Shown piece by piece: positions 1 through 64,000 of a stretch of 64,000 bases of DNA. Position numbers and translations under genes: made by a program. The stretch's first letter is position 1, and each line of letters starts with the position of its first letter. Source of the DNA: Alphaproteobacteria bacterium (lineage in GTDB: Bacteria; Pseudomonadota; Alphaproteobacteria; Micavibrionales; UBA2020). The notes under the pieces are model-generated. The model saw nothing but the letters and a program-made list of their open reading frames with translations. It was not told the DNA's origin and made no database searches. The stretch is taken from contig JAEUKT010000002.1 of NCBI GenBank assembly GCA_016794125.1, forward strand, positions 1,093,396-1,157,395, written 5' to 3'.

Positions 1-1
1 G

Positions 2-136
2 CAGGGGGGTGCCGCTGCGCCCGCCGAAGACCCGCTCGCGATGCTTGAAAAACTGGGCGAGCTGCAGAAAAAAGGCGTGCTGACGCAGGCCGAATTCGAT
101 GCGAAAAAGGCGGAGCTTCTGGCCAAGATAAAATAG
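2..136 (+). CDS. SHOCT-domain protein, C-terminal fragment
   Basis: This is the 3' end of a gene that begins before the window. The visible frame has an Ala/Pro-rich linker followed by LEKLGELQKKGVLTQAEFD and a Lys-rich end, stopping at TAG 134-136. The pattern 'L..L..L...G.LT..EF...K..LL' is that of the short C-terminal SHOCT module, an oligomerisation helix pair found at the end of many bacterial membrane-stress proteins. The next gene starts 13 bases downstream on the same strand, so it is probably the upstream member of the polyamine/DUF4178 operon. The main domain lies outside the window and cannot be named. Confidence 0.7.
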   Translation, partial: QGGAAAPAEDPLAMLEKLGELQKKGVLTQAEFDAKKAELLAKIK

Positions 137-148
137 GCGACCGCCCCG

Positions 149-838
149 GTGAAAAAATATCCCTGTCCATCCTGCGGCGCGGAAATTCCGTTCCGCACCA
201 GCGTCGCCAGCCACGGCATCTGCCCCTATTGTCGCACCATGGTCGTGCGCGACGACGATGCGCTTCGCAAAACCGGCGAGATGGCACAGCTGCCCGACGA
301 CATGAGCCCGTTTCAGCTGGGCACCGAAGGCACGTTCAACGGTGTGCGTTTCGGAATCGTCGGCCGCATCCGCCAGAACTGGGAAGACGGCAGCTGGAAC
401 GAATGGTTCATCGTATCGGACGACGCAAAGCGCGGCTGGCTCGCCGAAGCGCAGGGGTTTTATGCGCCCTGTTTCGAGGTGGAGAACCCGTCGGATGAAA
501 CCCTGCACGCGATTGGCAAGATGCAGGAATGGGCGGGCGGCGATGTGGCGGGCGGCGACTGGGCGAAAAGCCCCGCAGGGCAGCGCATCAAAATCGAAAA
601 CACGACCTATAAAATCGTCGATATCAAGAATGCCGAATGCGTGGCGGCAGAGGGTGAATTGCCCTTTGCGTCGCCGCAGGGGCGCAAAAGCGTTTCCATC
701 GACTGTATCGCGGGCGACGGCAAATTCGCGTCGATCGATCTCGCCGATGGCCGCGCGCGCGTCTTTACCGGCGCCTATGTCGACTGGACGGCGCTGAACT
801 GCCGTTATTACCGGACATTCGAGGGCTGGAAGCAATGA
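149..838 (+). CDS. DUF4178 domain protein with N-terminal zinc ribbon
   Basis: A 229-residue soluble protein starting at GTG 149. Residues C6/C9 and C25/C28 form two CPxC knuckles of a zinc ribbon. The rest (about 55-225) has the beta-rich GxxGxxNG..F.I.GRIRQNWEDGSWNEW pattern of DUF4178. The family has no established reaction; in other genomes it is found next to SpeE/SpeD-like enzymes, DUF350 and PspA-type envelope proteins. It overlaps the next gene, a longer DUF4178 protein, by four bases (ATGA), indicating translational coupling. No signal peptide or membrane segment is visible, so it is probably cytoplasmic. The GTG start is preferred because it retains the whole zinc ribbon and follows the previous stop closely. 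Confidence 0.8.
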   Translation: MKKYPCPSCGAEIPFRTSVASHGICPYCRTMVVRDDDALRKTGEMAQLPDDMSPFQLGTEGTFNGVRFGIVGRIRQNWEDGSWNEWFIVSDDAKRGWLAEAQGFYAPCFEVENPSDETLHAIGKMQEWAGGDVAGGDWAKSPAGQRIKIENTTYKIVDIKNAECVAAEGELPFASPQGRKSVSIDCIAGDGKFASIDLADGRARVFTGAYVDWTALNCRYYRTFEGWKQ

Positions 839-2151
839 CCGCCACCGATTTCGGCCCCAACCTGTTCGGCGAAGAACCTCCACCCGTCAAAAAAACGGCG
901 ATACGCAAATTCAACTGCCCGTCCTGCGGCGGCGAAATCCAGATCCGCGCGGCCGGCCATACGCTGACCGCCGTCTGCGCGCATTGCGGGTCGGTCATCG
1001 ACGCGGCGGATGAACGGTTCACCATCATCGACGATGTGAAGACCAAGCTGCGCCCGACCCTGATCGAGATCGGCCAGCGCGGCGCGCTGGACGGCATCGA
1101 ATGGGAAGTGATCGGTTATGTGCTGAAAAGCGACCGCACGAAACAGTATTTCTGGGACGAATACCTGCTGTTCAACCCCTATCACGGCTTCCGCTTCCTG
1201 GTGCAGATGGACGGGCACTGGAATTTCGTGCGCGTCGTGAAGGAAGATTTCCAGCGCATGGGTTTCGTCACCACCGTCTGGCATCAGGAACATTCCTTCA
1301 GCCCGTTCCTGCGCGACCAGCCCATCGTGCAGTACGTCAAGGGCGAATTTTACTGGCGCATCCGGAAAGGCGACACGGCCACGACCGAAGATTACGTCGC
1401 GCCGCCCTATATGCTGTCGTTCGAAAAAGTGCCGGGCGAAGAAACCGCGTCGCTGTGCGAATACACGGAACCCGATGTGGTGCAGGCGGCTTTCGGCCTG
1501 CAGTCCATGCCGCGCCGCAAGGGCGTGGGGCCGAACCAGCCGTCGCCGTTCAATGTCGCCGCGCTGATGAAAACGGCATCGATGGCGGTTGTGACCGCCT
1601 TTGTCATCCACTTGGCTGCCGTCGCGGCATCGGCGTCGCAGATGGTCGTGACGATGAACAAGGTTTTCCAGCCGGGCGACCAGACGCGCGAATTCGTCAG
1701 CGAGCCCTTTACGCTGCCCAGACAATCGAATATCTACATCGAATCAAGCGCGCCTGTATCGAACGCCTGGGCGGAACTGGGCCTTACCTTCGTCAACGAA
1801 ACGACCAAGGAAGTGTTCGAGCTGACTCAAGGCATGGAATTCTATTACGGCTCCGATTCCGACGGCCCGTGGCGCGAAGGCAGCCCGACCGCCGACGGAT
1901 ATTTGTCGGGCGTGCCCGCCGGCACCTACCGTATGACCTATGACATCGAATCCGATGTGCTGGCGAAACAGCTGCCGCTGCAGGTGACGATGACGGCAAA
2001 ACGCGATGTCACCAGCTGGGGCAACTTTTTCTGGACGATGTTCCTGCTGCTGGCCTACCCGGCCGTCGCATGGCTGCGGTCGTCGGCGTTTGAAAACCGC
2101 CGCTGGGAAAACAGCGATTTCCCGCGCACCAGCTCGGGGAGTGACGAATAA
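835..2151 (+). CDS. DUF4178 membrane protein with zinc ribbon
   Basis: A 438-residue paralogue of the preceding gene. Zinc-ribbon cysteines are C28/C31 and C48/C51, followed by a DUF4178 domain (about 60-200). The C-terminal half is membrane associated: a hydrophobic helix near residues 240-262, an extracytoplasmic-looking beta region (about 265-395), and a second helix near 400-418, so the last 20 residues return to the cytoplasm. The two-helix topology suggests it anchors the system to the inner membrane. It starts four bases inside the previous gene and its stop overlaps the next start (TAATG at 2149-2153). Its role is unknown; a scaffold or sensor in the SpeE/SpeD/DUF350 operon is inference. 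Confidence 0.75.
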   Translation: MTATDFGPNLFGEEPPPVKKTAIRKFNCPSCGGEIQIRAAGHTLTAVCAHCGSVIDAADERFTIIDDVKTKLRPTLIEIGQRGALDGIEWEVIGYVLKSDRTKQYFWDEYLLFNPYHGFRFLVQMDGHWNFVRVVKEDFQRMGFVTTVWHQEHSFSPFLRDQPIVQYVKGEFYWRIRKGDTATTEDYVAPPYMLSFEKVPGEETASLCEYTEPDVVQAAFGLQSMPRRKGVGPNQPSPFNVAALMKTASMAVVTAFVIHLAAVAASASQMVVTMNKVFQPGDQTREFVSEPFTLPRQSNIYIESSAPVSNAWAELGLTFVNETTKEVFELTQGMEFYYGSDSDGPWREGSPTADGYLSGVPAGTYRMTYDIESDVLAKQLPLQVTMTAKRDVTSWGNFFWTMFLLLAYPAVAWLRSSAFENRRWENSDFPRTSSGSDE

Positions 2152-2291
2152 TGCCGAAAATTTATACCATTTTCTGTATCGCGGTCCTGGGGCTGTATGG
2201 CTACGCCAACGCCCGCGGCATCGTCTATAGCTCGTACCTTACCGGAAACGGCACCGCGCAAAAAGCCGCTTCCGCCCGCTATCACAAATAG
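2151..2291 (+). CDS. 46-residue small membrane/exported peptide
   Basis: A short frame, MPKIYTIFCIAVLGLYGYA followed by a polar tail ending RYHK, overlapping the upstream stop by one base (TAATG) and ending ten bases before the next start. The N-terminal 20 residues are a hydrophobic helix, either an uncleaved anchor or a signal peptide (NARG could be a cleavage region). The tight overlap on both sides inside a coupled operon is the main argument that it is translated. A GGAG for the next gene lies directly after its stop. I recognise no family; it could be an accessory subunit of the neighbouring DUF350 or SpeE-like membrane proteins. Confidence 0.6.
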   Translation: MPKIYTIFCIAVLGLYGYANARGIVYSSYLTGNGTAQKAASARYHK

Positions 2292-2301
2292 GAGAAATAC
2301 A

Positions 2302-2523
2302 ATGGAAGAATTCGTCAACATGAAATACGTCTATGCCGCGCTCGCCTATTCGGGGCTTGGCATCTTCATCCTCGGCATCGCCTTCACGCTGTTCGACATC
2401 ATCACGCCGAAATTCAGCATCTGGAAGGAACTGGTGGAAAAGCAGAACGTCGCGATGGCGATTTTCCTGGCTTCGCTGATGATTGCGATGGCGCTCATCA
2501 TTTCCTCCGCCGTTCACGGATAA
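2302..2523 (+). CDS. DUF350-like small membrane protein
   Basis: A 73-residue protein with two hydrophobic helices (about 8-31 and 48-68) separated by a charged loop containing IITPKFSIWKELVEK. This pattern (YSGLGIFILGIAFTLFD..TP...WKE...KN.A.A) matches a single DUF350/YjfL-type helical hairpin; many family members carry two such units in about 130 residues. The ATG at 2302 is chosen because a GGAGA ribosome-binding site sits eight bases upstream, although the frame is open further. In E. coli the DUF350 gene yjfL sits in an operon with a PspA homologue and a glutathionylspermidine-synthase-like gene, which parallels this context. Function unknown. Confidence 0.75.
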   Translation: MEEFVNMKYVYAALAYSGLGIFILGIAFTLFDIITPKFSIWKELVEKQNVAMAIFLASLMIAMALIISSAVHG

Positions 2524-2529
2524 TATACG

Positions 2530-4044
2530 ATGCCGACGCTGCTGCTGATATCGGTGATCGTGATCGCCACCTGCGGGCTTGTCTACGAGCTGATCGCGGG
2601 CACGGCCGCCAGTTACCTGCTGGGCGACAGCGTCACGCAATTCTCGACCGTCATCGGCTGCTACCTGTTCGCCATGGGGCTCGGGTCGTGGCTGACGAAA
2701 TATGTGGAACGCAACCTGATCGGCGTTTTTATCAAGGTCGAAATACTGGTGGGCGCGATCGGCGGCGCGTCGGCCATGCTGCTGTTCCTGTTGTTCGACC
2801 ATGTCGCGTCGTTCCGCGTGCTGCTGTATTTCCTCGTTTTCGTCATCGGCATGCTGGTGGGCGTGGAAATTCCGCTGCTGCTGCGCATATTGAAAGACCG
2901 GCTTGAATTCCGCGAACTGGTCAGCCGCGTGCTGGCGCTTGATTACCTCGGCGCGCTCTTCGCCTCCATCCTGTTCCCGCTGGTGCTGGTGCCGTATCTG
3001 GGGCTGGTGAAGTCCAGCTTCCTGTTCGGCATGCTGAATGTGGGCGTGGCGGTCTGGGTGGTTTATGCGCTGAAAGACGAAGTGCCGTCGCTGCTGGCGA
3101 CACGGTTTTCGGCGATTGCGGTGCTGGTGCTGCTGACGATGGGATTTGTGTATTCGGAGCGCATCATGAGCATCGCGGAAAGCGGCGCCTATCCGGGCTC
3201 CGTGATATTTTCCCAGTCCACGCCGTATCAGCGCATCGTGATCACCAAGACAAAACAGGACCTGCGCCTGTTCCTGAATTCCAACCTGCAATTCAGCTCG
3301 GTCGATGAATACCGGTACCACGAGGCGCTGGTGCATCCGGCGCTGGCGGCGCTCGATAATCCCAAATCCGTCCTGATCTTCGGCGGCGGCGACGGGCTTG
3401 CGCTGCGCGAGGTTTTGAAATACCCGTCGGTCGAAAAAGTCGTGATGATCGACCTCGACCCCGCGATGACCGAACTGTTTTCGCAAAGCGACATCCTGAC
3501 CGGACTCAACAACAAATCGCTGCTGTCGAAAAAACTGGAAATCGTGCATCAGGACGCGTTTATCTGGGTGCGCGACATGCAGCAGCGCGCCAACCCGCCG
3601 CAATTCGATGCCGTCATCAGCGACGTGCCCGATCCGTCGAATTTTTCCATCGGCAAGCTTTATTCCCGCACATTCTTCTCCGCCCTCAAATCGCTGGTGC
3701 ATGACAAAAGCATCATCGTGGTGCAAAGCACCTCGCCGCTGGTCGCGCGCAAGGCGTTCTGGTGCGTCAACAATACGCTGCAGGATGCCGGATTTAAAAC
3801 CGCGCCGTATCATTTGAACGTGCCGGCGTTCGGCGAATGGGGCTATGTGATCGCCAGCCTGTCAGATTACGCGCCGCCCGAAAAATTCCCCGACGGGCTG
3901 AGATACATCACCGCGCGCTCCGCCGCCGACATGTTCTATTTCCCGCCTGATATGGCGCATCTGGATACGAAAATCCAGCGGCTCGACGATCAGGCATTGG
4001 TGCGCTATTTCGACCAGGAATGGTCGGAATACCAGATTTACTGA
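2530..4044 (+). CDS. Membrane-embedded spermidine synthase-like protein
   Basis: 504 residues. About 1-205 forms six or seven hydrophobic helices; about 225-500 has the polyamine aminopropyltransferase fold. The decarboxylated-SAM loop FGGGDGLALREVL lies at about 284-296, an acidic pair in MIDLDP follows, and the catalytic-Asp loop is SDVPDPSNF (about 364-372), resembling D-x-x-D-P of SpeE. With SpeD encoded four genes downstream, the operon can make decarboxylated SAM for it. Transfer of an aminopropyl group at the inner membrane is a reasonable inference; the acceptor is not evident. Membrane-fused SpeE proteins are a known but largely uncharacterised subgroup. The gene starts six bases after the DUF350 gene and ends one base before the next. 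Confidence 0.82.
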   Translation: MPTLLLISVIVIATCGLVYELIAGTAASYLLGDSVTQFSTVIGCYLFAMGLGSWLTKYVERNLIGVFIKVEILVGAIGGASAMLLFLLFDHVASFRVLLYFLVFVIGMLVGVEIPLLLRILKDRLEFRELVSRVLALDYLGALFASILFPLVLVPYLGLVKSSFLFGMLNVGVAVWVVYALKDEVPSLLATRFSAIAVLVLLTMGFVYSERIMSIAESGAYPGSVIFSQSTPYQRIVITKTKQDLRLFLNSNLQFSSVDEYRYHEALVHPALAALDNPKSVLIFGGGDGLALREVLKYPSVEKVVMIDLDPAMTELFSQSDILTGLNNKSLLSKKLEIVHQDAFIWVRDMQQRANPPQFDAVISDVPDPSNFSIGKLYSRTFFSALKSLVHDKSIIVVQSTSPLVARKAFWCVNNTLQDAGFKTAPYHLNVPAFGEWGYVIASLSDYAPPEKFPDGLRYITARSAADMFYFPPDMAHLDTKIQRLDDQALVRYFDQEWSEYQIY

Positions 4045-4045
4045 C

Positions 4046-5659
4046 ATGATCTTTACGCGCCGACAGCTGTTGAAATCGGGCGCGGCCATGATGGCGGCGC
4101 TGGGTTTCGGCCGCGTATCATGGGCGCGGGCGGATGCGCCGGTCACCGGTAAAATCCTCGGCGCTTCCGCCAAAATCGGCCATCAGCTGCGCGGCGGGTC
4201 GTTCCCCGCGCCCGCCTCCACGACCGAAAAAGACACCGTCATCATCGGCGGCGGCATCGCGGGGCTGGCGGCGGGGCGGAGGCTGCACAAGCAGGGCGCG
4301 GATTTCAGCTTGCTGGAACTGGAATCCGATACCGGCGGCAACGCGCAAAGCGGCAAAAACAATATCTCCGCCTATCCCTGGGGCGCGCATTACGTGCCGC
4401 TGCTGACCGATGAATGCCGTGCGGTGAAAACATTGTTCCGCGATCTTGGCATCATCACGGGCGAGGATGACAAAGGCCGCGCGGTTTACAACGAATACTA
4501 CCTGTGTTCCGACCCGCATGAGCGGCTGTATATGTTCGGCCGCTGGCAGGAAGGCCTGCTGCCGCAAACAGGCGCAACCGACGAAGACCGCCGCCAGTAT
4601 GACGCGTTTTTCAAGCAGGTGGAAGGCCTGCGGAATGTGCGCGGCAAGGACGGCAAAAAGCTGTTCGCTATCCCTGTCGATGACAGCTCGCAGGACGCCG
4701 AATGGCTTGCGCTCGACAGCATGACGATGCGCGAATGGATGGAGCGCGAAGGCTATACGTCGAAATATTTGCAATGGCACGTCGATTACGGCTGCCGCGA
4801 CGATTACGGCGTGACGCTGGACGATACATCCGCCTGGGCGGGCATCCATTATTTCGCGGGCCGGTCGGGCGTGGCGGCGAATACCGACGACAGCAATTTC
4901 GTGACATGGCCGGAGGGTAACGGCTTTATCGCGAAAAAACTCGCCGAGCCGCTGGCCGCCAATATCACCACGCAGGCCTTGGTATTCGCGGTGAAGCGTG
5001 ACGGCGACCGTGTTAGCGTCGATTATCTTGACCAGAAAACGGGCGCGGCGCAGCGCATATCCGCCCGTACCGTCATCATGGCGACACCGCAGTTTGTTTC
5101 CGCGCGGCTGCTGCCCGAGGTATCGGCGGAAAATTTCAGCTACGCGCCCTGGGCGGTTGCCAATATCACGCTCGACCGGCTGCCGGAGGGGCAGGGCGCG
5201 GAACTGGCATGGGACAACATGGTTTTCGACAGCAAATTGCTGGGCTATGTGGTGGCGACGCATCAGGGGCTGGAGGCGCGGCCCCTGCGCACGGTGTTGA
5301 CCTATTACTGGCCGCTCAGCCACCTGCCGCCCAAACAGGCGCGGGAGGAGGCGCTGGCGCGTTCATACGAAGAATGGCGCGATATCTTCCTGAACGAATT
5401 GCTGGCGGTGCATCCGGAACTGAAGGGTTTCGTCAAATCGCTGGATGTCTGGATCTGGGGGCATGCCATGGTGCGCCCCGTGAAGGGTTTCATGTGGGGC
5501 GATGCGCGGCGCAATACGCTGAAACAAACGCCGCCGATATTTCACGCCCATTCCGACATGAGCGGCATTTCCATTTTCGAGGAAGCCTATACCCACGGCA
5601 TCCGCGCCGCCGAAAACACGCTGAAACACCTCGGCCAATCCTTCGAGAGCGAGCTGTAG
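4046..5659 (+). CDS. Tat-exported FAD-dependent amine oxidase-like protein
   Basis: 537 residues beginning MIFTRRQLLKSGAAMMAAL, a twin-arginine signal (RRxLLK) with a short hydrophobic stretch. The dinucleotide-binding motif VIIGGGIAGLAAGRRL is near residues 66-81, followed by ELESDTGGNAQS, the arrangement of the flavin amine-oxidase/phytoene-desaturase superfamily. The C-terminus contains HSDMSGISIFEEA and a GIRAAENTL helix that commonly closes the FAD site. A folded, cofactor-loaded enzyme exported by Tat would act in the periplasm. Lying between the SpeE-like and SpeD genes with one-base spacing, it may oxidise a polyamine-derived product, but the substrate is unknown and this is inference. 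Confidence 0.8.
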   Translation: MIFTRRQLLKSGAAMMAALGFGRVSWARADAPVTGKILGASAKIGHQLRGGSFPAPASTTEKDTVIIGGGIAGLAAGRRLHKQGADFSLLELESDTGGNAQSGKNNISAYPWGAHYVPLLTDECRAVKTLFRDLGIITGEDDKGRAVYNEYYLCSDPHERLYMFGRWQEGLLPQTGATDEDRRQYDAFFKQVEGLRNVRGKDGKKLFAIPVDDSSQDAEWLALDSMTMREWMEREGYTSKYLQWHVDYGCRDDYGVTLDDTSAWAGIHYFAGRSGVAANTDDSNFVTWPEGNGFIAKKLAEPLAANITTQALVFAVKRDGDRVSVDYLDQKTGAAQRISARTVIMATPQFVSARLLPEVSAENFSYAPWAVANITLDRLPEGQGAELAWDNMVFDSKLLGYVVATHQGLEARPLRTVLTYYWPLSHLPPKQAREEALARSYEEWRDIFLNELLAVHPELKGFVKSLDVWIWGHAMVRPVKGFMWGDARRNTLKQTPPIFHAHSDMSGISIFEEAYTHGIRAAENTLKHLGQSFESEL

Positions 5660-5660
5660 C

Positions 5661-6764
5661 ATGAAACCGCAGCCCTGGATCGCCTCGCGCGGCATCGACC
5701 TCGGTTTTATCATCGGCCCGGCCTTCGCCGTGACGGCGTCGGTGGTGCTGCTGCGCGATCAATTGTCGGCGGTCGACGGCACGCCGCCCTGGCTGTGGCT
5801 GCTGCTGGTGGTGGGGGTGGATGTCAGCCATGTTTACAGCACACTGTTCCGCACATATCTCGACCGCGAAGAATTGAAGAAACGCCAGATGCTCTACACC
5901 CTTGCGCCGCTGCTGGCATGGGTGGGGGGCGCGCTGCTGTACAGCATCGATGCGATCGTATTCTGGCGCGTGCTTGCCTATCTGGCCGTGTTCCATTTTA
6001 TGCGCCAGCAATACGGTTTCATGATGATCTATTCCCGTGGCGAGCGGATGCGTCCGGAATGGACGCGGCGGATCGACCAGGCGGTTATTTACCTTGCCAC
6101 GCTGTTCCCGCTTGTTTACTGGCATGTGCATCACCGCGCCTTCAACTGGTTCGTGGCGGGCGATTTCTTCAAAATTGATATGCCGCAGCTAGGCATCGCG
6201 GCGGGCGCGCTGTTCGCTATCGTGCTGCTCGCCTATATCGCCAAGGAAATCCGTTTTTCTATCGCCGAAAAAAACATCAACGCGCCGAAACACCTGCTGC
6301 TGCTGGGCACCGCGCTGTCATGGGGTATCGGGATTGTGGTGTTCAACAGCGACATCGCCTTTACCGCGACCAACGTGATCGCGCACGGCATTCCGTATAT
6401 CGCGCTGATCTGGATTTTCGGGCGCAACCAGCGGGCGCTTGAAAAAACGCCCTATGTGCAGCGGCGCATCGCGGGGCTGTTCCAATTGAAATTCGCGCCT
6501 ATATACATGCTTGCGCTGTTCGCGCTGGGTTTTGTCGAGGAAGGGCTGTGGGACGGGCTGGTCTGGCGGGAACATGGCAGCATTTTTGCGGCGTTTCGCG
6601 CGTTGCCACAGGCGGTTTCGGAGGATATTATGGTCTGGCTGATTCCGCTGCTGGCCCTGCCGCAGGCGGTGCATTACATCCTCGACGCGTTTATCTGGAA
6701 GCATGACCTGAGGGATTCGGAATGGAAAAAGATATTGTTCTATCAAAAATCAAAGGCGGCTTGA
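5661..6764 (+). CDS. Polytopic membrane protein of the SpeE/SpeD operon
   Basis: 367 residues with about eight to nine hydrophobic helices (first at about 13-30, last near 325-342). A cluster of polar residues, LAVFHFMRQQYGFMMIYSRGE around 110-130, and further histidines (YWHVHH, ATNVIAHGI) lie within or beside helices and could bind a metal or cofactor. It starts one base after the flavoenzyme stop and overlaps the SpeD gene by 43 bases. I recognise no named family. Its position suggests it partners the exported flavoenzyme, for example in electron transfer or substrate passage, but no motif proves this. Confidence 0.65.
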   Translation: MKPQPWIASRGIDLGFIIGPAFAVTASVVLLRDQLSAVDGTPPWLWLLLVVGVDVSHVYSTLFRTYLDREELKKRQMLYTLAPLLAWVGGALLYSIDAIVFWRVLAYLAVFHFMRQQYGFMMIYSRGERMRPEWTRRIDQAVIYLATLFPLVYWHVHHRAFNWFVAGDFFKIDMPQLGIAAGALFAIVLLAYIAKEIRFSIAEKNINAPKHLLLLGTALSWGIGIVVFNSDIAFTATNVIAHGIPYIALIWIFGRNQRALEKTPYVQRRIAGLFQLKFAPIYMLALFALGFVEEGLWDGLVWREHGSIFAAFRALPQAVSEDIMVWLIPLLALPQAVHYILDAFIWKHDLRDSEWKKILFYQKSKAA

Positions 6765-7137
6765 CGGATGATTTTGTGGCGCCCGGCATGCACCTGCTGA
6801 TCGATTTCTGGGGCTGCGCGAATATGCAGGACGAACAGGGCATCGGGCAGGTGCTGCGCCGCGCCGCGGCCGATGCGGGCGCGACCGTGCTGGATGTGCA
6901 TCTGCACAGCTTCGGCGAACAATCGGGCGTCACGGGCGTGGCGACGCTGGCGGAATCGCATATCAGCATCCATACCTGGCCGGAAATCGATTACGTCGCG
7001 CTGGATGTTTTCGTCTGCGGGTCTTGCAACGCGTATAAGGCGCTGGACGCGCTGGTGGAATATTTCAAGCCGCAGCGCCAGCAGCTGACCGCGCATGAAC
7101 GCGGCGTGCCGAACGCGGCCGAGGCACGGGCGACCGC

Positions 7138-7141
<4 letters not shown>
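6722..7141 (+). CDS. speD: S-adenosylmethionine decarboxylase proenzyme
   Basis: A 139-residue prokaryotic-type SpeD. The self-processing site is in TLAESHISIHTWPE: cleavage before the Ser at about residue 79 would create the pyruvoyl cofactor. The downstream DVFVCGSC supplies the conserved catalytic Cys. It makes decarboxylated SAM, the aminopropyl donor for the SpeE-like enzyme encoded upstream. ATG 6722 has a good GAGGG site seven bases upstream but overlaps the previous gene by 43 bases; TTG 6761, touching that gene's TGA stop, would give a length and Ser position closer to other small SpeD proteins. The 3' end overlaps copA by four bases (ATGA). Confidence 0.9.
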
Positions 7142-9345
<2,204 letters not shown>

Positions 9346-9710
9346 AAAAACGCCTGTCGCAAACGTAACATTCGCGTTATGGCCGCGCGCGTTTTGAAAA
9401 AAGTTTTTCCGGCGCAACCCGTTCTGATGAATCACGAAAAGCCTGTCACAAACGCGTTGTAACGAAAAATTACCTTGAATCCTGAGGTCAAAGTTGAGAG
9501 AATTTACATAGGCTCAAGAAGTGTCGGCTGGGGCATGACCTCCCACCCTAACAAGCTGAAAATACAGAAATTACCGCATATCTTCCGTAAAATGACAGCA
9601 GAATAACAGGGCCCGCAGCCTTGTCTTTTGGCGTCTTAAAGCTAGGATTTATTAATACTATCAGGCTAGTATCTATCAGTACCCATAACAAACCCGCGAG
9701 GATTACCAAT
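9346..9710 (+). other. Intergenic region upstream of the M3 peptidase
   Basis: 365 bases without a convincing gene. It contains a 14-base near-repeat (GCCTGTCGCAAACG at 9352-9365; GCCTGTCACAAACG at 9441-9454) and, 38 bases before the peptidase start, a perfect 6-bp inverted repeat ATACTA-tcaggc-TAGTAT (9655-9672) that could be an operator. No clear rho-independent terminator follows copA. The open frame running from TTG 9621 into the peptidase looks non-coding in its first 30 codons. Confidence 0.5.
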
Positions 9711-11846
9711 ATGTCCGCAAAGCCCGACCTGTCGGCCAACCCGCTCGTCAATGTTCCGTCATATCCTTACGGCGCGCCGCCGCTCGATGCCATCAAGACC
9801 GAGCATTTCCTGCCCGCGATCGAGCATTACATGGCCGAGGCAAAGCAGCAGGTCGCGGACATCAAGAACAACCGCGCCCCCGCGACGTTCAAGAACACGA
9901 TCGAGGCGCTGGAATTCACCGGCCGCAACCTCGGCCGCGTCACGACCATTTTTGGTAACCTTGCCAGCGCTCAGGCCGATGATGCGCTGCGTGCGATCGA
10001 GGCGCAGATTTCTGTGCTGGAAGCCCAGCATTACAACGATATCAAGCTCGATGCTGACCTCTTCAAGCGTGTCAAATCTGTTTATGATGACCGCGCGAAC
10101 CTCAAGCTCACGCCCGAACAATCCATGTTGCTGGAGGAAACCTACAAGGGCTTCGTGCGTTCGGGCGCGAACCTCGATGACGCCAAGAAACTTGAATTCC
10201 GCGCAGTCAGTGAAAAGCTTGCTGAACTGGGAACAAACTTCAAGAATAACACGGTGAAGGGCACAGACGCTTGGGAAAAAGTCATCGACGACGAAAAGGA
10301 ACTGGCCGGCCTGCCAGACCGCGTAAAAGCGATGTACAAGGATTACGCCGAGGAAAAAGGCCTCGCCGGCAAATGGCTGATCAAGCTGTCGCCGCCCCCG
10401 ATCGATATTGCGGAATACAGCGAAAACCGCGCGCTTCGCGAAGAAGTGTACAAGGCGCGCACCAATATCGCCTTTGGCGGCCCGTTCGACAACCGCCAGA
10501 ACGTTCTCGACATCGTGGCGGCGCGGCAGAAAAAGGCCGAGCTGCTGGGCTTTGCCGATTACGCGTCCTTCGTGCTGGACGATCGCATGGCAAAAACCAC
10601 CAAAACCGTGTTCGACTTTCTCGACCGCAACGAGGCGGTGTATAAACCGGCGGCGCAAGAATTCGTGAAAAAAGTCGCCGATTACGCGGAAAAAACCGAC
10701 GGCATCACGGAACTGAAGCCATGGGACATCGCGTATTACAGCCGCAAGCTGAAAGAAGAAACTTTCCAGTTAAACCTGGAAGATCTGCGCCCGTATTTCG
10801 ACCTTGAAGCCGTGCTGGAAGGCCTGCGCAAGCATGCTGAAAAACTGTTCAATATCGACATGAAGCTGACGACCGGAAAATACCCGGTCTATCACCCCGA
10901 TGTGAAGGTCTATGAAGTGACCGACAAATCGACCGGCGAAATGGTCGGCCTGTTCTACGGCGATTTCTATGCGCGCCCCGGCCTGAAAAGCAACGGCGCA
11001 TGGATGAACATCTTCCGCAACCGCGGGCTGAACGAAGAAGGAAGCAACGATTTCTCCATCGTCACCAACACCTGCAACTTTGCCAAGCCGACTGAAGGAC
11101 ATCCGACGCTGCTGTCGATCGACGAAGTGCGTACCGTCTTCCACGAATTCGGCCACGGGCTGCACGCGCTGCTGGCGAAGGGGGATTACCAGTCGCTGAC
11201 AGGCACGAACGTAAAATGGGATTTCGTGGAACTGCCGTCGCAGCTGCAGGAGAACTGGGCGAAGCAGAAGGAGACGCTCGACACCTTCGCGTTACACCCG
11301 CAAACAAAAATGCTGTTGCCGGCCGATGTCATCCAGAAAATTAACGACATGGAAAATTTCGACGCCGCATTCATGGGGCTGCGCCAAACGCTGTTCGGAA
11401 AACTCGACATGAAATGGCACACAACAGATACGAAAACCATCAAGAACGTCGAGGATTTCGAGGATGCGGTGATCCGTGAAACCTGGATTTTCCCGCGCGA
11501 ATACGGCGTGGGCACGCAATCGACCAGCTTTGGCCACCTGTTTGCGGGCGGTTATGCGGCCGGTTATTACAGCTATAAGTGGGCCGAGGCGCTGGAGGCC
11601 GATGTGTTCTCGGAATTCGAGAAAAAAGGACTCTATCACCGCGAAAGCGCCGACAAGCTGAAGGAGCATATCTATGGCCGCGGCGGCACCGCCGACCCGG
11701 CGGAACTGTTCCATGCGATGATGGGCCGCGAGCTGGATCCCGATGCGCTGTTCCGCAGGGAGGGGCTACTGCCAGAAGACGGCGTAAAAAAGCCGGCGAA
11801 CGCCAACGAGCCTAAAAAGCCGCCCGCGGCTAACAGCGGCAAGTAA
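9711..11846 (+). CDS. dcp: M3 family oligopeptidase (Dcp-like)
   Basis: 711 residues from ATG 9711, chosen because the protein then starts MSAKPDLSANPLVNVP and aligns by eye with the N-terminus typical of peptidyl-dipeptidase Dcp (NPL...YGAPPLDAIKTEHFLPA). The thermolysin-type zinc site VFHEFGHGLHALL places HEFGH at 478-482, with the third ligand Glu expected about 25 residues later. Family members are cytoplasmic or periplasmic oligopeptidases that degrade short peptides; no signal peptide is visible, so a cytoplasmic location is likely. The C-terminus has an extra Lys/Pro/Asn-rich tail of about 20 residues. It is a single gene ending in a strong terminator. Confidence 0.9.
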   Translation: MSAKPDLSANPLVNVPSYPYGAPPLDAIKTEHFLPAIEHYMAEAKQQVADIKNNRAPATFKNTIEALEFTGRNLGRVTTIFGNLASAQADDALRAIEAQISVLEAQHYNDIKLDADLFKRVKSVYDDRANLKLTPEQSMLLEETYKGFVRSGANLDDAKKLEFRAVSEKLAELGTNFKNNTVKGTDAWEKVIDDEKELAGLPDRVKAMYKDYAEEKGLAGKWLIKLSPPPIDIAEYSENRALREEVYKARTNIAFGGPFDNRQNVLDIVAARQKKAELLGFADYASFVLDDRMAKTTKTVFDFLDRNEAVYKPAAQEFVKKVADYAEKTDGITELKPWDIAYYSRKLKEETFQLNLEDLRPYFDLEAVLEGLRKHAEKLFNIDMKLTTGKYPVYHPDVKVYEVTDKSTGEMVGLFYGDFYARPGLKSNGAWMNIFRNRGLNEEGSNDFSIVTNTCNFAKPTEGHPTLLSIDEVRTVFHEFGHGLHALLAKGDYQSLTGTNVKWDFVELPSQLQENWAKQKETLDTFALHPQTKMLLPADVIQKINDMENFDAAFMGLRQTLFGKLDMKWHTTDTKTIKNVEDFEDAVIRETWIFPREYGVGTQSTSFGHLFAGGYAAGYYSYKWAEALEADVFSEFEKKGLYHRESADKLKEHIYGRGGTADPAELFHAMMGRELDPDALFRREGLLPEDGVKKPANANEPKKPPAANSGK

Positions 11847-11863
11847 ACCAAACCAATAAAAAA

Positions 11864-11895
11864 ACCGGCGCTGGCAAAACCAGCGCCGGTTTTTA
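11864..11895 (+). terminator. Rho-independent terminator after the M3 peptidase
   Basis: A perfect 11-bp stem (accggcgctgg / ccagcgccggt) with a five-base loop, followed by TTTTT and preceded by an A tract, so it may also serve the minus-strand gene that ends at 11910. Confidence 0.92.
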
Positions 11896-11909
11896 TTTGA
11901 AGCTGTTTT

Positions 11910-12089
11910 TTAGTCCGTCGCGCGGGAGCAGCATTCCGCTTCCTTCGACAGCAAATAGTCCTGCTGTTCCGGCACGCGCGAAATGCGCTTGAGAAGGATG
12001 GATGCCGAACGGGTGGAGAGGCGCGATGCGGTGATGCGCATGTCTTTCGAATCTTGTGCGACGCGGGCGGCGTTGGGTTGCGATGTCAT
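11910..12089 (-). CDS. 59-residue hypothetical protein
   Basis: A short minus-strand frame encoding a Ser/Arg-rich protein (MTSQPNAARVAQDSKDMRI at the start, two adjacent cysteines near the end). An AAGAAAGGCAGG ribosome-binding region lies about six to ten bases before the ATG, and the bidirectional terminator at 11864-11895 lies just after its stop, which together support a real gene. The middle (ITASRLSTRSASILLKRI) looks like an amphipathic helix. No family is recognised; it could be a small regulatory or stress protein. Confidence 0.55.
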   Translation of the reverse strand: MTSQPNAARVAQDSKDMRITASRLSTRSASILLKRISRVPEQQDYLLSKEAECCSRATD

Positions 12090-12241
12090 CTAGTGCCTGC
12101 CTTTCTTTTTGTTGCGTGGAATTAAAAGAATAAACCCGATGGCGTATTTTGTCAGCCGGTGATGCAGCTGATTTTTAAAACATTGTTGCGTATTTGCTCG
12201 ATTTTCGGTGAAAACAAACGATGCTGCAATGCAGCGGTTAT

Positions 12242-13129
12242 TTATGCCGCAGTGTTGCGCAAATGCGCGAGGATGAATTGCTGCGTTGCGTCATCGGCCA
12301 AGGCGGGCACATGACCCGCGCCCGGCACGACATGGATTTTCGCATCCGGGCGCAGCGTTTTGAAATCGTCAATCTCGGCCGCTGTGCAAAGGTCGGATAC
12401 GCCGCCGGCGATCAGCGCAACGGGGCAGGGGATCAGCGGCAACGCAGCGGCAAGATCGACATCCGCCTGCAAATCGACCAGCGCGCGGCGCACCAGTTTC
12501 GGGTCGTAGTGATAAATGAAACCGCCATCCGTCTCGCGCAGCTGGTGCTGCGCGTAATGGCTCCAGACTTCTTCCGGCACGGGGCCCAACGGCAGGTTCT
12601 GGCGCAGCACCGTTTCATACTGCGCGCGTTCGGTGAATACGGGCAGCGTTTCGCTCAAGTATGCGGTGATGCGTTTCAGCGCGGCGCGGTTGGGTTTGTG
12701 CGTGATATCGTTGAAGGTGACGGATTTGAAAAATCCGGCATCGCCCTTCAGCGCCATGATCATGGCGATCAGCCCGCCCATCGATGTGCCGATCCAATGC
12801 ACGCGGCGCAGGTTCATTTGTTCAAGGAACGCCTTAAAAATATCGGCATAGACCAGCACCGAATAATCGTCGGCATCGTCGAACCACCCGCTGCCGCCGC
12901 GCCCGGGCGCATCGACGGAATAAAAATCGTAACCCTGCGCCGCAAGAAAAGCGCCGATATAATCCGCATCGCGTTTCTGGCGCGTCAGGCCATGCACATG
13001 CACGACTGTGCCGATGGCGGCGGCTGCGGGGCGAAAGCGCGACCATGCCAGCGTGATGTCTTGCCCCTTATGCGCGCCGCGCAACAGGGTCGTGCCGAGT
13101 TCAGGATCGTGGATGTCGCGCTGCAGCAA
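12242..13129 (-). CDS. Alpha/beta-hydrolase
   Basis: About 295 residues with the alpha/beta-hydrolase pattern: oxyanion segment VVHVHGLTRQ, strand YDFYSVDAPGRGGSG, nucleophile elbow WIGTSMGGLIAM (Ser about 120), acid region PVALIAGGVSDLCT, and a late His in VPGAGHVPAL. Likely an esterase or lactonase; the substrate is unknown. The frame is open to an ATG at 13198, but no ribosome-binding site precedes it. TTG at 13129 has GGAG eight bases upstream and starts LLQRDIHDPEL, so it is preferred. The gene stands alone, transcribed away from the FadL gene, with about 150 bases to its neighbours on each side. Confidence 0.8.
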   Translation of the reverse strand: MLQRDIHDPELGTTLLRGAHKGQDITLAWSRFRPAAAAIGTVVHVHGLTRQKRDADYIGAFLAAQGYDFYSVDAPGRGGSGWFDDADDYSVLVYADIFKAFLEQMNLRRVHWIGTSMGGLIAMIMALKGDAGFFKSVTFNDITHKPNRAALKRITAYLSETLPVFTERAQYETVLRQNLPLGPVPEEVWSHYAQHQLRETDGGFIYHYDPKLVRRALVDLQADVDLAAALPLIPCPVALIAGGVSDLCTAAEIDDFKTLRPDAKIHVVPGAGHVPALADDATQQFILAHLRNTAA

Positions 13130-13284
13130 GGTATTTACTCCGATAAGATGAACCGTCGCCGTTGCGCAATCGCCGCAAAAGCATACCGTTCCATGCAATT
13201 GCGGCGTTTATGGAATAGCGTCTTAGAAAGTTTTTAACCGCCGCACAGCATAATCAGTATCATGAATGCAGGGAGTTTTTCAGC

Positions 13285-14610
13285 ATGAAACAGCGCATTA
13301 TTTCTTTCGTTATTCTCGCCGCCGCAGCAGCTGCGTCGCAGCAGGCACAGGCCGCCGGATTTTATTTGCAGGAACAAAGCGTCAGCCAGCAGGGATCTGC
13401 CTTTGCGGGCGCAGTTGCGAACCCCGAAGACGCATCGACCATTTTCTTCAACCCGGCCGGCATGACGCAGCTTTCCACTCCGTCCATCAGCGGCGGGGTC
13501 AGCGTGCTGGTGCCGAAAACCGAAATCCGCAACACAGGATCGACTGCAGGCCCCACAGCGGGTGCCGCCGTGGCCTATGCCGGATCACAGGGCGGCAACC
13601 CTTTTGATCCCACGCCCGTGCCCAGTTTCTACGGCGTTTATCCGCTGGAGGGCGGCAAGGTCTGGCTGGGTCTCGGTGTCAGCTCCCCCTTCGGGCTTGC
13701 GAATGACTACGGTGACACCTGGTTCGGCCGTTATGATTCAACGAAAAGCGAATTGCTGAGCGTCAACGTCGCGCCCGTGATCGCGTATAAATTCAACGAC
13801 CGGCTGTCGGTCGGCGGCGGGCCGAACGTGCAATACGTCAAGGCGCGTCTTGAAAACGCACTGCCCTGTCCGGCGGCGATCTGCGGCGGCGCGGCTTTTA
13901 CGCCTGCAACCGACGGCCTTTCGGTGCTGAAGGGCGACAGCATGGGTTTCGGCTTTAACATCGGCGCGATGTATGCGCTCAACGACCGCACGCAGTTCGG
14001 CATCCATTACCGGTCGAAAATGGACCAGACGGTCGATGGCGAAGTGGATGTGTCGGGATTGCTGGGCCCTCTTGCCGCCAACAACGGCGTGCGCTTTGCA
14101 GAGGCAGAGTTGAAACAGCCCGATACGCTGGGCATCGGTTTTGCGCATAAATACGACGACCGCCTGACGATCCTCGGTTCCGCCAACTGGTTCGGCTGGA
14201 GCAATTTCGACGAAATCCGCGTGCAATTCGACGCGGGCGGCCCCGACAGCGTGACGCCGGAGGCCTATGATGACAGCTTCTCCCTCGCGCTTGGCGCAAA
14301 ATGGAAGCAGGATGAAAACTGGACGTTCCGCGGCGGCGTGCAATACGACCAGACGCCCACCACGCTGCCCGACCGCAGCACCCGCACGCCGGACGGCGAC
14401 CGCTACTGGCTGTCGCTGGGTGCCACGTATAACGTGAACGACAGGCTGTCGCTCGATCTTGCGGCATCGCACCTTTTCATCACCGACGGCGATATTGCGC
14501 TGAGCAAACGCTTTTACGCGGGCTCGCCCGTCGATACCACCGTCAACGTGAACGGCCGCGCGGAAAGCAGCGTCGAGATATTCTCGCTGCAGGCGAACTG
14601 GAAATTCTGA
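13285..14610 (+). CDS. fadL: FadL/OMPP1-type outer membrane transporter
   Basis: 441 residues. A signal peptide (MKQRIISFVILAAAAAASQ, cleavage after AQA) precedes the FadL hatch sequence AAGFYLQEQSVSQQGSAFAG and the signature ANPEDASTIFFNPAGMTQL. Alternating amphipathic strands fill the rest, ending in a C-terminal aromatic residue (SLQANWKF) typical of outer membrane barrels. FadL-type porins pass long-chain fatty acids or other hydrophobic compounds across the outer membrane. Its stop overlaps the start of the next gene (TGATG), so the two are likely co-translated. Confidence 0.9.
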   Translation: MKQRIISFVILAAAAAASQQAQAAGFYLQEQSVSQQGSAFAGAVANPEDASTIFFNPAGMTQLSTPSISGGVSVLVPKTEIRNTGSTAGPTAGAAVAYAGSQGGNPFDPTPVPSFYGVYPLEGGKVWLGLGVSSPFGLANDYGDTWFGRYDSTKSELLSVNVAPVIAYKFNDRLSVGGGPNVQYVKARLENALPCPAAICGGAAFTPATDGLSVLKGDSMGFGFNIGAMYALNDRTQFGIHYRSKMDQTVDGEVDVSGLLGPLAANNGVRFAEAELKQPDTLGIGFAHKYDDRLTILGSANWFGWSNFDEIRVQFDAGGPDSVTPEAYDDSFSLALGAKWKQDENWTFRGGVQYDQTPTTLPDRSTRTPDGDRYWLSLGATYNVNDRLSLDLAASHLFITDGDIALSKRFYAGSPVDTTVNVNGRAESSVEIFSLQANWKF

Positions 14611-16061
14611 TGCAGCTGTCGCCAACCATGCGCATCGTCAATGGCTGGCGCAACGTCAAGGGACGCTGGGACCTGCTGCTGTTCCTGGCCAAATGGGATC
14701 CGGATTACCGCAAGGACGTGATTATCACCTTCCTTGCCTATTTCCTGCTCATTTATTCCGCTCTGACATGGAACACTTATTACGACTGGGTCGCGATGGC
14801 GGTCGAGGCCGGGATCATCATCGTGCAGCTGGGCGGCGAGATGTCGATCCTGCCCGCCGATTACCGCCCGTCGCATGGCGGCGTGCGTTACACGGTGCAG
14901 CCCAGCACGCATATCGCCTATGAAGAACTCAGCTTCCTGATGTCGGGCGTGCATCCGGCGGAGCAGGAGGAGGCGCTGGGGTTCAAAAACCCGATTGTGC
15001 ATCTGGCCATGTGCCGCGAAAGCCCGCTGTGCAGCGACCGTGTTGATGATGTGCTGATGTCGCGTGAAAAACTGCCCTTCACCATCGATCCCGGCGAGGC
15101 GAACCATATCCGTTCCCGCCATCAATTGAGGTATATCGCCATTCGCGTCGCGAACAAAAAACAACATACGACGAACGGCGCAAAGCTGGCGATGTACGAC
15201 ATGGCGGATGCGTTTATGGCCGACCGCCCGGTGGTGATGCGCAAATCCTATTACTTCGATGCGCTGCTGACGGCTGAAGCGTTCCGCAGCCGCATCTTCC
15301 GTAACAACATCAAAGGGGAAAAAGAGGTCTATACCGACATGACCACCTATTTCCCCGTCAAGGAAGAAGTGATCGACGGGCAGGATGCGGTGCGTTTCCT
15401 GCCCGACCTGTATAAGAATGTTTCCGGCCATATCGGCATCACGACGCTGCTGGTGACTGAAAACAACCGCGTCGTCATGTTGCATCAGGGCACGACCAAG
15501 GCAATCGGCGCGCATACCGTCACGCTCGGTGGCTCTGGATCGATGAATTTCGGCGATATGGAGATTGTGAACCGACCCGATGATTTGCGCGCCGGTATTG
15601 CTTACGGTATGGCGCGCGAGATGTGCGAAGAAACCGGCATGATGAAATGGTTCCCCGAAGTGCAGCAGAACACGATGGTGACGGGCTTCTTCCGCTGGAT
15701 CGACCGCTGCGGCAAGCCGGAATTCGTGGGCCTGACGCGCGCGGGCAACGTGCCGTTTTCGAAGCAGCAGGCGATCGACAGCGACGAAGTGGTGAAATAC
15801 GACGAAGTGCCGGTGACGCTCAATACACTCGACGATTTTCACAAAGTGCTGGCATGGCTGCGCGAGCATAAGGTGAATGTGGCGCTCTCGTCGCTGATGG
15901 CGCTGCACCGCATGACGGTGATCGCGGGCTATGCGGGCGAGGGGGCGAATGACGCGCAACGCCTTATACATCAACGGCTTTCCGAGTTCCTGTTCGGATC
16001 GCTCGCTTACCTTGACAAGAATGTCGCCAAACCCTATTCTCTGGAAAACAAAAAGGCCTGA
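14610..16061 (+). CDS. Membrane protein with degenerate Nudix domain
   Basis: 483 residues. Two hydrophobic helices lie near the N-terminus (about 33-55 and 60-76). The C-terminal half carries a Nudix-like fold: GHIGITTLLVTENNRVVMLHQ as the first strands and a recognisable but incomplete Nudix box, with REMCEETGM matching REUxEExGU while the upstream G-x5-E spacing is not evident. The middle (about 90-260) contains a region rich in charged residues with no family I recognise. Hydrolysis of a nucleoside diphosphate derivative would be the family expectation, but the altered box makes activity uncertain. It is coupled to the FadL gene by a TGATG overlap and followed 26 bases later by a HAD gene. 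Confidence 0.6.
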   Translation: MQLSPTMRIVNGWRNVKGRWDLLLFLAKWDPDYRKDVIITFLAYFLLIYSALTWNTYYDWVAMAVEAGIIIVQLGGEMSILPADYRPSHGGVRYTVQPSTHIAYEELSFLMSGVHPAEQEEALGFKNPIVHLAMCRESPLCSDRVDDVLMSREKLPFTIDPGEANHIRSRHQLRYIAIRVANKKQHTTNGAKLAMYDMADAFMADRPVVMRKSYYFDALLTAEAFRSRIFRNNIKGEKEVYTDMTTYFPVKEEVIDGQDAVRFLPDLYKNVSGHIGITTLLVTENNRVVMLHQGTTKAIGAHTVTLGGSGSMNFGDMEIVNRPDDLRAGIAYGMAREMCEETGMMKWFPEVQQNTMVTGFFRWIDRCGKPEFVGLTRAGNVPFSKQQAIDSDEVVKYDEVPVTLNTLDDFHKVLAWLREHKVNVALSSLMALHRMTVIAGYAGEGANDAQRLIHQRLSEFLFGSLAYLDKNVAKPYSLENKKA

Positions 16062-16087
16062 TTTCATTACGGGCACCGGAGGGGTTT

Positions 16088-16855
16088 ATGGCGCAGGACA
16101 AGGGTGTCCTTCTTATTTTCGATCTCGTTTCCACGCTTACCGATGCGGGCCCTCGCTATGTGCAGGCCTTCCTTGATGTGACCGAAAAGGCGGGGTTTGA
16201 CCGCCCCGACCCCGCAGCCGTCATGGACATGCTGGGCAATAAAAACTTAAGCGAAATCACCGATACATTCGCAGGCGGCATGGATGCAACGGCCAAAAAA
16301 GAATTCATGGCCGATTGCAACAATGCCTGCGATGCCCTGTTGCGCAAGCCGACATGGAAAGAAAACCTGTTCCCCAATGTGCGCGAAGCGATTGAAACCA
16401 TGCATCTGCGCGGCATCACGCTTGGCATCTATACCGGCACGCGCGAAGACGCGATGGCGGCGCAGCTGAAATATCACGGCATCGAACGCCTGTTCAACGC
16501 GGCCTATTTGCGCGGCAAGAACAACGAACGCGATGCGGGGAAAAAGAACACCGAGTTGAAGGCCGAACAGCTGCAATCGATTGTCGAGGCGTTCCGCCGC
16601 GCGCAGGGCAATCCATCCGCCCCCGTGATCGTAATCGGCGATTCCGAAGCGGACGCGAAAGCGGCGGCGAAGGACGGGCTGTACTTCGTCGGCTTCGCGA
16701 CCGATGACCGCAAAAAAGATGCGCTGGAAAAAGCGGGCGTGACGTCGATTGTGACCGATTTCGGCGATGTGCCTGACCTTGTGGACAGGCTCATCCGCCC
16801 GCCCGCGAATGACAGCCAGCGGCGCCCCGGCATCGGAAGAAAATTTCAACCCTGA
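16088..16855 (+). CDS. HAD-superfamily protein with altered motif I
   Basis: 255 residues of the phosphoglycolate-phosphatase-like HAD type. Motif I is IFDLVSTLTD: the nucleophile Asp12 is present but the second Asp (+2), normally the general acid/base of phosphatases, is Val14. Motif II is in GIYTGTRED, motif III Lys is probably in the KNNERDAGKKN region, and motif IV is VIGDSEADAKAA. Loss of the +2 Asp is seen in some phosphomutase-like or non-phosphatase HADs, so the reaction may differ from simple phosphate hydrolysis. A GGAGG site precedes the ATG. It lies 26 bases after the Nudix-like gene and probably belongs to the fadL operon. Confidence 0.78.
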   Translation: MAQDKGVLLIFDLVSTLTDAGPRYVQAFLDVTEKAGFDRPDPAAVMDMLGNKNLSEITDTFAGGMDATAKKEFMADCNNACDALLRKPTWKENLFPNVREAIETMHLRGITLGIYTGTREDAMAAQLKYHGIERLFNAAYLRGKNNERDAGKKNTELKAEQLQSIVEAFRRAQGNPSAPVIVIGDSEADAKAAAKDGLYFVGFATDDRKKDALEKAGVTSIVTDFGDVPDLVDRLIRPPANDSQRRPGIGRKFQP

Positions 16856-16915
16856 TCCGCGTATAGAACGGGGCATTCGCGACGATTTGCTCTGCAAGCG
16901 GCTCAGGTTAAGCCC

Positions 16916-17380
16916 TTAAAAACCGCCGCCCGGCGACTGCCAGCCGTGTTTCAGGTATTCGCATACTTTTTCGACGTTGAGCGGTTTGCGTAAAACGCCG
17001 TCGGCGCGCAGGTCGAGCGCGCGGCGGATGCTTTCGTAATTCAGCTCGCCCGACAGTATAACGACGGGTATGTCTTCCAGAAACTGGTCGGATTTCAGTC
17101 GCGCCAGCAACGTCAGGCCGTCCATGCGCGGCAGGTTGATGTCGATGATGATGATGGTGGGGATGGCACAATTCACGCTGTGATCTTCGAAGCCCTGTTC
17201 GCGCATGTATTTGACCAGCTCTTCGCCATCGGCGAAACAGGTGACTTCTTTCACATAGCCGCTGTTTTCAAGCGTCGTCTTGCTGAAAATACGGTCGTCT
17301 TCCTCGTCCTCGACCAGCAAAACGCGGCAGCGCGGCGTACGGATATTTTCGTTTCCGGCCAAGTGGTCTTGTTGCTGCAT
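16916..17380 (-). CDS. Single-domain response regulator
   Basis: 154 residues forming one CheY-like receiver. The acidic pocket is in LLVEDEEDD (about 22-29), the phospho-acceptor is Asp80 in IIIIDINLPRMDG, the switch Ser is in VVILSGE, and the conserved Lys is in GVLRKPL. There is no output domain, so it passes phosphate on or acts by protein contact. A GGGAG site precedes the ATG. It follows a second receiver gene on the same strand (26-base gap), and both lie divergent to a soluble histidine kinase at 18129, which suggests a local phosphorelay. Confidence 0.88.
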   Translation of the reverse strand: MQQQDHLAGNENIRTPRCRVLLVEDEEDDRIFSKTTLENSGYVKEVTCFADGEELVKYMREQGFEDHSVNCAIPTIIIIDINLPRMDGLTLLARLKSDQFLEDIPVVILSGELNYESIRRALDLRADGVLRKPLNVEKVCEYLKHGWQSPGGGF

Positions 17381-17406
17381 CGGGAATCTCCCTTTGTTGA
17401 ACGAGA

Positions 17407-17871
17407 TTATTGCGCGACATGCGCCGGGTCGCCCCGGCCATGCAGCACATCGATGATATCGCGGCGCGACACCGGTTTATGCAGAAAGGCCTGCGCACCC
17501 GCCGCGAGCGCCGCCCTGATTTTAGCGGTGTCATCCGTGCCCGACACGATAATCACGGGGATGGATGACAGCCGTTCGGACTTGCGCAGAAATTCCAGCA
17601 CGCGCATTCCGTCGATGCCCGTCATGTGCAGGTCGAGCAGGATCATGCGCGGCAGTTCGCACATGCGCTGGTGTTCCTGAAGATAGGCGATCAGGGCGTT
17701 GCCGCTGAAAAAGCTGATGACCGGCGTTTCCCCGAACAGGAAGCCGAGCTCATGGCGCAGGAATTCCTTCTCATCAAGATTGTCATCGACCACCGCAACC
17801 GGCCTTGCGGAGTCATCAACGCTTGACGCGGATCCTGCGGCCTTCGGAATAACGCTTTCGAATGGCCGCAT
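17407..17871 (-). CDS. Single-domain response regulator
   Basis: 154 residues. After an approximately 22-residue N-terminal tail, a receiver domain follows with acidic residues in VAVVDDNLDE, phospho-acceptor Asp80 in MILLDLHMTGIDG, switch Ser in VIIVSGTDD and Lys in AFLHKPVSRRD. No output domain is present. An AAGGA site precedes the ATG. It is the promoter-proximal member of a two-gene receiver operon transcribed away from the kinase at 18129; the 257-base divergent gap probably holds promoters for both directions. Confidence 0.88.
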   Translation of the reverse strand: MRPFESVIPKAAGSASSVDDSARPVAVVDDNLDEKEFLRHELGFLFGETPVISFFSGNALIAYLQEHQRMCELPRMILLDLHMTGIDGMRVLEFLRKSERLSSIPVIIVSGTDDTAKIRAALAAGAQAFLHKPVSRRDIIDVLHGRGDPAHVAQ

Positions 17872-18128
17872 CGTTTCTATCCTTCACTTGCGCAGTCAAA
17901 ACACCGGTCATGAAAATATGCAGTTATATACAGGTTCAGGCTATCATGGGTGCCGTTAACATCCGTTGAATTATCTAATGCATCATATTCAAATTCCTCT
18001 CAAAATTTAGGTAATTCGAAGGAATGTTGCGAATTTTTACCTTCACTGGAACTATCTGCGGAGGTGTGCTGTTCAGCGTTAAGGTGCGAAATATGCTTGT
18101 TTCGCTTCATGCTGTGAAAGGCCGGAAA

Positions 18129-18872
18129 ATGACGACAACGCCGATACCTGCGCCCCCAGCAGCCCCGCACGATGACAACGAAATCGCGCGGTTGCGCGAA
18201 TCAAACGCGGCGCTGTCGGAATACGGCCATGCGGTCGCGCATGACCTGAAAGCGCCGCTCCGGCATATCGTGACTTATACCGACATGCTGCGGCAGGTGT
18301 ATGCGCCGAAGCTGGATGAAAACGGTATGAAATTCGTCCAGCGGCTTTCCGTCAACGCCGCGCGCGCGGCGCGGCTGGCGGATGACCTGCTCGCCTATGC
18401 CGAGGCGGCGGAACCCAAAGACGCAAAAACATCGGTCGATCTCAACGCTATATATAATGATATTGTCAACGAATTGCGGGATTTTATCGATGAATCGAAG
18501 GCCTATGTCGTGGCGAACGACCTGCCGCATGTGACGGGTTATCCGTCGCGGCTGCGCCAGTTGTTCGATCACCTGATCGTGAATGCACTACGGTACAAAA
18601 GCGCCGCGCCGCCTGTGATTGGCATATCGATGACGGATATTGGAAACGAATATCTGTTTTCAGTCCAAGATAACGGCATCGGTATCGCGCCGGAATATCA
18701 GGCGCAGATTTTCGAACCGCTGGCTCGGCTTCATTCGCGTGACGAGATAGAAGGCTCCGGCCTTGGCCTTGCCGCCTGCCGCAGCATTGTTGCGCTGCAT
18801 GGCGGGCGTATCTGGGTGGAATCAGCACTGCGCGAAGGCGCGACGTTTTTCTTTACGTTGCCGAAGCCGTAA
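18129..18872 (+). CDS. Soluble sensor histidine kinase
   Basis: About 247 residues from ATG 18129, which has AAAGG upstream; the frame is open 35 codons further 5' but that part lacks a good start signal. The dimerisation/phospho-acceptor helix is YGHAVAHDLKAPLRHIV (His38), a variant common in phytochrome-type kinases. ATP-binding boxes follow: N-box HLIVNALRYK, G1 QDNGIGIAPEYQ, G2 GSGLGLAACRSI. No sensor domain or membrane helix is present, so input must come through protein contact or an upstream partner. It faces the PurA-like gene, overlapping it by 20 bases at the 3' ends, and is divergent from two single-domain receivers, its likely partners. Confidence 0.85.
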   Translation: MTTTPIPAPPAAPHDDNEIARLRESNAALSEYGHAVAHDLKAPLRHIVTYTDMLRQVYAPKLDENGMKFVQRLSVNAARAARLADDLLAYAEAAEPKDAKTSVDLNAIYNDIVNELRDFIDESKAYVVANDLPHVTGYPSRLRQLFDHLIVNALRYKSAAPPVIGISMTDIGNEYLFSVQDNGIGIAPEYQAQIFEPLARLHSRDEIEGSGLGLAACRSIVALHGGRIWVESALREGATFFFTLPKP

Positions 18873-20055
18873 CCGTCGCGCGCGTGGGTCCCCGGCTTTC
18901 CAGCAGCTTTGCAGAGGTTGTGCGTTTCTTCAGCAGGTCAAGGTATCCTGCCATGCGCCCGGTCGTGATGCTGCCGCGGTCTGTATAGGTCACCAATTCG
19001 TCCATCTGGTCGATGCAGGTGACGGCAAGGGCGGGGGTGATGTCAAACCCGCTTCCCGCCGCATCCGACAGGTCATCGCGGATGAATTTCGACAGCGTTT
19101 CTATTTCCAGCAGCGCATAGCGGAGATTTCCCTGCCAGTCGTTCAGCACGTTGGTGTCGTCCTTGATGCCGGCGGCGGGGGGCGATTTTTCCTCGTTCTC
19201 CAGCGGGCCTGCGCCGTGGCGGGTCAGGTAGGCGCGGGTGACATAGGTGATGTCCAATGCGCCGATGACCGCGTCGGCCGCGAGCGGCAGGACATTTTTC
19301 AGGCCGGTGTTGGAACGCGTGACATGCGGGAAAATGCCGCGCGTCTGGTCGAGCATCAGACCCTGTGCGCCTTCGAATACGATGTGTTTTTTCGTATCGG
19401 CAAGGAACGACGCGCCGGCCTGTTTCGTCGTGTGCAGGAAAAACGCCGTATCCTCGACAAATTTATCGACGATGCCCGTCGATGCCACGCGTTCCTGCCA
19501 TTTTTCCGGTAAGTTTGTGAAACCAAGGGCGGCCAGGCGTTGCGGCAGCCATTCTTTTTGTATCTTCGCCAGTTTTGCGCGTAACGCAGCGGTATCGGCA
19601 AGGTCGGTATAAGCAATCGCAAGCGCGGCATGCGTGCAGCGTTCGATGGTTTCGCCAAAACCCATGCCGCAGCTGCCGTGGCGGCCGCTGCCGCGCATAT
19701 CTTCGGCGATCTGGTTGATCATCATGTCATAAGGCGTGGTGACGATAGCGGCGGCATCGACATAAATTTGCGGTATGCCGCATTTGGGCGACAGCACATC
19801 CCATTCCTTCCGGAACAGCAGCGGGTTGCAGACGAAATAACGGCTGAGGAATGTTTCCGCGCCCGCGAAGCTGCCGCTGCCGATATGGCTGAACACATGG
19901 CGTTTGTTATCGGGCGTAACGACGGTATGACCCGCCTGTGCGCCGCCGTTGAAGCGCACCACCACGCTGTCCGCTTGCGCGGCATAATAATCGGTCATCA
20001 GGCCCTTGCCTTCGTCCCCGAAATTCGCGCCGATCACGACATCTGCTGTTTTCAT
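18853..20055 (-). CDS. Divergent adenylosuccinate synthetase-like protein
   Basis: 400 residues, shorter than the roughly 430 of PurA. Conserved: GANFGDEGKG (catalytic Asp14), GGAQAGHTVV (catalytic His43, canonical GGHNAGHT), IVFEGAQGLMLDQ with PHVTRSNT, and RHGAGPLENE. Changed: the IMP-loop RGIGPAY is replaced by RHGSCGMGFGETIER, the aspartate-binding TGRRRR loop by NDWQGNLRY, and the GTP-site TKLD by TCID. It probably activates a purine ring oxygen with an amino donor or related substrate, but likely not the housekeeping reaction. Asp14 is retained, unlike the Ser reported for phage PurZ. A GAGGG site precedes the ATG. It follows a VWA gene on the same strand. Confidence 0.75.
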   Translation of the reverse strand: MKTADVVIGANFGDEGKGLMTDYYAAQADSVVVRFNGGAQAGHTVVTPDNKRHVFSHIGSGSFAGAETFLSRYFVCNPLLFRKEWDVLSPKCGIPQIYVDAAAIVTTPYDMMINQIAEDMRGSGRHGSCGMGFGETIERCTHAALAIAYTDLADTAALRAKLAKIQKEWLPQRLAALGFTNLPEKWQERVASTGIVDKFVEDTAFFLHTTKQAGASFLADTKKHIVFEGAQGLMLDQTRGIFPHVTRSNTGLKNVLPLAADAVIGALDITYVTRAYLTRHGAGPLENEEKSPPAAGIKDDTNVLNDWQGNLRYALLEIETLSKFIRDDLSDAAGSGFDITPALAVTCIDQMDELVTYTDRGSITTGRMAGYLDLLKKRTTSAKLLESRGPTRATVTASAT

Positions 20056-20087
20056 GCTGCCCTCTTGAAAGTCACGGCATTAAAGCA

Positions 20088-20120
20088 AATCCCGCCTGCC
20101 GGTTCAAGGCAGGCGGGATT
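20088..20120 (-). terminator. Perfect 13-bp hairpin between the VWA and PurA-like genes
   Basis: AATCCCGCCTGCC pairs exactly with GGCAGGCGGGATT around a seven-base loop. In the minus direction it is followed by TTTGCTTTAA, a weak U tract. Only 32 bases separate it from the PurA-like start, leaving no room for a separate promoter. It may therefore act as a partial terminator or RNA-processing element setting the ratio of the two products. Confidence 0.6.
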
Positions 20121-20135
20121 GCCCGTGTAAGTGAC

Positions 20136-21077
20136 TTAGGGTTTCAGTTTGAGTTTGAGGCTCTTCGGCGGCAGGGGGACGTTGTTGTTGGCGATGCCCG
20201 GTTTCATGTGGGAAATCGCGTCCTCCACCACTTTCGCGGTCGGGCCCTGCCAGCTTTTCACGACATCGGCGGGGTCCTTGCCGTTATGGACCTCCAGCAC
20301 CGACACCAGCACCTCGGACAGCTTGTTGTAATCCTTCAGCGAGATGATGTGGTCGGCGGGCAGTACCTTGTTCCAGCTGTCATAGACTTCCTTCTTGTGG
20401 CTCAGCGCGTGATTTCCCTGTTCGACGACCACGTGATAGACGTCGTATTTCGCCGACACCATTTTCAGCAGGTCTTTCGTGCTGATATCCGCCGGCACAT
20501 CGTCGCCAAGGAATTTTTTGATATGGCGCGCCTCCAGCACGGACGGGCATTCCTCGTCGCCGAAGGTAAAGATGATGCCTTTCTTGCCGCGCTTCACGCT
20601 GTCGATATCGGTCTTGGTCGCCGCGAAATACCAGGGCAGGTTATAGCTTTCGAAGCTGTTGCCGCCGCCGCCTTTCTCCAGATAGATGTCCTTCAGCTGC
20701 TCGGCGATGCGGATATCGGCCTCGAACTGCGACGCCTGCAGCGGCGCGCGGTCGTAGTAAACGTCGCCCACGCCCATCACCATGATATGGGGGTCGGACA
20801 CCGGCTGGCGGTCGATGATCGCCTCCACCAGCGTGCCGAGCCCTTCGCGCGCCATGCGGTCGGCAATCACGCCCATCGAGCCCGTGACATCGAGCGCGAG
20901 GATGATCGGGGTCGAATTCGGGTTTTTCGCGGAATCGCGTGATTCACGCACGGTGATGCCGCGCGGGTCCATCGACTGCTTGATGCTCGACTGGTTGAAA
21001 ATCTGGCTGGTGCTTTTGCCGCGGGTGGAGGTTGCGTGCTTGTCCCAGTCGTTGTTGTCCCATCTGCCGTATCCCAT
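20136..21077 (-). CDS. VWA domain protein
   Basis: 313 residues. A von Willebrand A fold occupies about 55-270, with the metal-ion-dependent adhesion motif ALDVTGSMG (Asp63, Ser67) and later acidic residues in FTFGDEECPS. The Asn/Ser-rich N-terminus (SQIFNQSSIKQSMDPRGIT) resembles the substrate-like head of VWA proteins that bind AAA+ or other partners. No signal peptide or transmembrane helix is visible, so it is probably cytoplasmic. The C-terminus is Pro/Lys-rich. It precedes the PurA-like gene by 80 bases, with a hairpin between, and is driven by the 48-bp promoter module at 21130-21177. Function unknown; a regulatory or chaperone role for its neighbour is inference. Confidence 0.8.
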   Translation of the reverse strand: MGYGRWDNNDWDKHATSTRGKSTSQIFNQSSIKQSMDPRGITVRESRDSAKNPNSTPIILALDVTGSMGVIADRMAREGLGTLVEAIIDRQPVSDPHIMVMGVGDVYYDRAPLQASQFEADIRIAEQLKDIYLEKGGGGNSFESYNLPWYFAATKTDIDSVKRGKKGIIFTFGDEECPSVLEARHIKKFLGDDVPADISTKDLLKMVSAKYDVYHVVVEQGNHALSHKKEVYDSWNKVLPADHIISLKDYNKLSEVLVSVLEVHNGKDPADVVKSWQGPTAKVVEDAISHMKPGIANNNVPLPPKSLKLKLKP

Positions 21078-21129
21078 AGTCTGGTCTCCTCGAAGTTGAG
21101 AGCGTTTATATGCTCATTGTGATGATTTT

Positions 21130-21177
21130 TTATTCTCTTATAGAGCATAAGTTATACACTTAAGGAGTATAAGTCAA
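21130..21177 (-). promoter_or_regulatory. 48-bp promoter/operator module, copy A
   Basis: Read on the minus strand it starts TTGACTTATACTCC, continues through TATAAC, and ends TTATGCTC-TATAA-GAGAATAA, an imperfect inverted repeat; TTATACTC is a further direct half-site. TTGACT and TATAAC could be the -35 and -10 hexamers, although the 15-base spacing is short. It lies 53 bases upstream of the VWA start. An ungapped copy with 42 of 48 identical bases lies at 53870-53917. The sharing of half-sites between two unrelated loci points to one DNA-binding regulator. Confidence 0.75.
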
Positions 21178-21236
21178 TACGGCCAAAATGCAGCAAAAAC
21201 CGCATGTTTTACGTTTTTCGGGAAGGGGCCGGGATG

Positions 21237-21260
21237 AAAAAAGCCGGTCAGGCGGCCTTT
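21237..21260 (-). terminator. Possible terminator after the hybrid kinase gene
   Basis: In the minus direction AAAGGCCG-CCTGAC-CGGCTTTTTT forms a short stem with one bulged base followed by six T. It lies 27 bases after the kinase stop and upstream of promoter copy A, separating the two transcription units. Confidence 0.45.
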
Positions 21261-21286
21261 GGAAGCCCGAGTCGCCGCTTTGCCGG

Positions 21287-23428
21287 CTATTTCTCCGGCA
21301 TCGTCCGCGCGATGCGCTCCGCCTCGCGCATTTCGCGGGAAAGGGCGTCTTCCAGATGTTCCAGCAGGCCTTCGAGACGTTTTGATTCCGATTTCAAGCC
21401 GTCGGCCTCGATTTCGGCGGCAAGGGCGCTGGCGTCATACATGCCGATCAGGCCGGTGATGCTTTTCAGGTCATGCGCGGCGTCCGACATCTTGTCGAGT
21501 TTGCCTTTCTGCATTTCGGCATCCACGACATCCATCAGCCGCTCGGCCTCCTTCAGGTTCGATGCGACCATGCCGCGCATGTAATCGAGGCCCATGCCGT
21601 CGCGCAGTATCGCCAGCGTCTCGCGCATGGATTTTTTCTGGTCATGCGGGGCGCGCGTCGTGTCGCCCTTGCCGGTGCCGGCGACAAGCGCGACCGCGTC
21701 ATACAGGCTTTTCGGGGAAAACGGTTTTGGCACATGAGCCATCATGCCCGCGTCGTAGCATTTGCGCACGAAATCTTCCATGATATTGGCGGTCAGCCCG
21801 ATGACGGGCAGCGTCAGGTGTTTGCCGCCCAATTCGCGGATCGCGCGCGTGGTATCAAGGCCGTTCCGCCCCGGCATGTTGACATCCATAAATACCATGT
21901 TGAAATCGGCTTCCTGCACGGCCCTGATCGCGTCGTCGCCATTGCCGACGGCGGTGACGGTATGGCCTTTTTGCGTCAGCATTTTGACGACGATGCGCTG
22001 GCTGACGGCGTTGTCTTCGACCACCAGGATGTTTTGTGGCGGTGAATCGGGGCCTGTGTGTTCGGCATCGGCGTCCGGTTCACCGGATACGGGGGCGGTA
22101 TAGGGCAATTCGACGAAAAACGTGCTGCCTTTGCCTTCCTCGCTGTTCGCACCGATCTTGCCGCCCATCAGCTCGACCAGTTTTTTGGCGATCGACAGGC
22201 CAAGGCCCGACCCGCCATAACGGCGCGCAATCGAATTATCGGCCTGCGAAAAGGCGCTGAACAGTTTGGCCATGTTTTCTTTGCTGATGCCGATGCCGCT
22301 GTCCTGCACCTCGATGCGCAGGGAAGGCTGCTTGCCGTCGGTGCAGGCGGCGCGCAGGGTCACTTCTCCCTTTTCGGTGAATTTGACGGCATTGTTGAGC
22401 AGGTTGACGATCACCTGCTGCAACCGGTGCGGGTCGCCGCGCATACGCTGCGGCACGTTATCGGCCAGCGCAAGGTTCAGCTTCAGCCCCTTGTCCTCGG
22501 CCGTCTGGCGCATCACGCGCCCGGAATTGGTCAGCATGTTGTGCAGATCGAAATTGACGGCGCTGATATCCAGCTTGCCGCTTTCCACTTTGGAAAAGTC
22601 CAGCACGTCGTTCAGCGTGTTCAACAGCGTTTTAGAACAATCGCTGATCGTGCCGACAAAATCCTTTTGTTCCGCGTTCAGCGGCGTGTCCTTCAGGAAA
22701 TCGACCATCCCGAAAATGCCGGTCATGGGCGTGCGGATTTCGTGCGACATCAGGGCGAGGAAGCTGGATTTCGCCTTGTTCGCCTCATCCGCGCGGCGCG
22801 CGTTCAGGCCGGCCTGCTTCTTGCTCTCGATCAGCTCCTTGGTCGATGCGAGCATTTTGCGCCCGATAGAAAACACATAGACGCAGAAGAACAGCACCGC
22901 CGGCCCCGCATACCGCGTTTCCTGCACATTCCAGTTGAGATGCACGACCGCCGCCGCCACCAGCGCAGGGATTGCGATGTCGAAAAACAGTAGGAACGGC
23001 ACAGGTGCGCTTGACGACCCGTATGTCGCCACGACGCAGATGACGAAGATGTATCCCAGCAGGTCGTCGTAAAAAAACTGTCCCTGCAGCGGCCAGAACA
23101 GCAGCAGCAGCCACGGCACGAGGTACATCAGCTTGGTAAAGCAGATCGAAAACAGGTAACCGCGGATTTCGGTGTCGCGGAATTTCGTTTCCAGTATTTC
23201 GCGGTAGATATTGTGCTGGCGCAGGAAAGCCATCAGGCAGAAAACCAGGATGCCGGCCTCCGTCAGCAGCGCGTTTTCCCCCTGGGGCAGCCCGTACATC
23301 TTGTATTTTCCGGCCAGGAACACGCCCGCCATCAGGAAATTGGTGAGCAGCGACCCGCGATGGTTGCGGGCATACATAAGCAGCTGTTCTTTTGTGACGG
23401 CCTCAGCCAAAGACGTAACCCGTATCAC
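21287..23428 (-). CDS. Membrane hybrid histidine kinase with receiver and HPt
   Basis: 713 residues. Five or six hydrophobic helices span about 28-190, with no large extracytoplasmic domain. A short coiled linker leads to HisKA with FLALMSHEIRTPMTG (His229), an HATPase domain with DSGIGISKENM and GSGLGLSIAKKL, a receiver with VVEDNAVSQ and phospho-acceptor in MVFMDVNMPGRNG (about 515), and a C-terminal HPt with DAAHDLKSITGLIG (about 650). The domain set supports a His-Asp-His relay inside one protein. The GTG start at 23428 overlaps the upstream response-regulator gene by 26 bases, so the two are co-expressed. The signal sensed is unknown. Confidence 0.88.
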   Translation of the reverse strand: MIRVTSLAEAVTKEQLLMYARNHRGSLLTNFLMAGVFLAGKYKMYGLPQGENALLTEAGILVFCLMAFLRQHNIYREILETKFRDTEIRGYLFSICFTKLMYLVPWLLLLFWPLQGQFFYDDLLGYIFVICVVATYGSSSAPVPFLLFFDIAIPALVAAAVVHLNWNVQETRYAGPAVLFFCVYVFSIGRKMLASTKELIESKKQAGLNARRADEANKAKSSFLALMSHEIRTPMTGIFGMVDFLKDTPLNAEQKDFVGTISDCSKTLLNTLNDVLDFSKVESGKLDISAVNFDLHNMLTNSGRVMRQTAEDKGLKLNLALADNVPQRMRGDPHRLQQVIVNLLNNAVKFTEKGEVTLRAACTDGKQPSLRIEVQDSGIGISKENMAKLFSAFSQADNSIARRYGGSGLGLSIAKKLVELMGGKIGANSEEGKGSTFFVELPYTAPVSGEPDADAEHTGPDSPPQNILVVEDNAVSQRIVVKMLTQKGHTVTAVGNGDDAIRAVQEADFNMVFMDVNMPGRNGLDTTRAIRELGGKHLTLPVIGLTANIMEDFVRKCYDAGMMAHVPKPFSPKSLYDAVALVAGTGKGDTTRAPHDQKKSMRETLAILRDGMGLDYMRGMVASNLKEAERLMDVVDAEMQKGKLDKMSDAAHDLKSITGLIGMYDASALAAEIEADGLKSESKRLEGLLEHLEDALSREMREAERIARTMPEK

Positions 23429-24083
23429 TATTGCGGATCAGGGCGGGGTTCGCGCTGTCATGCTCGATTTTTTTGCGCAATTGACCGATTTGCCATTCCA
23501 CAGCCTTCGCATCGACTTTGCCCTGAGACTGCCAGCAATAAGGCGCAAGGTATTCCGCATCCAGTATTTTTCCCGGATGTGAAAAGAAAACCTTCAGCAA
23601 CGCGGCATCGCGCAGGCTGATCAGGATTTCCGCGCCGCCGCGCTGTGCCAGCAGGCGGGCGGGATAGACGCGCAGGTCGCCGAAATCGAAATATTCCGCC
23701 AGCGCCGCCGAATTGCGCCGCGCAAGGCAGCCCTGCGCGATTTTGTGCATCAGCGCGGTGATGCCCATCAGGTCGAACGGTTTCACGATATATTCGGTCG
23801 CGCCCGCCGCCATGCCCTCGGAGATGTCGGCCGCGCGCGATTTTGATGTGATCAGCAGCACCGGCATGTCGGCATCCGCCTGACGTATCCGGCGGCAGAT
23901 ATCATAGCCCGACATGTCATCCAGCAGCACATCGAGGCAGGCGATATCGGGCTTCACGGTTTCAAATTTTTGCAGCGCCTCGGCCCCGCCGGTTGCGCTA
24001 TGCACCTCGAACCCTTCTTTTTCGAGAAGGTGGGAAAGCAGCTTGAGCAATTCGGCATTATTTTCAACGGCGAGGACTTTCAT
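23403..24083 (-). CDS. OmpR-family response regulator
   Basis: 226 residues. The receiver (1-120) has acidic VENNAE, a phospho-acceptor Asp51 in IACLDVLLDDMSG, switch Thr in LLITSK and Lys in YIVKPFD. Note that the first acidic pair is E-N rather than D-D/E-D, which may change Mg2+ binding. The C-terminal part (about 130-226) is a winged-helix domain with ISLRDAALLKVFFSHPGKI and VEWQIGQLRKKIE as recognition helix, ending in the typical GYVFG hairpin. It overlaps the hybrid kinase downstream and is its likely partner. DNA targets are unknown. Confidence 0.87.
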   Translation of the reverse strand: MKVLAVENNAELLKLLSHLLEKEGFEVHSATGGAEALQKFETVKPDIACLDVLLDDMSGYDICRRIRQADADMPVLLITSKSRAADISEGMAAGATEYIVKPFDLMGITALMHKIAQGCLARRNSAALAEYFDFGDLRVYPARLLAQRGGAEILISLRDAALLKVFFSHPGKILDAEYLAPYCWQSQGKVDAKAVEWQIGQLRKKIEHDSANPALIRNSDTGYVFG

Positions 24084-24290
24084 AGATCAATGATGACAAA
24101 GCGACGCGAGTTGGTCGAGGAAAAACAAATAGCCTGTTGTTTTTATTTGGAACATGCTGGAAACAGATGTTCCAGAATATTGAATAAACGAAATAAAATT
24201 GTCGGATTTTGGTGATATTCCTATGGAAAATGGTTTTTGAAACCGGATATAGTTTCCAAAAATAAAAACGAGTCCATTTTCAGGTGTGTC

Positions 24291-24974
24291 ATGAGTAAAA
24301 CGCTGCAAAAGCCGGAGGCCAATGGCCGTCTGACAAATATCAGCAACGATTGCTTTGCCGCGATGCAGTCCAAAATGTCTCTTGCGATGACAAACGACTA
24401 CCACCGCGAAGAAATGGCCGCGATCCGCCGCATCCTGGGCGACATCACCGAAGCCGATGGCGGGATTGAACATGTGGTGGCGATCGGCTCGGGCGACTTG
24501 CGCTATCTGGATGTCGCGCACGACTTCCGCAAATCCTACACCGCGATCGAACCCAGCCTTGCCACTGAATTGTCGCCCGCCGAAACTGCCGAGCTGCGCA
24601 GCCGTTTCGATATCGGCATCGTCGCGAAAAAGCTGGAGGATGTGACGCAGGACGACCTGCCGCAGGGGCGCCGCCTGTTTTTCTTCCTGTTCAACGTGTT
24701 CCCCTATATTCCCGATGCGCTGGAGTTGCAAAAAAAACTCGTGCGCCCGGGCGATGTGGTGGTGGTGTCCGGCTGGAACAATGACAGCTTCGAAGCGCGC
24801 CGTTTGCAGGATATTTATTACGAACATCTGGGTCGCGAATTCAAATGCGATCTTGCCGCTGCCCTGACGAACGGCTATCTGGACGGGGTGGAAAAACAGG
24901 CGCAGCAATTCGCCAGTACGTCCAGCCGCGTCAAGGGTCGCACGACCGATATCCTGACCCTGAAGGTGAAATGA
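24291..24974 (+). CDS. Class I methyltransferase-like protein
   Basis: 227 residues from ATG 24291. A Rossmann-like start, HVVAIGSGDLRYLDVA followed by YTAIEPS, resembles motif I and the acidic end of strand 2 of SAM-dependent methyltransferases. Later RRLFFFLFNVFPYIPD and RPGDVVVVSGWNNDSF match the strand 4/5 region. It is degenerate enough that activity or even SAM binding is uncertain. Its stop overlaps the start of the adenylation gene (ATGA), so it is the first gene of the biosynthetic cluster. The longer frame from 24237 adds 18 residues that look untranslated. Confidence 0.6.
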   Translation: MSKTLQKPEANGRLTNISNDCFAAMQSKMSLAMTNDYHREEMAAIRRILGDITEADGGIEHVVAIGSGDLRYLDVAHDFRKSYTAIEPSLATELSPAETAELRSRFDIGIVAKKLEDVTQDDLPQGRRLFFFLFNVFPYIPDALELQKKLVRPGDVVVVSGWNNDSFEARRLQDIYYEHLGREFKCDLAAALTNGYLDGVEKQAQQFASTSSRVKGRTTDILTLKVK

Positions 24975-26587
24975 TGCGCTACCTGCTGCACGATGTTTTC
25001 ACCGAAAACTGCCATAAAACCCCGCACAAAGCCGCGATCGTGAACGAAGACGGTTCATGCCTGAGTTATGCGGAATTGAACGCGTTGTCGAACCGCTTTG
25101 CACGTGTCATCGCGCCGCTGAAAACCGATATCCGCGCAAAACCTTTCGTCGGCATCATTTCGCCGGTCCATGCCGCCAGCATCGCGGCGGTGCTGGGCGC
25201 GTTGAAGCTTGGCTGCGCCTATGTGCCGCTCGATGAATATTCGCCGACCGAACGCCTGTCGAAAATCATCGACAACACGAAGCTGGATGTGGTCTGCGTG
25301 GATAGCAACCTTTATGCCGAACATGCGGCACTGTTCGATCATCCGCATATCAGCAAGGTGATTTTGCTGAACAGCGACGTGGCGGTGGCCGCGTCGCCCA
25401 AAAATATCCAGTTTGCCGATGTATTGGCGGCACAGGATGTTGAACCGCCGGTTTTGAATCAAGTCTGCGACGACCTTGCCTATATCCTGCACAGCTCCGG
25501 ATCGACCGGCGTGCCGAAGGGCATCATGCTGACGCACCGTAACGCGCGCACATTTACCGACTGGATGCAGGCGGAATTCAAGCTGACGCCTGATGATGTG
25601 GTGGCATCGCGTGCACCCTTCAAATTCGATTTGTCGGTATTCGATATTTTCAACACTTTTCAGGCCGGCGCGGCGCTGGCTTGCTTCGACTGGAACAAAA
25701 AACGCGAAGCGGATGCCAAACATGCCGATTATGTGGCGTTGCTGGAACGCGAGCGCGTGACGATGCTTTACACCACGCCTTCCACCTTTATCGCGCTGCT
25801 CAATCGCGGCGGGCTTGCGGATGCGGATCTGAAACTGCGCACCATTATGTATGCGGGCGAACCGTTCCCGCCCGCGCAGCTGAAAAAAGTGATGGAGGCG
25901 CTGCCGGGCGTTGGTGTTGCCAATATCTACGGCCCGACCGAAACGAACATTATTACCTATTTCTGGGTGCCCGAACCGCCAAAGACGGATGATCCGATTC
26001 CGCTGGGCGCGGTGGTGGAAGACACCGAAATTCTGGTCGTCAGCGAAGACCGCAGCCGCGTTTGCGCGCCGAATGAACTTGGCGAATTGTGGTGCCGTGG
26101 CGGCACGGTCACGCTTGGCTATCTGGGCATGGACGACAAAACGCGCGACAGCCTTGTGCAAAGCCCCGTGCATCCGTATCCCGCGCTGTTTTGGCGCACG
26201 GGCGATTTCGGCTTTTACGACGAAAACGGCGTGCTGCATTATCGTGGCCGCCGCGACCATATGGTGAAGGTCAAGGGCTTCCGCATCGAACTCGGCGAAA
26301 TTGAAAACGCGCTGTCGCAATTCGCGGCGCTGGACGAATTCGCCGTGGTCGCCGTGCCGGATGCCAAATACGGCAACAGATTGTATTGTCACTTCGCCGC
26401 GCTGAAAGGCCGGTCGGCGAACGAGGGCGAGCTGCGCGAGTTTCTGGCGAAGAAGCTGCCGGAATACATGATCCCGTTTGCGTTCGAGGCATGGGAAACC
26501 CTGCCCAAGACATCATCGGGCAAGGTCGATCGTGTGCTGCTGGCAGAAAAATCCGCAAGCGCGGGAGCGTTCAGACAAGCTGTTTGA
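24971..26587 (+). CDS. Stand-alone amino-acid adenylation enzyme
   Basis: 538 residues of the ANL superfamily, resembling NRPS A domains and DltA. Core motifs: A3 HSSGSTGVPKGIM (about 173), A4 FKFDLSVFDIF with Asp220, A5 NIYGPTETN, A7 WRTGDFGF, A8 GRRDHMVKVKGFRIELGEIE, and A10 KTSSGKVDR with the catalytic Lys. The Asp in FDLS is the residue that binds the alpha-amino group in amino-acid-activating enzymes, so an amino acid, not a fatty acid, is the likely substrate. No carrier domain is fused and none is encoded nearby. It overlaps the methyltransferase-like gene by four bases and the sulfotransferase-like gene, convergent, by 17. Confidence 0.82.
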   Translation: MMRYLLHDVFTENCHKTPHKAAIVNEDGSCLSYAELNALSNRFARVIAPLKTDIRAKPFVGIISPVHAASIAAVLGALKLGCAYVPLDEYSPTERLSKIIDNTKLDVVCVDSNLYAEHAALFDHPHISKVILLNSDVAVAASPKNIQFADVLAAQDVEPPVLNQVCDDLAYILHSSGSTGVPKGIMLTHRNARTFTDWMQAEFKLTPDDVVASRAPFKFDLSVFDIFNTFQAGAALACFDWNKKREADAKHADYVALLERERVTMLYTTPSTFIALLNRGGLADADLKLRTIMYAGEPFPPAQLKKVMEALPGVGVANIYGPTETNIITYFWVPEPPKTDDPIPLGAVVEDTEILVVSEDRSRVCAPNELGELWCRGGTVTLGYLGMDDKTRDSLVQSPVHPYPALFWRTGDFGFYDENGVLHYRGRRDHMVKVKGFRIELGEIENALSQFAALDEFAVVAVPDAKYGNRLYCHFAALKGRSANEGELREFLAKKLPEYMIPFAFEAWETLPKTSSGKVDRVLLAEKSASAGAFRQAV

Positions 26588-27800
26588 TAATATCCGCCAC
26601 ATCCGCGAAAGCGGGGTCGGGCGCAGCTGCTGGCTTGCCAAACACGGCAGCGCAGGCGGCGGCAAAGACGGGATCGGTCGTCTGCAATTCACCGGTCAGC
26701 GCAAAGGACGCCGCAAAGGCAGGGTCGATTTCGGCCATCATGCGCAGATAAATATCGAAGCATCCGCCCGGCGCCGCCAGATGGTGTTGGAACTGCGGCG
26801 GAAAGGCATCGAGCGGTACAGGTTTTTCGGTCGGAGGGTCAACCCTTTGGGATTTGACGATACGGTCATAATACGGGACATCCCCGTCGTAATCGGTGGT
26901 AAAGTTTTTGCCGCCGATGTTGTCCCATGCCCGCATGCTGTCGGCGTAACGGATGCCATGGGCATTGCTCATGCTGCGCATCGCGGCTTCGGGCGCGCTG
27001 CGGAACATCGTGCTGTCCATCACGATCGCGCCGGGCGTGGCGGCGAAATGCTGGTACAGCGCTTCCCATCCGGTAATGCGGCAGGCGAAAATGCGCGCCA
27101 AAACCTTGTCGAAGCCGGCGAGATCAGCGCCGGGTTTGGCGATGCGCGCTTTTGCAGCGTTCCAGTCCTTGTCGCCCACACTTTGCGCCAGCGCATCAAG
27201 GCCTGCATAACCCGCATCGACTGCAACCTGTTCGGTCATGTGGAGCAGCACGGGGATTTGCATCACGGGATCATGGTGGATTTTCTGGTCGCGCGTGAAC
27301 AACATGCGGTAAAGGTTTCCCTGCCGCGAAAAATCATCGCCCTCGGCCAGCGCATGTTGCAGCGCGTTGCCGTCGGCATAGCCGGTATCGCGCGCATAGC
27401 TGTCAAGCTCGGCAGGATCGCCGTGACGCACCATCATCTTGAACAGCGAATGCAGGGTCAGCAGCGGGTTGCGGATCAGGAAAATATGCCCGTCGCACAA
27501 ATCGCGCCAGCGCAGCCAGGCATCGCCGGGCGGAATGTAATCGGCGACGTTCTTGACGAGCGCCGTGACCGCGCCGTTATGTTCGTCAAGGCGGGACAGG
27601 ATATATTCATACGTCTTTTCCTCGCGCGCGGCCTCGTCGTAAATCGCGAAAGGGTCGTTGACCTGCAGCTGGATATCGGGGCTGCCCGAGAGCGCGCGTT
27701 CCAAAGCGGTCGAGCTCGACCGCGCGGGTGCCAGCAGCGATATCAGCCGCGACCCGTTTTTTTTCCGCCGGAGCAATTCGGCATAAGCTTCACCTGACAA
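26571..27800 (-). CDS. Sulfotransferase-like P-loop protein
   Basis: 409 residues starting at TTG 27800, with AGGGG about seven bases upstream. The PAPS 5'-phosphosulfate loop is visible as SLLAPARSSSTALERAL (about 21-37; compare PRSGSTALERAL), and a 3'-phosphate loop as HIFLIRNPLLTLHSLF (about 104-119). The rest is helical with no recognisable second domain; the last 70 residues are Ala/Pro-rich. It could transfer a sulfo group from PAPS to a hydroxyl or amine of a small molecule. It is divergent from the oxoamine synthase gene, with only 28 bases between starts, so that gene's promoter must overlap this coding region. Confidence 0.68.
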   Translation of the reverse strand: MSGEAYAELLRRKKNGSRLISLLAPARSSSTALERALSGSPDIQLQVNDPFAIYDEAAREEKTYEYILSRLDEHNGAVTALVKNVADYIPPGDAWLRWRDLCDGHIFLIRNPLLTLHSLFKMMVRHGDPAELDSYARDTGYADGNALQHALAEGDDFSRQGNLYRMLFTRDQKIHHDPVMQIPVLLHMTEQVAVDAGYAGLDALAQSVGDKDWNAAKARIAKPGADLAGFDKVLARIFACRITGWEALYQHFAATPGAIVMDSTMFRSAPEAAMRSMSNAHGIRYADSMRAWDNIGGKNFTTDYDGDVPYYDRIVKSQRVDPPTEKPVPLDAFPPQFQHHLAAPGGCFDIYLRMMAEIDPAFAASFALTGELQTTDPVFAAACAAVFGKPAAAPDPAFADVADIIKQLV

Positions 27801-27828
27801 AATCCAACCCCTTTAAAGGAACAATACC

Positions 27829-29064
27829 ATGAATACCGAAGACAGAATGATCGAAGCCAACGAAAGCGAAAACCGCCGCGCGCTGATACGCCAGATGTTC
27901 AAGCGTATGAAGCAGTACAACGTCTCCGCCCTTGAAATCAAGGGGCGACAGATCCGCGTGTCGAAAGACCATTGGGTGACGGATTTCGCTTCCTGCAACT
28001 ATCTTGGCTACGATCTCGACCCGTCGATCAAGGTGAATGTGGACGAGGAAATCGAACGCTGGGGCGTGCATCCCAGCTGGTGCCGCCTTGTCGCCAGCCC
28101 CCAAATCTACACCGACCTCGAAGACCGCCTCGCGAAGCTGGTGGGCACGGAAACGACGCTGATTTTGCCGACTGTCACGCTGATCTCGATCGGCATCATC
28201 CCGGCGCTGATCGGCAAGACGGGCGTGATGTTCCTCGACAAATCCGGCCATGAAACCATGTATGAAGGCTGCAAAATCGCCCGTGATTCCGGCGCGACGC
28301 TGAAAAGCTTCAAACAGGGCGATTTCGAAACGCTCGAAAAACTGCTGATCGAGCATAAGGACAACCCGCGCAAGATGATCCGTGTCGACGGTGTCTACAG
28401 CATGACCGGCGATTACGCCGACATCAAATCGCTGCAGGCGCTTGCCAAGAAATACGACGCGATCCTGTACATCGACGACGCGCATGGCTTCGGCGTGGTG
28501 GGCGAAAACCCCGATGAAAACTGCCCCTTCGGCTACAAGGGCAACGGCATCGTGAAATACGCGGGCTGCGACTACGAAAACATCCTGTATGTCGGCGGCT
28601 GTTCCAAGGCCTATTCCTCGCTCGCGGCCTTTATCGCCTGCTCGAAAAAGATGAAAACCTTCTTGCAGGCCTTCGCGACCCCCTACGACCTGTCCGGCCC
28701 TTGCCCCACGGCATCGCTCGCGACGTTGTGGAAAGGCCTTGATGTAAACGAGGAACGCGGCGACGCGTATCGTAAAAAACTCTGGGATCTGACCCATCGC
28801 GGCATCAACGGCCTGCGCCAGCTGGGCTTCGAGGTCGTCAATACCTCGGGCTTCCCGATCGTGTCGGTGAAAATCGGCGACACCGAAAAGCTGATCGAAA
28901 CCGCCAATTTCATGTTCGATGCGGGCATGATGGCGACGATCTGCCCCTATCCGATGGTCATCAAGGGCGAGGAAGTCCACCGCCTGACCTTCACCGCCGC
29001 CAACAGTTCGGAAGACGTCACCAAACTGCTCGACACCTTCGCGCAGATGAAAAAGATGCTCTGA
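27829..29064 (+). CDS. PLP-dependent alpha-oxoamine synthase
   Basis: 411 residues of the AONS/KBL/serine-palmitoyltransferase family. DFASCNYLGYD (about 50) and YIDDAHGFGVVG (about 220) are family motifs, and the PLP lysine is K260 in GGCSKAYSSLAA. The usual Gly-rich follow-up (SKALGGxGG) is replaced by AYSSLAA, so this is a divergent branch. Such enzymes decarboxylatively condense an amino acid with an acyl thioester, giving a 3-keto amine as in sphingolipid, CAI-1 autoinducer or tetrapyrrole precursors. With the neighbouring amino-acid adenylation and sulfotransferase-like genes it suggests a lipid-like or signalling product. A strong terminator follows. Confidence 0.8.
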   Translation: MNTEDRMIEANESENRRALIRQMFKRMKQYNVSALEIKGRQIRVSKDHWVTDFASCNYLGYDLDPSIKVNVDEEIERWGVHPSWCRLVASPQIYTDLEDRLAKLVGTETTLILPTVTLISIGIIPALIGKTGVMFLDKSGHETMYEGCKIARDSGATLKSFKQGDFETLEKLLIEHKDNPRKMIRVDGVYSMTGDYADIKSLQALAKKYDAILYIDDAHGFGVVGENPDENCPFGYKGNGIVKYAGCDYENILYVGGCSKAYSSLAAFIACSKKMKTFLQAFATPYDLSGPCPTASLATLWKGLDVNEERGDAYRKKLWDLTHRGINGLRQLGFEVVNTSGFPIVSVKIGDTEKLIETANFMFDAGMMATICPYPMVIKGEEVHRLTFTAANSSEDVTKLLDTFAQMKKML

Positions 29065-29084
29065 TACCGAATTATTCCATAAAT

Positions 29085-29132
29085 AACCGCCCAAAAGCCT
29101 GTAATAAAACGGCTTTTGGGCGGTTTTCATTT
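29085..29132 (+). terminator. Rho-independent terminator after the oxoamine synthase
   Basis: A 15-bp perfect stem (aaccgcccaaaagcc / ggcttttgggcggtt) around an 11-base loop, followed by TTCATTTT. Confidence 0.9.
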
Positions 29133-29305
29133 TAAGGCGATATTAAGCATCATTTCCTATGATCAAAACACCATCCGGCCTATGTGAATTCAGGGGTTTT
29201 TGCGCTGTCGCGGCTTCGATTTTTTGTGCCGTTTTCCGCCAGCCATGCTTTAATGAATCTCCGGATTTTTTGATGGTGGATTATTTTTTATAAAAGGGGA
29301 ATATC

Positions 29306-32300
29306 ATGGCTTTGGTTCAAGGCTCCGGCGCAGCAGACGGCCCCGATAATCCCGACATGATCGGCACCAACGGCCCCGACACTATCGACGGGCTTTCAGG
29401 GAATGACTGGATCCAGACGCTTGGCGGCAATGATACGCTCATCGGCGGCGCGGGCAGCGACGCGCTGTGGTCGGGCAGCGGCGCAGATACCATGGTCGGC
29501 GGCACGGGCGCCATGACGGGCGACCTGCAGGGCAACGACACCTACCACGTGGATAACGTGGGCGATGTCATCATCGAATACGCAGACCAGGGCATCGACC
29601 GCATCCACGCCTATATTACCTATGACATGACCACGGGCCTCAGCGTCAACGTCGAAAACATGCGCCTTGTCGGCTTCGCGACGGGCATCGACGGGATCGG
29701 CAACGACCTTAACAACACGCTGGAGGGCAACCGCGAAAAGAACACGCTGATGGGCGGCCTTGGCGACGATACATACATCATTTACAACGAAACCGACCTT
29801 TCCAAAGTCGATGTCATCATCGAAAACCCGGGCGAGGGATCGGACACCTATATGGTGAACTTCACCTTCGCGCTGGGTTCCACCGCGCTGAACATCGAAA
29901 ATATCACGCTGACCGGCACCAAGCTGATCAACGCGACCGGCAACGCCGGCGACAACACCCTGACCGGCAACGTCGCGAAAAACACGCTGACCGGCGGGCT
30001 TGGCAACGATACCTATGTCATTCAGGACACAACCGACGTCATCAAGGAAAACGCGGGCGAAGGCAACGACACCGTCGTGATCAAGGACAAGAGCTACAGC
30101 ATCGCAACGCAGCTGAACCTCGAAAACATTACGCTGACCGGCACGGCGACCACGACCGCGACGGGTAATACCGCCGCCAACATCCTGATCGGCAACGACG
30201 GTTCCAACACGCTGGACGGCCTCGCCGGCGCGGATGCGATGATCGGGTATAAGGGCAATGACGTTTATATCGTTGATAACCTTGGCGACACCGTCGATGA
30301 CGGTGGCGGCACTGATGCCGGCGGCACGGACGAAGTGCGCGCAAGCGTCTCTTTCACGCTGGTCGCCGACATCGAAAACCTGACGCTGACCGGCAGCGCC
30401 AATATCAACGGCACCGGCAACACGCTCATCAATACGATGACCGGCAACCTTGGCCTGAACACGCTGGCGGGCGGCTTGGGCGATGATTATTACTATGTGC
30501 AGAATACGGGCGATGTGGTGTCTGAAGGCGTCGGCGAGGGTATCGACCGCCTTTTCACGACCGCCAATTTCAACATGGACACGAATGCCGACCAGGTTGA
30601 AATCCTGACGCTGCTCGGCACGCTCGGCATCAGTGGCATCGGCAACGCGCTTGATAACACGATCAACGGCAACGCAGGCGCCAACGTCATTTTCGGCCGC
30701 GGCGGCCAGGACACGATCTACGGCAACGCCGGCAACGATGTCATCAACGGTGAAGGCGAAATCGACACCATTTTCGGCAACGCCGGCAACGATACACTGC
30801 TGGGCGGCGACGGCGACGATTACACCATCGATGGCGGCGCGGGGAATGACATTCTCAACGGCGGCAACGGCAACGACGGGTTGATCGGCGGCACAGGTAT
30901 CGACACCTTCATCGGCGGCCTTGGGGACGATACTTTCGAGGTGACCGAAGCGAACGAAGTGATCACCGAATATATCGGCCAGGGCATCGACAGGGTCGTG
31001 ACCAATTTGAAATCCTTCACCCTCGCCCCGGTGACTGCGACGCAGGAGCTTGAAAATCTGAGCCTGTTCGGCACGGCGCAAATCGGTATCGGTAACGAGA
31101 TTGGCAACAGCATCAGCGGCTGGAGCAATAACAACACGTTGTTCGGCATGGCGGGCAACGACATCCTCAGCGACACGCTGGGCGGCAACGACACGCTGGA
31201 CGGCGGCACCGGCATCGATTCCATGTTTGCCGGTGTCGGCAACGATGTTTATTATGTCGATAACGCGCTGGACACCGTGACTGAAGCTGCGTTCGAAGGC
31301 ACCGATTCTATATATTCAAGCGTCTCATACAACATGCTGGTATCAGCGCCGGGTGAAATCGAATACCTTTACCTGATAGGCAGCGCCGTCACGGGCATCG
31401 GTAATGACGTCAGCAACACGCTTGTCGGCAACTCGCTGGTTAATACGCTGGCGGGCGGGCTTGGCGGCGATGCGTATATCGTCGATAACATGGCGGACCT
31501 GATCATCGAAAATACAGGCGAGGGTGCTGACACCATCTTTTCATCCGTTACCTATACGCTCGCGACCGCAGGCGCGACCTATGAAATCGAAAGCCTGACG
31601 CTGATTGGCAAGGACAACATCAACGGTACCGGCAACGCCGACGACAATACCCTGACCGGCAATATCGGCATCAACACGCTGCGCGGCGGCCTTGGCAACG
31701 ACTGGTTTGTCGTGAACGACATCGAGGATTACACGAAAGACACCTTTGTCGAGCTGATCGGCGAAGGCTCGGATGACGGCGTGCTTGCCTATATTTCCTT
31801 CACGCTGAATTCGGCATCGCCCACTTATGATATCGAGAACATCACCCTGATGGGCACTGCCAACATCAATGCTGCGGGTAACGAACTCGACAATACCCTG
31901 ATCGGCAACATAGGCAGCAACACCTTGAACGGGTCGTCGGGTGTGGATTTCCTGATGGGGCTTGCCGGTAACGACACATACATCCTCGACACGATCGCCG
32001 ATTTCATCACCGAAGACGTGGGCGGCGGCATCGACACCGTATGGACGAATTTCAGCTACAACCTTTCGGTCGATGTGGCCGAGGTTGAAAACCTCACGCT
32101 TTACGGCGGCCTTGCCATCGACGGCACAGGCAGCAGTGTTGCGAACATCATCATCGGCAATATCGCGACGAATACGCTGGCGGGACTCGACGGCAACGAT
32201 ACGCTGGACGGCGGCGGGGGCGTGGACACATTGATCGGCGGCGCGGGCAACGACATCTATATCGTCGCCAACTCCCTCGACACGGTCATCGAGGTCGGCG

Positions 32301-34558
32301 GCGAAGGCACCGATACGGTACGCAACAGCGTTAGCTACGACATGGGGCTTCACGCCTCGGGCGATGTGGAAATCATGGTCATGACCGGCCTTGCCAACAT
32401 CAACGGCACCGGCAATGCGCTTGGCAACACCATGACGGGCAATGCCGGCAACAACACGATCGACGGCGCGGACGGCGACGATACGCTGCTGGGCGGCGCG
32501 GGCGACGATTACCTGCTGGGAGGCAATGGCATTGACACTCTTGACGGCGGCGTCGGGATCGACGCGCTGGCGGGCGGCGACGGCGACGATGTTTACATCA
32601 TCACTTCCGCAACCAAGACCGTGATCGAGGCGGTCGGGCAGGGCGTGGATGAAGTCCGCTCCAGCCTGACGCATACGCTGGCCGCCAACGTCGAAAACCT
32701 GACGCTGACGGGCAGCTCGGCCATCAATGGTTTCGGCAACAACCTTGACAACCTCATCAAGGGCAATGCGGCTGTCAATACACTGAGCGGCGGCGTTGGC
32801 GCAGATACGATGCTGGGCGCCGGCGGCAACGACGTGTACTTTGTCGACAACGCGCTGGATGTGGTGACCGAATTCGGCGGCGAAGGAGTTGCGGACCTCA
32901 TTTATTCGTCTGTCACCTACGACATGCTTGCGCAAACCTCGGCCGAAGTAGAGAATTTGACATTGACCGGTACCGCGAACCTCGATGCGATCGGCAACAT
33001 TGGCCACAACATAATTACTGGAAATTCCGGCATTAATACCTTGGCGGGCGGCTTGGGGAACGACACGTATGTCCTCCAAAACCTCGGCGATGTGGTGCTG
33101 GAGGCGGCGGGCGAGGGTGTCGACACGATCATGGTCGCGCTAACCTGGGCGCTCGACAATATTCAGGAAATAGAAAACATTACGCTTCTGGGGACGTCCA
33201 ATATCAATGCCACGGGCAATGACCTCGATAACGTCCTGCGCGGCAATTCGGGCAAGAACGTGCTCGATGGCGGGCTTGGAAACGACACATACGATATCGG
33301 CGCGTCGGCAACTAACGACACTATCGTAGTCGATACAGGCGGTAACGATACGGTCATCGTCGGGGCAAGCTATTCCATCGCCAACCGCGCTGACCTTGAA
33401 AACATTACGCTGACCGGCATCGGTCTTTTCAATGCCGTAGGCAACGCCAGCGACAATATCCTGACCGGTAACGCCAAAAAGAACACACTCAACGGCGGAA
33501 TCGGCGCCGATACCATGATCGGCGGCGACGGCGATGACACCTTCTACGTGGACAATGTAGGCGATGTCGTTCTCGATGAACTGGGGGATGTAACGCCGGG
33601 TGGAAAAGACCTTGTGATTTCCAGCGTTTCTTACACCCTTGCAACGGGGGTGGATAACCTGACCCTGACCAACGTCGCAACGGCCCTGAACGGCACGGGC
33701 AACGATCTCGTCAACATCATCAAGGGCAACTCTTTCAACAACATTCTCGACGGCGGCGTGGGTTCCGACACCATGGATGGCGGCGCGGGGAACGATACAT
33801 ACTTCATCGACGCGGCCGGTGACGTCATCAAGGATGCCAGCGGCATCGACCTCGTGTTTTCCTCTCTCGGCTTCTATACGCTTGCCACCGGTCTCGAAAA
33901 CCTGACGCTGACCGGCACTAACCCGATCAACGGCACGGGCAACACACTCAACAATACGATTACGGGCAACAGCGGCAATAACATCATCGACGGCGGCGCA
34001 GGCAGCGACGTGATGATCGGCGGCGGTTCCGATAATGTTACCGGCGACATCTATTTCGTCGACCGCATCACCGACGTCGTCATCGGCGATACCGGGCTTG
34101 ATACCATCAAGAGTAAGGTGTCCTTCTCGCTGATGGCCGCGCCCGAGGTCGAAAACCTTGTCCTGCTGGGCACCTCCGCGCTGAACGGCACAGGCAATGC
34201 GCTGAACAACTCCCTGATCGGCAATACCGGCGTCAACACGCTGATGGGGGGCGACGGGAATGATTTCATCGCGGGCGGGGGCGGTAAAGACGTCCTGTAT
34301 GGCGGCAACGGCGCGGACACCTTCTACTTCCAGGGCGCGACGGCGTTCAAGGCCGTCGTCACGATCATGGATTACCAAATCGGAATTGACACGATTTTCT
34401 ACGATGCCATCGTCGATCCGCTGCTGCAGGTTAACGAAGACTTCATCGAGTTCCGCACCGTTTCCGGCAGCACCAACCTGCAGGTCTGGCTGGATTACGA
34501 CGGCCAGGGCGATGCTTACCAGCCCCAAATGATTGCGCTTCTGATCAACCCCAGCTAG
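29306..34558 (+). CDS. Giant RTX-type calcium-binding repeat protein
   Basis: 1750 residues, almost entirely repeats. Two types alternate: short Gly/Asp nonapeptides of the RTX form (for example GGAGNDTYFID, GGDGDDT) that bind Ca2+ as parallel beta rolls, and a roughly 90-110-residue unit with ENLTLTGTANINGTGN followed by a LTGN...NTLxGGLGNDTY stretch, present about 13-15 times. No signal peptide is present. The last ~100 residues (ADTFYFQGATAFKAVVTIMD onward) resemble the peroxidase-like/secretion tail of type I substrates, suggesting export by an ABC/MFP/TolC system, though none is encoded in this window. A GGGGA site precedes the ATG. Likely an adhesin or surface-layer protein. Confidence 0.88.
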   Translation: MALVQGSGAADGPDNPDMIGTNGPDTIDGLSGNDWIQTLGGNDTLIGGAGSDALWSGSGADTMVGGTGAMTGDLQGNDTYHVDNVGDVIIEYADQGIDRIHAYITYDMTTGLSVNVENMRLVGFATGIDGIGNDLNNTLEGNREKNTLMGGLGDDTYIIYNETDLSKVDVIIENPGEGSDTYMVNFTFALGSTALNIENITLTGTKLINATGNAGDNTLTGNVAKNTLTGGLGNDTYVIQDTTDVIKENAGEGNDTVVIKDKSYSIATQLNLENITLTGTATTTATGNTAANILIGNDGSNTLDGLAGADAMIGYKGNDVYIVDNLGDTVDDGGGTDAGGTDEVRASVSFTLVADIENLTLTGSANINGTGNTLINTMTGNLGLNTLAGGLGDDYYYVQNTGDVVSEGVGEGIDRLFTTANFNMDTNADQVEILTLLGTLGISGIGNALDNTINGNAGANVIFGRGGQDTIYGNAGNDVINGEGEIDTIFGNAGNDTLLGGDGDDYTIDGGAGNDILNGGNGNDGLIGGTGIDTFIGGLGDDTFEVTEANEVITEYIGQGIDRVVTNLKSFTLAPVTATQELENLSLFGTAQIGIGNEIGNSISGWSNNNTLFGMAGNDILSDTLGGNDTLDGGTGIDSMFAGVGNDVYYVDNALDTVTEAAFEGTDSIYSSVSYNMLVSAPGEIEYLYLIGSAVTGIGNDVSNTLVGNSLVNTLAGGLGGDAYIVDNMADLIIENTGEGADTIFSSVTYTLATAGATYEIESLTLIGKDNINGTGNADDNTLTGNIGINTLRGGLGNDWFVVNDIEDYTKDTFVELIGEGSDDGVLAYISFTLNSASPTYDIENITLMGTANINAAGNELDNTLIGNIGSNTLNGSSGVDFLMGLAGNDTYILDTIADFITEDVGGGIDTVWTNFSYNLSVDVAEVENLTLYGGLAIDGTGSSVANIIIGNIATNTLAGLDGNDTLDGGGGVDTLIGGAGNDIYIVANSLDTVIEVGGEGTDTVRNSVSYDMGLHASGDVEIMVMTGLANINGTGNALGNTMTGNAGNNTIDGADGDDTLLGGAGDDYLLGGNGIDTLDGGVGIDALAGGDGDDVYIITSATKTVIEAVGQGVDEVRSSLTHTLAANVENLTLTGSSAINGFGNNLDNLIKGNAAVNTLSGGVGADTMLGAGGNDVYFVDNALDVVTEFGGEGVADLIYSSVTYDMLAQTSAEVENLTLTGTANLDAIGNIGHNIITGNSGINTLAGGLGNDTYVLQNLGDVVLEAAGEGVDTIMVALTWALDNIQEIENITLLGTSNINATGNDLDNVLRGNSGKNVLDGGLGNDTYDIGASATNDTIVVDTGGNDTVIVGASYSIANRADLENITLTGIGLFNAVGNASDNILTGNAKKNTLNGGIGADTMIGGDGDDTFYVDNVGDVVLDELGDVTPGGKDLVISSVSYTLATGVDNLTLTNVATALNGTGNDLVNIIKGNSFNNILDGGVGSDTMDGGAGNDTYFIDAAGDVIKDASGIDLVFSSLGFYTLATGLENLTLTGTNPINGTGNTLNNTITGNSGNNIIDGGAGSDVMIGGGSDNVTGDIYFVDRITDVVIGDTGLDTIKSKVSFSLMAAPEVENLVLLGTSALNGTGNALNNSLIGNTGVNTLMGGDGNDFIAGGGGKDVLYGGNGADTFYFQGATAFKAVVTIMDYQIGIDTIFYDAIVDPLLQVNEDFIEFRTVSGSTNLQVWLDYDGQGDAYQPQMIALLINPS

Positions 34559-34564
34559 GGGTTG
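34546..34564. terminator. Small hairpin over the RTX stop codon
   Basis: CAACCCC-agcta-GGGGTTG, a perfect 7-bp stem, spans the RTX stop and the six bases before the convergent acetate kinase stop. There is no T tract, so it is a weak candidate for stopping either transcript. Confidence 0.35.
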
Positions 34565-35710
34565 TCAGGGCGCGGGCGGTTTTGCGGCGGGTGCTGCGGG
34601 CTTCTGGGTCAGAACGGTTTTCACGTGCTGCGCCATCATCAATTCCTCGTCGGTTTTGATGACATAGACCTTCACCGCGCTGTCGGGGGCATGAATGGCG
34701 GGTTTGCTGCCGTCATTTGCCACGGTGTCCGTTTTCACGCCCAGATGCGCCAGCTGCGACAGGATTTTTTCGCGGATAATACCGGAATTCTCGCCGATAC
34801 CGCCTGTAAACACGATCGCATCCACGCCGCCCAGATCGACGGTGAGGGATGCCGCCTGACGCGCGGCATAAAGGCAGAACAGGTCGATCGCCTCCTTCGC
34901 TTCGGGCTTGTCGCTGGCAAGCAATGTGCGAACGTCTTCGGTGATGCCTGACACGCCCTTCAGGCCCGATTGTTTCTGGAAGATGTCTGAAAGGCCTTTT
35001 ACCGTCTCGCCCTGTTCCAGCAGGTATAACAGGATGCCGGGGTCGGTTGATCCTGCGCGCGTGCCCATCATCAAGCCGTCGACGGGGGTGAAGCCCATGG
35101 TGGTCGCGACGCTCTTGCCGTCCTTCATCGCCATCATGCTGGCGCCATTACCCAGATGCGCGACAATCACGCGGCCTTTGGCGGTTTTCGCATCGGCAAC
35201 TTCGGGTAGTTTTGAGGCGATATATTCATACGATAGCCCGTGGAAACCGTAGCGGATGATGCCTTCATCCGTCAGTTTACGGGGCAGGGCATACATCTGG
35301 TTCAGTTTCGCCTGCGTACGGTGGAAGGCGGTATCGAACGAAGCCACCTGCGGCAGGTCGGGGTATTTCTCCGAAATCAGCTTGATGCCCTTCAGGTTAT
35401 GCGGCTGGTGCAGGGGGGAGAGCGGCGCAAGTTTTTCAAGATCGGCGAAAACCTTCGCGTCGACTTTCTGCGGCGCGGCATAATCCTTGCCGCCATGCAC
35501 GACGCGGTGGCCGACGGATGTGACGTTGTTCGCGGCGATGACATCCAATACCTGCTGGAAAGCCGCGTCATAACCGCCTGCTTTCTTCACTTCGATATTC
35601 TTGCGCTCGATCAGCGTCAGGTCATCGGCGCGGTACAGGCCGTATTTGATTGACGACGATCCGGCGTTGACCACCAGGACCGTTTCGACAGGTTTCTTGT
35701 CAGCGTCCAT
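34565..35710 (-). CDS. ackA: Acetate kinase
   Basis: 381 residues of the ASKHA fold. The first phosphate loop is VLVVNAGSSSIKYGLY, VVHGGKDY carries a conserved His/Gly pair, ASFDTAFHRT contains the catalytic Asp/Arg region, and VFTGGIGENSGIIRE is the second ADP motif. It interconverts acetate + ATP and acetyl phosphate. It is slightly shorter than the usual 395-400 residues and ends in a Pro/Ala-rich tail. It follows the phosphotransacetylase gene by 15 bases on the same strand, giving the standard acetyl-CoA/acetyl-P/acetate pathway. Confidence 0.95.
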   Translation of the reverse strand: MDADKKPVETVLVVNAGSSSIKYGLYRADDLTLIERKNIEVKKAGGYDAAFQQVLDVIAANNVTSVGHRVVHGGKDYAAPQKVDAKVFADLEKLAPLSPLHQPHNLKGIKLISEKYPDLPQVASFDTAFHRTQAKLNQMYALPRKLTDEGIIRYGFHGLSYEYIASKLPEVADAKTAKGRVIVAHLGNGASMMAMKDGKSVATTMGFTPVDGLMMGTRAGSTDPGILLYLLEQGETVKGLSDIFQKQSGLKGVSGITEDVRTLLASDKPEAKEAIDLFCLYAARQAASLTVDLGGVDAIVFTGGIGENSGIIREKILSQLAHLGVKTDTVANDGSKPAIHAPDSAVKVYVIKTDEELMMAQHVKTVLTQKPAAPAAKPPAP

Positions 35711-35725
35711 ATCAGGGTTTCTTTA

Positions 35726-36643
35726 TTAAGGTTTTTTGGGCGCGCGGGTCTGGCTGCGGCTGGCGACAAGCGCGATGGCCGCCGATGCCTTGCGTTCTTC
35801 CGCTTCCGCCGACCGGCTGTTGAGGATGATCGGCACTTTCGCGCCGACAACCACGCCGCCCAGCGGCGCGTTCGACATCAGCACCCGCGATTTGAAGTAG
35901 ATATTGCCGGATTCAAGGTCGGGGAACACAAGGATGTCGGGATCGCCTGCGACATCCGAGAAAATGCCCTTCAGGTTCGCCGATTTTTTCGAAATCGCGT
36001 TATCCATGCCGAACGGGCCTTCCACCTTCGCGCCCGTGATCTGGCCGCGCAGCGACATAACTGTCAGGGCCGCGGCATCGAGCGTCGCCTGCTGGCGCGG
36101 TTCCACCTTTTCGGAAGCCGCCAGAATAGCCACTTTCGGCTCGCGCCCTTCGATCTTCCAGAACAGATCAACGGCATTCTGGATGATGTCGCGCTTGGCC
36201 ATCAGGTCGGGTGCCTCGTTCACGGCGGCATCGGTGATGTAAAGCGGCTTGTGATAACCCGGGTCTTCCATGATGAACACGTGGCTCATGCGTTTGTCGG
36301 TGCGCAGCTGGCCTTCCTTGGAAACGATGGGGTGCAGGAATTCGGGCGTGTCGATCTTGCCCTTCATCAGCGCTTCGGCCTTGCCCGTGCGCACCAGCTC
36401 GACGCCCTTTTCGGCGGCGGCATGGCTGTGTTCGGTGTTCACGATCTCGAAGGCGGAGATGTCAATATTGGCATCCTTCGCAGCCTTGCGGATTTTATCC
36501 TCGGGCCCGACCAGAATGGGGTCCATCAGCTTTGCGGCTGCGGCTTCGAATGCGCCGCGCAGGGAATTTTCATCGGTGGGGTGGATCACAGCAGTCTTGA
36601 GGGGCTTCGTCTCGGGCGTAAGCTTGTCGTAGATGTGCTGCAA
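35726..36643 (-). CDS. Phosphate acetyl/butyryltransferase
   Basis: 305 residues of the short PTA/PTB family (no N-terminal regulatory domain). Visible motifs: AVIHPTDENSLRGAFEAAA, PILVGPEDKIRKAA, RTGKAEALMKGKIDTPEFL, and SNAPLGGVVVGAKVPIILNSR near the end. It transfers acetyl (or butyryl) groups between CoA and phosphate, feeding acetate kinase 15 bases downstream. Substrate preference cannot be read from the sequence; proteins of this length are often annotated as phosphate butyryltransferase. It is divergent from pepN with a 301-base gap. Confidence 0.88.
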   Translation of the reverse strand: MQHIYDKLTPETKPLKTAVIHPTDENSLRGAFEAAAAKLMDPILVGPEDKIRKAAKDANIDISAFEIVNTEHSHAAAEKGVELVRTGKAEALMKGKIDTPEFLHPIVSKEGQLRTDKRMSHVFIMEDPGYHKPLYITDAAVNEAPDLMAKRDIIQNAVDLFWKIEGREPKVAILAASEKVEPRQQATLDAAALTVMSLRGQITGAKVEGPFGMDNAISKKSANLKGIFSDVAGDPDILVFPDLESGNIYFKSRVLMSNAPLGGVVVGAKVPIILNSRSAEAEERKASAAIALVASRSQTRAPKKP

Positions 36644-36944
36644 TTCTTTGTCCCTTCATTTATGCCTGCGGGTCGATTCCCGATGGCTGTTAAGATCATT
36701 ATGCTGTGCTTGAGTACAATTAGGCGCGAGAAGCGCCGCGTTGTCAAGGCGCACGAAAACATCCGTATGCTTAACAAGCTGAAAATGAAAGAAAATTTCC
36801 ACGATAATTTATGTTGCGGAGCAGCATTAAAATGCTGATTTCATTATAAGAATATTACGCTAAAAAGGGTTTGACCCCTTGGCTTTGTTTAACATATTGT
36901 ATGACCTGTTTAGGTCAACCACATCTTTCCGGAGACGAAAAACA
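36644..36944. other. Divergent intergenic region between pta and pepN
   Basis: About 300 bases, AT-rich in its pepN-proximal half, holding no gene I can support. It contains a perfect palindrome CAGCATT-aa-AATGCTG (36822-36837) and, closer to pepN, the promoter with its own palindrome described separately. The pta promoter presumably lies near the left end, but no clear hexamers were found on that strand. Confidence 0.5.
36871..36917 (+). promoter_or_regulatory. pepN promoter with palindromic operator
   Basis: TTGACC (36871-36876), an 18-base spacer and TATTGT (36895-36900) form a sigma-70-type promoter. Directly after the -10 lies a perfect inverted repeat TGACCT-gttt-AGGTCA (36902-36917), where a bound protein would block initiation. 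The pepN ATG is 28 bases further on. Confidence 0.65.
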
Positions 36945-39713
36945 ATGACGACCGATTTTATCTTCAATCCTGATCGCCAACCCATGATCCGCGCGGATTA
37001 CCGCCCCTCCGAATATAAAATCGACAAGGCCGACCTTTACATCAACCTCGATGAAACCAACACCAATGTGCGCAGCACGCTGCATATCGATCGTAACCCC
37101 GCAGTCGCCAATCTCGGCGGCCCGCTGATCCTCGACGGCTCCGACCTGAAACTGAAAAGCGTGAAAATTCTCGAGAACGGCGCGTGGCGCGCGCTCGACC
37201 GTCAGGAATTCAAGGTAGATGGCGAGCAGCTGATTATCAAACGCCCGCCCGCCGGCGCATTCCAGCTGCAGATTGAAAACGAAATCAACCCGACGACCAA
37301 TACCGAACTGTCCGGCATCTACATGTCGGGCGACAACATCATCACCTCGCAGAACGAGGCGCAGGGTTTCCGCCGCATCACCTATTTCCTCGACCGCCCC
37401 GACAACCTTGCGGTCATCGGCGCGACGCTGGAGGCCGACAAGGCGAAATATCCCGTGCTGCTGTCGAACGGCAACGGCGATTTCCGCGCGACGGAAGACC
37501 TGGGCAACGGCCGCCACCGCATTTCGTGGTCGGACCCCTGGCCGAAGCCGTCCTACCTGTTCGCGACCGTCGCGGGCGACCTGCAGGTGCTGGAAGACAA
37601 ATTCACCACCATGTCGGGCAAGGAAGTCGACATCCGCATTTTCGTGCAATCGGGTTACGAAGACAAAATCCAGTGGGCGATGGAAGCGACCAAGCGCGCC
37701 ATGAAATGGGATGAAGTCCGTTATGGCCGCGAATACGACCTTGATAACTTCCACATCGTCGCCGTCGATAAATTCAACGCGGGCGCGATGGAAAACAAGG
37801 GCCTGAACATTTTCAACGTCAGCCGCCTTGTCGGCAACGCCGAAACCTCGACCGACACCGACCTGATGGATATCGAGGAAGTCATCGGCCATGAATATTT
37901 CCACAACTGGACGGGCGACCGCGTCACCGTGCGCGACTGGTTCGAATTGTCGCTGAAGGAATCGCTGACCAGCCTACGCCAGCGCCAGTTTGCCTCCGAC
38001 ATGCATTCCGCGCCCGTCAAGCTGATCGAAGACGCGACCATCCTGCGCACCGGCCAGTTTATCGAGGATTCCGGCCCCGGCGCGCATTTCGTGCGCCCCG
38101 AACGAGTGGAAGAATTCGACAACATCTATTCCACGACCATCTATCAAAAGGGCAAGCACGTGCTGGCCATGATGAACACCATCATGGGCGATGCGATGTG
38201 GCGCACGGCGATGGACAATTATTTCAACAAATTCGACGGCAAGGCTGTGACGGTCGATGATTTCATCGACAATATGCAGGACACCTCGGGCATCAACCTG
38301 TCACAGTTCCGACGCTGGTACAGCCAGTCGGGCACGCCGGAAATCTCTTATGAAGGCAAATACGACGCGGCCGCCAAAACCTATACGCTGACGCTGTCGC
38401 AATTCAACCCCGGCACGGCCGACCAGCCGTTGTCTGAAAAACAGAACCTGCATATTCCGATCTCCGTCGGCCTGATCGGCCAGAGCGGAAAGGACGTGCC
38501 GCTGCAATTGCAGGGCGAAGCGAAGGCGGGCGACACCACCCGCGTGCTGAACCTGACGCAAGGCAAGCAGACCTTCGTGTTCGAAAACGTGAATGGCCCT
38601 GTCGTACCGTCCGTGCTGCGTAACTTCTCGGCGCCCGTCAAGATCATGACGCAGCCCAGCGATGCCGAACTTATCTTCCGCATGGAACACGACAGCAACC
38701 CGTTCAACAAATTCGAAGCGAAAGAACGCCTGACGCTGAAAGTGCTGCTGGGGCTGATCGACGATGTGCAGGCCGGCCGCCCCATGACGGTCAGCCAGGA
38801 TTTCCTTGATGCCTTCGGCGCGAACGTCGCAAAAGCGGCGGCCGGCGGCGGCGATCAAGCCTTTGCGGCGCAGCTGCTGACCTTGCCCGCCTATAATATC
38901 GTGATCCAGAGCCTGAAAACGGTCGATCCGGATGCGATCAAACAGGCGACCGGTTTCCTCTCCACCACCATCGCCAAAACTTTCCAGACGGATTTCGAGG
39001 AAATCTATAAAAACACGACCGCACCCGCTGGCGAGAAATATGATGTGGTGCCCGCGCAAGTGGGCCGCCGCGACCTGCATAACTCCGCGCTGTCCTTCCT
39101 CAACAAGCTGAAAACGCCGGATACGCTGGCGCTTGCCGTCAACCAATACACGGGTGCGACCAACATGACCGAAAAACTGGCGGCGCTTGGCGTGCTGGCA
39201 CGTTTGGATGGTCCGGAAGGCAAGGCAGCGCTGCATGATTTCTACGAGCGTTATAAAACGGTCAACAACGTCGTCGACCGCTGGCTGAGCCTGAATGCCG
39301 CAACGGCCTCGCGCGACGCGGCAGGCCAGATGCGCCAGCTGCTGGAACATGAAGCCTTCGATTTCACGAACCCGAACAAGGTGCGTGCGGCGATCGGCGG
39401 ATTTACGGCCAGCAACGCGACTGCTTTCCACAACAAAGACGGTTCCGGTTACGCCTTCCTCGCCGATGTCGTGATCAAGATGAACGACATCAACCCACGC
39501 ACCGGCGGCCAGATCGTGAAGCCCCTGACGCAATTCAAGCGTTATGATGCCGAACGTCAGGCGCTGATGGTGAAGGAGCTGGAGCGCATCCGTGAAACCC
39601 CCAACCTTGATAAAGGCATCAAGGAACTGGTGGGGCAGGCGCTGGCCACGGTCGAAAAACCGCAGGCTGCCGCCAACAACAACGGCAAAAAACCTATCGC
39701 GCCCGCCGCGTAA
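36945..39713 (+). CDS. pepN: Aminopeptidase N (M1 family)
   Basis: 922 residues from ATG 36945, preceded by GGAGA; the longer frame from 36879 starts within the promoter and is rejected. The exopeptidase motif GAMEN is at 280-284 and the zinc site HEYFHNW at 316-322, with the third ligand Glu in LSLKESL about 19 residues later. The C-terminal part has the helical PepN-type domain with RPMTVSQDFLDAF and ASRDAAGQMRQLLEH. It removes N-terminal residues from peptides in the cytoplasm. A Lys/Asn-rich tail ends the protein. It is a single-gene unit with its own promoter and terminator. Confidence 0.95.
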   Translation: MTTDFIFNPDRQPMIRADYRPSEYKIDKADLYINLDETNTNVRSTLHIDRNPAVANLGGPLILDGSDLKLKSVKILENGAWRALDRQEFKVDGEQLIIKRPPAGAFQLQIENEINPTTNTELSGIYMSGDNIITSQNEAQGFRRITYFLDRPDNLAVIGATLEADKAKYPVLLSNGNGDFRATEDLGNGRHRISWSDPWPKPSYLFATVAGDLQVLEDKFTTMSGKEVDIRIFVQSGYEDKIQWAMEATKRAMKWDEVRYGREYDLDNFHIVAVDKFNAGAMENKGLNIFNVSRLVGNAETSTDTDLMDIEEVIGHEYFHNWTGDRVTVRDWFELSLKESLTSLRQRQFASDMHSAPVKLIEDATILRTGQFIEDSGPGAHFVRPERVEEFDNIYSTTIYQKGKHVLAMMNTIMGDAMWRTAMDNYFNKFDGKAVTVDDFIDNMQDTSGINLSQFRRWYSQSGTPEISYEGKYDAAAKTYTLTLSQFNPGTADQPLSEKQNLHIPISVGLIGQSGKDVPLQLQGEAKAGDTTRVLNLTQGKQTFVFENVNGPVVPSVLRNFSAPVKIMTQPSDAELIFRMEHDSNPFNKFEAKERLTLKVLLGLIDDVQAGRPMTVSQDFLDAFGANVAKAAAGGGDQAFAAQLLTLPAYNIVIQSLKTVDPDAIKQATGFLSTTIAKTFQTDFEEIYKNTTAPAGEKYDVVPAQVGRRDLHNSALSFLNKLKTPDTLALAVNQYTGATNMTEKLAALGVLARLDGPEGKAALHDFYERYKTVNNVVDRWLSLNAATASRDAAGQMRQLLEHEAFDFTNPNKVRAAIGGFTASNATAFHNKDGSGYAFLADVVIKMNDINPRTGGQIVKPLTQFKRYDAERQALMVKELERIRETPNLDKGIKELVGQALATVEKPQAAANNNGKKPIAPAA

Positions 39714-39727
39714 CATAACCAGACAAC

Positions 39728-39761
39728 AAAAAAGCCCGGCGTACCCCGCCGGGCTTTTTTG
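39728..39761 (+). terminator. Rho-independent terminator after pepN
   Basis: GCCCGGCG-taccc-CGCCGGGC flanked by six A and six T. Confidence 0.93.
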
Positions 39762-39804
39762 TTGGGAATGCCTGTGCTATTCAGGTTCATTCGGAAGGGA
39801 CAAC

Positions 39805-40605
39805 ATGACCGATTGGAACAACAGCCTCTCGCGTGAATATTTCGGCGAATTCCAGGGACGCGGCGTGATTATTGCGGGTGGGGCCGCCGGTATCGGCGCG
39901 GCGTTGGCCGATGCGTTCCAATGGCTGGGCGCGAAGGTTGCCGTCATCGACCTGAATAAATCCGGCGCTGCCGTTTCGATTACTGCCGATTTGACGGACG
40001 AACAGGCGCGCACCGCCGCGATTACAGAGGCCTGCGATAAGGTTGGTGCACCTTCCGCGTTTATCAGCACGCTGGGCTTTGACAACCGTCTTGGTTTTGA
40101 TTTGACGCAGGAACAGGCCGAACACCTGATGCGCGTCAATTTCTTTGCGCCGGTTTTTGCCGCGCGCGCGGTAATGCCCGTGATGCGCAAGGGCGGCGGC
40201 GGTGCGATATGCCTTTTCACCTCGCGCCATGGCTCGGAAATATTCGAACCCGACATGACAGGCTATGGCTGCGCCAAGGCCGCGCTGGACAGCGGCATCA
40301 AGCGCCTTGCCGTCAAGGCGGGCGAAGATAATACCGCCGGTAACATCATCCGCGTCTTCGGCTTCTGCCCCGGCTGGGTGCAGTCCGACAGCCAGAAGGC
40401 GCGTTTCGGCGCGCAGCAATTCGAAGACGCGGCAAAGGAACAGCTGGTGCCTGTCGGCATGCAGCCTGCCGATATCGTGCCCGCCATTATTTTTGGATTG
40501 TCGAAACATTCACGCCTGCTGTCGGGGACGACGCTGCGTTTCGATGCGGGCGAAGGTCAAATCAAAAAAAGCGCCGTCACCGACGGCAGCAAGAAGGCAT
40601 CATGA
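39805..40605 (+). CDS. SDR-family sugar dehydrogenase
   Basis: 266 residues from ATG 39805, with GGAAGGGA about seven bases before. The NAD(P) site is IIAGGAAGIGAALADAF, and the catalytic Tyr/Lys pair is in TGYGCAKAALDSG (YxxxK). In this context it is the likely first enzyme of a sugar-acid pathway, oxidising an aldose (galactose or arabinose) to its lactone; the next gene encodes the lactonase. SDR sequences alone do not fix the substrate. Its stop overlaps the SMP-30 gene start (ATGA). Confidence 0.82.
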   Translation: MTDWNNSLSREYFGEFQGRGVIIAGGAAGIGAALADAFQWLGAKVAVIDLNKSGAAVSITADLTDEQARTAAITEACDKVGAPSAFISTLGFDNRLGFDLTQEQAEHLMRVNFFAPVFAARAVMPVMRKGGGGAICLFTSRHGSEIFEPDMTGYGCAKAALDSGIKRLAVKAGEDNTAGNIIRVFGFCPGWVQSDSQKARFGAQQFEDAAKEQLVPVGMQPADIVPAIIFGLSKHSRLLSGTTLRFDAGEGQIKKSAVTDGSKKAS

Positions 40606-41474
40606 AAGCGGAACTGCTGAACCCCGAACTTCCGGCATCCGAACTCGGCGAAGGCGTGAACTGGGATGCGCGCGCGAAAAAGCTGTATTGGGTCGATATC
40701 ATCGGCAAGTGCATCCACCGCACCGATGCGGCGGGCGGCGATTATCAATCCTATAAAACGCCGTCCATGATCGGCTTCATGGCGATTGCAAATGACGGCG
40801 GCTGCGTTGCGGGGCTGCGCGACGGGTTTTATAAATTAGACCTTGCCGAAGATGTGAACGCGCGCCCGCTGTTCCACCCGACCTTTGCGCATCGCGACAA
40901 CCGCTTCAACGACGGCAAATGCGACCGTCGCGGGCGCGTCTGGGGCGGCACGATGAACGACCTCGACCATAAAAACCCGACCGGTGCGCTCTATCGCCTT
41001 GACGAAAACGGTTTGCACACGCAGGAAGAAGGCGTTTTTATTTCCAACGGCCTCGGCTGGTCGCCGGATAACAAGGTGATGTATTACATCGATACCGGCC
41101 GCAACACGCTGTTCACCTATGATTACGACATCGAAACCGGCGAGGCTGTGAACCGCAAACCGCTGATCGTCTTCGACGGCAAACGCCCCGACGGCATGTG
41201 CGTGGATTCAACGGGGCGGCTCTATGTCGCGCTGTGGGGCGGCTGGGCGGTCGATATTTATGCGCCGGACGGCAAATATATCGACAGCATCGCGGTCGAT
41301 GCGCCGCAGGTGTCGTGCTGCTGCTTTGGCGGCGAAGATCTCAAAACGCTCTATATCAGCACGGCTTATGTCGGCCTGTCGCCCGAAAAACGGGCGGCTG
41401 CGCCCCATGCGGGCAAGACATTCAAAATCAGCATGGATGTCGCGGGGCTGCCTGAAACACCGGCGCGGATCTGA
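40602..41474 (+). CDS. SMP-30/gluconolactonase-family sugar lactonase
   Basis: 290 residues with a six-bladed propeller pattern. ASELGEGVNWDARAKKLYWVD carries the first metal-ligand Glu, DNRFNDGKCDRRGRVWGGT supplies the conserved Asn/Asp, GLGWSPDNKVMYYIDTG the next Asp region, and GKRPDGMCVDSTGRLYVALW the last. These motifs are standard for the Ca2+/Zn2+-dependent lactonases that hydrolyse aldonolactones. It overlaps the dehydrogenase by four bases and is followed five bases later by dgoK, so the three are translated together as consecutive steps. Confidence 0.9.
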   Translation: MKAELLNPELPASELGEGVNWDARAKKLYWVDIIGKCIHRTDAAGGDYQSYKTPSMIGFMAIANDGGCVAGLRDGFYKLDLAEDVNARPLFHPTFAHRDNRFNDGKCDRRGRVWGGTMNDLDHKNPTGALYRLDENGLHTQEEGVFISNGLGWSPDNKVMYYIDTGRNTLFTYDYDIETGEAVNRKPLIVFDGKRPDGMCVDSTGRLYVALWGGWAVDIYAPDGKYIDSIAVDAPQVSCCCFGGEDLKTLYISTAYVGLSPEKRAAAPHAGKTFKISMDVAGLPETPARI

Positions 41475-41479
41475 CCGCC

Positions 41480-42415
41480 ATGCATATTTTCGCAGACTGG
41501 GGCAACACGAATTTTCGCGCTTTCCTGATCAAGGACGGCGACATCATTGACCGCTATCTGTCTGCGGATGGCGGCATCCAGAAAGTATTCACCGCCCCCG
41601 AAAACCGCGTGGCCGATTACAGCGGGTTTATCACGAAACATATCTCAAACTGGCTGCAAAAATATCCGCATGCGCCGATTTATATCGCGGGCGCGGCGGG
41701 CGGACGCGACGGCTGGGTGGAAACGGCCTATTCGATTGCGCCTGCGGGTCTGGCAGACGTAAAACGCAACCTGCACCGCATCGTGCCCGAGCATCTGGGC
41801 CATGCTGCGGGACGCGGAGTTTATATCGCCTCCGGTTGCACGATTGCGATGGCCGATGGGCGGCACGATGTGATCCGGTCGGAGGAAGTGAAAAGCCTTG
41901 GGGCGGCGCACCATCTGAAGCGCGATAACGTGCTGCTCTGCATCCCCGGCACGCATTGCAAATGGGTGAAGATCGAGGACAATAAAATTGTCCATTTTGA
42001 ATCCGCCCTGACAGGCGAGCTGTACGGCATTTTAAGCGAGCGCGGCGCGCTGGCGGCGCTGTTCCGCTTCGATAAAAACTCGCTACAGAAAGACATGGGG
42101 TCATTCAATCAGGGGCTGGAAATGGCCGGACGCGGGTTTGATTTGCTGACAGACCTCTGGCAGGTGCGGGCGCAGAAACTCCGCGCCAATCCGCATCCCG
42201 CCGATATGCAGGCGTATTTTTCGGGCATCCTGATCGGCCATGAACTGCGCCAGATGGACAGGCTCTTCCCCGGCAAGCCGCCGGTTTACCTGCTGATGGA
42301 TGGCGGCGCGAAGCGCGAATTTTACGCGCGCGCCTTCGACTGGATGGGCTGGAAACTGGAAGGCGAAATCGACAGCGAAACGGCAGTCGTTTCCGGCCTG
42401 CTGGGTGTTATTTAA
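41480..42415 (+). CDS. dgoK: 2-dehydro-3-deoxygalactonokinase
   Basis: 311 residues of the DgoK family: HIFADWGNTNFRAFLI is the first phosphate loop, YIAGAAGGRDGWVE and IPGTHCKWVKIEDN (the conserved PGTHSKWV block) follow, and VYLLMDGGAKREFYARA near the end is the ATP site. It phosphorylates 2-dehydro-3-deoxygalactonate at O6, the product of the dehydratase encoded at 43050-44876. Its 3' end overlaps that of the aldolase gene, convergent, by eight bases, so the pathway is split over two facing operons. Confidence 0.9.
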   Translation: MHIFADWGNTNFRAFLIKDGDIIDRYLSADGGIQKVFTAPENRVADYSGFITKHISNWLQKYPHAPIYIAGAAGGRDGWVETAYSIAPAGLADVKRNLHRIVPEHLGHAAGRGVYIASGCTIAMADGRHDVIRSEEVKSLGAAHHLKRDNVLLCIPGTHCKWVKIEDNKIVHFESALTGELYGILSERGALAALFRFDKNSLQKDMGSFNQGLEMAGRGFDLLTDLWQVRAQKLRANPHPADMQAYFSGILIGHELRQMDRLFPGKPPVYLLMDGGAKREFYARAFDWMGWKLEGEIDSETAVVSGLLGVI

Positions 42416-43037
42416 GGTCTTTCACGGCGGCGGTCAGCGCTTCGGCGCGCTTTTGCACCTCGTCCGCTGTCGTTCCCGGTTTATACAGCGACGACCCCAC
42501 GCCAAAGGCATAGCAGCCGGCAGTATGGAACGATGCGACCGTGTCGACCGCGATGCCGCCCGTGGGAATGACCTTGATATGCGTCGGCAGCACCGATTTC
42601 AGCGCGCGGATATAACCGGGGCCGCAGCTGTCGGCGGGAAAAATTTTCAGGAATTTCGATCCCAGCTTGATGGCGTTAAACGCCTCCGTCGCCGTATAGA
42701 CGCCCGGCATCATCACCATGTCGCGCGCAAGGGCGGCCTTTACGACATCCGCATCGGTGTTGGGCGCGACGATCAGCTTCGCGCCGGTTTTGTGGACTTT
42801 CTCGACATCGTCCGCCGTCAACACCGTGCCCGCGCCGATCAGCGCGGTATCGCCAAAGCGTTTTACAAGACGCGAAATGCTCTCGAACGGGTCGGGGGAA
42901 TTCAAGGGCACTTCAAGGCAGCGCCAGCCCGCGTTGAAAATCGCCTCGCCCACACCCAGCACTTCATCGGGCTTTATGCCGCGCAAAATGGCGATCAGAC
43001 GGTTTTGTGAAAAATACTGGTCGGCAACGGCGGGCAT
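42408..43037 (-). CDS. dgoA: 2-dehydro-3-deoxy-6-phosphogalactonate aldolase
   Basis: 209 residues of the KDPG/KDPGal class I aldolase family. LIAILRGIKPDEV and RCLEVPLNSPDPFESI are characteristic of the galactonate-type DgoA, IGAGTVLTADDV follows, and the Schiff-base Lys is in FLKIFPADSCGP. It cleaves the phosphorylated keto-acid from DgoK to pyruvate and glyceraldehyde 3-phosphate. It lies 12 bases after the dehydratase gene on the same strand. Entner-Doudoroff KDPG cleavage is a possible alternative, but the EVPLNSP motif and adjacent dgoK favour the galactonate route. Confidence 0.88.
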   Translation of the reverse strand: MPAVADQYFSQNRLIAILRGIKPDEVLGVGEAIFNAGWRCLEVPLNSPDPFESISRLVKRFGDTALIGAGTVLTADDVEKVHKTGAKLIVAPNTDADVVKAALARDMVMMPGVYTATEAFNAIKLGSKFLKIFPADSCGPGYIRALKSVLPTHIKVIPTGGIAVDTVASFHTAGCYAFGVGSSLYKPGTTADEVQKRAEALTAAVKDLK

Positions 43038-43049
43038 TTTTGAATTCCT

Positions 43050-44876
43050 TTAATGTTGCGGGCGCAGATATTCGCGCACGCGCTTCGCAATTTCCTCGCG
43101 CGCGAGTTCGGGTCGGTCGAACATCTTCATATACGCGCCGACGCTTGCCTGATGCACGCCCATTTTCGGGTCGGACCAGATAAGCCCCCACGGGCTGTGG
43201 ATCGGCGTCGGTTTAATGACCAATTCGGAGCGGCGTTTATCCAGTTCTTCGGCGGATACGTCCATGTTCAGCTGCTTGTTCGTTACATCCAGCGTCACCC
43301 AGTCGCCGGTTTTGACGAGCGCCAGCGGACCGCCTGCCGCCGCCTCCGGCGACACGTGTAGCACATGACAGCCATAGGCCGTGCCGCTCATGCGCGCGTC
43401 CGACACCGTTACCATCGCCTTCACGCCCTTGGCCAGCAGATAGCCGGGCGGGCGCACATTGCCGACTTCGGGCATGCCGGGATAGCCCAAGGGGCCGCAA
43501 TTGCGCAGGATCAGCACGCGGTCGGGCGTGATGCCTTCATTCGGGTTGTCGATGCGCTTGTGATATTCCTCGATGCTGTCGAAAACCACGGCCTGTCCGC
43601 GATGCTGCAGCAGGTTTTTCTCCGCCACCGCCGACACCTTGATCACCGCGCCGTCGGGGCAGAGATTGCCCTTTAAAATCACGATGCCGCCATCGGGCAG
43701 CAGCGGTTCTTTGACTGTTTTGATGATATTCGTATCGGTATAGGGATCGCGCGCGGCGAGTTCCTCGCGCATCGTCTTGCCCGTGCACCATTTCACGTCG
43801 TCCTTCACGTATCCGGCGGCCGCCAGCTCGCGCAGCACGGCGGGCATGCCGCCCGCGCGGAAATATTCTTCCATCAGGAACGCGCCGGACGGTTTCACGT
43901 TCACCAGCAGCGGCACTTTCGATCCGTATTCCTGCCAGTCGTCGATGGTGAAATCGATATCGGCCATGTTGGCGATGGCCAGCAGATGGACGACAGCATT
44001 GGTCGAACCGCCAATGGCGGCATTCGCGGCAACTGCGTTCAGGAAAGATTGCCGCGTGACGAAGGTGGAGGGGCGGCGGTCCGCGATGACCATGCGCACG
44101 GCTTCTTCGCCCGCGCGGAATGAATAATGCGCGCGCTCCGCCATCGGCGACGGGATGGATGACGCGCCGAACAATGTCAATCCCAGCGCTTCGGCCATGC
44201 TGTTCAGCGTCGATGCCGTGCCCATGCTCATGCAATGACCGGCGCTGGGCTGCGCCGCGCAGGACCGCACCATCAATTCGTCTTCGGTGATTTTTCCGGC
44301 CGCCAGCAATTCGCGGTTTTTCCACAGATGCACGCCCGATGCCGATTGTTCGCCGTGGTAATAACCGTTCAGCATCGGCCCCGCGGAGGCCACGATGGTG
44401 GGCAAATCGGTCAGCAGCGTCGCCATCAATCCCGCCGGTACCGTCTTGTCGCAGCCGGTCAGCAGCACGAGGCCGTCCATCGGGTTCGCGATGATCGTTT
44501 CGATCAGCGTCATCGCGGTCAAATTCCGCATATACATCGATGTCGGGCGCGTCAGCGGCTCGCCCAGCGGCGGCGCGATATCGAACTGGAAAGGGATGCC
44601 GCCCGCCTGCCGGACGCCTTGGGCGACGCGGTCGTTCAGGTGATGGTCGTGCATCGCCTGGCAGGGGTTCAGGTCGCCGCCGAATTTGCAGATGCCGATG
44701 ATGGGGCGGCGGCCGCTCGTCGTTTTATCCGCAAGCGGGTGGCCGGTCGTGCCGCACAGCTCTTCCATCGTGAATTTTGAATTCACCATCTTGCCGGTAT
44801 GGTGCGCGCGCACATCGACGGCGGCGGCCTGTCCGAACCAGTAATCGCTGCGCAAGGAAACTTTTTTGTCGGCCAT
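43050..44876 (-). CDS. IlvD/Edd-family sugar-acid dehydratase
   Basis: 608 residues, an Fe-S dehydratase. Cluster cysteines are in GDLNPCQAMH (C72), LLTGCDKTVPAG and AGHCMSMGTAST; GGSTNAVVHLLAIA and SDARMSGTAYGCHV are family motifs. The length and motifs fit the arabinonate/galactonate-type branch rather than biosynthetic IlvD. It removes water from an aldonate to give the 2-keto-3-deoxy acid used by DgoK. The use of an Fe-S enzyme instead of the enolase-type DgoD is notable. It starts the minus-strand half of the pathway, upstream of dgoA. Confidence 0.88.
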   Translation of the reverse strand: MADKKVSLRSDYWFGQAAAVDVRAHHTGKMVNSKFTMEELCGTTGHPLADKTTSGRRPIIGICKFGGDLNPCQAMHDHHLNDRVAQGVRQAGGIPFQFDIAPPLGEPLTRPTSMYMRNLTAMTLIETIIANPMDGLVLLTGCDKTVPAGLMATLLTDLPTIVASAGPMLNGYYHGEQSASGVHLWKNRELLAAGKITEDELMVRSCAAQPSAGHCMSMGTASTLNSMAEALGLTLFGASSIPSPMAERAHYSFRAGEEAVRMVIADRRPSTFVTRQSFLNAVAANAAIGGSTNAVVHLLAIANMADIDFTIDDWQEYGSKVPLLVNVKPSGAFLMEEYFRAGGMPAVLRELAAAGYVKDDVKWCTGKTMREELAARDPYTDTNIIKTVKEPLLPDGGIVILKGNLCPDGAVIKVSAVAEKNLLQHRGQAVVFDSIEEYHKRIDNPNEGITPDRVLILRNCGPLGYPGMPEVGNVRPPGYLLAKGVKAMVTVSDARMSGTAYGCHVLHVSPEAAAGGPLALVKTGDWVTLDVTNKQLNMDVSAEELDKRRSELVIKPTPIHSPWGLIWSDPKMGVHQASVGAYMKMFDRPELAREEIAKRVREYLRPQH

Positions 44877-44966
44877 CCGGCACCCCCGTTTTGACCTGCC
44901 CTTTTTACTATAGCCACAGGGCGGATGCCAGCACGAATGCCCTTGAAAAGACTTTGTTTTACGTGA

Positions 44967-44995
44967 TTGACGTTGCCATAAAATCAGCCTATCTT
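44967..44995 (+). promoter_or_regulatory. Sigma-70-type promoter for tldD
   Basis: TTGACG and TATCTT separated by exactly 17 bases, 45 bases upstream of the tldD ATG. Confidence 0.7.
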
Positions 44996-45040
44996 AATCG
45001 ACAATCAGCAATTTGCGCCACAATCGAACGGGATGGAATC

Positions 45041-46483
45041 ATGTCCAGCAAACCCCTGCCTACCGACCAGTTTTTCAAAAATTCCGGCCTGACGCCCGAA
45101 AAGGCGCGCGAGATTGTTAAGGAAGGACTGAGCGGCGCGGATTACGGCGAGTTCTATCACGAAATCGTCGCCCGCGAACGTCTGGTCAAGGACAAGGGCG
45201 AATTCACGACCGTCTCGACCGGTGACAGCAAGGAAGGCTTCGGCTTCCGCGTGGGGCAGGAAGAACGCGTCGGCTATTCCTATTCCGATTTATTCAATGA
45301 AGCCGCGTTGAAAGATGCCGTGACCGAAGCGCGCAACGTGCTGAAGCTCGGCACGCCCAAGGCCGCGCAGCCCGCAACCGGCATGGTGCCGCAGCAGCTT
45401 TATACGCCGGAAGACCCGATGGCCGGTTTCACGCTCGCCGAAAAAATCGCGAAGGTGAACGAGATCGAGGCCTATGCCCGCTCGCTCGACCCGCGCATTA
45501 CCAACGTCACCGTGGCCTATGCGTCTGAATCAAAGGCCGTGCATATCATCACGGCAGACGGCAAAAGCCTGATCGACAACCGCCCGATGACCTCGGTGTC
45601 TATCTCCATCATGCTGACCGACAAAGACGGCAAAAGCGAAATCGGCACTGCGCAGACAGGCGGCCATGTGGATGCCAAGGCCGTGTTCGACGAAGCCAGC
45701 TTCAAGGCCGCCGCGCAGAAGGCGCTGCATCAGGCCGAAGAGCTGCTGGTGGCCGAAGACGCGCCTGCGGGCATCATGGATGTGGTGTTGAGCCCCGGCT
45801 GGGCCGCCGTCGTGCTGCACGAAGCAATCGGCCACGGGCTGGAGGGCGATTTCAACCGCCGCGATATTTCGGTCTATAGCGGCAAGATCGGCCAGCAGAT
45901 CGCCTCGCCCGAAGTCACCGTGATCGACCAGGGCGATATGCCGGGCGAACGCGGCAGCCTGCATTTCGACGACGAAGGCGTGCCCACGCAGCAAAACGTG
46001 CTGATCGAAAACGGCGTGCTGAAGGGGTACATGCAGGACCGCCAGAACGCGCAGCTGATGGGCGTTGACCCCACCGGCAACGGCCGCCGTGAAAGCTACG
46101 CCCATGCGCCCATGCCCCGCATGACGAACACCTATTTCGCCAACGGCACGCATGACCCCGCCGATATCATCAAATCGGTGAAGGACGGCATTTACATTTC
46201 CGATATGGGCGGCGGGCAGGTCGATATCACATCGGGCAAGTTCAACATGAACGCGAAACTGGCCTATAGAATTCGTGATGGCAAGATCGCGGAACCTGTG
46301 AAGGGCGCGACGATTGTCGGCGACGGTTTGACTGTCATCAAATCCATCACTATGGTCGGCAACGACCTTGCCCTTGAAAAAAGCGCGGGCATGTGCGGCA
46401 AAAACGGGCAGCAGGTGCCCGTCGGCTGCGGCCAGCCCACCTTGCGCGTTTCCAACATGACCGTTGGCGGTCGTAAGAAATAA
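45041..46483 (+). CDS. tldD: Metalloprotease TldD
   Basis: 480 residues from ATG 45041. The zinc motif VVLHEAIGHGLEGDF places HExxxH at 260-265, as in TldD, and GGGQVDITSGKFNMNAKLAY near 390 is a family hallmark. TldD forms a heterodimer with PmbA (TldE) and degrades unfolded peptides; in E. coli the pair matures microcin B17 and degrades the antitoxin CcdA. The upstream part of the open frame (from 44777) overlaps the promoter and is not counted. The partner gene follows after 11 bases. Confidence 0.93.
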   Translation: MSSKPLPTDQFFKNSGLTPEKAREIVKEGLSGADYGEFYHEIVARERLVKDKGEFTTVSTGDSKEGFGFRVGQEERVGYSYSDLFNEAALKDAVTEARNVLKLGTPKAAQPATGMVPQQLYTPEDPMAGFTLAEKIAKVNEIEAYARSLDPRITNVTVAYASESKAVHIITADGKSLIDNRPMTSVSISIMLTDKDGKSEIGTAQTGGHVDAKAVFDEASFKAAAQKALHQAEELLVAEDAPAGIMDVVLSPGWAAVVLHEAIGHGLEGDFNRRDISVYSGKIGQQIASPEVTVIDQGDMPGERGSLHFDDEGVPTQQNVLIENGVLKGYMQDRQNAQLMGVDPTGNGRRESYAHAPMPRMTNTYFANGTHDPADIIKSVKDGIYISDMGGGQVDITSGKFNMNAKLAYRIRDGKIAEPVKGATIVGDGLTVIKSITMVGNDLALEKSAGMCGKNGQQVPVGCGQPTLRVSNMTVGGRKK

Positions 46484-46494
46484 GGATCAGAAAA

Positions 46495-47853
46495 ATGACC
46501 ACCGAAAAAGAATTCCTCGCCACCATGAAGCCCTTCGCGCAATCGCTGCTCGATTACGCGATGACCGAAGGTAAAAACCACGGCATCACCGATGCGCGCA
46601 TTTATGTGTCGGCCAGCGACCGCCTTGAAAACAGCGTCGAAAAGGGGCAGGTCACGAAAACCGTTTCCGGCAAGACCTATAACGTCGGGATTACGCTGTA
46701 CGCCGGCGACCGCACCGTGACGCTGACAAAAAACACCATCGACGAGCAACGCCTGAAGGACGCGATGCTGGAGAACATGAAGATCATCTCCCTCGTCCCC
46801 GCAAACGCCGACAAGAAAATGCTGGAGGCGGAAAAGGTGTTCAAGGGCGCGAAACAAAACCTCGACCTGTTCGACCACAACCCGCCCACGACGGCGCAAT
46901 TGATCCAGTATGCGAAAGACGTCGAAACGGCGGCAATGGCGCAGCCGGGTGTGAAAGCGACGCGGTCGGTCAGCGTCACGCGCTCCGAAGACCATTTCCT
47001 GATCGTGGCCAGCAACGGGTTGGAAGTGAATGACAGCCGCACCATGTATGCGGCGGGCGCATCCGTGATCGCGGCCGACAAATCCGGCATGCAGATCAGC
47101 GGCGAAAGCAGCATGGCGCGCCATTTCTCCGATATGGCGAAGCCCGATGTGCTGGGCGCGGAAGCAGGGCAGAAGGCGATTTCGAAACTGGGCGGCATTT
47201 TGCCGGCGACTGGCGATATGCCGATCGTGCTGGATAATTCGGCGGCGGAAAGCTTTTTCTCCAGCGTCTATTCCGCCATCGGCGGCACGGCGCTGCATCG
47301 CGGCACGACGTTCCTGAAAGGCAAGCTGGGTCAGCAAGTGATGGCGCAGGGGATTACGATCTCTGACGATCCGCTGGTGTCACGCGGCATCTCGTCGCGT
47401 CAGGTGGATACGGCAGGTCTGGCGGCGAAACCCATCACCTTCATCGAAAACGGCGTGCTCAAAAGCTATGATATCAACCTGCTGGAATCGCGTCAGCTGG
47501 GCATGGAGCCGATTGGCCGCGAAAACGGCCCGACCAATACCCGCATCGAACCCGGCAGCCAAACACCGGCCGAACTCATCGCAGATATCAAGGAAGGCAT
47601 CTATATTAAAGGCTTCAACGGCGGCACGGTCGATGTGAATACCGGCAACCATTCGCGCGAAGCTTACGGCCTGCTGATCAAGGACGGCAAGATTACCGAT
47701 ACGGCCGTGAGCGGTTTTGTCGTGTCCGGCAACCTGAAGGATATGTTCATGAAGGTTGCGGTGGCGAACGATACGCCCGCACTGCCCAGCACCAAGCACC
47801 GCATGGCAGCACCCACGACGCGGATCAACGGCTGCACGATTGCGGGGAAATAA
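46495..47853 (+). CDS. pmbA: TldD partner protein PmbA/TldE
   Basis: 452 residues of the same fold as TldD but without the HExxxH site, as expected for the non-catalytic partner. DARIYVSASDRLENSVEKGQ at the start, EDHFLIVASNGLEV in the middle and YIKGFNGGTVDVNTGNHSRE near the end are conserved PmbA blocks. An AAGGATCAG site precedes the ATG, 11 bases after tldD. The two products form the ring-gated peptidase. Confidence 0.93.
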   Translation: MTTEKEFLATMKPFAQSLLDYAMTEGKNHGITDARIYVSASDRLENSVEKGQVTKTVSGKTYNVGITLYAGDRTVTLTKNTIDEQRLKDAMLENMKIISLVPANADKKMLEAEKVFKGAKQNLDLFDHNPPTTAQLIQYAKDVETAAMAQPGVKATRSVSVTRSEDHFLIVASNGLEVNDSRTMYAAGASVIAADKSGMQISGESSMARHFSDMAKPDVLGAEAGQKAISKLGGILPATGDMPIVLDNSAAESFFSSVYSAIGGTALHRGTTFLKGKLGQQVMAQGITISDDPLVSRGISSRQVDTAGLAAKPITFIENGVLKSYDINLLESRQLGMEPIGRENGPTNTRIEPGSQTPAELIADIKEGIYIKGFNGGTVDVNTGNHSREAYGLLIKDGKITDTAVSGFVVSGNLKDMFMKVAVANDTPALPSTKHRMAAPTTRINGCTIAGK

Positions 47854-47856
47854 GGC

Positions 47857-48096
47857 TTAGTCTTTTTCGCCGGTAAAGGTCACGATCACGCCGCGCTTCT
47901 TGAAATAGGACTGCATCATCTTGCGGCCCTGACGGTTGTTTTGTGCCAATCGTGCCGGTTCGACCGCGACTTCTTTTTTGCCTTCGGCAGCCAGCGCCGC
48001 TTTCAGGCCGTCGATATGCTGGTCGATATCCAGGTTGTCCTGTTTCAGCGATTCATAAACGGCTTCAAGGGCCTGTGCGACGGTCAGCGCGGTCAT
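47857..48096 (-). CDS. 79-residue hypothetical protein
   Basis: A small, charged protein (MTALTVAQALEAVYESLKQD at the start), probably mostly helical, with a Lys/Arg-rich C-terminal stretch RQGRKMMQSYFKKRGV that could contact nucleic acid. GGAG lies seven to eight bases before ATG 48096; the frame extends to 48159 but without a good start. It faces pmbA with three bases between stops and is divergent from cmk. Not recognised as a known family. Confidence 0.6.
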   Translation of the reverse strand: MTALTVAQALEAVYESLKQDNLDIDQHIDGLKAALAAEGKKEVAVEPARLAQNNRQGRKMMQSYFKKRGVIVTFTGEKD

Positions 48097-48253
48097 GTGT
48101 ATTCTCCAATTGAATTGCGCGCCGATTATGGTGGAACTGCCGGCATTTTTCCAGCCCAATCTATCGGTTTGAAAAATAATGCAAATCCGCCCTGTACCAT
48201 TTCCGGCCGCGATGCGCTAGGATGGCGAAACACAAGGGCAAAGGGGCAGTATC

Positions 48254-48961
48254 ATGGCGTCATCCGGTAAAATCGTGATCTCGGTCGATGGCCCTGCCGC
48301 TTCGGGCAAGGGAACGCTCGCCAAGGCGCTTGCCGCGAAACTGGGCTTTGCCTATCTGGATACCGGTGCGCTGTACCGCGCGGTTGCGCTGGCCACCATC
48401 GAAAACGGCGGCGACCCCGCCAATTTCGAAGATGTGAAAAAAGTGATCGACAATGTCACGCATCACGTCACGCCGGAAACGCTGGTGAACCCGAAACTCC
48501 GCACGCCCGAAGTCGCCGCCGGCGCGGCAAAAGTCGCGGCATATCCGGAAGTGCGCCATGCCGTGCGCGATTACCAGGTCGAATTTGCGAAAAACCCGCC
48601 CAACGGCGCGCCCGGCGCGGTGTTGGACGGGCGCGATATCGGCACGGTCGTCTGTCCCGATGCGGATGTGAAATTATACGTGACGGCATCGCCCGAAGAG
48701 CGCGCGCGCCGCCGGTTCGAGGAATTGAAGCTGAAAGAACCGTCCACCACCTATGAAACCGTGCTGAACGACGTCAACGCCCGCGACCATGCCGATATGA
48801 ACCGCGCGATATCGCCGCTCAAACCGGCTTCCGATGCGCATATGCTGGATACGACATCGCTGGACCGCGCGGGCGTGCTGGATGCGGCGGTCAGGATATT
48901 CCAGTCGAAATTCCCGCCTGAATCGGACCGCGCCGCGAAAACGAAATCACCCCGCCCTTAA
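48254..48961 (+). CDS. cmk: Cytidylate kinase
   Basis: 235 residues. The P-loop is SVDGPAASGKGTLAKALA near the N-terminus, YLDTGALYRAVAL follows, and LDGRDIGTVVCPDADVKLYV plus ARRRFEELK form the CMP-binding/lid region. It phosphorylates CMP and dCMP. The C-terminus has a short Lys/Arg/Pro-rich tail. A monocistronic gene here; in many proteobacteria it precedes rpsA, but here a small minus-strand gene follows. Confidence 0.94.
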   Translation: MASSGKIVISVDGPAASGKGTLAKALAAKLGFAYLDTGALYRAVALATIENGGDPANFEDVKKVIDNVTHHVTPETLVNPKLRTPEVAAGAAKVAAYPEVRHAVRDYQVEFAKNPPNGAPGAVLDGRDIGTVVCPDADVKLYVTASPEERARRRFEELKLKEPSTTYETVLNDVNARDHADMNRAISPLKPASDAHMLDTTSLDRAGVLDAAVRIFQSKFPPESDRAAKTKSPRP

Positions 48962-48973
48962 TTTCCCAAGTCC

Positions 48974-49251
<278 letters not shown>

Positions 49252-49252
49252 T

Positions 49253-50707
49253 TCATTTCGCTTTTTTTGCTTTTTCAATCTGCGGGTTATGCCAGATATG
49301 CAGCACGGCATAACTGCGCCATGGCCGCCATTTTTCCGACATTTTATCGGCTGCCTTCGCCGATACGTCGCCCAGATTGTTCAGCACGCCCATATCGCCG
49401 GTCGGGAAAGCATCCGGCCAGCGCAGCGCGCGCATGGCGATATAATGCGCGGTCCACGGGCCGATGCCGGGAATATCGTCCAGCTGCCGTATCGCCGTAT
49501 CCGGATTCACCCCCGGTTCCAGCACCAATGCGCCCGATGCGAAACCGGATGCCAGCGCAAGGATGCTGCGCGCCCGCGCGCCGTTGATGCCCAGCCGCGC
49601 AATATCCCCCTCGTCCAGTTTCGCAATCGCCGCGGGCAGGGGCGAAAGATGCGTGAGTTCGGGGAAGGGTGTTTTGAATTTCTCGCCAAAGCCTTCGATA
49701 AACCGCCCGCCCAGCGTGGTGGCCGCCTTCACCGTCACCTGCTGCCCCAATATCGCCCGCACAGTCAGTTCGAACACATCGAACGCGCCCGGCACGCGCT
49801 GGCCGGGGTTGCGCCTGACCATTCTGCCAATCGTCTTGTCATTTGAAAAATGCGCCGCGATCACATCTGGCCGCGCGCCAAGGTCGAACAGGTTGCGCAG
49901 GCGCGCCAGCAAAGTCGGCAATACCGGCAGCAGCGCATGGGAAAATTCAACCGTCAGCGCCGATTTTTCCGGCGCATGGCCGACGCGCACCCAGCCCTTG
50001 TATTTGCCAAGGCGCACGGTGCGCAGGTAGTGGCCGTCCACCATCGCCTCCGCCCCCTTTAACGCACGTGCGCCAAGGAAGCCGAGGATTCCGTCCCAGT
50101 CATAGGGCGCGCGGTAAGACAGCAGCAGCGTAGATGAATCCGTCGCCGCGATGCCGTCTTCTTTAACCTGCTGGCGCAGGCGCGACGGCGGCATCCGGTA
50201 ACGCTTCAGGAACGCGTCGTTGAACCGCCGCAGGCTGCCAAAGCCGCTGGCATAGGCGATTTCCGTGACGGGCAGGGCGGTTTCGGTCAGCAGTTGTTTG
50301 GCCAGCAGCAAACGGCGCGAATGGATCAGCTGGGTGGGCGACACGCCCATTTCGGCCCGGATGATGCGGCGGATCTGGCGTGTGCTGAGGTCGAATTGCG
50401 CGGCGATATCGTCGAGCCCCATATCTTCCTCCAGCCGCGCGGAAATTTGTTGCGCGATGCGCGCGCTGTCATCGACGGGGGCATAGCCGGGGGCAAGCTC
50501 GGGGCGGCAGCGCAGGCAGGGGCGGAACCCGCCGGCCTCCGCGCTCTGGGCATTGCCGAAAAAACGGCAATTGGCTGCTTTCGGCGTTTTCGCCGTGCAG
50601 ACGGGGCGGCAATAGATGCCCGTCGATGTCACGCCCACGAAAAACACGCCGTCGAAGCGGGCGTCGCGGGCCACAAAGGCGCTATAATAATCCGGTGGCG
50701 TATTCAT
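49253..50707 (-). CDS. Ada-type regulator fused to AlkA DNA glycosylase
   Basis: 484 residues in three parts. About 1-75 is the Ada zinc domain (FFVGVTSTGIYCRPVCTAKT and RPCLRCRPE give the four Cys; one can accept a methyl group from phosphotriesters). About 80-190 is an AraC-type HTH with ISARLEEDMGLDDIAAQF and VTEIAYASGFGSLRRFNDAF. About 195-480 is AlkA_N plus the HhH-GPD glycosylase, with VRAILGQQVTVKAA, DDIPGIGPWTAHYIAM and catalytic Asp in WPDAFPTGDMGV. It removes 3-methyladenine and may self-regulate on alkylation. It is a single gene; a separate methyltransferase is at 57238. Confidence 0.92.
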   Translation of the reverse strand: MNTPPDYYSAFVARDARFDGVFFVGVTSTGIYCRPVCTAKTPKAANCRFFGNAQSAEAGGFRPCLRCRPELAPGYAPVDDSARIAQQISARLEEDMGLDDIAAQFDLSTRQIRRIIRAEMGVSPTQLIHSRRLLLAKQLLTETALPVTEIAYASGFGSLRRFNDAFLKRYRMPPSRLRQQVKEDGIAATDSSTLLLSYRAPYDWDGILGFLGARALKGAEAMVDGHYLRTVRLGKYKGWVRVGHAPEKSALTVEFSHALLPVLPTLLARLRNLFDLGARPDVIAAHFSNDKTIGRMVRRNPGQRVPGAFDVFELTVRAILGQQVTVKAATTLGGRFIEGFGEKFKTPFPELTHLSPLPAAIAKLDEGDIARLGINGARARSILALASGFASGALVLEPGVNPDTAIRQLDDIPGIGPWTAHYIAMRALRWPDAFPTGDMGVLNNLGDVSAKAADKMSEKWRPWRSYAVLHIWHNPQIEKAKKAK

Positions 50708-50879
50708 AGGCAGACGATATAGTACAGCCCATGCCCGCTTCCAGCCATTTCCGGACAGGGGAGCAAAAGCGGGCGCCGCGTTACCTGTTGATTTTAATGG
50801 ATAATAAAATCAGGGAAGGGTTTTCGCGTTTCATACGTTATATAAGCATGCTTATTTTTTCAAAAGGCGAACCAAAAAT

Positions 50880-52487
50880 ATGAAAAAAATGACTCTCCTG
50901 ACTTCGGCACTTGCACTGACCCTTTTTGCCGCTTCTCCGGCCGCGCAGGCGCGCGTCATGGCGAACCCCGATCAGGCCGCCGAAGCGGCAGCCGATCAGG
51001 CCCCTGATGCTGCGCCCGCCCTCAGCAAGGCGGAGCAACGCCAGCAGGAGCGCCTGAACCGCCAGCAGGAACGTCAGGCCGCGCAGGAACAGCAGCAGGC
51101 CGAAGCGCAGGCGCGCCAGCAGGAACGCGCGGCACAGGCACAGCAGAACCAGCAGGAAGCGCAAAGCCGCGCCGAACAACAGCGTGCCGAGCGCGAGGCG
51201 CAGAATGCCCAGCGTGATGCCGAACGCGAAGCCCGCCAGCAACAGCAGCAGCAAGCGGCACAGGAAGCCCAAGCGCAGCGCGAGGCGGAGCGCGCCCAGC
51301 GCCAGCAGCAGGCAGAGTCCGACGAAAACGACCGCAAGGCACAACGTCAGGCTGAAGAAGAACAGCGTAACAGCGAACGCGCACAGCGCCAGCAGCAGCG
51401 CGAGGCCAAGCAGGCAGAAGCCGCCGAAAACGCGCGCCGCAACGCGGAGGAAGCGAAAGCCGAGCGTACGGCACGCCAACAGCAGCGCGAAGCCGAACAG
51501 GAACAGGAGCGCGCCGAAAAACAGGCGCGTGAAGACCAGCGCAAGGCGACCGCCGACGAAGCGCGCGCCGCCCGCGCGGCTGCGCAGGCCGAACAGGCGG
51601 AGAAAAACCGCGCCGCCGCAGTCGCCGCCGAACAGGAAGCCGCGCTGCGCCGTGAATCGCGCGACCAGAAACGCGACGACCGCCGCCAGGAACGCATCGA
51701 CCGCAAGGAAGACCGCGCCGCGTTGCGCGAAGCCGAACGCCGCGAGGCGGAAATCAAGGCGCGCGAACTGGCCAGCGACCGCCAGGCACAGGCGAAAATC
51801 AACGCGGAGCGCCGCGAAGCGGAACGCCAGCGCGCCGAAGAACGCCGCCTTGAACAGCTGGCGCAAACCCGCGCGGCGCGCATTTCGCGCGAACAGCAAG
51901 CGCAGCGCATCGAGGCGGAGCGCCAGCGCGAGGCCGAATACCGCAAGCGCCTTGCGTCACAGCAGGCGGCCTATGACCGCCAGCTGGCTGCATTGCGCCA
52001 GCAGAACCGCATCAACGAATACCGTCGCCAGCAGGACTACCTGAACCGCCTGCGCGCGCAACAGGCGCAGTACCGCAACTACAACCGGTACAACTATTAC
52101 AACGACCCGTATTATTACACCGCCAACAACTACCGCTATATGCGCAACAACCACTATTACTACACCAACGTCTATGGCGCGCGCCTGCTGAAACAGGCGG
52201 TCAATCAGGGCTATGCCGAAGGCTTCCGTTCCGGCCGTGCCGACCGCATGGACCGCTGGAAGTATGATTACTGGAACGCCTATGCCTATCAGGACGCAAA
52301 TATGGGTTATGGCGGCTATTACGTGGCGCAAAGCGAGTATAACTATTACTTCCGCCAGGGCTTCCAGAAAGGCTATCGCGACGGCTATTACAACCGCTAC
52401 CAATATGGCCGCTATGACGATGATAACGACGATTACAACATCTGGGCCAGCGTGCTGGGTTCTATCCTCGGCCTGCAGCTGAACTAA
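50880..52487 (+). CDS. Exported Gln/Arg/Ala/Glu coiled-coil protein with Tyr-rich tail
   Basis: 535 residues. A signal peptide (MKKMTLLTSALALTLFAASP, cleavage after AQA) is followed by about 350 residues of low-complexity, highly charged sequence built of REAERQRAEE-like and RQQQREAE-like repeats, a long continuous helix or coiled coil. From about 400 the sequence turns Tyr/Asn-rich (YRNYNRYNYYNDPYYYTANN) and contains two related motifs, QGYAEGFRSGRADR and QGFQKGYRDGYYNRY. The last residues (WASVLGSILGLQLN) are hydrophobic. No family is recognised. It may be a periplasmic or surface structural protein. Base composition is strongly biased, which opens long antisense frames. Confidence 0.78.
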   Translation: MKKMTLLTSALALTLFAASPAAQARVMANPDQAAEAAADQAPDAAPALSKAEQRQQERLNRQQERQAAQEQQQAEAQARQQERAAQAQQNQQEAQSRAEQQRAEREAQNAQRDAEREARQQQQQQAAQEAQAQREAERAQRQQQAESDENDRKAQRQAEEEQRNSERAQRQQQREAKQAEAAENARRNAEEAKAERTARQQQREAEQEQERAEKQAREDQRKATADEARAARAAAQAEQAEKNRAAAVAAEQEAALRRESRDQKRDDRRQERIDRKEDRAALREAERREAEIKARELASDRQAQAKINAERREAERQRAEERRLEQLAQTRAARISREQQAQRIEAERQREAEYRKRLASQQAAYDRQLAALRQQNRINEYRRQQDYLNRLRAQQAQYRNYNRYNYYNDPYYYTANNYRYMRNNHYYYTNVYGARLLKQAVNQGYAEGFRSGRADRMDRWKYDYWNAYAYQDANMGYGGYYVAQSEYNYYFRQGFQKGYRDGYYNRYQYGRYDDDNDDYNIWASVLGSILGLQLN

Positions 52488-52500
52488 ATATTACGTCACT

Positions 52501-53721
52501 CTATGCCGTGTAGCCGGGCGCGAATTTCCGGCTGCCGGCATAGAGCATGATGCCAAGCGCAATCGCCCCCAACACCAGAAACCCCGATGCCATCGGGATC
52601 AGCGTGCCGTCATACAGCTGGCCGATCCATGTGCCCAGCACCATCGAAATGGCCGACGATGTCGCCCCGATAATAGCGGATGCCATGCCCGCGATATGCC
52701 CCATCGGCTCCATCGCCAGCGCGTTCAGGTTGCCGAACACAAGGCCGAAGCAGAAAAACAGGATCGCGGCATAACCCAGGAACATCGGCAGCGTCACATC
52801 GCCAAGCGTCAAATTGACGGCCATGAAAATGGCCGACGATGTGACGATGCCGATAAAGGCGCGGATGCAGATATGGCGCATGCCGTATTTACCGACGATT
52901 TTGGAATTCGCCATCGACGCCGCACCCAGGCACAGCGCAAGGCAGCCGAAGTAAAAGGTGAACATCGCGCCCTGATGGAATTTGTCCTGAAAAATCTGCT
53001 GCGACGAATTCAGGTACCCCATGAAGCTGCCGAAGCAGATGCCCATGCAGATGGTGTAGCAAAACGCCACGCGGTTGCCGACCACTTCGCGGAATCCATG
53101 CGCGAAATTTCCGGCGGTGACCGGCACGCGGCGCTCCTTGGGCAGGGTTTCCTCCAGCCGCAGGTAAATCCAGCCTGCAATCAGCAGCGCGTAGAAAATA
53201 TACATCAGGAAAATCGCGCGCCACGGGCCGAAGGTCAGGATCAGCTGGCCCAGCGCAGGGGCGATTGCCGGCACCATGATAAAGATCATCATCACGATCG
53301 ACATCACCCGCGCCATGTCGCGTCCCGCATATTTGTCGCGCACGATCGACACGGTGGAAACATAAGGGCCCGCAACGCCAAGGCCCTGAATCAGCCGGCC
53401 CGCCATCAGCACCTCGAATGTCGGCGCGACATAGCACAGCACGGAACCTGCCAGATACAGCACGATGCCGCCATACAGGACTTTCTTGCGGCCCAGCGCA
53501 TCCGACAACGGGCCCGCCACCAGCTGGCCTGCGCCCATGCCGATGAAAATGCCGCCGATCAGGTATTGCGCATGGTTGCGGTCGGCGAGGTTGAAATAAT
53601 CGGCGACGAAACCCAGCGCGGGCAGCATCGCGTCGATCGAAATCGCGACGATCGACATCAGCAGCGCCATCAACACGGCAAATTCGCGGAAGGAAACTTC
53701 GGGTTTATCGGTCTTGGACAT
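52501..53721 (-). CDS. Bcr/CflA-type MFS drug transporter
   Basis: 406 residues with 12 hydrophobic helices. Motif A between helices 2 and 3 is GPLSDALGRKKVLYGG, and RLIQGLGVAGPYVSTVSIVRD is the typical Bcr/CflA motif C region. Such transporters export chloramphenicol, bicyclomycin or related compounds by proton antiport. It faces the coiled-coil gene (13 bases between stops) and is divergent from the dioxygenase pair; its own promoter must lie in 53722-53870. Confidence 0.87.
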   Translation of the reverse strand: MSKTDKPEVSFREFAVLMALLMSIVAISIDAMLPALGFVADYFNLADRNHAQYLIGGIFIGMGAGQLVAGPLSDALGRKKVLYGGIVLYLAGSVLCYVAPTFEVLMAGRLIQGLGVAGPYVSTVSIVRDKYAGRDMARVMSIVMMIFIMVPAIAPALGQLILTFGPWRAIFLMYIFYALLIAGWIYLRLEETLPKERRVPVTAGNFAHGFREVVGNRVAFCYTICMGICFGSFMGYLNSSQQIFQDKFHQGAMFTFYFGCLALCLGAASMANSKIVGKYGMRHICIRAFIGIVTSSAIFMAVNLTLGDVTLPMFLGYAAILFFCFGLVFGNLNALAMEPMGHIAGMASAIIGATSSAISMVLGTWIGQLYDGTLIPMASGFLVLGAIALGIMLYAGSRKFAPGYTA

Positions 53722-54068
53722 CTGGCTTTGCCTTTTTTTCTTGTTCAGTTTCTTTCATCCGGCCTTTTGTATCAGTCATTCCAGTCTTTCACATATTTAC
53801 AAAAAACGCAACATAAATCGTGCGAAATTCGCAATGTGCTGTTTTCCCTCAAAGATCGGCGAAGGGTGGTTGACTTATACTCCAAAAATATATAATTTAT
53901 GCTCAATAAGAGAATAACGAATCAGGCGGGTTTAAACATTCAATCCCCTGATCCAGCAGGAAAACCGGACAGGACGCGCATATATACGCCGATTCACGCA
54001 TTTCAGGGCGGGTATATTTTACGTTTTACCATAATCCAATTATTCTCGGGCTGATTCAAGGATAACCG
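53722..54068 (+). other. Divergent intergenic region with promoter copy B
   Basis: 347 AT-rich bases between the transporter and dioxygenase genes. It holds the 48-bp promoter/operator module at 53870-53917, reading towards the dioxygenases, which leaves a 150-base leader before their start. The leader contains short hyphenated repeats (CGCATATATACGCCG near 53978) but no riboswitch fold I can name. No gene is supported here. Confidence 0.5.
53870..53917 (+). promoter_or_regulatory. 48-bp promoter/operator module, copy B
   Basis: TTGACTTATACTCC, then TATAAT, then TTATGCTC-AATAA-GAGAATAA; it matches copy A (21130-21177) at 42 of 48 positions without gaps. TATAAT here is a perfect -10. All TTATNCTC half-sites are unchanged, while most differences fall in the A/T-rich spacer, the pattern expected of a conserved operator. 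It points at the dioxygenase pair. Confidence 0.75.
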
Positions 54069-55025
54069 ATGCAAACCGCGCTCCGCCACGCAACATCCAC
54101 CGATACCGGCCTGTCGCATTTCGATGCGCAGGGCGCATTAACGCCCGCGCGCCTTGCCGCGCTTGCGGCGCTATTCGCGGATACCGGTGCGGTGCATGTG
54201 ACGCAGACCGGGCTTGCGACCCGCGCCGACTTGCTGCCGCTGATGGCGGCGCTGGGCTTTGGTGCGGCTGAACAGTTTTCGGCGGGCGGGCGCACCGCCG
54301 CCGCATGGCAGGTGAAATGGGCGGCGCCTGGCCTGCGCCACCTCGATTATTATCCGCCGTATCTGTACCTGCTGCCGAATGGCGAAATCGGGTATCAGCG
54401 CGATTTCCCCACCCGCGTGATGTTCTTCTGCGAAACGCCGCCGGCCTTTGGCGGGCGCACCTTTATCCATGCCGCGAAAAAACTGGAAGCCAACCTCTCG
54501 CGCAGCACGGCAGGGCGCAAGCTGGCCGATAAGGTGCGCGAATACGGACTGACCATTGAAACCGGCTTCATCGACCGTAACCACCCGCAAAAACCGCAGA
54601 ATTATTTCCAGTCATGGCAGGAAAGATTTGGCAGTGACGACCGCGATACGGCACTCGCCGCCGCGCAAAGCCTGACGCGCGAATACGATAGCTGCTGGTG
54701 GCTGGAGGATCAGGGATATCCGGTATTGATGACGCGCATCACGCTGCCGGGTTTTGTGGATGGCTATATGCGCTTTCCGCGCATCGCGGCCGACGGCCCC
54801 GCGCTGAAAAACGGTTTCCGCCGCTATCCCTTCGGCAACGGCGTGGAAATGACGGATGCCGAAAAAGACCTGCTGAAAAACGCCTATACCGCGACGCGAG
54901 AAGGTTACGCGTGGCGGCAGGGCGATTTTATTTTGATGGACAATATCCGCTGCGCCCATTCGCGCGAAGCCTTCGCCGGCCCGCGCGAGGTGCTGGTGGG
55001 CATGGCCGGGCTCAAAAAATTGTAA
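54069..55025 (+). CDS. TauD/TfdA-like dioxygenase paralogue lacking a metal ligand
   Basis: 318 residues resembling Fe(II)/2-oxoglutarate dioxygenases of the TauD superfamily. The segment PTRVMFFCETPPAFGGRTFI and the distal His (H297 in NIRCAHSREAF) are clear. The proximal ligand motif, HNE in the next gene (LLPHNEILYQR), reads NGE here (LLPNGEIGYQR; Asn104 in place of His), so iron binding is doubtful. It could be a pseudo-enzyme subunit, a halogenase-like variant or an enzyme with changed chemistry. The ATG follows CAAGGATAACCG. A 27-base gap separates it from its active-looking paralogue. Confidence 0.75.
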   Translation: MQTALRHATSTDTGLSHFDAQGALTPARLAALAALFADTGAVHVTQTGLATRADLLPLMAALGFGAAEQFSAGGRTAAAWQVKWAAPGLRHLDYYPPYLYLLPNGEIGYQRDFPTRVMFFCETPPAFGGRTFIHAAKKLEANLSRSTAGRKLADKVREYGLTIETGFIDRNHPQKPQNYFQSWQERFGSDDRDTALAAAQSLTREYDSCWWLEDQGYPVLMTRITLPGFVDGYMRFPRIAADGPALKNGFRRYPFGNGVEMTDAEKDLLKNAYTATREGYAWRQGDFILMDNIRCAHSREAFAGPREVLVGMAGLKKL

Positions 55026-55052
55026 GAAACGAAAAAATAGAGGACATAGAAA

Positions 55053-56207
55053 ATGACCGCACCCGATTCCGCCCTCCGCTTTGCCGATGCCGAACCCGCG
55101 CTGGATATGTCGCTGGTGGCGAACGCGACGGAAAACGAACGCTATCGCATGCCAGATAACGAAGGCCAATGGGCGGAAAACCTGCCGGTGAATGTGTTCG
55201 ATGCGGAAGGCGAACTGACACCCGAAAAAATGACCGCGATCAAGCTGCGCTTCGCAACGCTCGGCACGTTGCAGGTCATCAATACCGGCATCCGTGCCGC
55301 CGAACAGAACGACGTGCCGATGAATATTCTCGAAGGCCTTGGTTTTGGCGAGCAAGAACAGTTCAAATGGGGCGGCCTCACATCAGGGCGCACCAACCTG
55401 AAATATATTTCCAAATGCATGCGCGAAACGGATGATTACCCGAAACATCTTTTCCTGCTGCCGCATAACGAAATCCTGTACCAGCGTTTCATGCCCGAAC
55501 GCCTGCTGTTTTTCTGCAGCCGCACGAATGGGACAGGGCAGGGTGGCCGCACCTTCGCGCATTGTGCGAAAAAGACCGAGGCTTATATCGCGCAATTCGC
55601 GGTCGGCCGCGCGCTGCTGGCGCGCATGAAACAATTCGGCTTCACCATCGAAACCGGCTTCCTCGATGAAAATCATCCGGAAAAATCGAAAAACTATTTC
55701 CGGTCGTGGCAGGACCGCTTCGGCACCCATGACCGCGCCGAAGCGATGAAGGTCTGCGCGGAATCCACGCACCAGTTTGACGAAGGTTTCTGGATGGAGG
55801 AACCCGTCACGGCGGCCGACGGGTCGTCCGTGCCCACGCTGATGACGCGCATCACGATCCCCGCGTTCAAAACCGACGAACGCGACGGCGAAACCTATAT
55901 GCTGTTCCCGCGCATCGCGCTCGACGGCCCGCGCGCGCATAACGGCCACCGCCGCTTCCTGATCGGCGACGGCGCGGAACTGACGCCGGAGGAAACCGTC
56001 ATCCTGCTGCAGGCCTTCATGGCCACCCGTGAAGGACGTTATTACAACGAAGGCGATATCCTGCTGGTCGATAACATCCGCTACGGCCACAGCCGCGAGT
56101 CATACGCGGGCAGCCGCAAGATTTACGCGTCGATGGCGGGCATGTTCTGGACCGACGACGTTGTCGTCGAAATCAATACCGACGACGCTGTCGTCGAAAC
56201 GAAATAG
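55053..56207 (+). CDS. TauD/TfdA-like Fe(II)/2-oxoglutarate dioxygenase
   Basis: 384 residues, a longer paralogue of the preceding gene. The facial triad is intact: H138 and E140 in LLPHNEILYQR, and H346 in NIRYGHSRESY, with an Arg two residues later as a possible 2-oxoglutarate anchor. FCSRTNGTGQGGRTFAHCAK corresponds to the metal-proximal strand. It has an extra N-terminal ~30 residues and an acidic tail (VVVEINTDDAVVE). It should oxidise a small-molecule substrate; none is suggested by the neighbours. An AGAGGACATAG site precedes the ATG, and a terminator follows. Confidence 0.83.
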   Translation: MTAPDSALRFADAEPALDMSLVANATENERYRMPDNEGQWAENLPVNVFDAEGELTPEKMTAIKLRFATLGTLQVINTGIRAAEQNDVPMNILEGLGFGEQEQFKWGGLTSGRTNLKYISKCMRETDDYPKHLFLLPHNEILYQRFMPERLLFFCSRTNGTGQGGRTFAHCAKKTEAYIAQFAVGRALLARMKQFGFTIETGFLDENHPEKSKNYFRSWQDRFGTHDRAEAMKVCAESTHQFDEGFWMEEPVTAADGSSVPTLMTRITIPAFKTDERDGETYMLFPRIALDGPRAHNGHRRFLIGDGAELTPEETVILLQAFMATREGRYYNEGDILLVDNIRYGHSRESYAGSRKIYASMAGMFWTDDVVVEINTDDAVVETK

Positions 56208-56229
56208 GAAGTAATGATACGCTGAATCA

Positions 56230-56264
56230 CGCCGCTGCCCTGAAACACGGGTAGTGGCGTTTTC
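56230..56264 (+). terminator. Rho-independent terminator after the dioxygenase pair
   Basis: CGCCGCTGCCC pairs with GGGTAGTGGCG (11 bp, two G-U wobbles) around an eight-base loop, followed by TTTT. Confidence 0.8.
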
Positions 56265-56408
56265 ATGGCCGGATTCCGTCACGTTTTCGCGGATTCGCGA
56301 CGAATCCTTGTTTTTAAAAGGTTTTCTGGAATTGTGCCCGCAGCGCGCCATTGGCGAAATCTGCCGCATTTTACGCTTATGCAAAATAATCCAGCGTTTT
56401 CAAGCCCT

Positions 56409-56426
56409 TTGTCACAGAACTGTCAC
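56409..56426 (+). promoter_or_regulatory. Putative PHO box
   Basis: TTGTCAC-agaa-CTGTCAC: two seven-base direct repeats separated by four bases, the spacing and sequence of PhoB binding sites (CTGTCAT-N4-CTGTCAT type). It lies about 130 bases upstream of the ECF sigma gene. No perfect -10 sits at the usual distance. Confidence 0.5.
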
Positions 56427-56555
56427 AAAGTCTTTCGCAACTGTTACTTGACCCGCAAATGGCGGTCACAAGCGGGGGCGATACTGGACTTATAGCGAGA
56501 CAACAACTCGCGGATACAAACACGAACTGGAAATAGAGATAAAGGAGTACACGCC

Positions 56556-57110
56556 ATGTTTGAACAAAAAGCACTCGTCAGCGAAATGGAAAACCTCCGC
56601 CGCTTTGCGCTGCGCCTGACGCGCAACGCCAGCGATGCAGAAGACCTGGTGCAATCGACGCTGCTGCGCGCCCTCGAGAAAAAAGAATATTTCGAGGAAG
56701 GCACGAACCTGTTCAGCTGGACATCCAAAATCATGTTCAACCTGTTTGCGTCGCAATACCGCCGCAAGAAGAAATTCGAAACCCAGTACGATCCCGAGCC
56801 GTACCTGAACAGCGCATCCGTCAGCGCGTCGCAGGAAACGACGACCGACCTTGCGAAAGTGAAAGAGTCGATGAAGCAGCTGTCGGCCGAACACCGCGAA
56901 ATGCTGGTGATGGTCTGCATCCGCGGGCTGCGCTACGAAGAAGTGTCTGAAATGCTGCAGATCCCGGTCGGCACCGTGCGTTCCCGCCTGTTCCGCGCCC
57001 GCAAGCAGCTGCAGGAAATTCTGGATACGCCTGCAACCAAGGTCGCGATCGGCGAACTCGGCAAGCCCGTCATCGAGCGTTACGAAGTAAGCACGATGGC
57101 ACAAGCGTAA
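56556..57110 (+). CDS. ECF sigma factor (EcfG-like)
   Basis: 184 residues. Region 2 is visible as LRRFALRLTRNASDAEDLVQSTLLRAL and FSWTSKIMFNLFASQYRR, region 4 as LSAEHREMLVMVCIRGLRYEEVSEML followed by the HTH PVGTVRSRLFRARKQL. The pattern is close to the general-stress EcfG group of alphaproteobacteria, although no NepR or PhyR gene is adjacent. An AAGGAG site lies upstream. The C-terminal 25 residues extend beyond the usual end. It is monocistronic with a terminator after it. Confidence 0.87.
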   Translation: MFEQKALVSEMENLRRFALRLTRNASDAEDLVQSTLLRALEKKEYFEEGTNLFSWTSKIMFNLFASQYRRKKKFETQYDPEPYLNSASVSASQETTTDLAKVKESMKQLSAEHREMLVMVCIRGLRYEEVSEMLQIPVGTVRSRLFRARKQLQEILDTPATKVAIGELGKPVIERYEVSTMAQA

Positions 57111-57135
57111 TCATTACCCCGCCCTCCAAATAGGA

Positions 57136-57170
57136 AAATCCCCCGGCTGCCCTCCGGGGGATTTTTCTTT
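57136..57170 (+). terminator. Rho-independent terminator after the ECF sigma gene
   Basis: AAATCCCCCGG-ctgccct-CCGGGGGATTT, perfect 11-bp stem, followed by TTCTTTTG. Confidence 0.92.
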
Positions 57171-57237
57171 TGCGGGGTTTTGTTACATGTCCGCAAATGG
57201 CTGGCGGCGGGAGGCGTGACTGCGCTATAACGGGGGC

Positions 57238-57732
57238 ATGGCATATGTGCACAAAATCGTCAAAACACCGGTCGGCGCATTGACGCTGGTCGCAAGCAGC
57301 AAAGGCCTTGCCGCCGTGCTGTGGGAAAACGACAAGCCGGGGCGCGTGCGATTGGATATCGGGCACGAAGACAAAAAGCATCCGGTGATCGCAGAGGCCG
57401 AACGGCAGCTGAAGGAATATTTCGCCGGCACGCGCAACCGTTTCGACCTGCCGCTTGATTTCACCGGCACGCCGTTCCAGAAAAAAGTCTGGCAGGCGCT
57501 GTGCCGCATCCCCTTCGGTGAAACCCGCAGCTATGCCGATATCGCGCGCGCGGTCGGCAGCCCCAAAGCCGTCCGCGCCGTCGGCTCCGCCAACGGCAAA
57601 AACCCCATATCGATCGTCGCCCCCTGCCACCGCGTCATCGGCAAGAACGGGAAACTGACCGGATTTGCGGGCGGGCTGGAGGTGAAGGAATTTTTATTGG
57701 GTTTGGAAAACCGCCAAGGTAAAATCATCTAG
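57238..57732 (+). CDS. ogt: Methylated-DNA-protein cysteine methyltransferase
   Basis: 164 residues. The active-site motif APCHRVIG has the acceptor Cys at about 130; TPFQKKVWQALCRIPFGETRSYADIA is the DNA-binding helix region, and AVGSANGKNPISIV precedes the active site. It transfers the O6-alkyl group of guanine to its own cysteine in a suicide reaction. No Ada domains are fused here; a separate Ada/AlkA protein is encoded at 49253. A short Gln/Gly/Lys tail ends the protein. Confidence 0.94.
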   Translation: MAYVHKIVKTPVGALTLVASSKGLAAVLWENDKPGRVRLDIGHEDKKHPVIAEAERQLKEYFAGTRNRFDLPLDFTGTPFQKKVWQALCRIPFGETRSYADIARAVGSPKAVRAVGSANGKNPISIVAPCHRVIGKNGKLTGFAGGLEVKEFLLGLENRQGKII

Positions 57733-57755
57733 CGATTGATTGAACGGGGGTTGTC

Positions 57756-58121
57756 ATGGCAAACGCGGTCGGCTGGTTTTAGATTTACGTGCACGATATG
57801 GCGCGCGCCAAGAAATTCTACGAAGCGGTATTCCAGCAAAATTTGCGCAAGCTCGATTCCCCGCACGATATGTGGGCCTTCGGATCCGACCTGCAGCAAT
57901 ACGGCGCCTCCGGCGCGCTGATTAAAATGGACGGCGCACCCTCAGGCTTCGCGGGCGCCCTCGTCTATTTCACCTGAGCCGATTGCACGGTCGAAGCCGA
58001 CCGCGCCACCAAAAACGGCGGCGACATCTTCAAACCCAAAACCTCGATCGGCCCCTACGGCTTCATCGCGCTGGTGCATGACACGGAAGGAAATATGATT
58101 GGATTGAATTCGATGCAGTAA
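57756..58121 (+). pseudogene. VOC/glyoxalase-family pseudogene with two nonsense codons
   Basis: One reading frame of 121 codons encodes a recognisable VOC (glyoxalase/bleomycin-resistance) protein: NAVGWF, then YVHDMARAKKFYEAVFQQ, WAFGSDLQQYGASGALIKMD, and finally GPYGFIALVHDTEGNMIGL. Two in-frame stops interrupt it: TAG at 57780-57782 (codon 9, where homologues have Glu) and TGA at 57975-57977 (codon 74, in the VYFT-x-ADC strand). No frameshift is present, so the decay is recent. Internal ATG 57798 could give a 59-residue N-terminal half only. Genome-wide recoding is unlikely because TAG and TGA end many genes here. Confidence 0.82.
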
Positions 58122-58184
58122 TCGCAAAAACGTTTGAATTAGAACGGGAAGAAGTTTAATCAACAATTGCCAGACTGAAGCTCT

Positions 58185-58634
58185 TCATTTTTTAGTTTTT
58201 TGTTTCAATAGTCTGGCAACTGAAGCGCTTAACTCCGAATCTTCCTTTAATGCTGACGCAAGCTTCTCCACAAACTCGGTTAAAACATTTCGGATATCTG
58301 TGGCCAGTTCCAGACAATGTTCATCTGTTTGATTGTGTAACCCTTCACTTAATGGAGAGTGTAACAATTGGAGCGGATTGTGACCGTTAATCAGAAGGGA
58401 CTGAGGCATGGCATGTTTAATTGCTTCAACTCCTTTACTAAACTGTGTCTCTAGTTTTGCTTTATTCAGTTCCTCTATGAGTTCATCGGGTGCACTCAGT
58501 GCTTTTGATACTCTAATGATTTCGTCAAAAATGTTATTCTTCTTTGCCTCGATGACACGGCGGTAGTAAGCAAAAGCAGCTATACCTAATGCTTTCTGAA
58601 GTGGCTGCGCGTTACTCGGCAATTTTTTGGTCAT
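58185..58634 (-). CDS. Hypothetical island protein (DUF4145/HEPN-like C-terminus)
   Basis: 149 residues, mainly helical. The second half contains SPLSEGLHNQTDEHCLELATD followed by RNVLTEFVEKLA, a pattern (S-x-GLH..TDE.C...A..IR..L) seen in the helical DUF4145-like/HEPN-related domains of bacterial accessory genes. The usual HEPN R-x4-6-H catalytic motif is not clearly present. Low GC and Lys-rich composition set it apart from the host. It is on the opposite strand to the other island genes and is bracketed by a 13-bp inverted repeat (58128-58140 / 58837-58849). Function unknown. Confidence 0.55.
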   Translation of the reverse strand: MTKKLPSNAQPLQKALGIAAFAYYRRVIEAKKNNIFDEIIRVSKALSAPDELIEELNKAKLETQFSKGVEAIKHAMPQSLLINGHNPLQLLHSPLSEGLHNQTDEHCLELATDIRNVLTEFVEKLASALKEDSELSASVARLLKQKTKK

Positions 58635-58884
58635 ATGTTGTAGCTTCTCTCTGTTTCTCTCGAACTAAAGAACTAGCCCGAAATTATTGCGGAAATATGG
58701 CGGCCTGTCAGCGGAATTAAATTACACATCAAATAATAAATTAGTTTCACCATTCTCGCCTATGTAAAACCCCGGGCTGTATCTTGATTTGTAATGATGG
58801 TTATCTAAGGTTGTAATTTCTTTTAAGGTCAGCGAAAATTCAAACGTTTATTTTATGGGCATAAATAATTAAGGGCAGATTTTA

Positions 58885-59334
58885 ATGAGAATTTCTATAG
58901 AGATTAAAGACGAGAAAAAGACCGCGCTTATCCATCACCTGCGCGGCAAGAAAACAGCTAAAGAATTTATCACTATGTGCGTCGATGCCGGTTTGGGAGT
59001 CGCGCTTCAGCAGATGCGCGACAAGCAGAAAATAATCTCATCGAATATGCCAGTTTTAAGGCTCTCTGCCGCAAATCCAGCTTTTAAGATGCTGAGTATA
59101 GAAGCTGTTAACGCGGCGCTGAAAGAAAAAAAATCCTCTAATCCGATAAACAACGAAGTCGCAAGACTCGTCGCAATTTACACTAGGGAGTTGCGCGATA
59201 TAGCTGCAAAAAACGGCAATAAATTGCCGCGGACATTTAAAACTTCTTTAAACAAACCTATTGAAGAAGTGGCTTTGAAAATTACGGCACACATAGTGTG
59301 GAGTATGTCTAAAAAAACAGTCAAGAGTTCTTGA
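58885..59334 (+). CDS. Hypothetical island protein
   Basis: 149 residues, basic, helical, with no membrane segment. It begins MRISIEIKDEKKTALIHHLR; the RISIEI..EKK..L..HL opening is reminiscent of a ribbon-helix-helix strand/helix but is not conclusive. An AAGGG site precedes the ATG by about eight bases. It is followed 31 bases later by a membrane-anchored protein. No known family is recognised. Confidence 0.5.
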   Translation: MRISIEIKDEKKTALIHHLRGKKTAKEFITMCVDAGLGVALQQMRDKQKIISSNMPVLRLSAANPAFKMLSIEAVNAALKEKKSSNPINNEVARLVAIYTRELRDIAAKNGNKLPRTFKTSLNKPIEEVALKITAHIVWSMSKKTVKSS

Positions 59335-59365
59335 TAAACTAACTTACAGAAAGCCGGGTAACGTG

Positions 59366-60022
59366 ATGAAGCTTGCCGCAATTTTTACCTCAATAATATT
59401 GCTGGGATTATGGGCGCTGTATGTTTCTGGCCTGCCAAAAATGACTGGGCCTGGAATGGCAGTTACGTCGGAAATGATGACGGTATCGCTTTCTTTGCCA
59501 AATGGGATACGCCTCAATATCCCGAAAGCTTATCTTGTTAAAGTAGATAATTGGAGAGGCGGTGAACAAAATTATATCAACATAGACGCTGACGTATCAG
59601 ATATGAAACCGATTGATGCTGCACGGCAATACGCGCCTGATGAGATTATTCAAATCAGATTAAAGAGTATGTCTAGCAAAGAATTTGATAATTGGATTGC
59701 TAAGGTCCAAACTCTAAGTTTGTATTTTGAACCCTCCCAATATGGACTCATGAAGGTCAAGGAGGATTATTTTAAAAAAGAAAATATTGATTTTCCCGGT
59801 AGTTATCCGCCGCGTGAGGATGTTTACTACTCAAGAATGCAAGGAAGATTTGTAAAGGTAAGCTGCAGAACAGTTCCATTAGAAGTTAATTGTGTTGTCG
59901 ACACAAATTTCGGTTTGGTAAAAGCAAGCTACATTATTGGCAGAAATCACATTCCCAAGAGCTGGCAGGCAATTGATTCAAAAGTTGAAAAACTCATGAC
60001 AACATTCATTCAGGATCGGTGA
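59366..60022 (+). CDS. Hypothetical membrane-anchored island protein
   Basis: About 218 residues from ATG 59366 (GTG 59363 is the alternative). An N-terminal helix (AAIFTSIILLGLWALYVSGL) anchors or exports it; the remainder looks like a mixed alpha/beta soluble domain with two cysteines (VSCRTVPLEVNCVVD) that could form a disulfide outside the membrane. GRNHIPKSWQAIDSKVEKL near the end is reminiscent of lipoprotein-like tails in plasmid or phage accessory proteins. It is five bases before the recombinase remnant. No family is recognised. Confidence 0.5.
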   Translation: MKLAAIFTSIILLGLWALYVSGLPKMTGPGMAVTSEMMTVSLSLPNGIRLNIPKAYLVKVDNWRGGEQNYINIDADVSDMKPIDAARQYAPDEIIQIRLKSMSSKEFDNWIAKVQTLSLYFEPSQYGLMKVKEDYFKKENIDFPGSYPPREDVYYSRMQGRFVKVSCRTVPLEVNCVVDTNFGLVKASYIIGRNHIPKSWQAIDSKVEKLMTTFIQDR

Positions 60023-60027
60023 CTTAA

Positions 60028-60486
60028 ATGGCTGAAGACATACATGGTATGCAAGAAGTCGAAGCTTTGTTTCTAAAATCTGTCCTCGATACTGGCGATC
60101 GCGGCGGTTATTATTTAAGTTATTATAATATCTCATACTCTATTGATCCATTTGGCCTTGATGCAGTGAGCGGACGCGATCAGCCCATTCCCGATGTTAG
60201 GAGAATCACAGTTTATCCCGGCAAGATTAAAATCACTCTCACAGATGCAGAAGTCGAAGTCCCGTTTGAGCCGGTTCAGTCTGGTCGGAGCTTCCTTATT
60301 CCCAACAACGTCTCAATAAGAGATCCACTTGATCTTCCAGTGCCACAACTGAAAGCACTGGTTCAGGGGACTATCTGGCGCGATGAACATTTTGCCGGAA
60401 TGTCCATGCGCGATATCGCCAACCGTGCGGGAACAGATGAGCGCCATGTGCGCCGCCTCATCACAAACAGCCTCACGATCATTTAA
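60028..60486 (+). CDS. C-terminal remnant of a serine recombinase
   Basis: 152 residues. The catalytic resolvase domain is absent, but the order VRRITVYPGKIKITLTDAE, FLIPNNVSIRDP, then LKALVQGTIWRDEHFAGMSM and the helix-turn-helix RDIANRAGTDERHVRRLI matches the zinc-free C-terminal region of large alphaproteobacterial serine recombinases. These normally end FLAPDIVEAIL; here the protein stops after TNSLTII. It may be a truncated leftover or a domesticated DNA-binding protein. A terminator follows 28 bases later. Its presence next to tRNA-Ser supports integration of this island. Confidence 0.6.
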   Translation: MAEDIHGMQEVEALFLKSVLDTGDRGGYYLSYYNISYSIDPFGLDAVSGRDQPIPDVRRITVYPGKIKITLTDAEVEVPFEPVQSGRSFLIPNNVSIRDPLDLPVPQLKALVQGTIWRDEHFAGMSMRDIANRAGTDERHVRRLITNSLTII

Positions 60487-60513
60487 TAACAAGAGAGCAA
60501 GTCGCGGATTTCC

Positions 60514-60539
60514 GCCAGTTTGAACCGGACTGGCTTTTT
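60514..60539 (+). terminator. Rho-independent terminator after the recombinase remnant
   Basis: GCCAGT-ttgaaccgg-ACTGGC followed by TTTTT. Confidence 0.75.
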
Positions 60540-60611
60540 ACCATTCTGAGAGAAATGATACTTGTCAGGGTAGAGGCGCGGTTTCTCAGGTGTCCGGTTT
60601 AAAACCCAGAA

Positions 60612-60646
60612 GCGCACATATGCGGCAATTGCGCGCATATGTGCGC
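60612..60646. repeat. Long palindrome beside tRNA-Ser
   Basis: GCGCACATATGCG pairs exactly with CGCATATGTGCGC (13 bp) around gcaattgcg, itself nearly self-complementary. It lies 36 bases from the 3' end of tRNA-Ser. In the tRNA direction it is followed by TTCTGGGTTTT, so it may terminate the tRNA transcript, or mark the island junction. Confidence 0.65.
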
Positions 60647-60681
60647 AATTTTCTCAAGAATGCCGCTTCGGGCAGAATAGA

Positions 60682-60771
60682 TGGCGGAGAGGATGAGATT
60701 CGAACTCACGAAACCTGTTACAGTTTACCCGCTTTCCAGGCGAGCGCCTTCAACCGCTCGGCCACCTCTCC
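60682..60771 (-). tRNA. tRNA-Ser (anticodon GGA)
   Basis: On the minus strand the 90-base gene begins GGAGAGGTGGCCGAGCGG and ends TCCTCTCCGCCA, including an encoded CCA. The acceptor stem GGAGAGG/CCTCTCC is perfect, the anticodon loop CTGGAAA has GGA (reads UCC/UCU), the long variable arm GGTAAACTGTAACAGGTTTC is typical of class II tRNA-Ser, and the T loop GTTCGAATC is standard. Its 3' end faces the AT-rich island, consistent with use as an integration site. Confidence 0.97.
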
Positions 60772-60849
60772 GCGAGCGATACAGGGGGGCAGAGTACCCT
60801 TAAACAGCGGGTTTCTTCAAGCTTAATTTATGTCAACGATAACAGGCGA

Positions 60850-61686
60850 TTAACCGATGCCGGACAGGGCGGGCGTCGTTTGGGTTTGCGTGATTTCCAC
60901 CGTATCGCCCACATGAACCACGCCGGTCGATTCCGGGATTCCGTTCTGGCCGAACACCACGCCGGTCATGCCGGGCTCGCGCATCAGGCGGAATGTCTTG
61001 AGGGTTTTGAGAGGTTCGTTATCGGGACTGCGGAGGCCAAGCTGCTGGTCGGTCGTTGTCACGGCGCAGCGCAGGCAGGGTTTCGGCAGGTCGATCACCG
61101 TGCCGCGGATGCGGATCTTGCGCCATGTATCCTCGCTCCATGCGGGCGCGCCGCTGATGACGATATTGGGGCGGAAGCGGTTCATGGGCAGCGGATGCGC
61201 CATGCGCGTGTTCAGGTCGGCGAGCGATTCCGCGAGCGTCACCAGCACGGGGAAATCGTCGGCGAAGCTGGTGGGCGTATCTGGTTCGGCCTGCGATGAC
61301 GCGATGGTACGCGGCAACCCGCCCTGCCAGACCAGATGCGCGCGGAAACCCAGCGCCTGTGAAACCCATTTATCGGCGGCGGCACCAGCGGCATAGGCCT
61401 CCACCTGCTGCTTCCAGATGGTGACGGTGTGTTTTTGCGCATGCGGCGACGGAAAATCGATGCCGATGGCGGAACCGTTCAACCCCAGCGCCAGCATGTC
61501 GCCCGCAATCGCCGTTTCGATGGCGGCCATGGCGGGTACTTCACGCTGCGTTGCGAATTTATAGTTTTCATCGACGATCATCCAGCGCCGATCATGCGCG
61601 AGGCCGCGTTGTTCCAACGCGGCCTCGGTCACATCAACAGCCCGGCATCCCTTGACGGGATAGATATGCAGGCTTTCGACTTTCAA
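60850..61686 (-). CDS. MOSC domain protein (YcbX-like)
   Basis: 278 residues. An N-terminal MOSC_N barrel (LHIYPVKGCRAVDVTEAAL, HDRRWMIVDENYKF) is followed by the MOSC domain with RFRPNIVISGAPAWSEDTW and PKPCLRCAVTTTDQ, whose Cys is the expected molybdenum-cofactor ligand in the YcbX/mARC group. Such proteins reduce N-hydroxylated compounds. No ferredoxin domain is fused, so an external electron donor is needed. It starts two bases after the slipin stop and is the last gene of the NfeD-slipin-MOSC operon. Confidence 0.85.
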   Translation of the reverse strand: MKVESLHIYPVKGCRAVDVTEAALEQRGLAHDRRWMIVDENYKFATQREVPAMAAIETAIAGDMLALGLNGSAIGIDFPSPHAQKHTVTIWKQQVEAYAAGAAADKWVSQALGFRAHLVWQGGLPRTIASSQAEPDTPTSFADDFPVLVTLAESLADLNTRMAHPLPMNRFRPNIVISGAPAWSEDTWRKIRIRGTVIDLPKPCLRCAVTTTDQQLGLRSPDNEPLKTLKTFRLMREPGMTGVVFGQNGIPESTGVVHVGDTVEITQTQTTPALSGIG

Positions 61687-61688
61687 GA

Positions 61689-62426
61689 TCAGGTCAGTTT
61701 TTTCAGGAAGTCCATCGGCAGCGGCAGGATGATCGTGCTGCTGCGGTCATTGGCGATATCCTGGAACGCCGACAGGTAACGGAGCTGCATGGCGTTGGAA
61801 CCCGCAAGCTTGTTGGCGGCCTCCACCAGCTTGTCGGCGGCCTGCAATTCCCCTTCGGCGGAGATGATTTTGGCGCGGCGTTCGCGTTCTGCTTCTGCCT
61901 GGCGGCCGATGGCGCGGATCATGCTTTCGGCAAGGTCGATATGCTTCAGCGCGACGTTCTGCACCTTGATGCCCCACTGGTCGGTCTGGCCGTCCAGCAG
62001 CTCGCGGATATCGAACGACAGTTTGTCGCGCGCGGTCAGCAGGTCGTCGAGTTCATGCTTGCCCAGCACTTCGCGGAGCGTGGTTTGCGACAGTTCGGAG
62101 GTTGCGCGCATGAAATCGGCCACGTTGTTGATCGCCTTTTCGGGCGCGACGACGCGGTAGTAAACGACCGCGTTGACCTTCACCGAAATGTTGTCTTTCG
62201 AGATAATGTCCTGGCTCGGCACGTCGATGGTGCGCACGCGCAGGTCGATGCGGGTCATCGACTGGATGATCGGGATCAGCAGGATCAGGCCGGGGCCCTT
62301 GACGCCCGAATAACGGCCGAGGGTATAGACGACGCCGCGTTCATATTCTTTCAAAATCCGTACGGCATAGCCGAGGAAGATGAGAGCCATGACAAAGAAA
62401 AAGCCGACAAATCCGATGCCGCCCAT
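61689..62426 (-). CDS. Slipin (SPFH/stomatin-family) membrane protein
   Basis: 245 residues. One N-terminal membrane hairpin (GFVGFFFVMALIFLGYAVRI) precedes the SPFH domain: KEYERGVVYTLGRYSGVKGP, DLRVRTIDVPSQDIISKDN, then coiled GRQAEAERERRAKIISAEGE and a final LSAFQDIANDRSSTIILP. Slipins form large ring-like membrane assemblies. The gene follows an NfeD homologue by about 50 bases; slipin-NfeD pairs are widely conserved and thought to act together in membrane microdomains, with NfeD as a protease partner in some cases. Confidence 0.92.
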   Translation of the reverse strand: MGGIGFVGFFFVMALIFLGYAVRILKEYERGVVYTLGRYSGVKGPGLILLIPIIQSMTRIDLRVRTIDVPSQDIISKDNISVKVNAVVYYRVVAPEKAINNVADFMRATSELSQTTLREVLGKHELDDLLTARDKLSFDIRELLDGQTDQWGIKVQNVALKHIDLAESMIRAIGRQAEAERERRAKIISAEGELQAADKLVEAANKLAGSNAMQLRYLSAFQDIANDRSSTIILPLPMDFLKKLT

Positions 62427-62475
62427 GTGTGAAAATCCTTTCGCTGGTTAAGTTTTATCGCTGGTTATCAGGTCA

Positions 62476-63849
62476 TTATTCGGGTTTGACGATCAGGCGC
62501 AGGCCGTCGATTTCGACCACCCTCACCATATCGCCAGGGTTGATAATAAATTCGGGCGCGGCCGCCGACGCCTTCCAGATTTCGCCGGTGATGCGCACTT
62601 CGCCGTGGCCTTGCGACCAGGTCAGCACTTGCGCGGGCGTTTGCAGCAATTCTTCCTGCCCCGTCATCGTGGGGTTGCGCTGTGCGCGCAGGGTGACGGC
62701 GACCAGCACGGACAGGAAGCCCAGACTGGTCACGGTTGTCGCGCCGATCAACCACGGGTCTATCCCGAAATTCGGGTCCACACTATCGATGAGCATCGTC
62801 GCCCCGACCGCGAAGGAAATCGCGCCCCCGATCCCCAGCGCGCCAAACGCCGGTGCAAAGGCTTCGCCGATCATCAGCGCGATACCGGTCAGCATCAGCG
62901 CAAGCCCCGTGTAATCGACGGGCAGCACGTTCATCGCGAACAGGCCAAGGATAAAGCTGATGATGCCGATCACGCCCGGCAAAATCGCGCCCGGGTTGAT
63001 GCATTCATAGATCAGGCCGTAAGACCCCAGCGTCATGAGCATGAAGGCGACGTTCGGATGCGCGATCACGCCCAGCAGCTCGGTGCGCCAGTCGGATTCA
63101 AGGCGCTCGATGCGGGCGTTTTTGGTGTTCAGTTTCAGGGTCTTGTTCTGCGCCATTTTCACGGTGCGGCCATCGACCTTTTCCAGCAATTCGTTCACGT
63201 CGATTGCGATCAGGTCGATTGCTTTCTTGGCGAGCGATTCCGTGGCGGTCAGGCTTTCCGCGTCGCGCACCGCGCGCTCCGCCCATTCGGCGTTGCGGCC
63301 GCGCAATTCGGCAAGGCCGCGGATGTATGCGGCGGCGTCATTCACCATTTTATGTTCCAGCGTCGATTTCGGCTGCACCGATTTCGGGTCGGTCATGGAA
63401 GGATCGTTGCTTTCCGACGGGCTGTTTTCGCCCATGCGGATCGGCGTGGCCGCACCGATGACGGTCGAGGGGGCCATCGCCGCGATATGGCTCGCGTAAA
63501 GGATGTAGGTGCCGGCCGATGCCGCATGCGATCCGGGCGGCGATACGTAAGTCGCGACCGGCACGGGGCTGTCGAGGATGATCTGGATGATCGTCTGCAT
63601 GGAATCGTAAAGCCCGCCGGGGGTCTGCATTTCCAGCACGGCGATATCGGCCTTGCGCTTGGCGGCTTCGGCCAGGCCGCGGCGGATAAGGTCGAGCGAG
63701 GCGGGGCTGATCATGCCCTCCACCTTGATGACGACGGCGAGCGGCTGGTTGACGGGCGGCGCGTCTTCGGCCGGTGCCTGCGCCAGCTGGAACAGCAGGA
63801 AACCAACGATCCACAACACGGTGCAAAGGTGTTTGAGATATTTTTTCAT
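62476..63849 (-). CDS. NfeD-family membrane serine protease
   Basis: 457 residues from ATG 63849. A signal peptide (MKKYLKHLCTVLWIVGFLLF, cleavage after AQA) precedes a ClpP-class protease domain with PGGLYDSMQTI and SPPGSHAASAGTYILYASH, where the Ser of AASAG is the expected nucleophile and MAPSTVIGAATP follows. Four or five membrane helices (about 270-390) lead to a C-terminal OB-fold NfeD domain with GEVRITGEIWKASA. The frame is open 13 codons further 5' without a good start. It precedes the slipin gene. Confidence 0.9.
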   Translation of the reverse strand: MKKYLKHLCTVLWIVGFLLFQLAQAPAEDAPPVNQPLAVVIKVEGMISPASLDLIRRGLAEAAKRKADIAVLEMQTPGGLYDSMQTIIQIILDSPVPVATYVSPPGSHAASAGTYILYASHIAAMAPSTVIGAATPIRMGENSPSESNDPSMTDPKSVQPKSTLEHKMVNDAAAYIRGLAELRGRNAEWAERAVRDAESLTATESLAKKAIDLIAIDVNELLEKVDGRTVKMAQNKTLKLNTKNARIERLESDWRTELLGVIAHPNVAFMLMTLGSYGLIYECINPGAILPGVIGIISFILGLFAMNVLPVDYTGLALMLTGIALMIGEAFAPAFGALGIGGAISFAVGATMLIDSVDPNFGIDPWLIGATTVTSLGFLSVLVAVTLRAQRNPTMTGQEELLQTPAQVLTWSQGHGEVRITGEIWKASAAAPEFIINPGDMVRVVEIDGLRLIVKPE

Positions 63850-63950
63850 GGCAATACCCGGACGTGAAAATGCGCAACGCAACGACATGCGAATTCTAGC
63901 AAAATACTAGCGGGGCAGACTATATAATCCGTTAACCGGCTTATGGGTAA

Positions 63951-64000
63951 TTAAGCGACCTTTTTCGGCGGCTGGGGGATATTCTGGATAGCGGCGGGCG
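63951..64000 (-). CDS. 3' end of an unidentified minus-strand gene
   Basis: The frame ...PAAIQNIPQPPKKVA ends at TAA (63951-63953) and continues out of the window. A Pro/Lys-rich end is typical of many proteins, so no product can be named. It is about 100 bases upstream of the NfeD start. Confidence 0.35.
   Translation of the reverse strand, partial: PAAIQNIPQPPKKVA

Follow-up and report, generated by a model that had tools for sequence, protein, structure and literature searches.

Two operons share a pair of tandem palindromes

Within the 64,000-nucleotide stretch of DNA analyzed here (the window), two distant operons with unrelated genes are preceded by nearly the same 48 bp, raising the question of whether a common regulator acts on both and which protein it might be. 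The reverse complement of positions 21130-21177 aligns to the forward strand at 53870-53917 with no gaps and 42 of 48 positions identical, exactly as a first-pass annotation had noted, and the chance expectation of such a match in the window is ~1e-9 to 1e-4 (a binomial estimate that varies with the assumed composition). Absent from that annotation was the placement of the copies on opposite strands, each oriented toward its downstream gene: a VWA-like gene (start 21077, - strand) and the first of two TauD-type genes (start 54069, + strand). Scanning the window with the 48 bp revealed no further copy of comparable quality.

Each 48-bp unit consists of two tandem 21-bp palindromes of the form TTATNCTC-N5-GAGNATAA that lie 22 bp apart and abut a TTGAC -35-like element (Table 1). 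The elements listed previously, TTGACT, TATAAC/TATAAT, TTATACTC, and TTATGCTC-N5-GAGAATAA, are all present, and none of the listed half-sites differs between the copies. The broader statement that all half-sites are unchanged holds for these and fails for the right arm of box 1, which is GTGTATAA in one copy and ATATATAA in the other. The annotation had missed a second palindrome of this form (box 1 of each operon), 22 bp from the first, whose left arm is TTATACTC.

Table 1 Features of the two operons and their candidate operators, with weight-matrix scores for the boxes.
Feature	Position	Strand	Details
PurA paralogue, divergent; second gene of VWA operon	18853..20055	-	PF00709 165.8 bits, residues 6-291 only
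VWA-like protein, DVTGSM motif; first target gene	20136..21077	-	no significant Pfam or NCBIfam match
Weak third candidate box, same 22-bp register	21108..21128	-	12.0 bits vs shuffle maximum 12.3; only GAGCATA arm good
NadQ-type box 2 of VWA operon	21130..21150	-	TTATGCTCTATAAGAGAATAA; perfect match; 30.9 bits; 53 bp from VWA start codon
NadQ-type box 1 (upstream) of VWA operon	21152..21172	-	TTATACTCCTTAAGTGTATAA; one mismatch to TTATNCTC-N5-GAGNATAA; 26.1 bits
-35-like TTGACT abutting box 1, VWA operon	21172..21177	-	-10-like TATAAC at 21151-21156, 15 bp away
Possible further weak NadQ-type box	36699..36719		between phosphotransacetylase-like gene (-) and peptidase M1 gene (+); 15.4 bits; two mismatches
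MFS transporter, divergent; common intergenic region with TauD operon	52501..53721	-	PF07690 136 bits
-35-like TTGACT, dioxygenase operon	53870..53875	+	-10-like TATAAT at 53891-53896, 15 bp away
Degenerate box 1 of dioxygenase operon	53875..53895	+	TTATACTCCAAAAATATATAA; three mismatches; 14.7 bits > shuffle maximum 12.3
NadQ-type box 2 of dioxygenase operon	53897..53917	+	TTATGCTCAATAAGAGAATAA; perfect match; 30.75 bits; 152 bp from start codon
TauD-type dioxygenase; second target operon, gene 1	54069..55025	+	PF02668 43 bits
Paralogous TauD-type protein; second target operon, gene 2	55053..56207	+	PF02668 24.8 bits, below cut-off 27; in protein cluster of gene 1

The motif is enriched in the genome and in its relatives

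The annotation had suggested a whole-genome scan, which we carried out with the 21-bp motif, using the reversed pattern as control. The window's genome (3.16 Mb) contains 9 sites at ≤1 mismatch compared to 0 for the control, and 19 compared to 2 at ≤2 mismatches; at three mismatches the counts were 66 and 32, such that half of the signal is background. All five of the other genomes of the genus gave similar results (7-11 sites at ≤1 mismatch and none for the control). The sign of a dispersed repeat that the annotation had cautioned about, numerous copies at random places, was not seen, and most of the sites examined in the window's genome are intergenic. Palindromes rich in A and T form by chance more readily than mixed sequence does, and this is the one point in favor of a dispersed repeat or a chance similarity devoid of regulatory function. 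Against it stand the 9 sites over a control of 0, placement at orthologous genes in as many as seven genomes, and the lack of a third comparable copy in the window. We consider chance similarity exceedingly improbable and rejected a dispersed repeat, which is contradicted by the conservation, the site counts, and the missing third copy. The motif is real and the original observation is correct.

The boxes match the operator of NadQ

The NadQ section of a published comparative-genomics study describes NadQ (COG4111) as a repressor of NAD-synthesis genes with a regulon in Alpha- and Betaproteobacteria, nadABC as its core targets, the consensus ttATRCTCannntGAGYATaa, and a DNA-binding domain in common with NrtR (PMC5343134). 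The motif of the modules equals this consensus, and box 2 of each module deviates from it at one R/Y position (the GAGAATAA arm). When the genes surrounding the sites in related genomes were called and clustered, the most frequent boxed gene was nadA, followed by nadB. Boxes lie upstream of nadA in 13 relatives, where most form tandem pairs spaced by 22-28 bp. At six loci, the boxed nadA has as its neighbor a gene for a ~343 aa protein, and the member that we tested carries an NrtR winged-helix domain.

The winged-helix match had first led us to consider NrtR as the regulator. However, the ~343 aa protein matches PDB 7q91, "NADQ transcription factor" (E 2e-78), compared to only E 1e-8 for NrtR (3gz5), and its N-terminal part has no Nudix Pfam match, and NrtR was rejected on these grounds. 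A NadQ-family regulator is present in all five of the other genomes of the genus. Judged by these comparisons, the predicted regulator of the clade is NadQ, not NrtR, and the regulator of the shared modules is almost certainly NadQ as well.

We next considered the distribution of sites and regulator over 55 genomes. Two or more sites were present in 20 of 24 genomes with the winged-helix regulator compared to 4 of 31 without it (Fisher p 2e-7, ignoring kinship). Three related genomes (G010, G012, and G014) retain the winged-helix regulator but have neither nadA nor any box at ≤1 mismatch. A weight matrix built from 29 boxes, all in nadQ-nadA loci of other genomes, ranked the window's sites first, with 26-31 bits for the three good ones (21130, 53897, and 21152) and 14.7 bits for 53875 (Table 1), and the highest score across 40 shuffled windows was 12.3 bits. 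This result is supporting rather than fully independent, because the training sites were first picked by pattern.

Collectively, enrichment over the control, placement before orthologous genes across genomes, and identity to the published consensus provide good support for the common regulator and multi-operon regulon that the annotation had proposed. Its description of the regulon as hidden applies to the targets only, because the regulator is already known.

The nadQ-nadA segment is missing from the window's genome assembly

In the assembly of the window's genome we found no NrtR winged-helix protein, no NadQ match, and no NadA above cut-off. The assembly has 4 contigs and is estimated to be 99.95% complete. 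A 15-kb contig of a sister genome that carries nadQ-nadABC had no real match in it and is missing as a block; at other loci the DNA of the two genomes is 88-90% identical. COX15 and FlgK, which lie near nadQ-nadABC in the sisters, were also not found, the FlgK search having been run without a positive control.

These findings bear on two alternatives. The boxes could be orphan operators in a lineage that has shed the nadQ-nadABC segment and relies on nicotinate salvage, in which case they would be relics and the operons constitutive. The near-complete 4-contig assembly lacking nadQ and nadA is consistent with this idea, as are the nicotinate phosphoribosyltransferase gene present in the genome and a relative (G006) that has boxes and likewise lacks both nadA and the winged-helix regulator. 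However, a missing block of at least 15 kb that takes COX15 and FlgK with it has the look of a binning or assembly gap; moreover, three perfect boxes remain in the window's genome and the module is still conserved relative to the sisters. We regard relic operators as unlikely. An assembly gap is the simpler reading and more probable than a true loss of the regulator, because the neighbors cox15 and flgK are absent too.

Alternatively, the boxes could be used by another protein with the same specificity, whether NrtR, a different winged-helix regulator, or an unrelated one. The assembly contains no NadQ-type winged-helix protein to fill the role, and the DNA-binding domain that NrtR and NadQ have in common would make shared specificity conceivable. 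NrtR further resembles NadQ in having NAD genes as targets. It differs in its effector domain and, in the cases compared (mycobacteria), in its motif, GTTTTCGA-N7-TCGAAAAC. This difference, the NadQ-like character of the protein beside boxed nadA in relatives, and the lack of an NrtR winged helix in the window's genome make a substitute regulator very unlikely, and NadQ remains the preferred candidate.

The boxed operons extend beyond NAD synthesis

We then examined the genes that follow the modules. The VWA-like protein has a DVTGSM motif and a predicted alternation of strands and helices; its AlphaFold model is poor (pLDDT 47), and a profile search of its family against solved structures returned only weak, unrelated matches. 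Its gene is preceded by the module in seven genomes, one of which (G004) has a contig end within it; in six the module is conserved. The PurA paralogue follows it in all five genomes in which the next gene was read. This paralogue scored 139 bits against an NCBIfam purA cut-off of 402 and thus misses the score of a full-length adenylosuccinate synthetase, while canonical purA lies elsewhere in the genome (580 bits). In five genomes the paralogue retains D14 and H43 without change, the residues that align with the catalytic Asp and His of PurA.

For the TauD pair, the module is present in three genomes; two sister genomes have box 2 of this operon. The divergent arrangement with the MFS gene recurs in G003 and G004. 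The window's genome has further boxed genes, among them porphobilinogen deaminase, an aldehyde dehydrogenase, a weakly Nudix-like gene that carries a tandem pair of boxes, and a number of uncharacterized ones. In G002 the nicotinate phosphoribosyltransferase gene is boxed, and its counterpart in the window's genome has a two-mismatch site nearby. The boxed Nudix proteins and nicotinate phosphoribosyltransferase fit a theme of NAD metabolism. Separately, a gene pair resembling alcohol dehydrogenase and asparagine synthase is a further candidate NadQ-type target: six relatives (L062, L071, L099, L111, L113, and L124) have two or three boxes at this pair.

Compared to the described NadQ regulon, the system has the same box consensus, the same nadAB core target, nadQ beside nadA, and an orthologous regulator. 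It differs in that its targets reach the VWA/PurA-like operon, the TauD pair, and others that go unmentioned in the NadQ section of PMC5343134, in that tandem boxes abut TTGAC at many targets, and in that the regulator is absent from the window's genome assembly. The kind of operator was already known; what is new here are the two apparent NadQ targets, the VWA-like/PurA-paralogue operon and the TauD-type pair. From sequence, the NadQ regulon seems to be enlarged in this Micavibrio-like bacterium and to include two operons for which no link to NAD had been described.

A proposed model of NadQ-repressed promoters

The annotation had also read the module as a promoter. A scan for sigma-70 promoters with 16-18 bp between hexamers found none in canonical form, because the -10-like TATAAY lies only 15 bp from TTGACT. 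The promoter reading is nonetheless plausible, because the TTGAC element is conserved: it lies immediately next to box 1 ahead of the VWA-like gene in six genomes, and 10 of 13 relatives have it at the corresponding place at nadA (with an extra base in one of these). In addition, TTGACTTAT is invariant upstream of the VWA-like gene in 6 genomes. The GAGCATAA arm of the weak third box recurs in several VWA orthologues.

These features suggest a model in which each 48-bp module is a NadQ-repressed promoter and the organism's nadQ resides in the segment missing from the assembly, a proposal that we consider very probable as a whole. Immediately after the TTGAC -35 element would come two NadQ boxes whose 22-bp spacing places them on one face of the helix; box 1 would sit between this element and the -10-like one and cover most of the latter, with box 2 just downstream. 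NadQ dimers would bind both predicted boxes, probably cooperatively. The title of a later study (Minazzato et al. 2022, J Struct Biol 214:107917) describes NadQ as Nudix-like and ATP-responsive. At high NAD or ATP status, NadQ would cover the -10-like element and block RNA polymerase; upon its release, the VWA/PurA-like and TauD operons would be switched on together with nadAB and the Nudix genes. More tentatively, and as less likely than not, we entertain the possibility that NadQ governs an undescribed nucleotide pathway in Micavibrio-like bacteria, in which the PurA-like enzyme and the VWA-like protein cooperate and are expressed at falling NAD/ATP status alongside the genes for NAD synthesis and Nudix turnover.

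With NadQ as the predicted regulator, an anonymous repeat becomes a set of named candidate regulatory sites, and two unstudied operons would be linked to NAD homeostasis. The boxes offer a direct clue to the role of the conserved VWA/PurA-like gene pair and provide a list of candidate targets for the function of NadQ in bacteria related to the predator Micavibrio.
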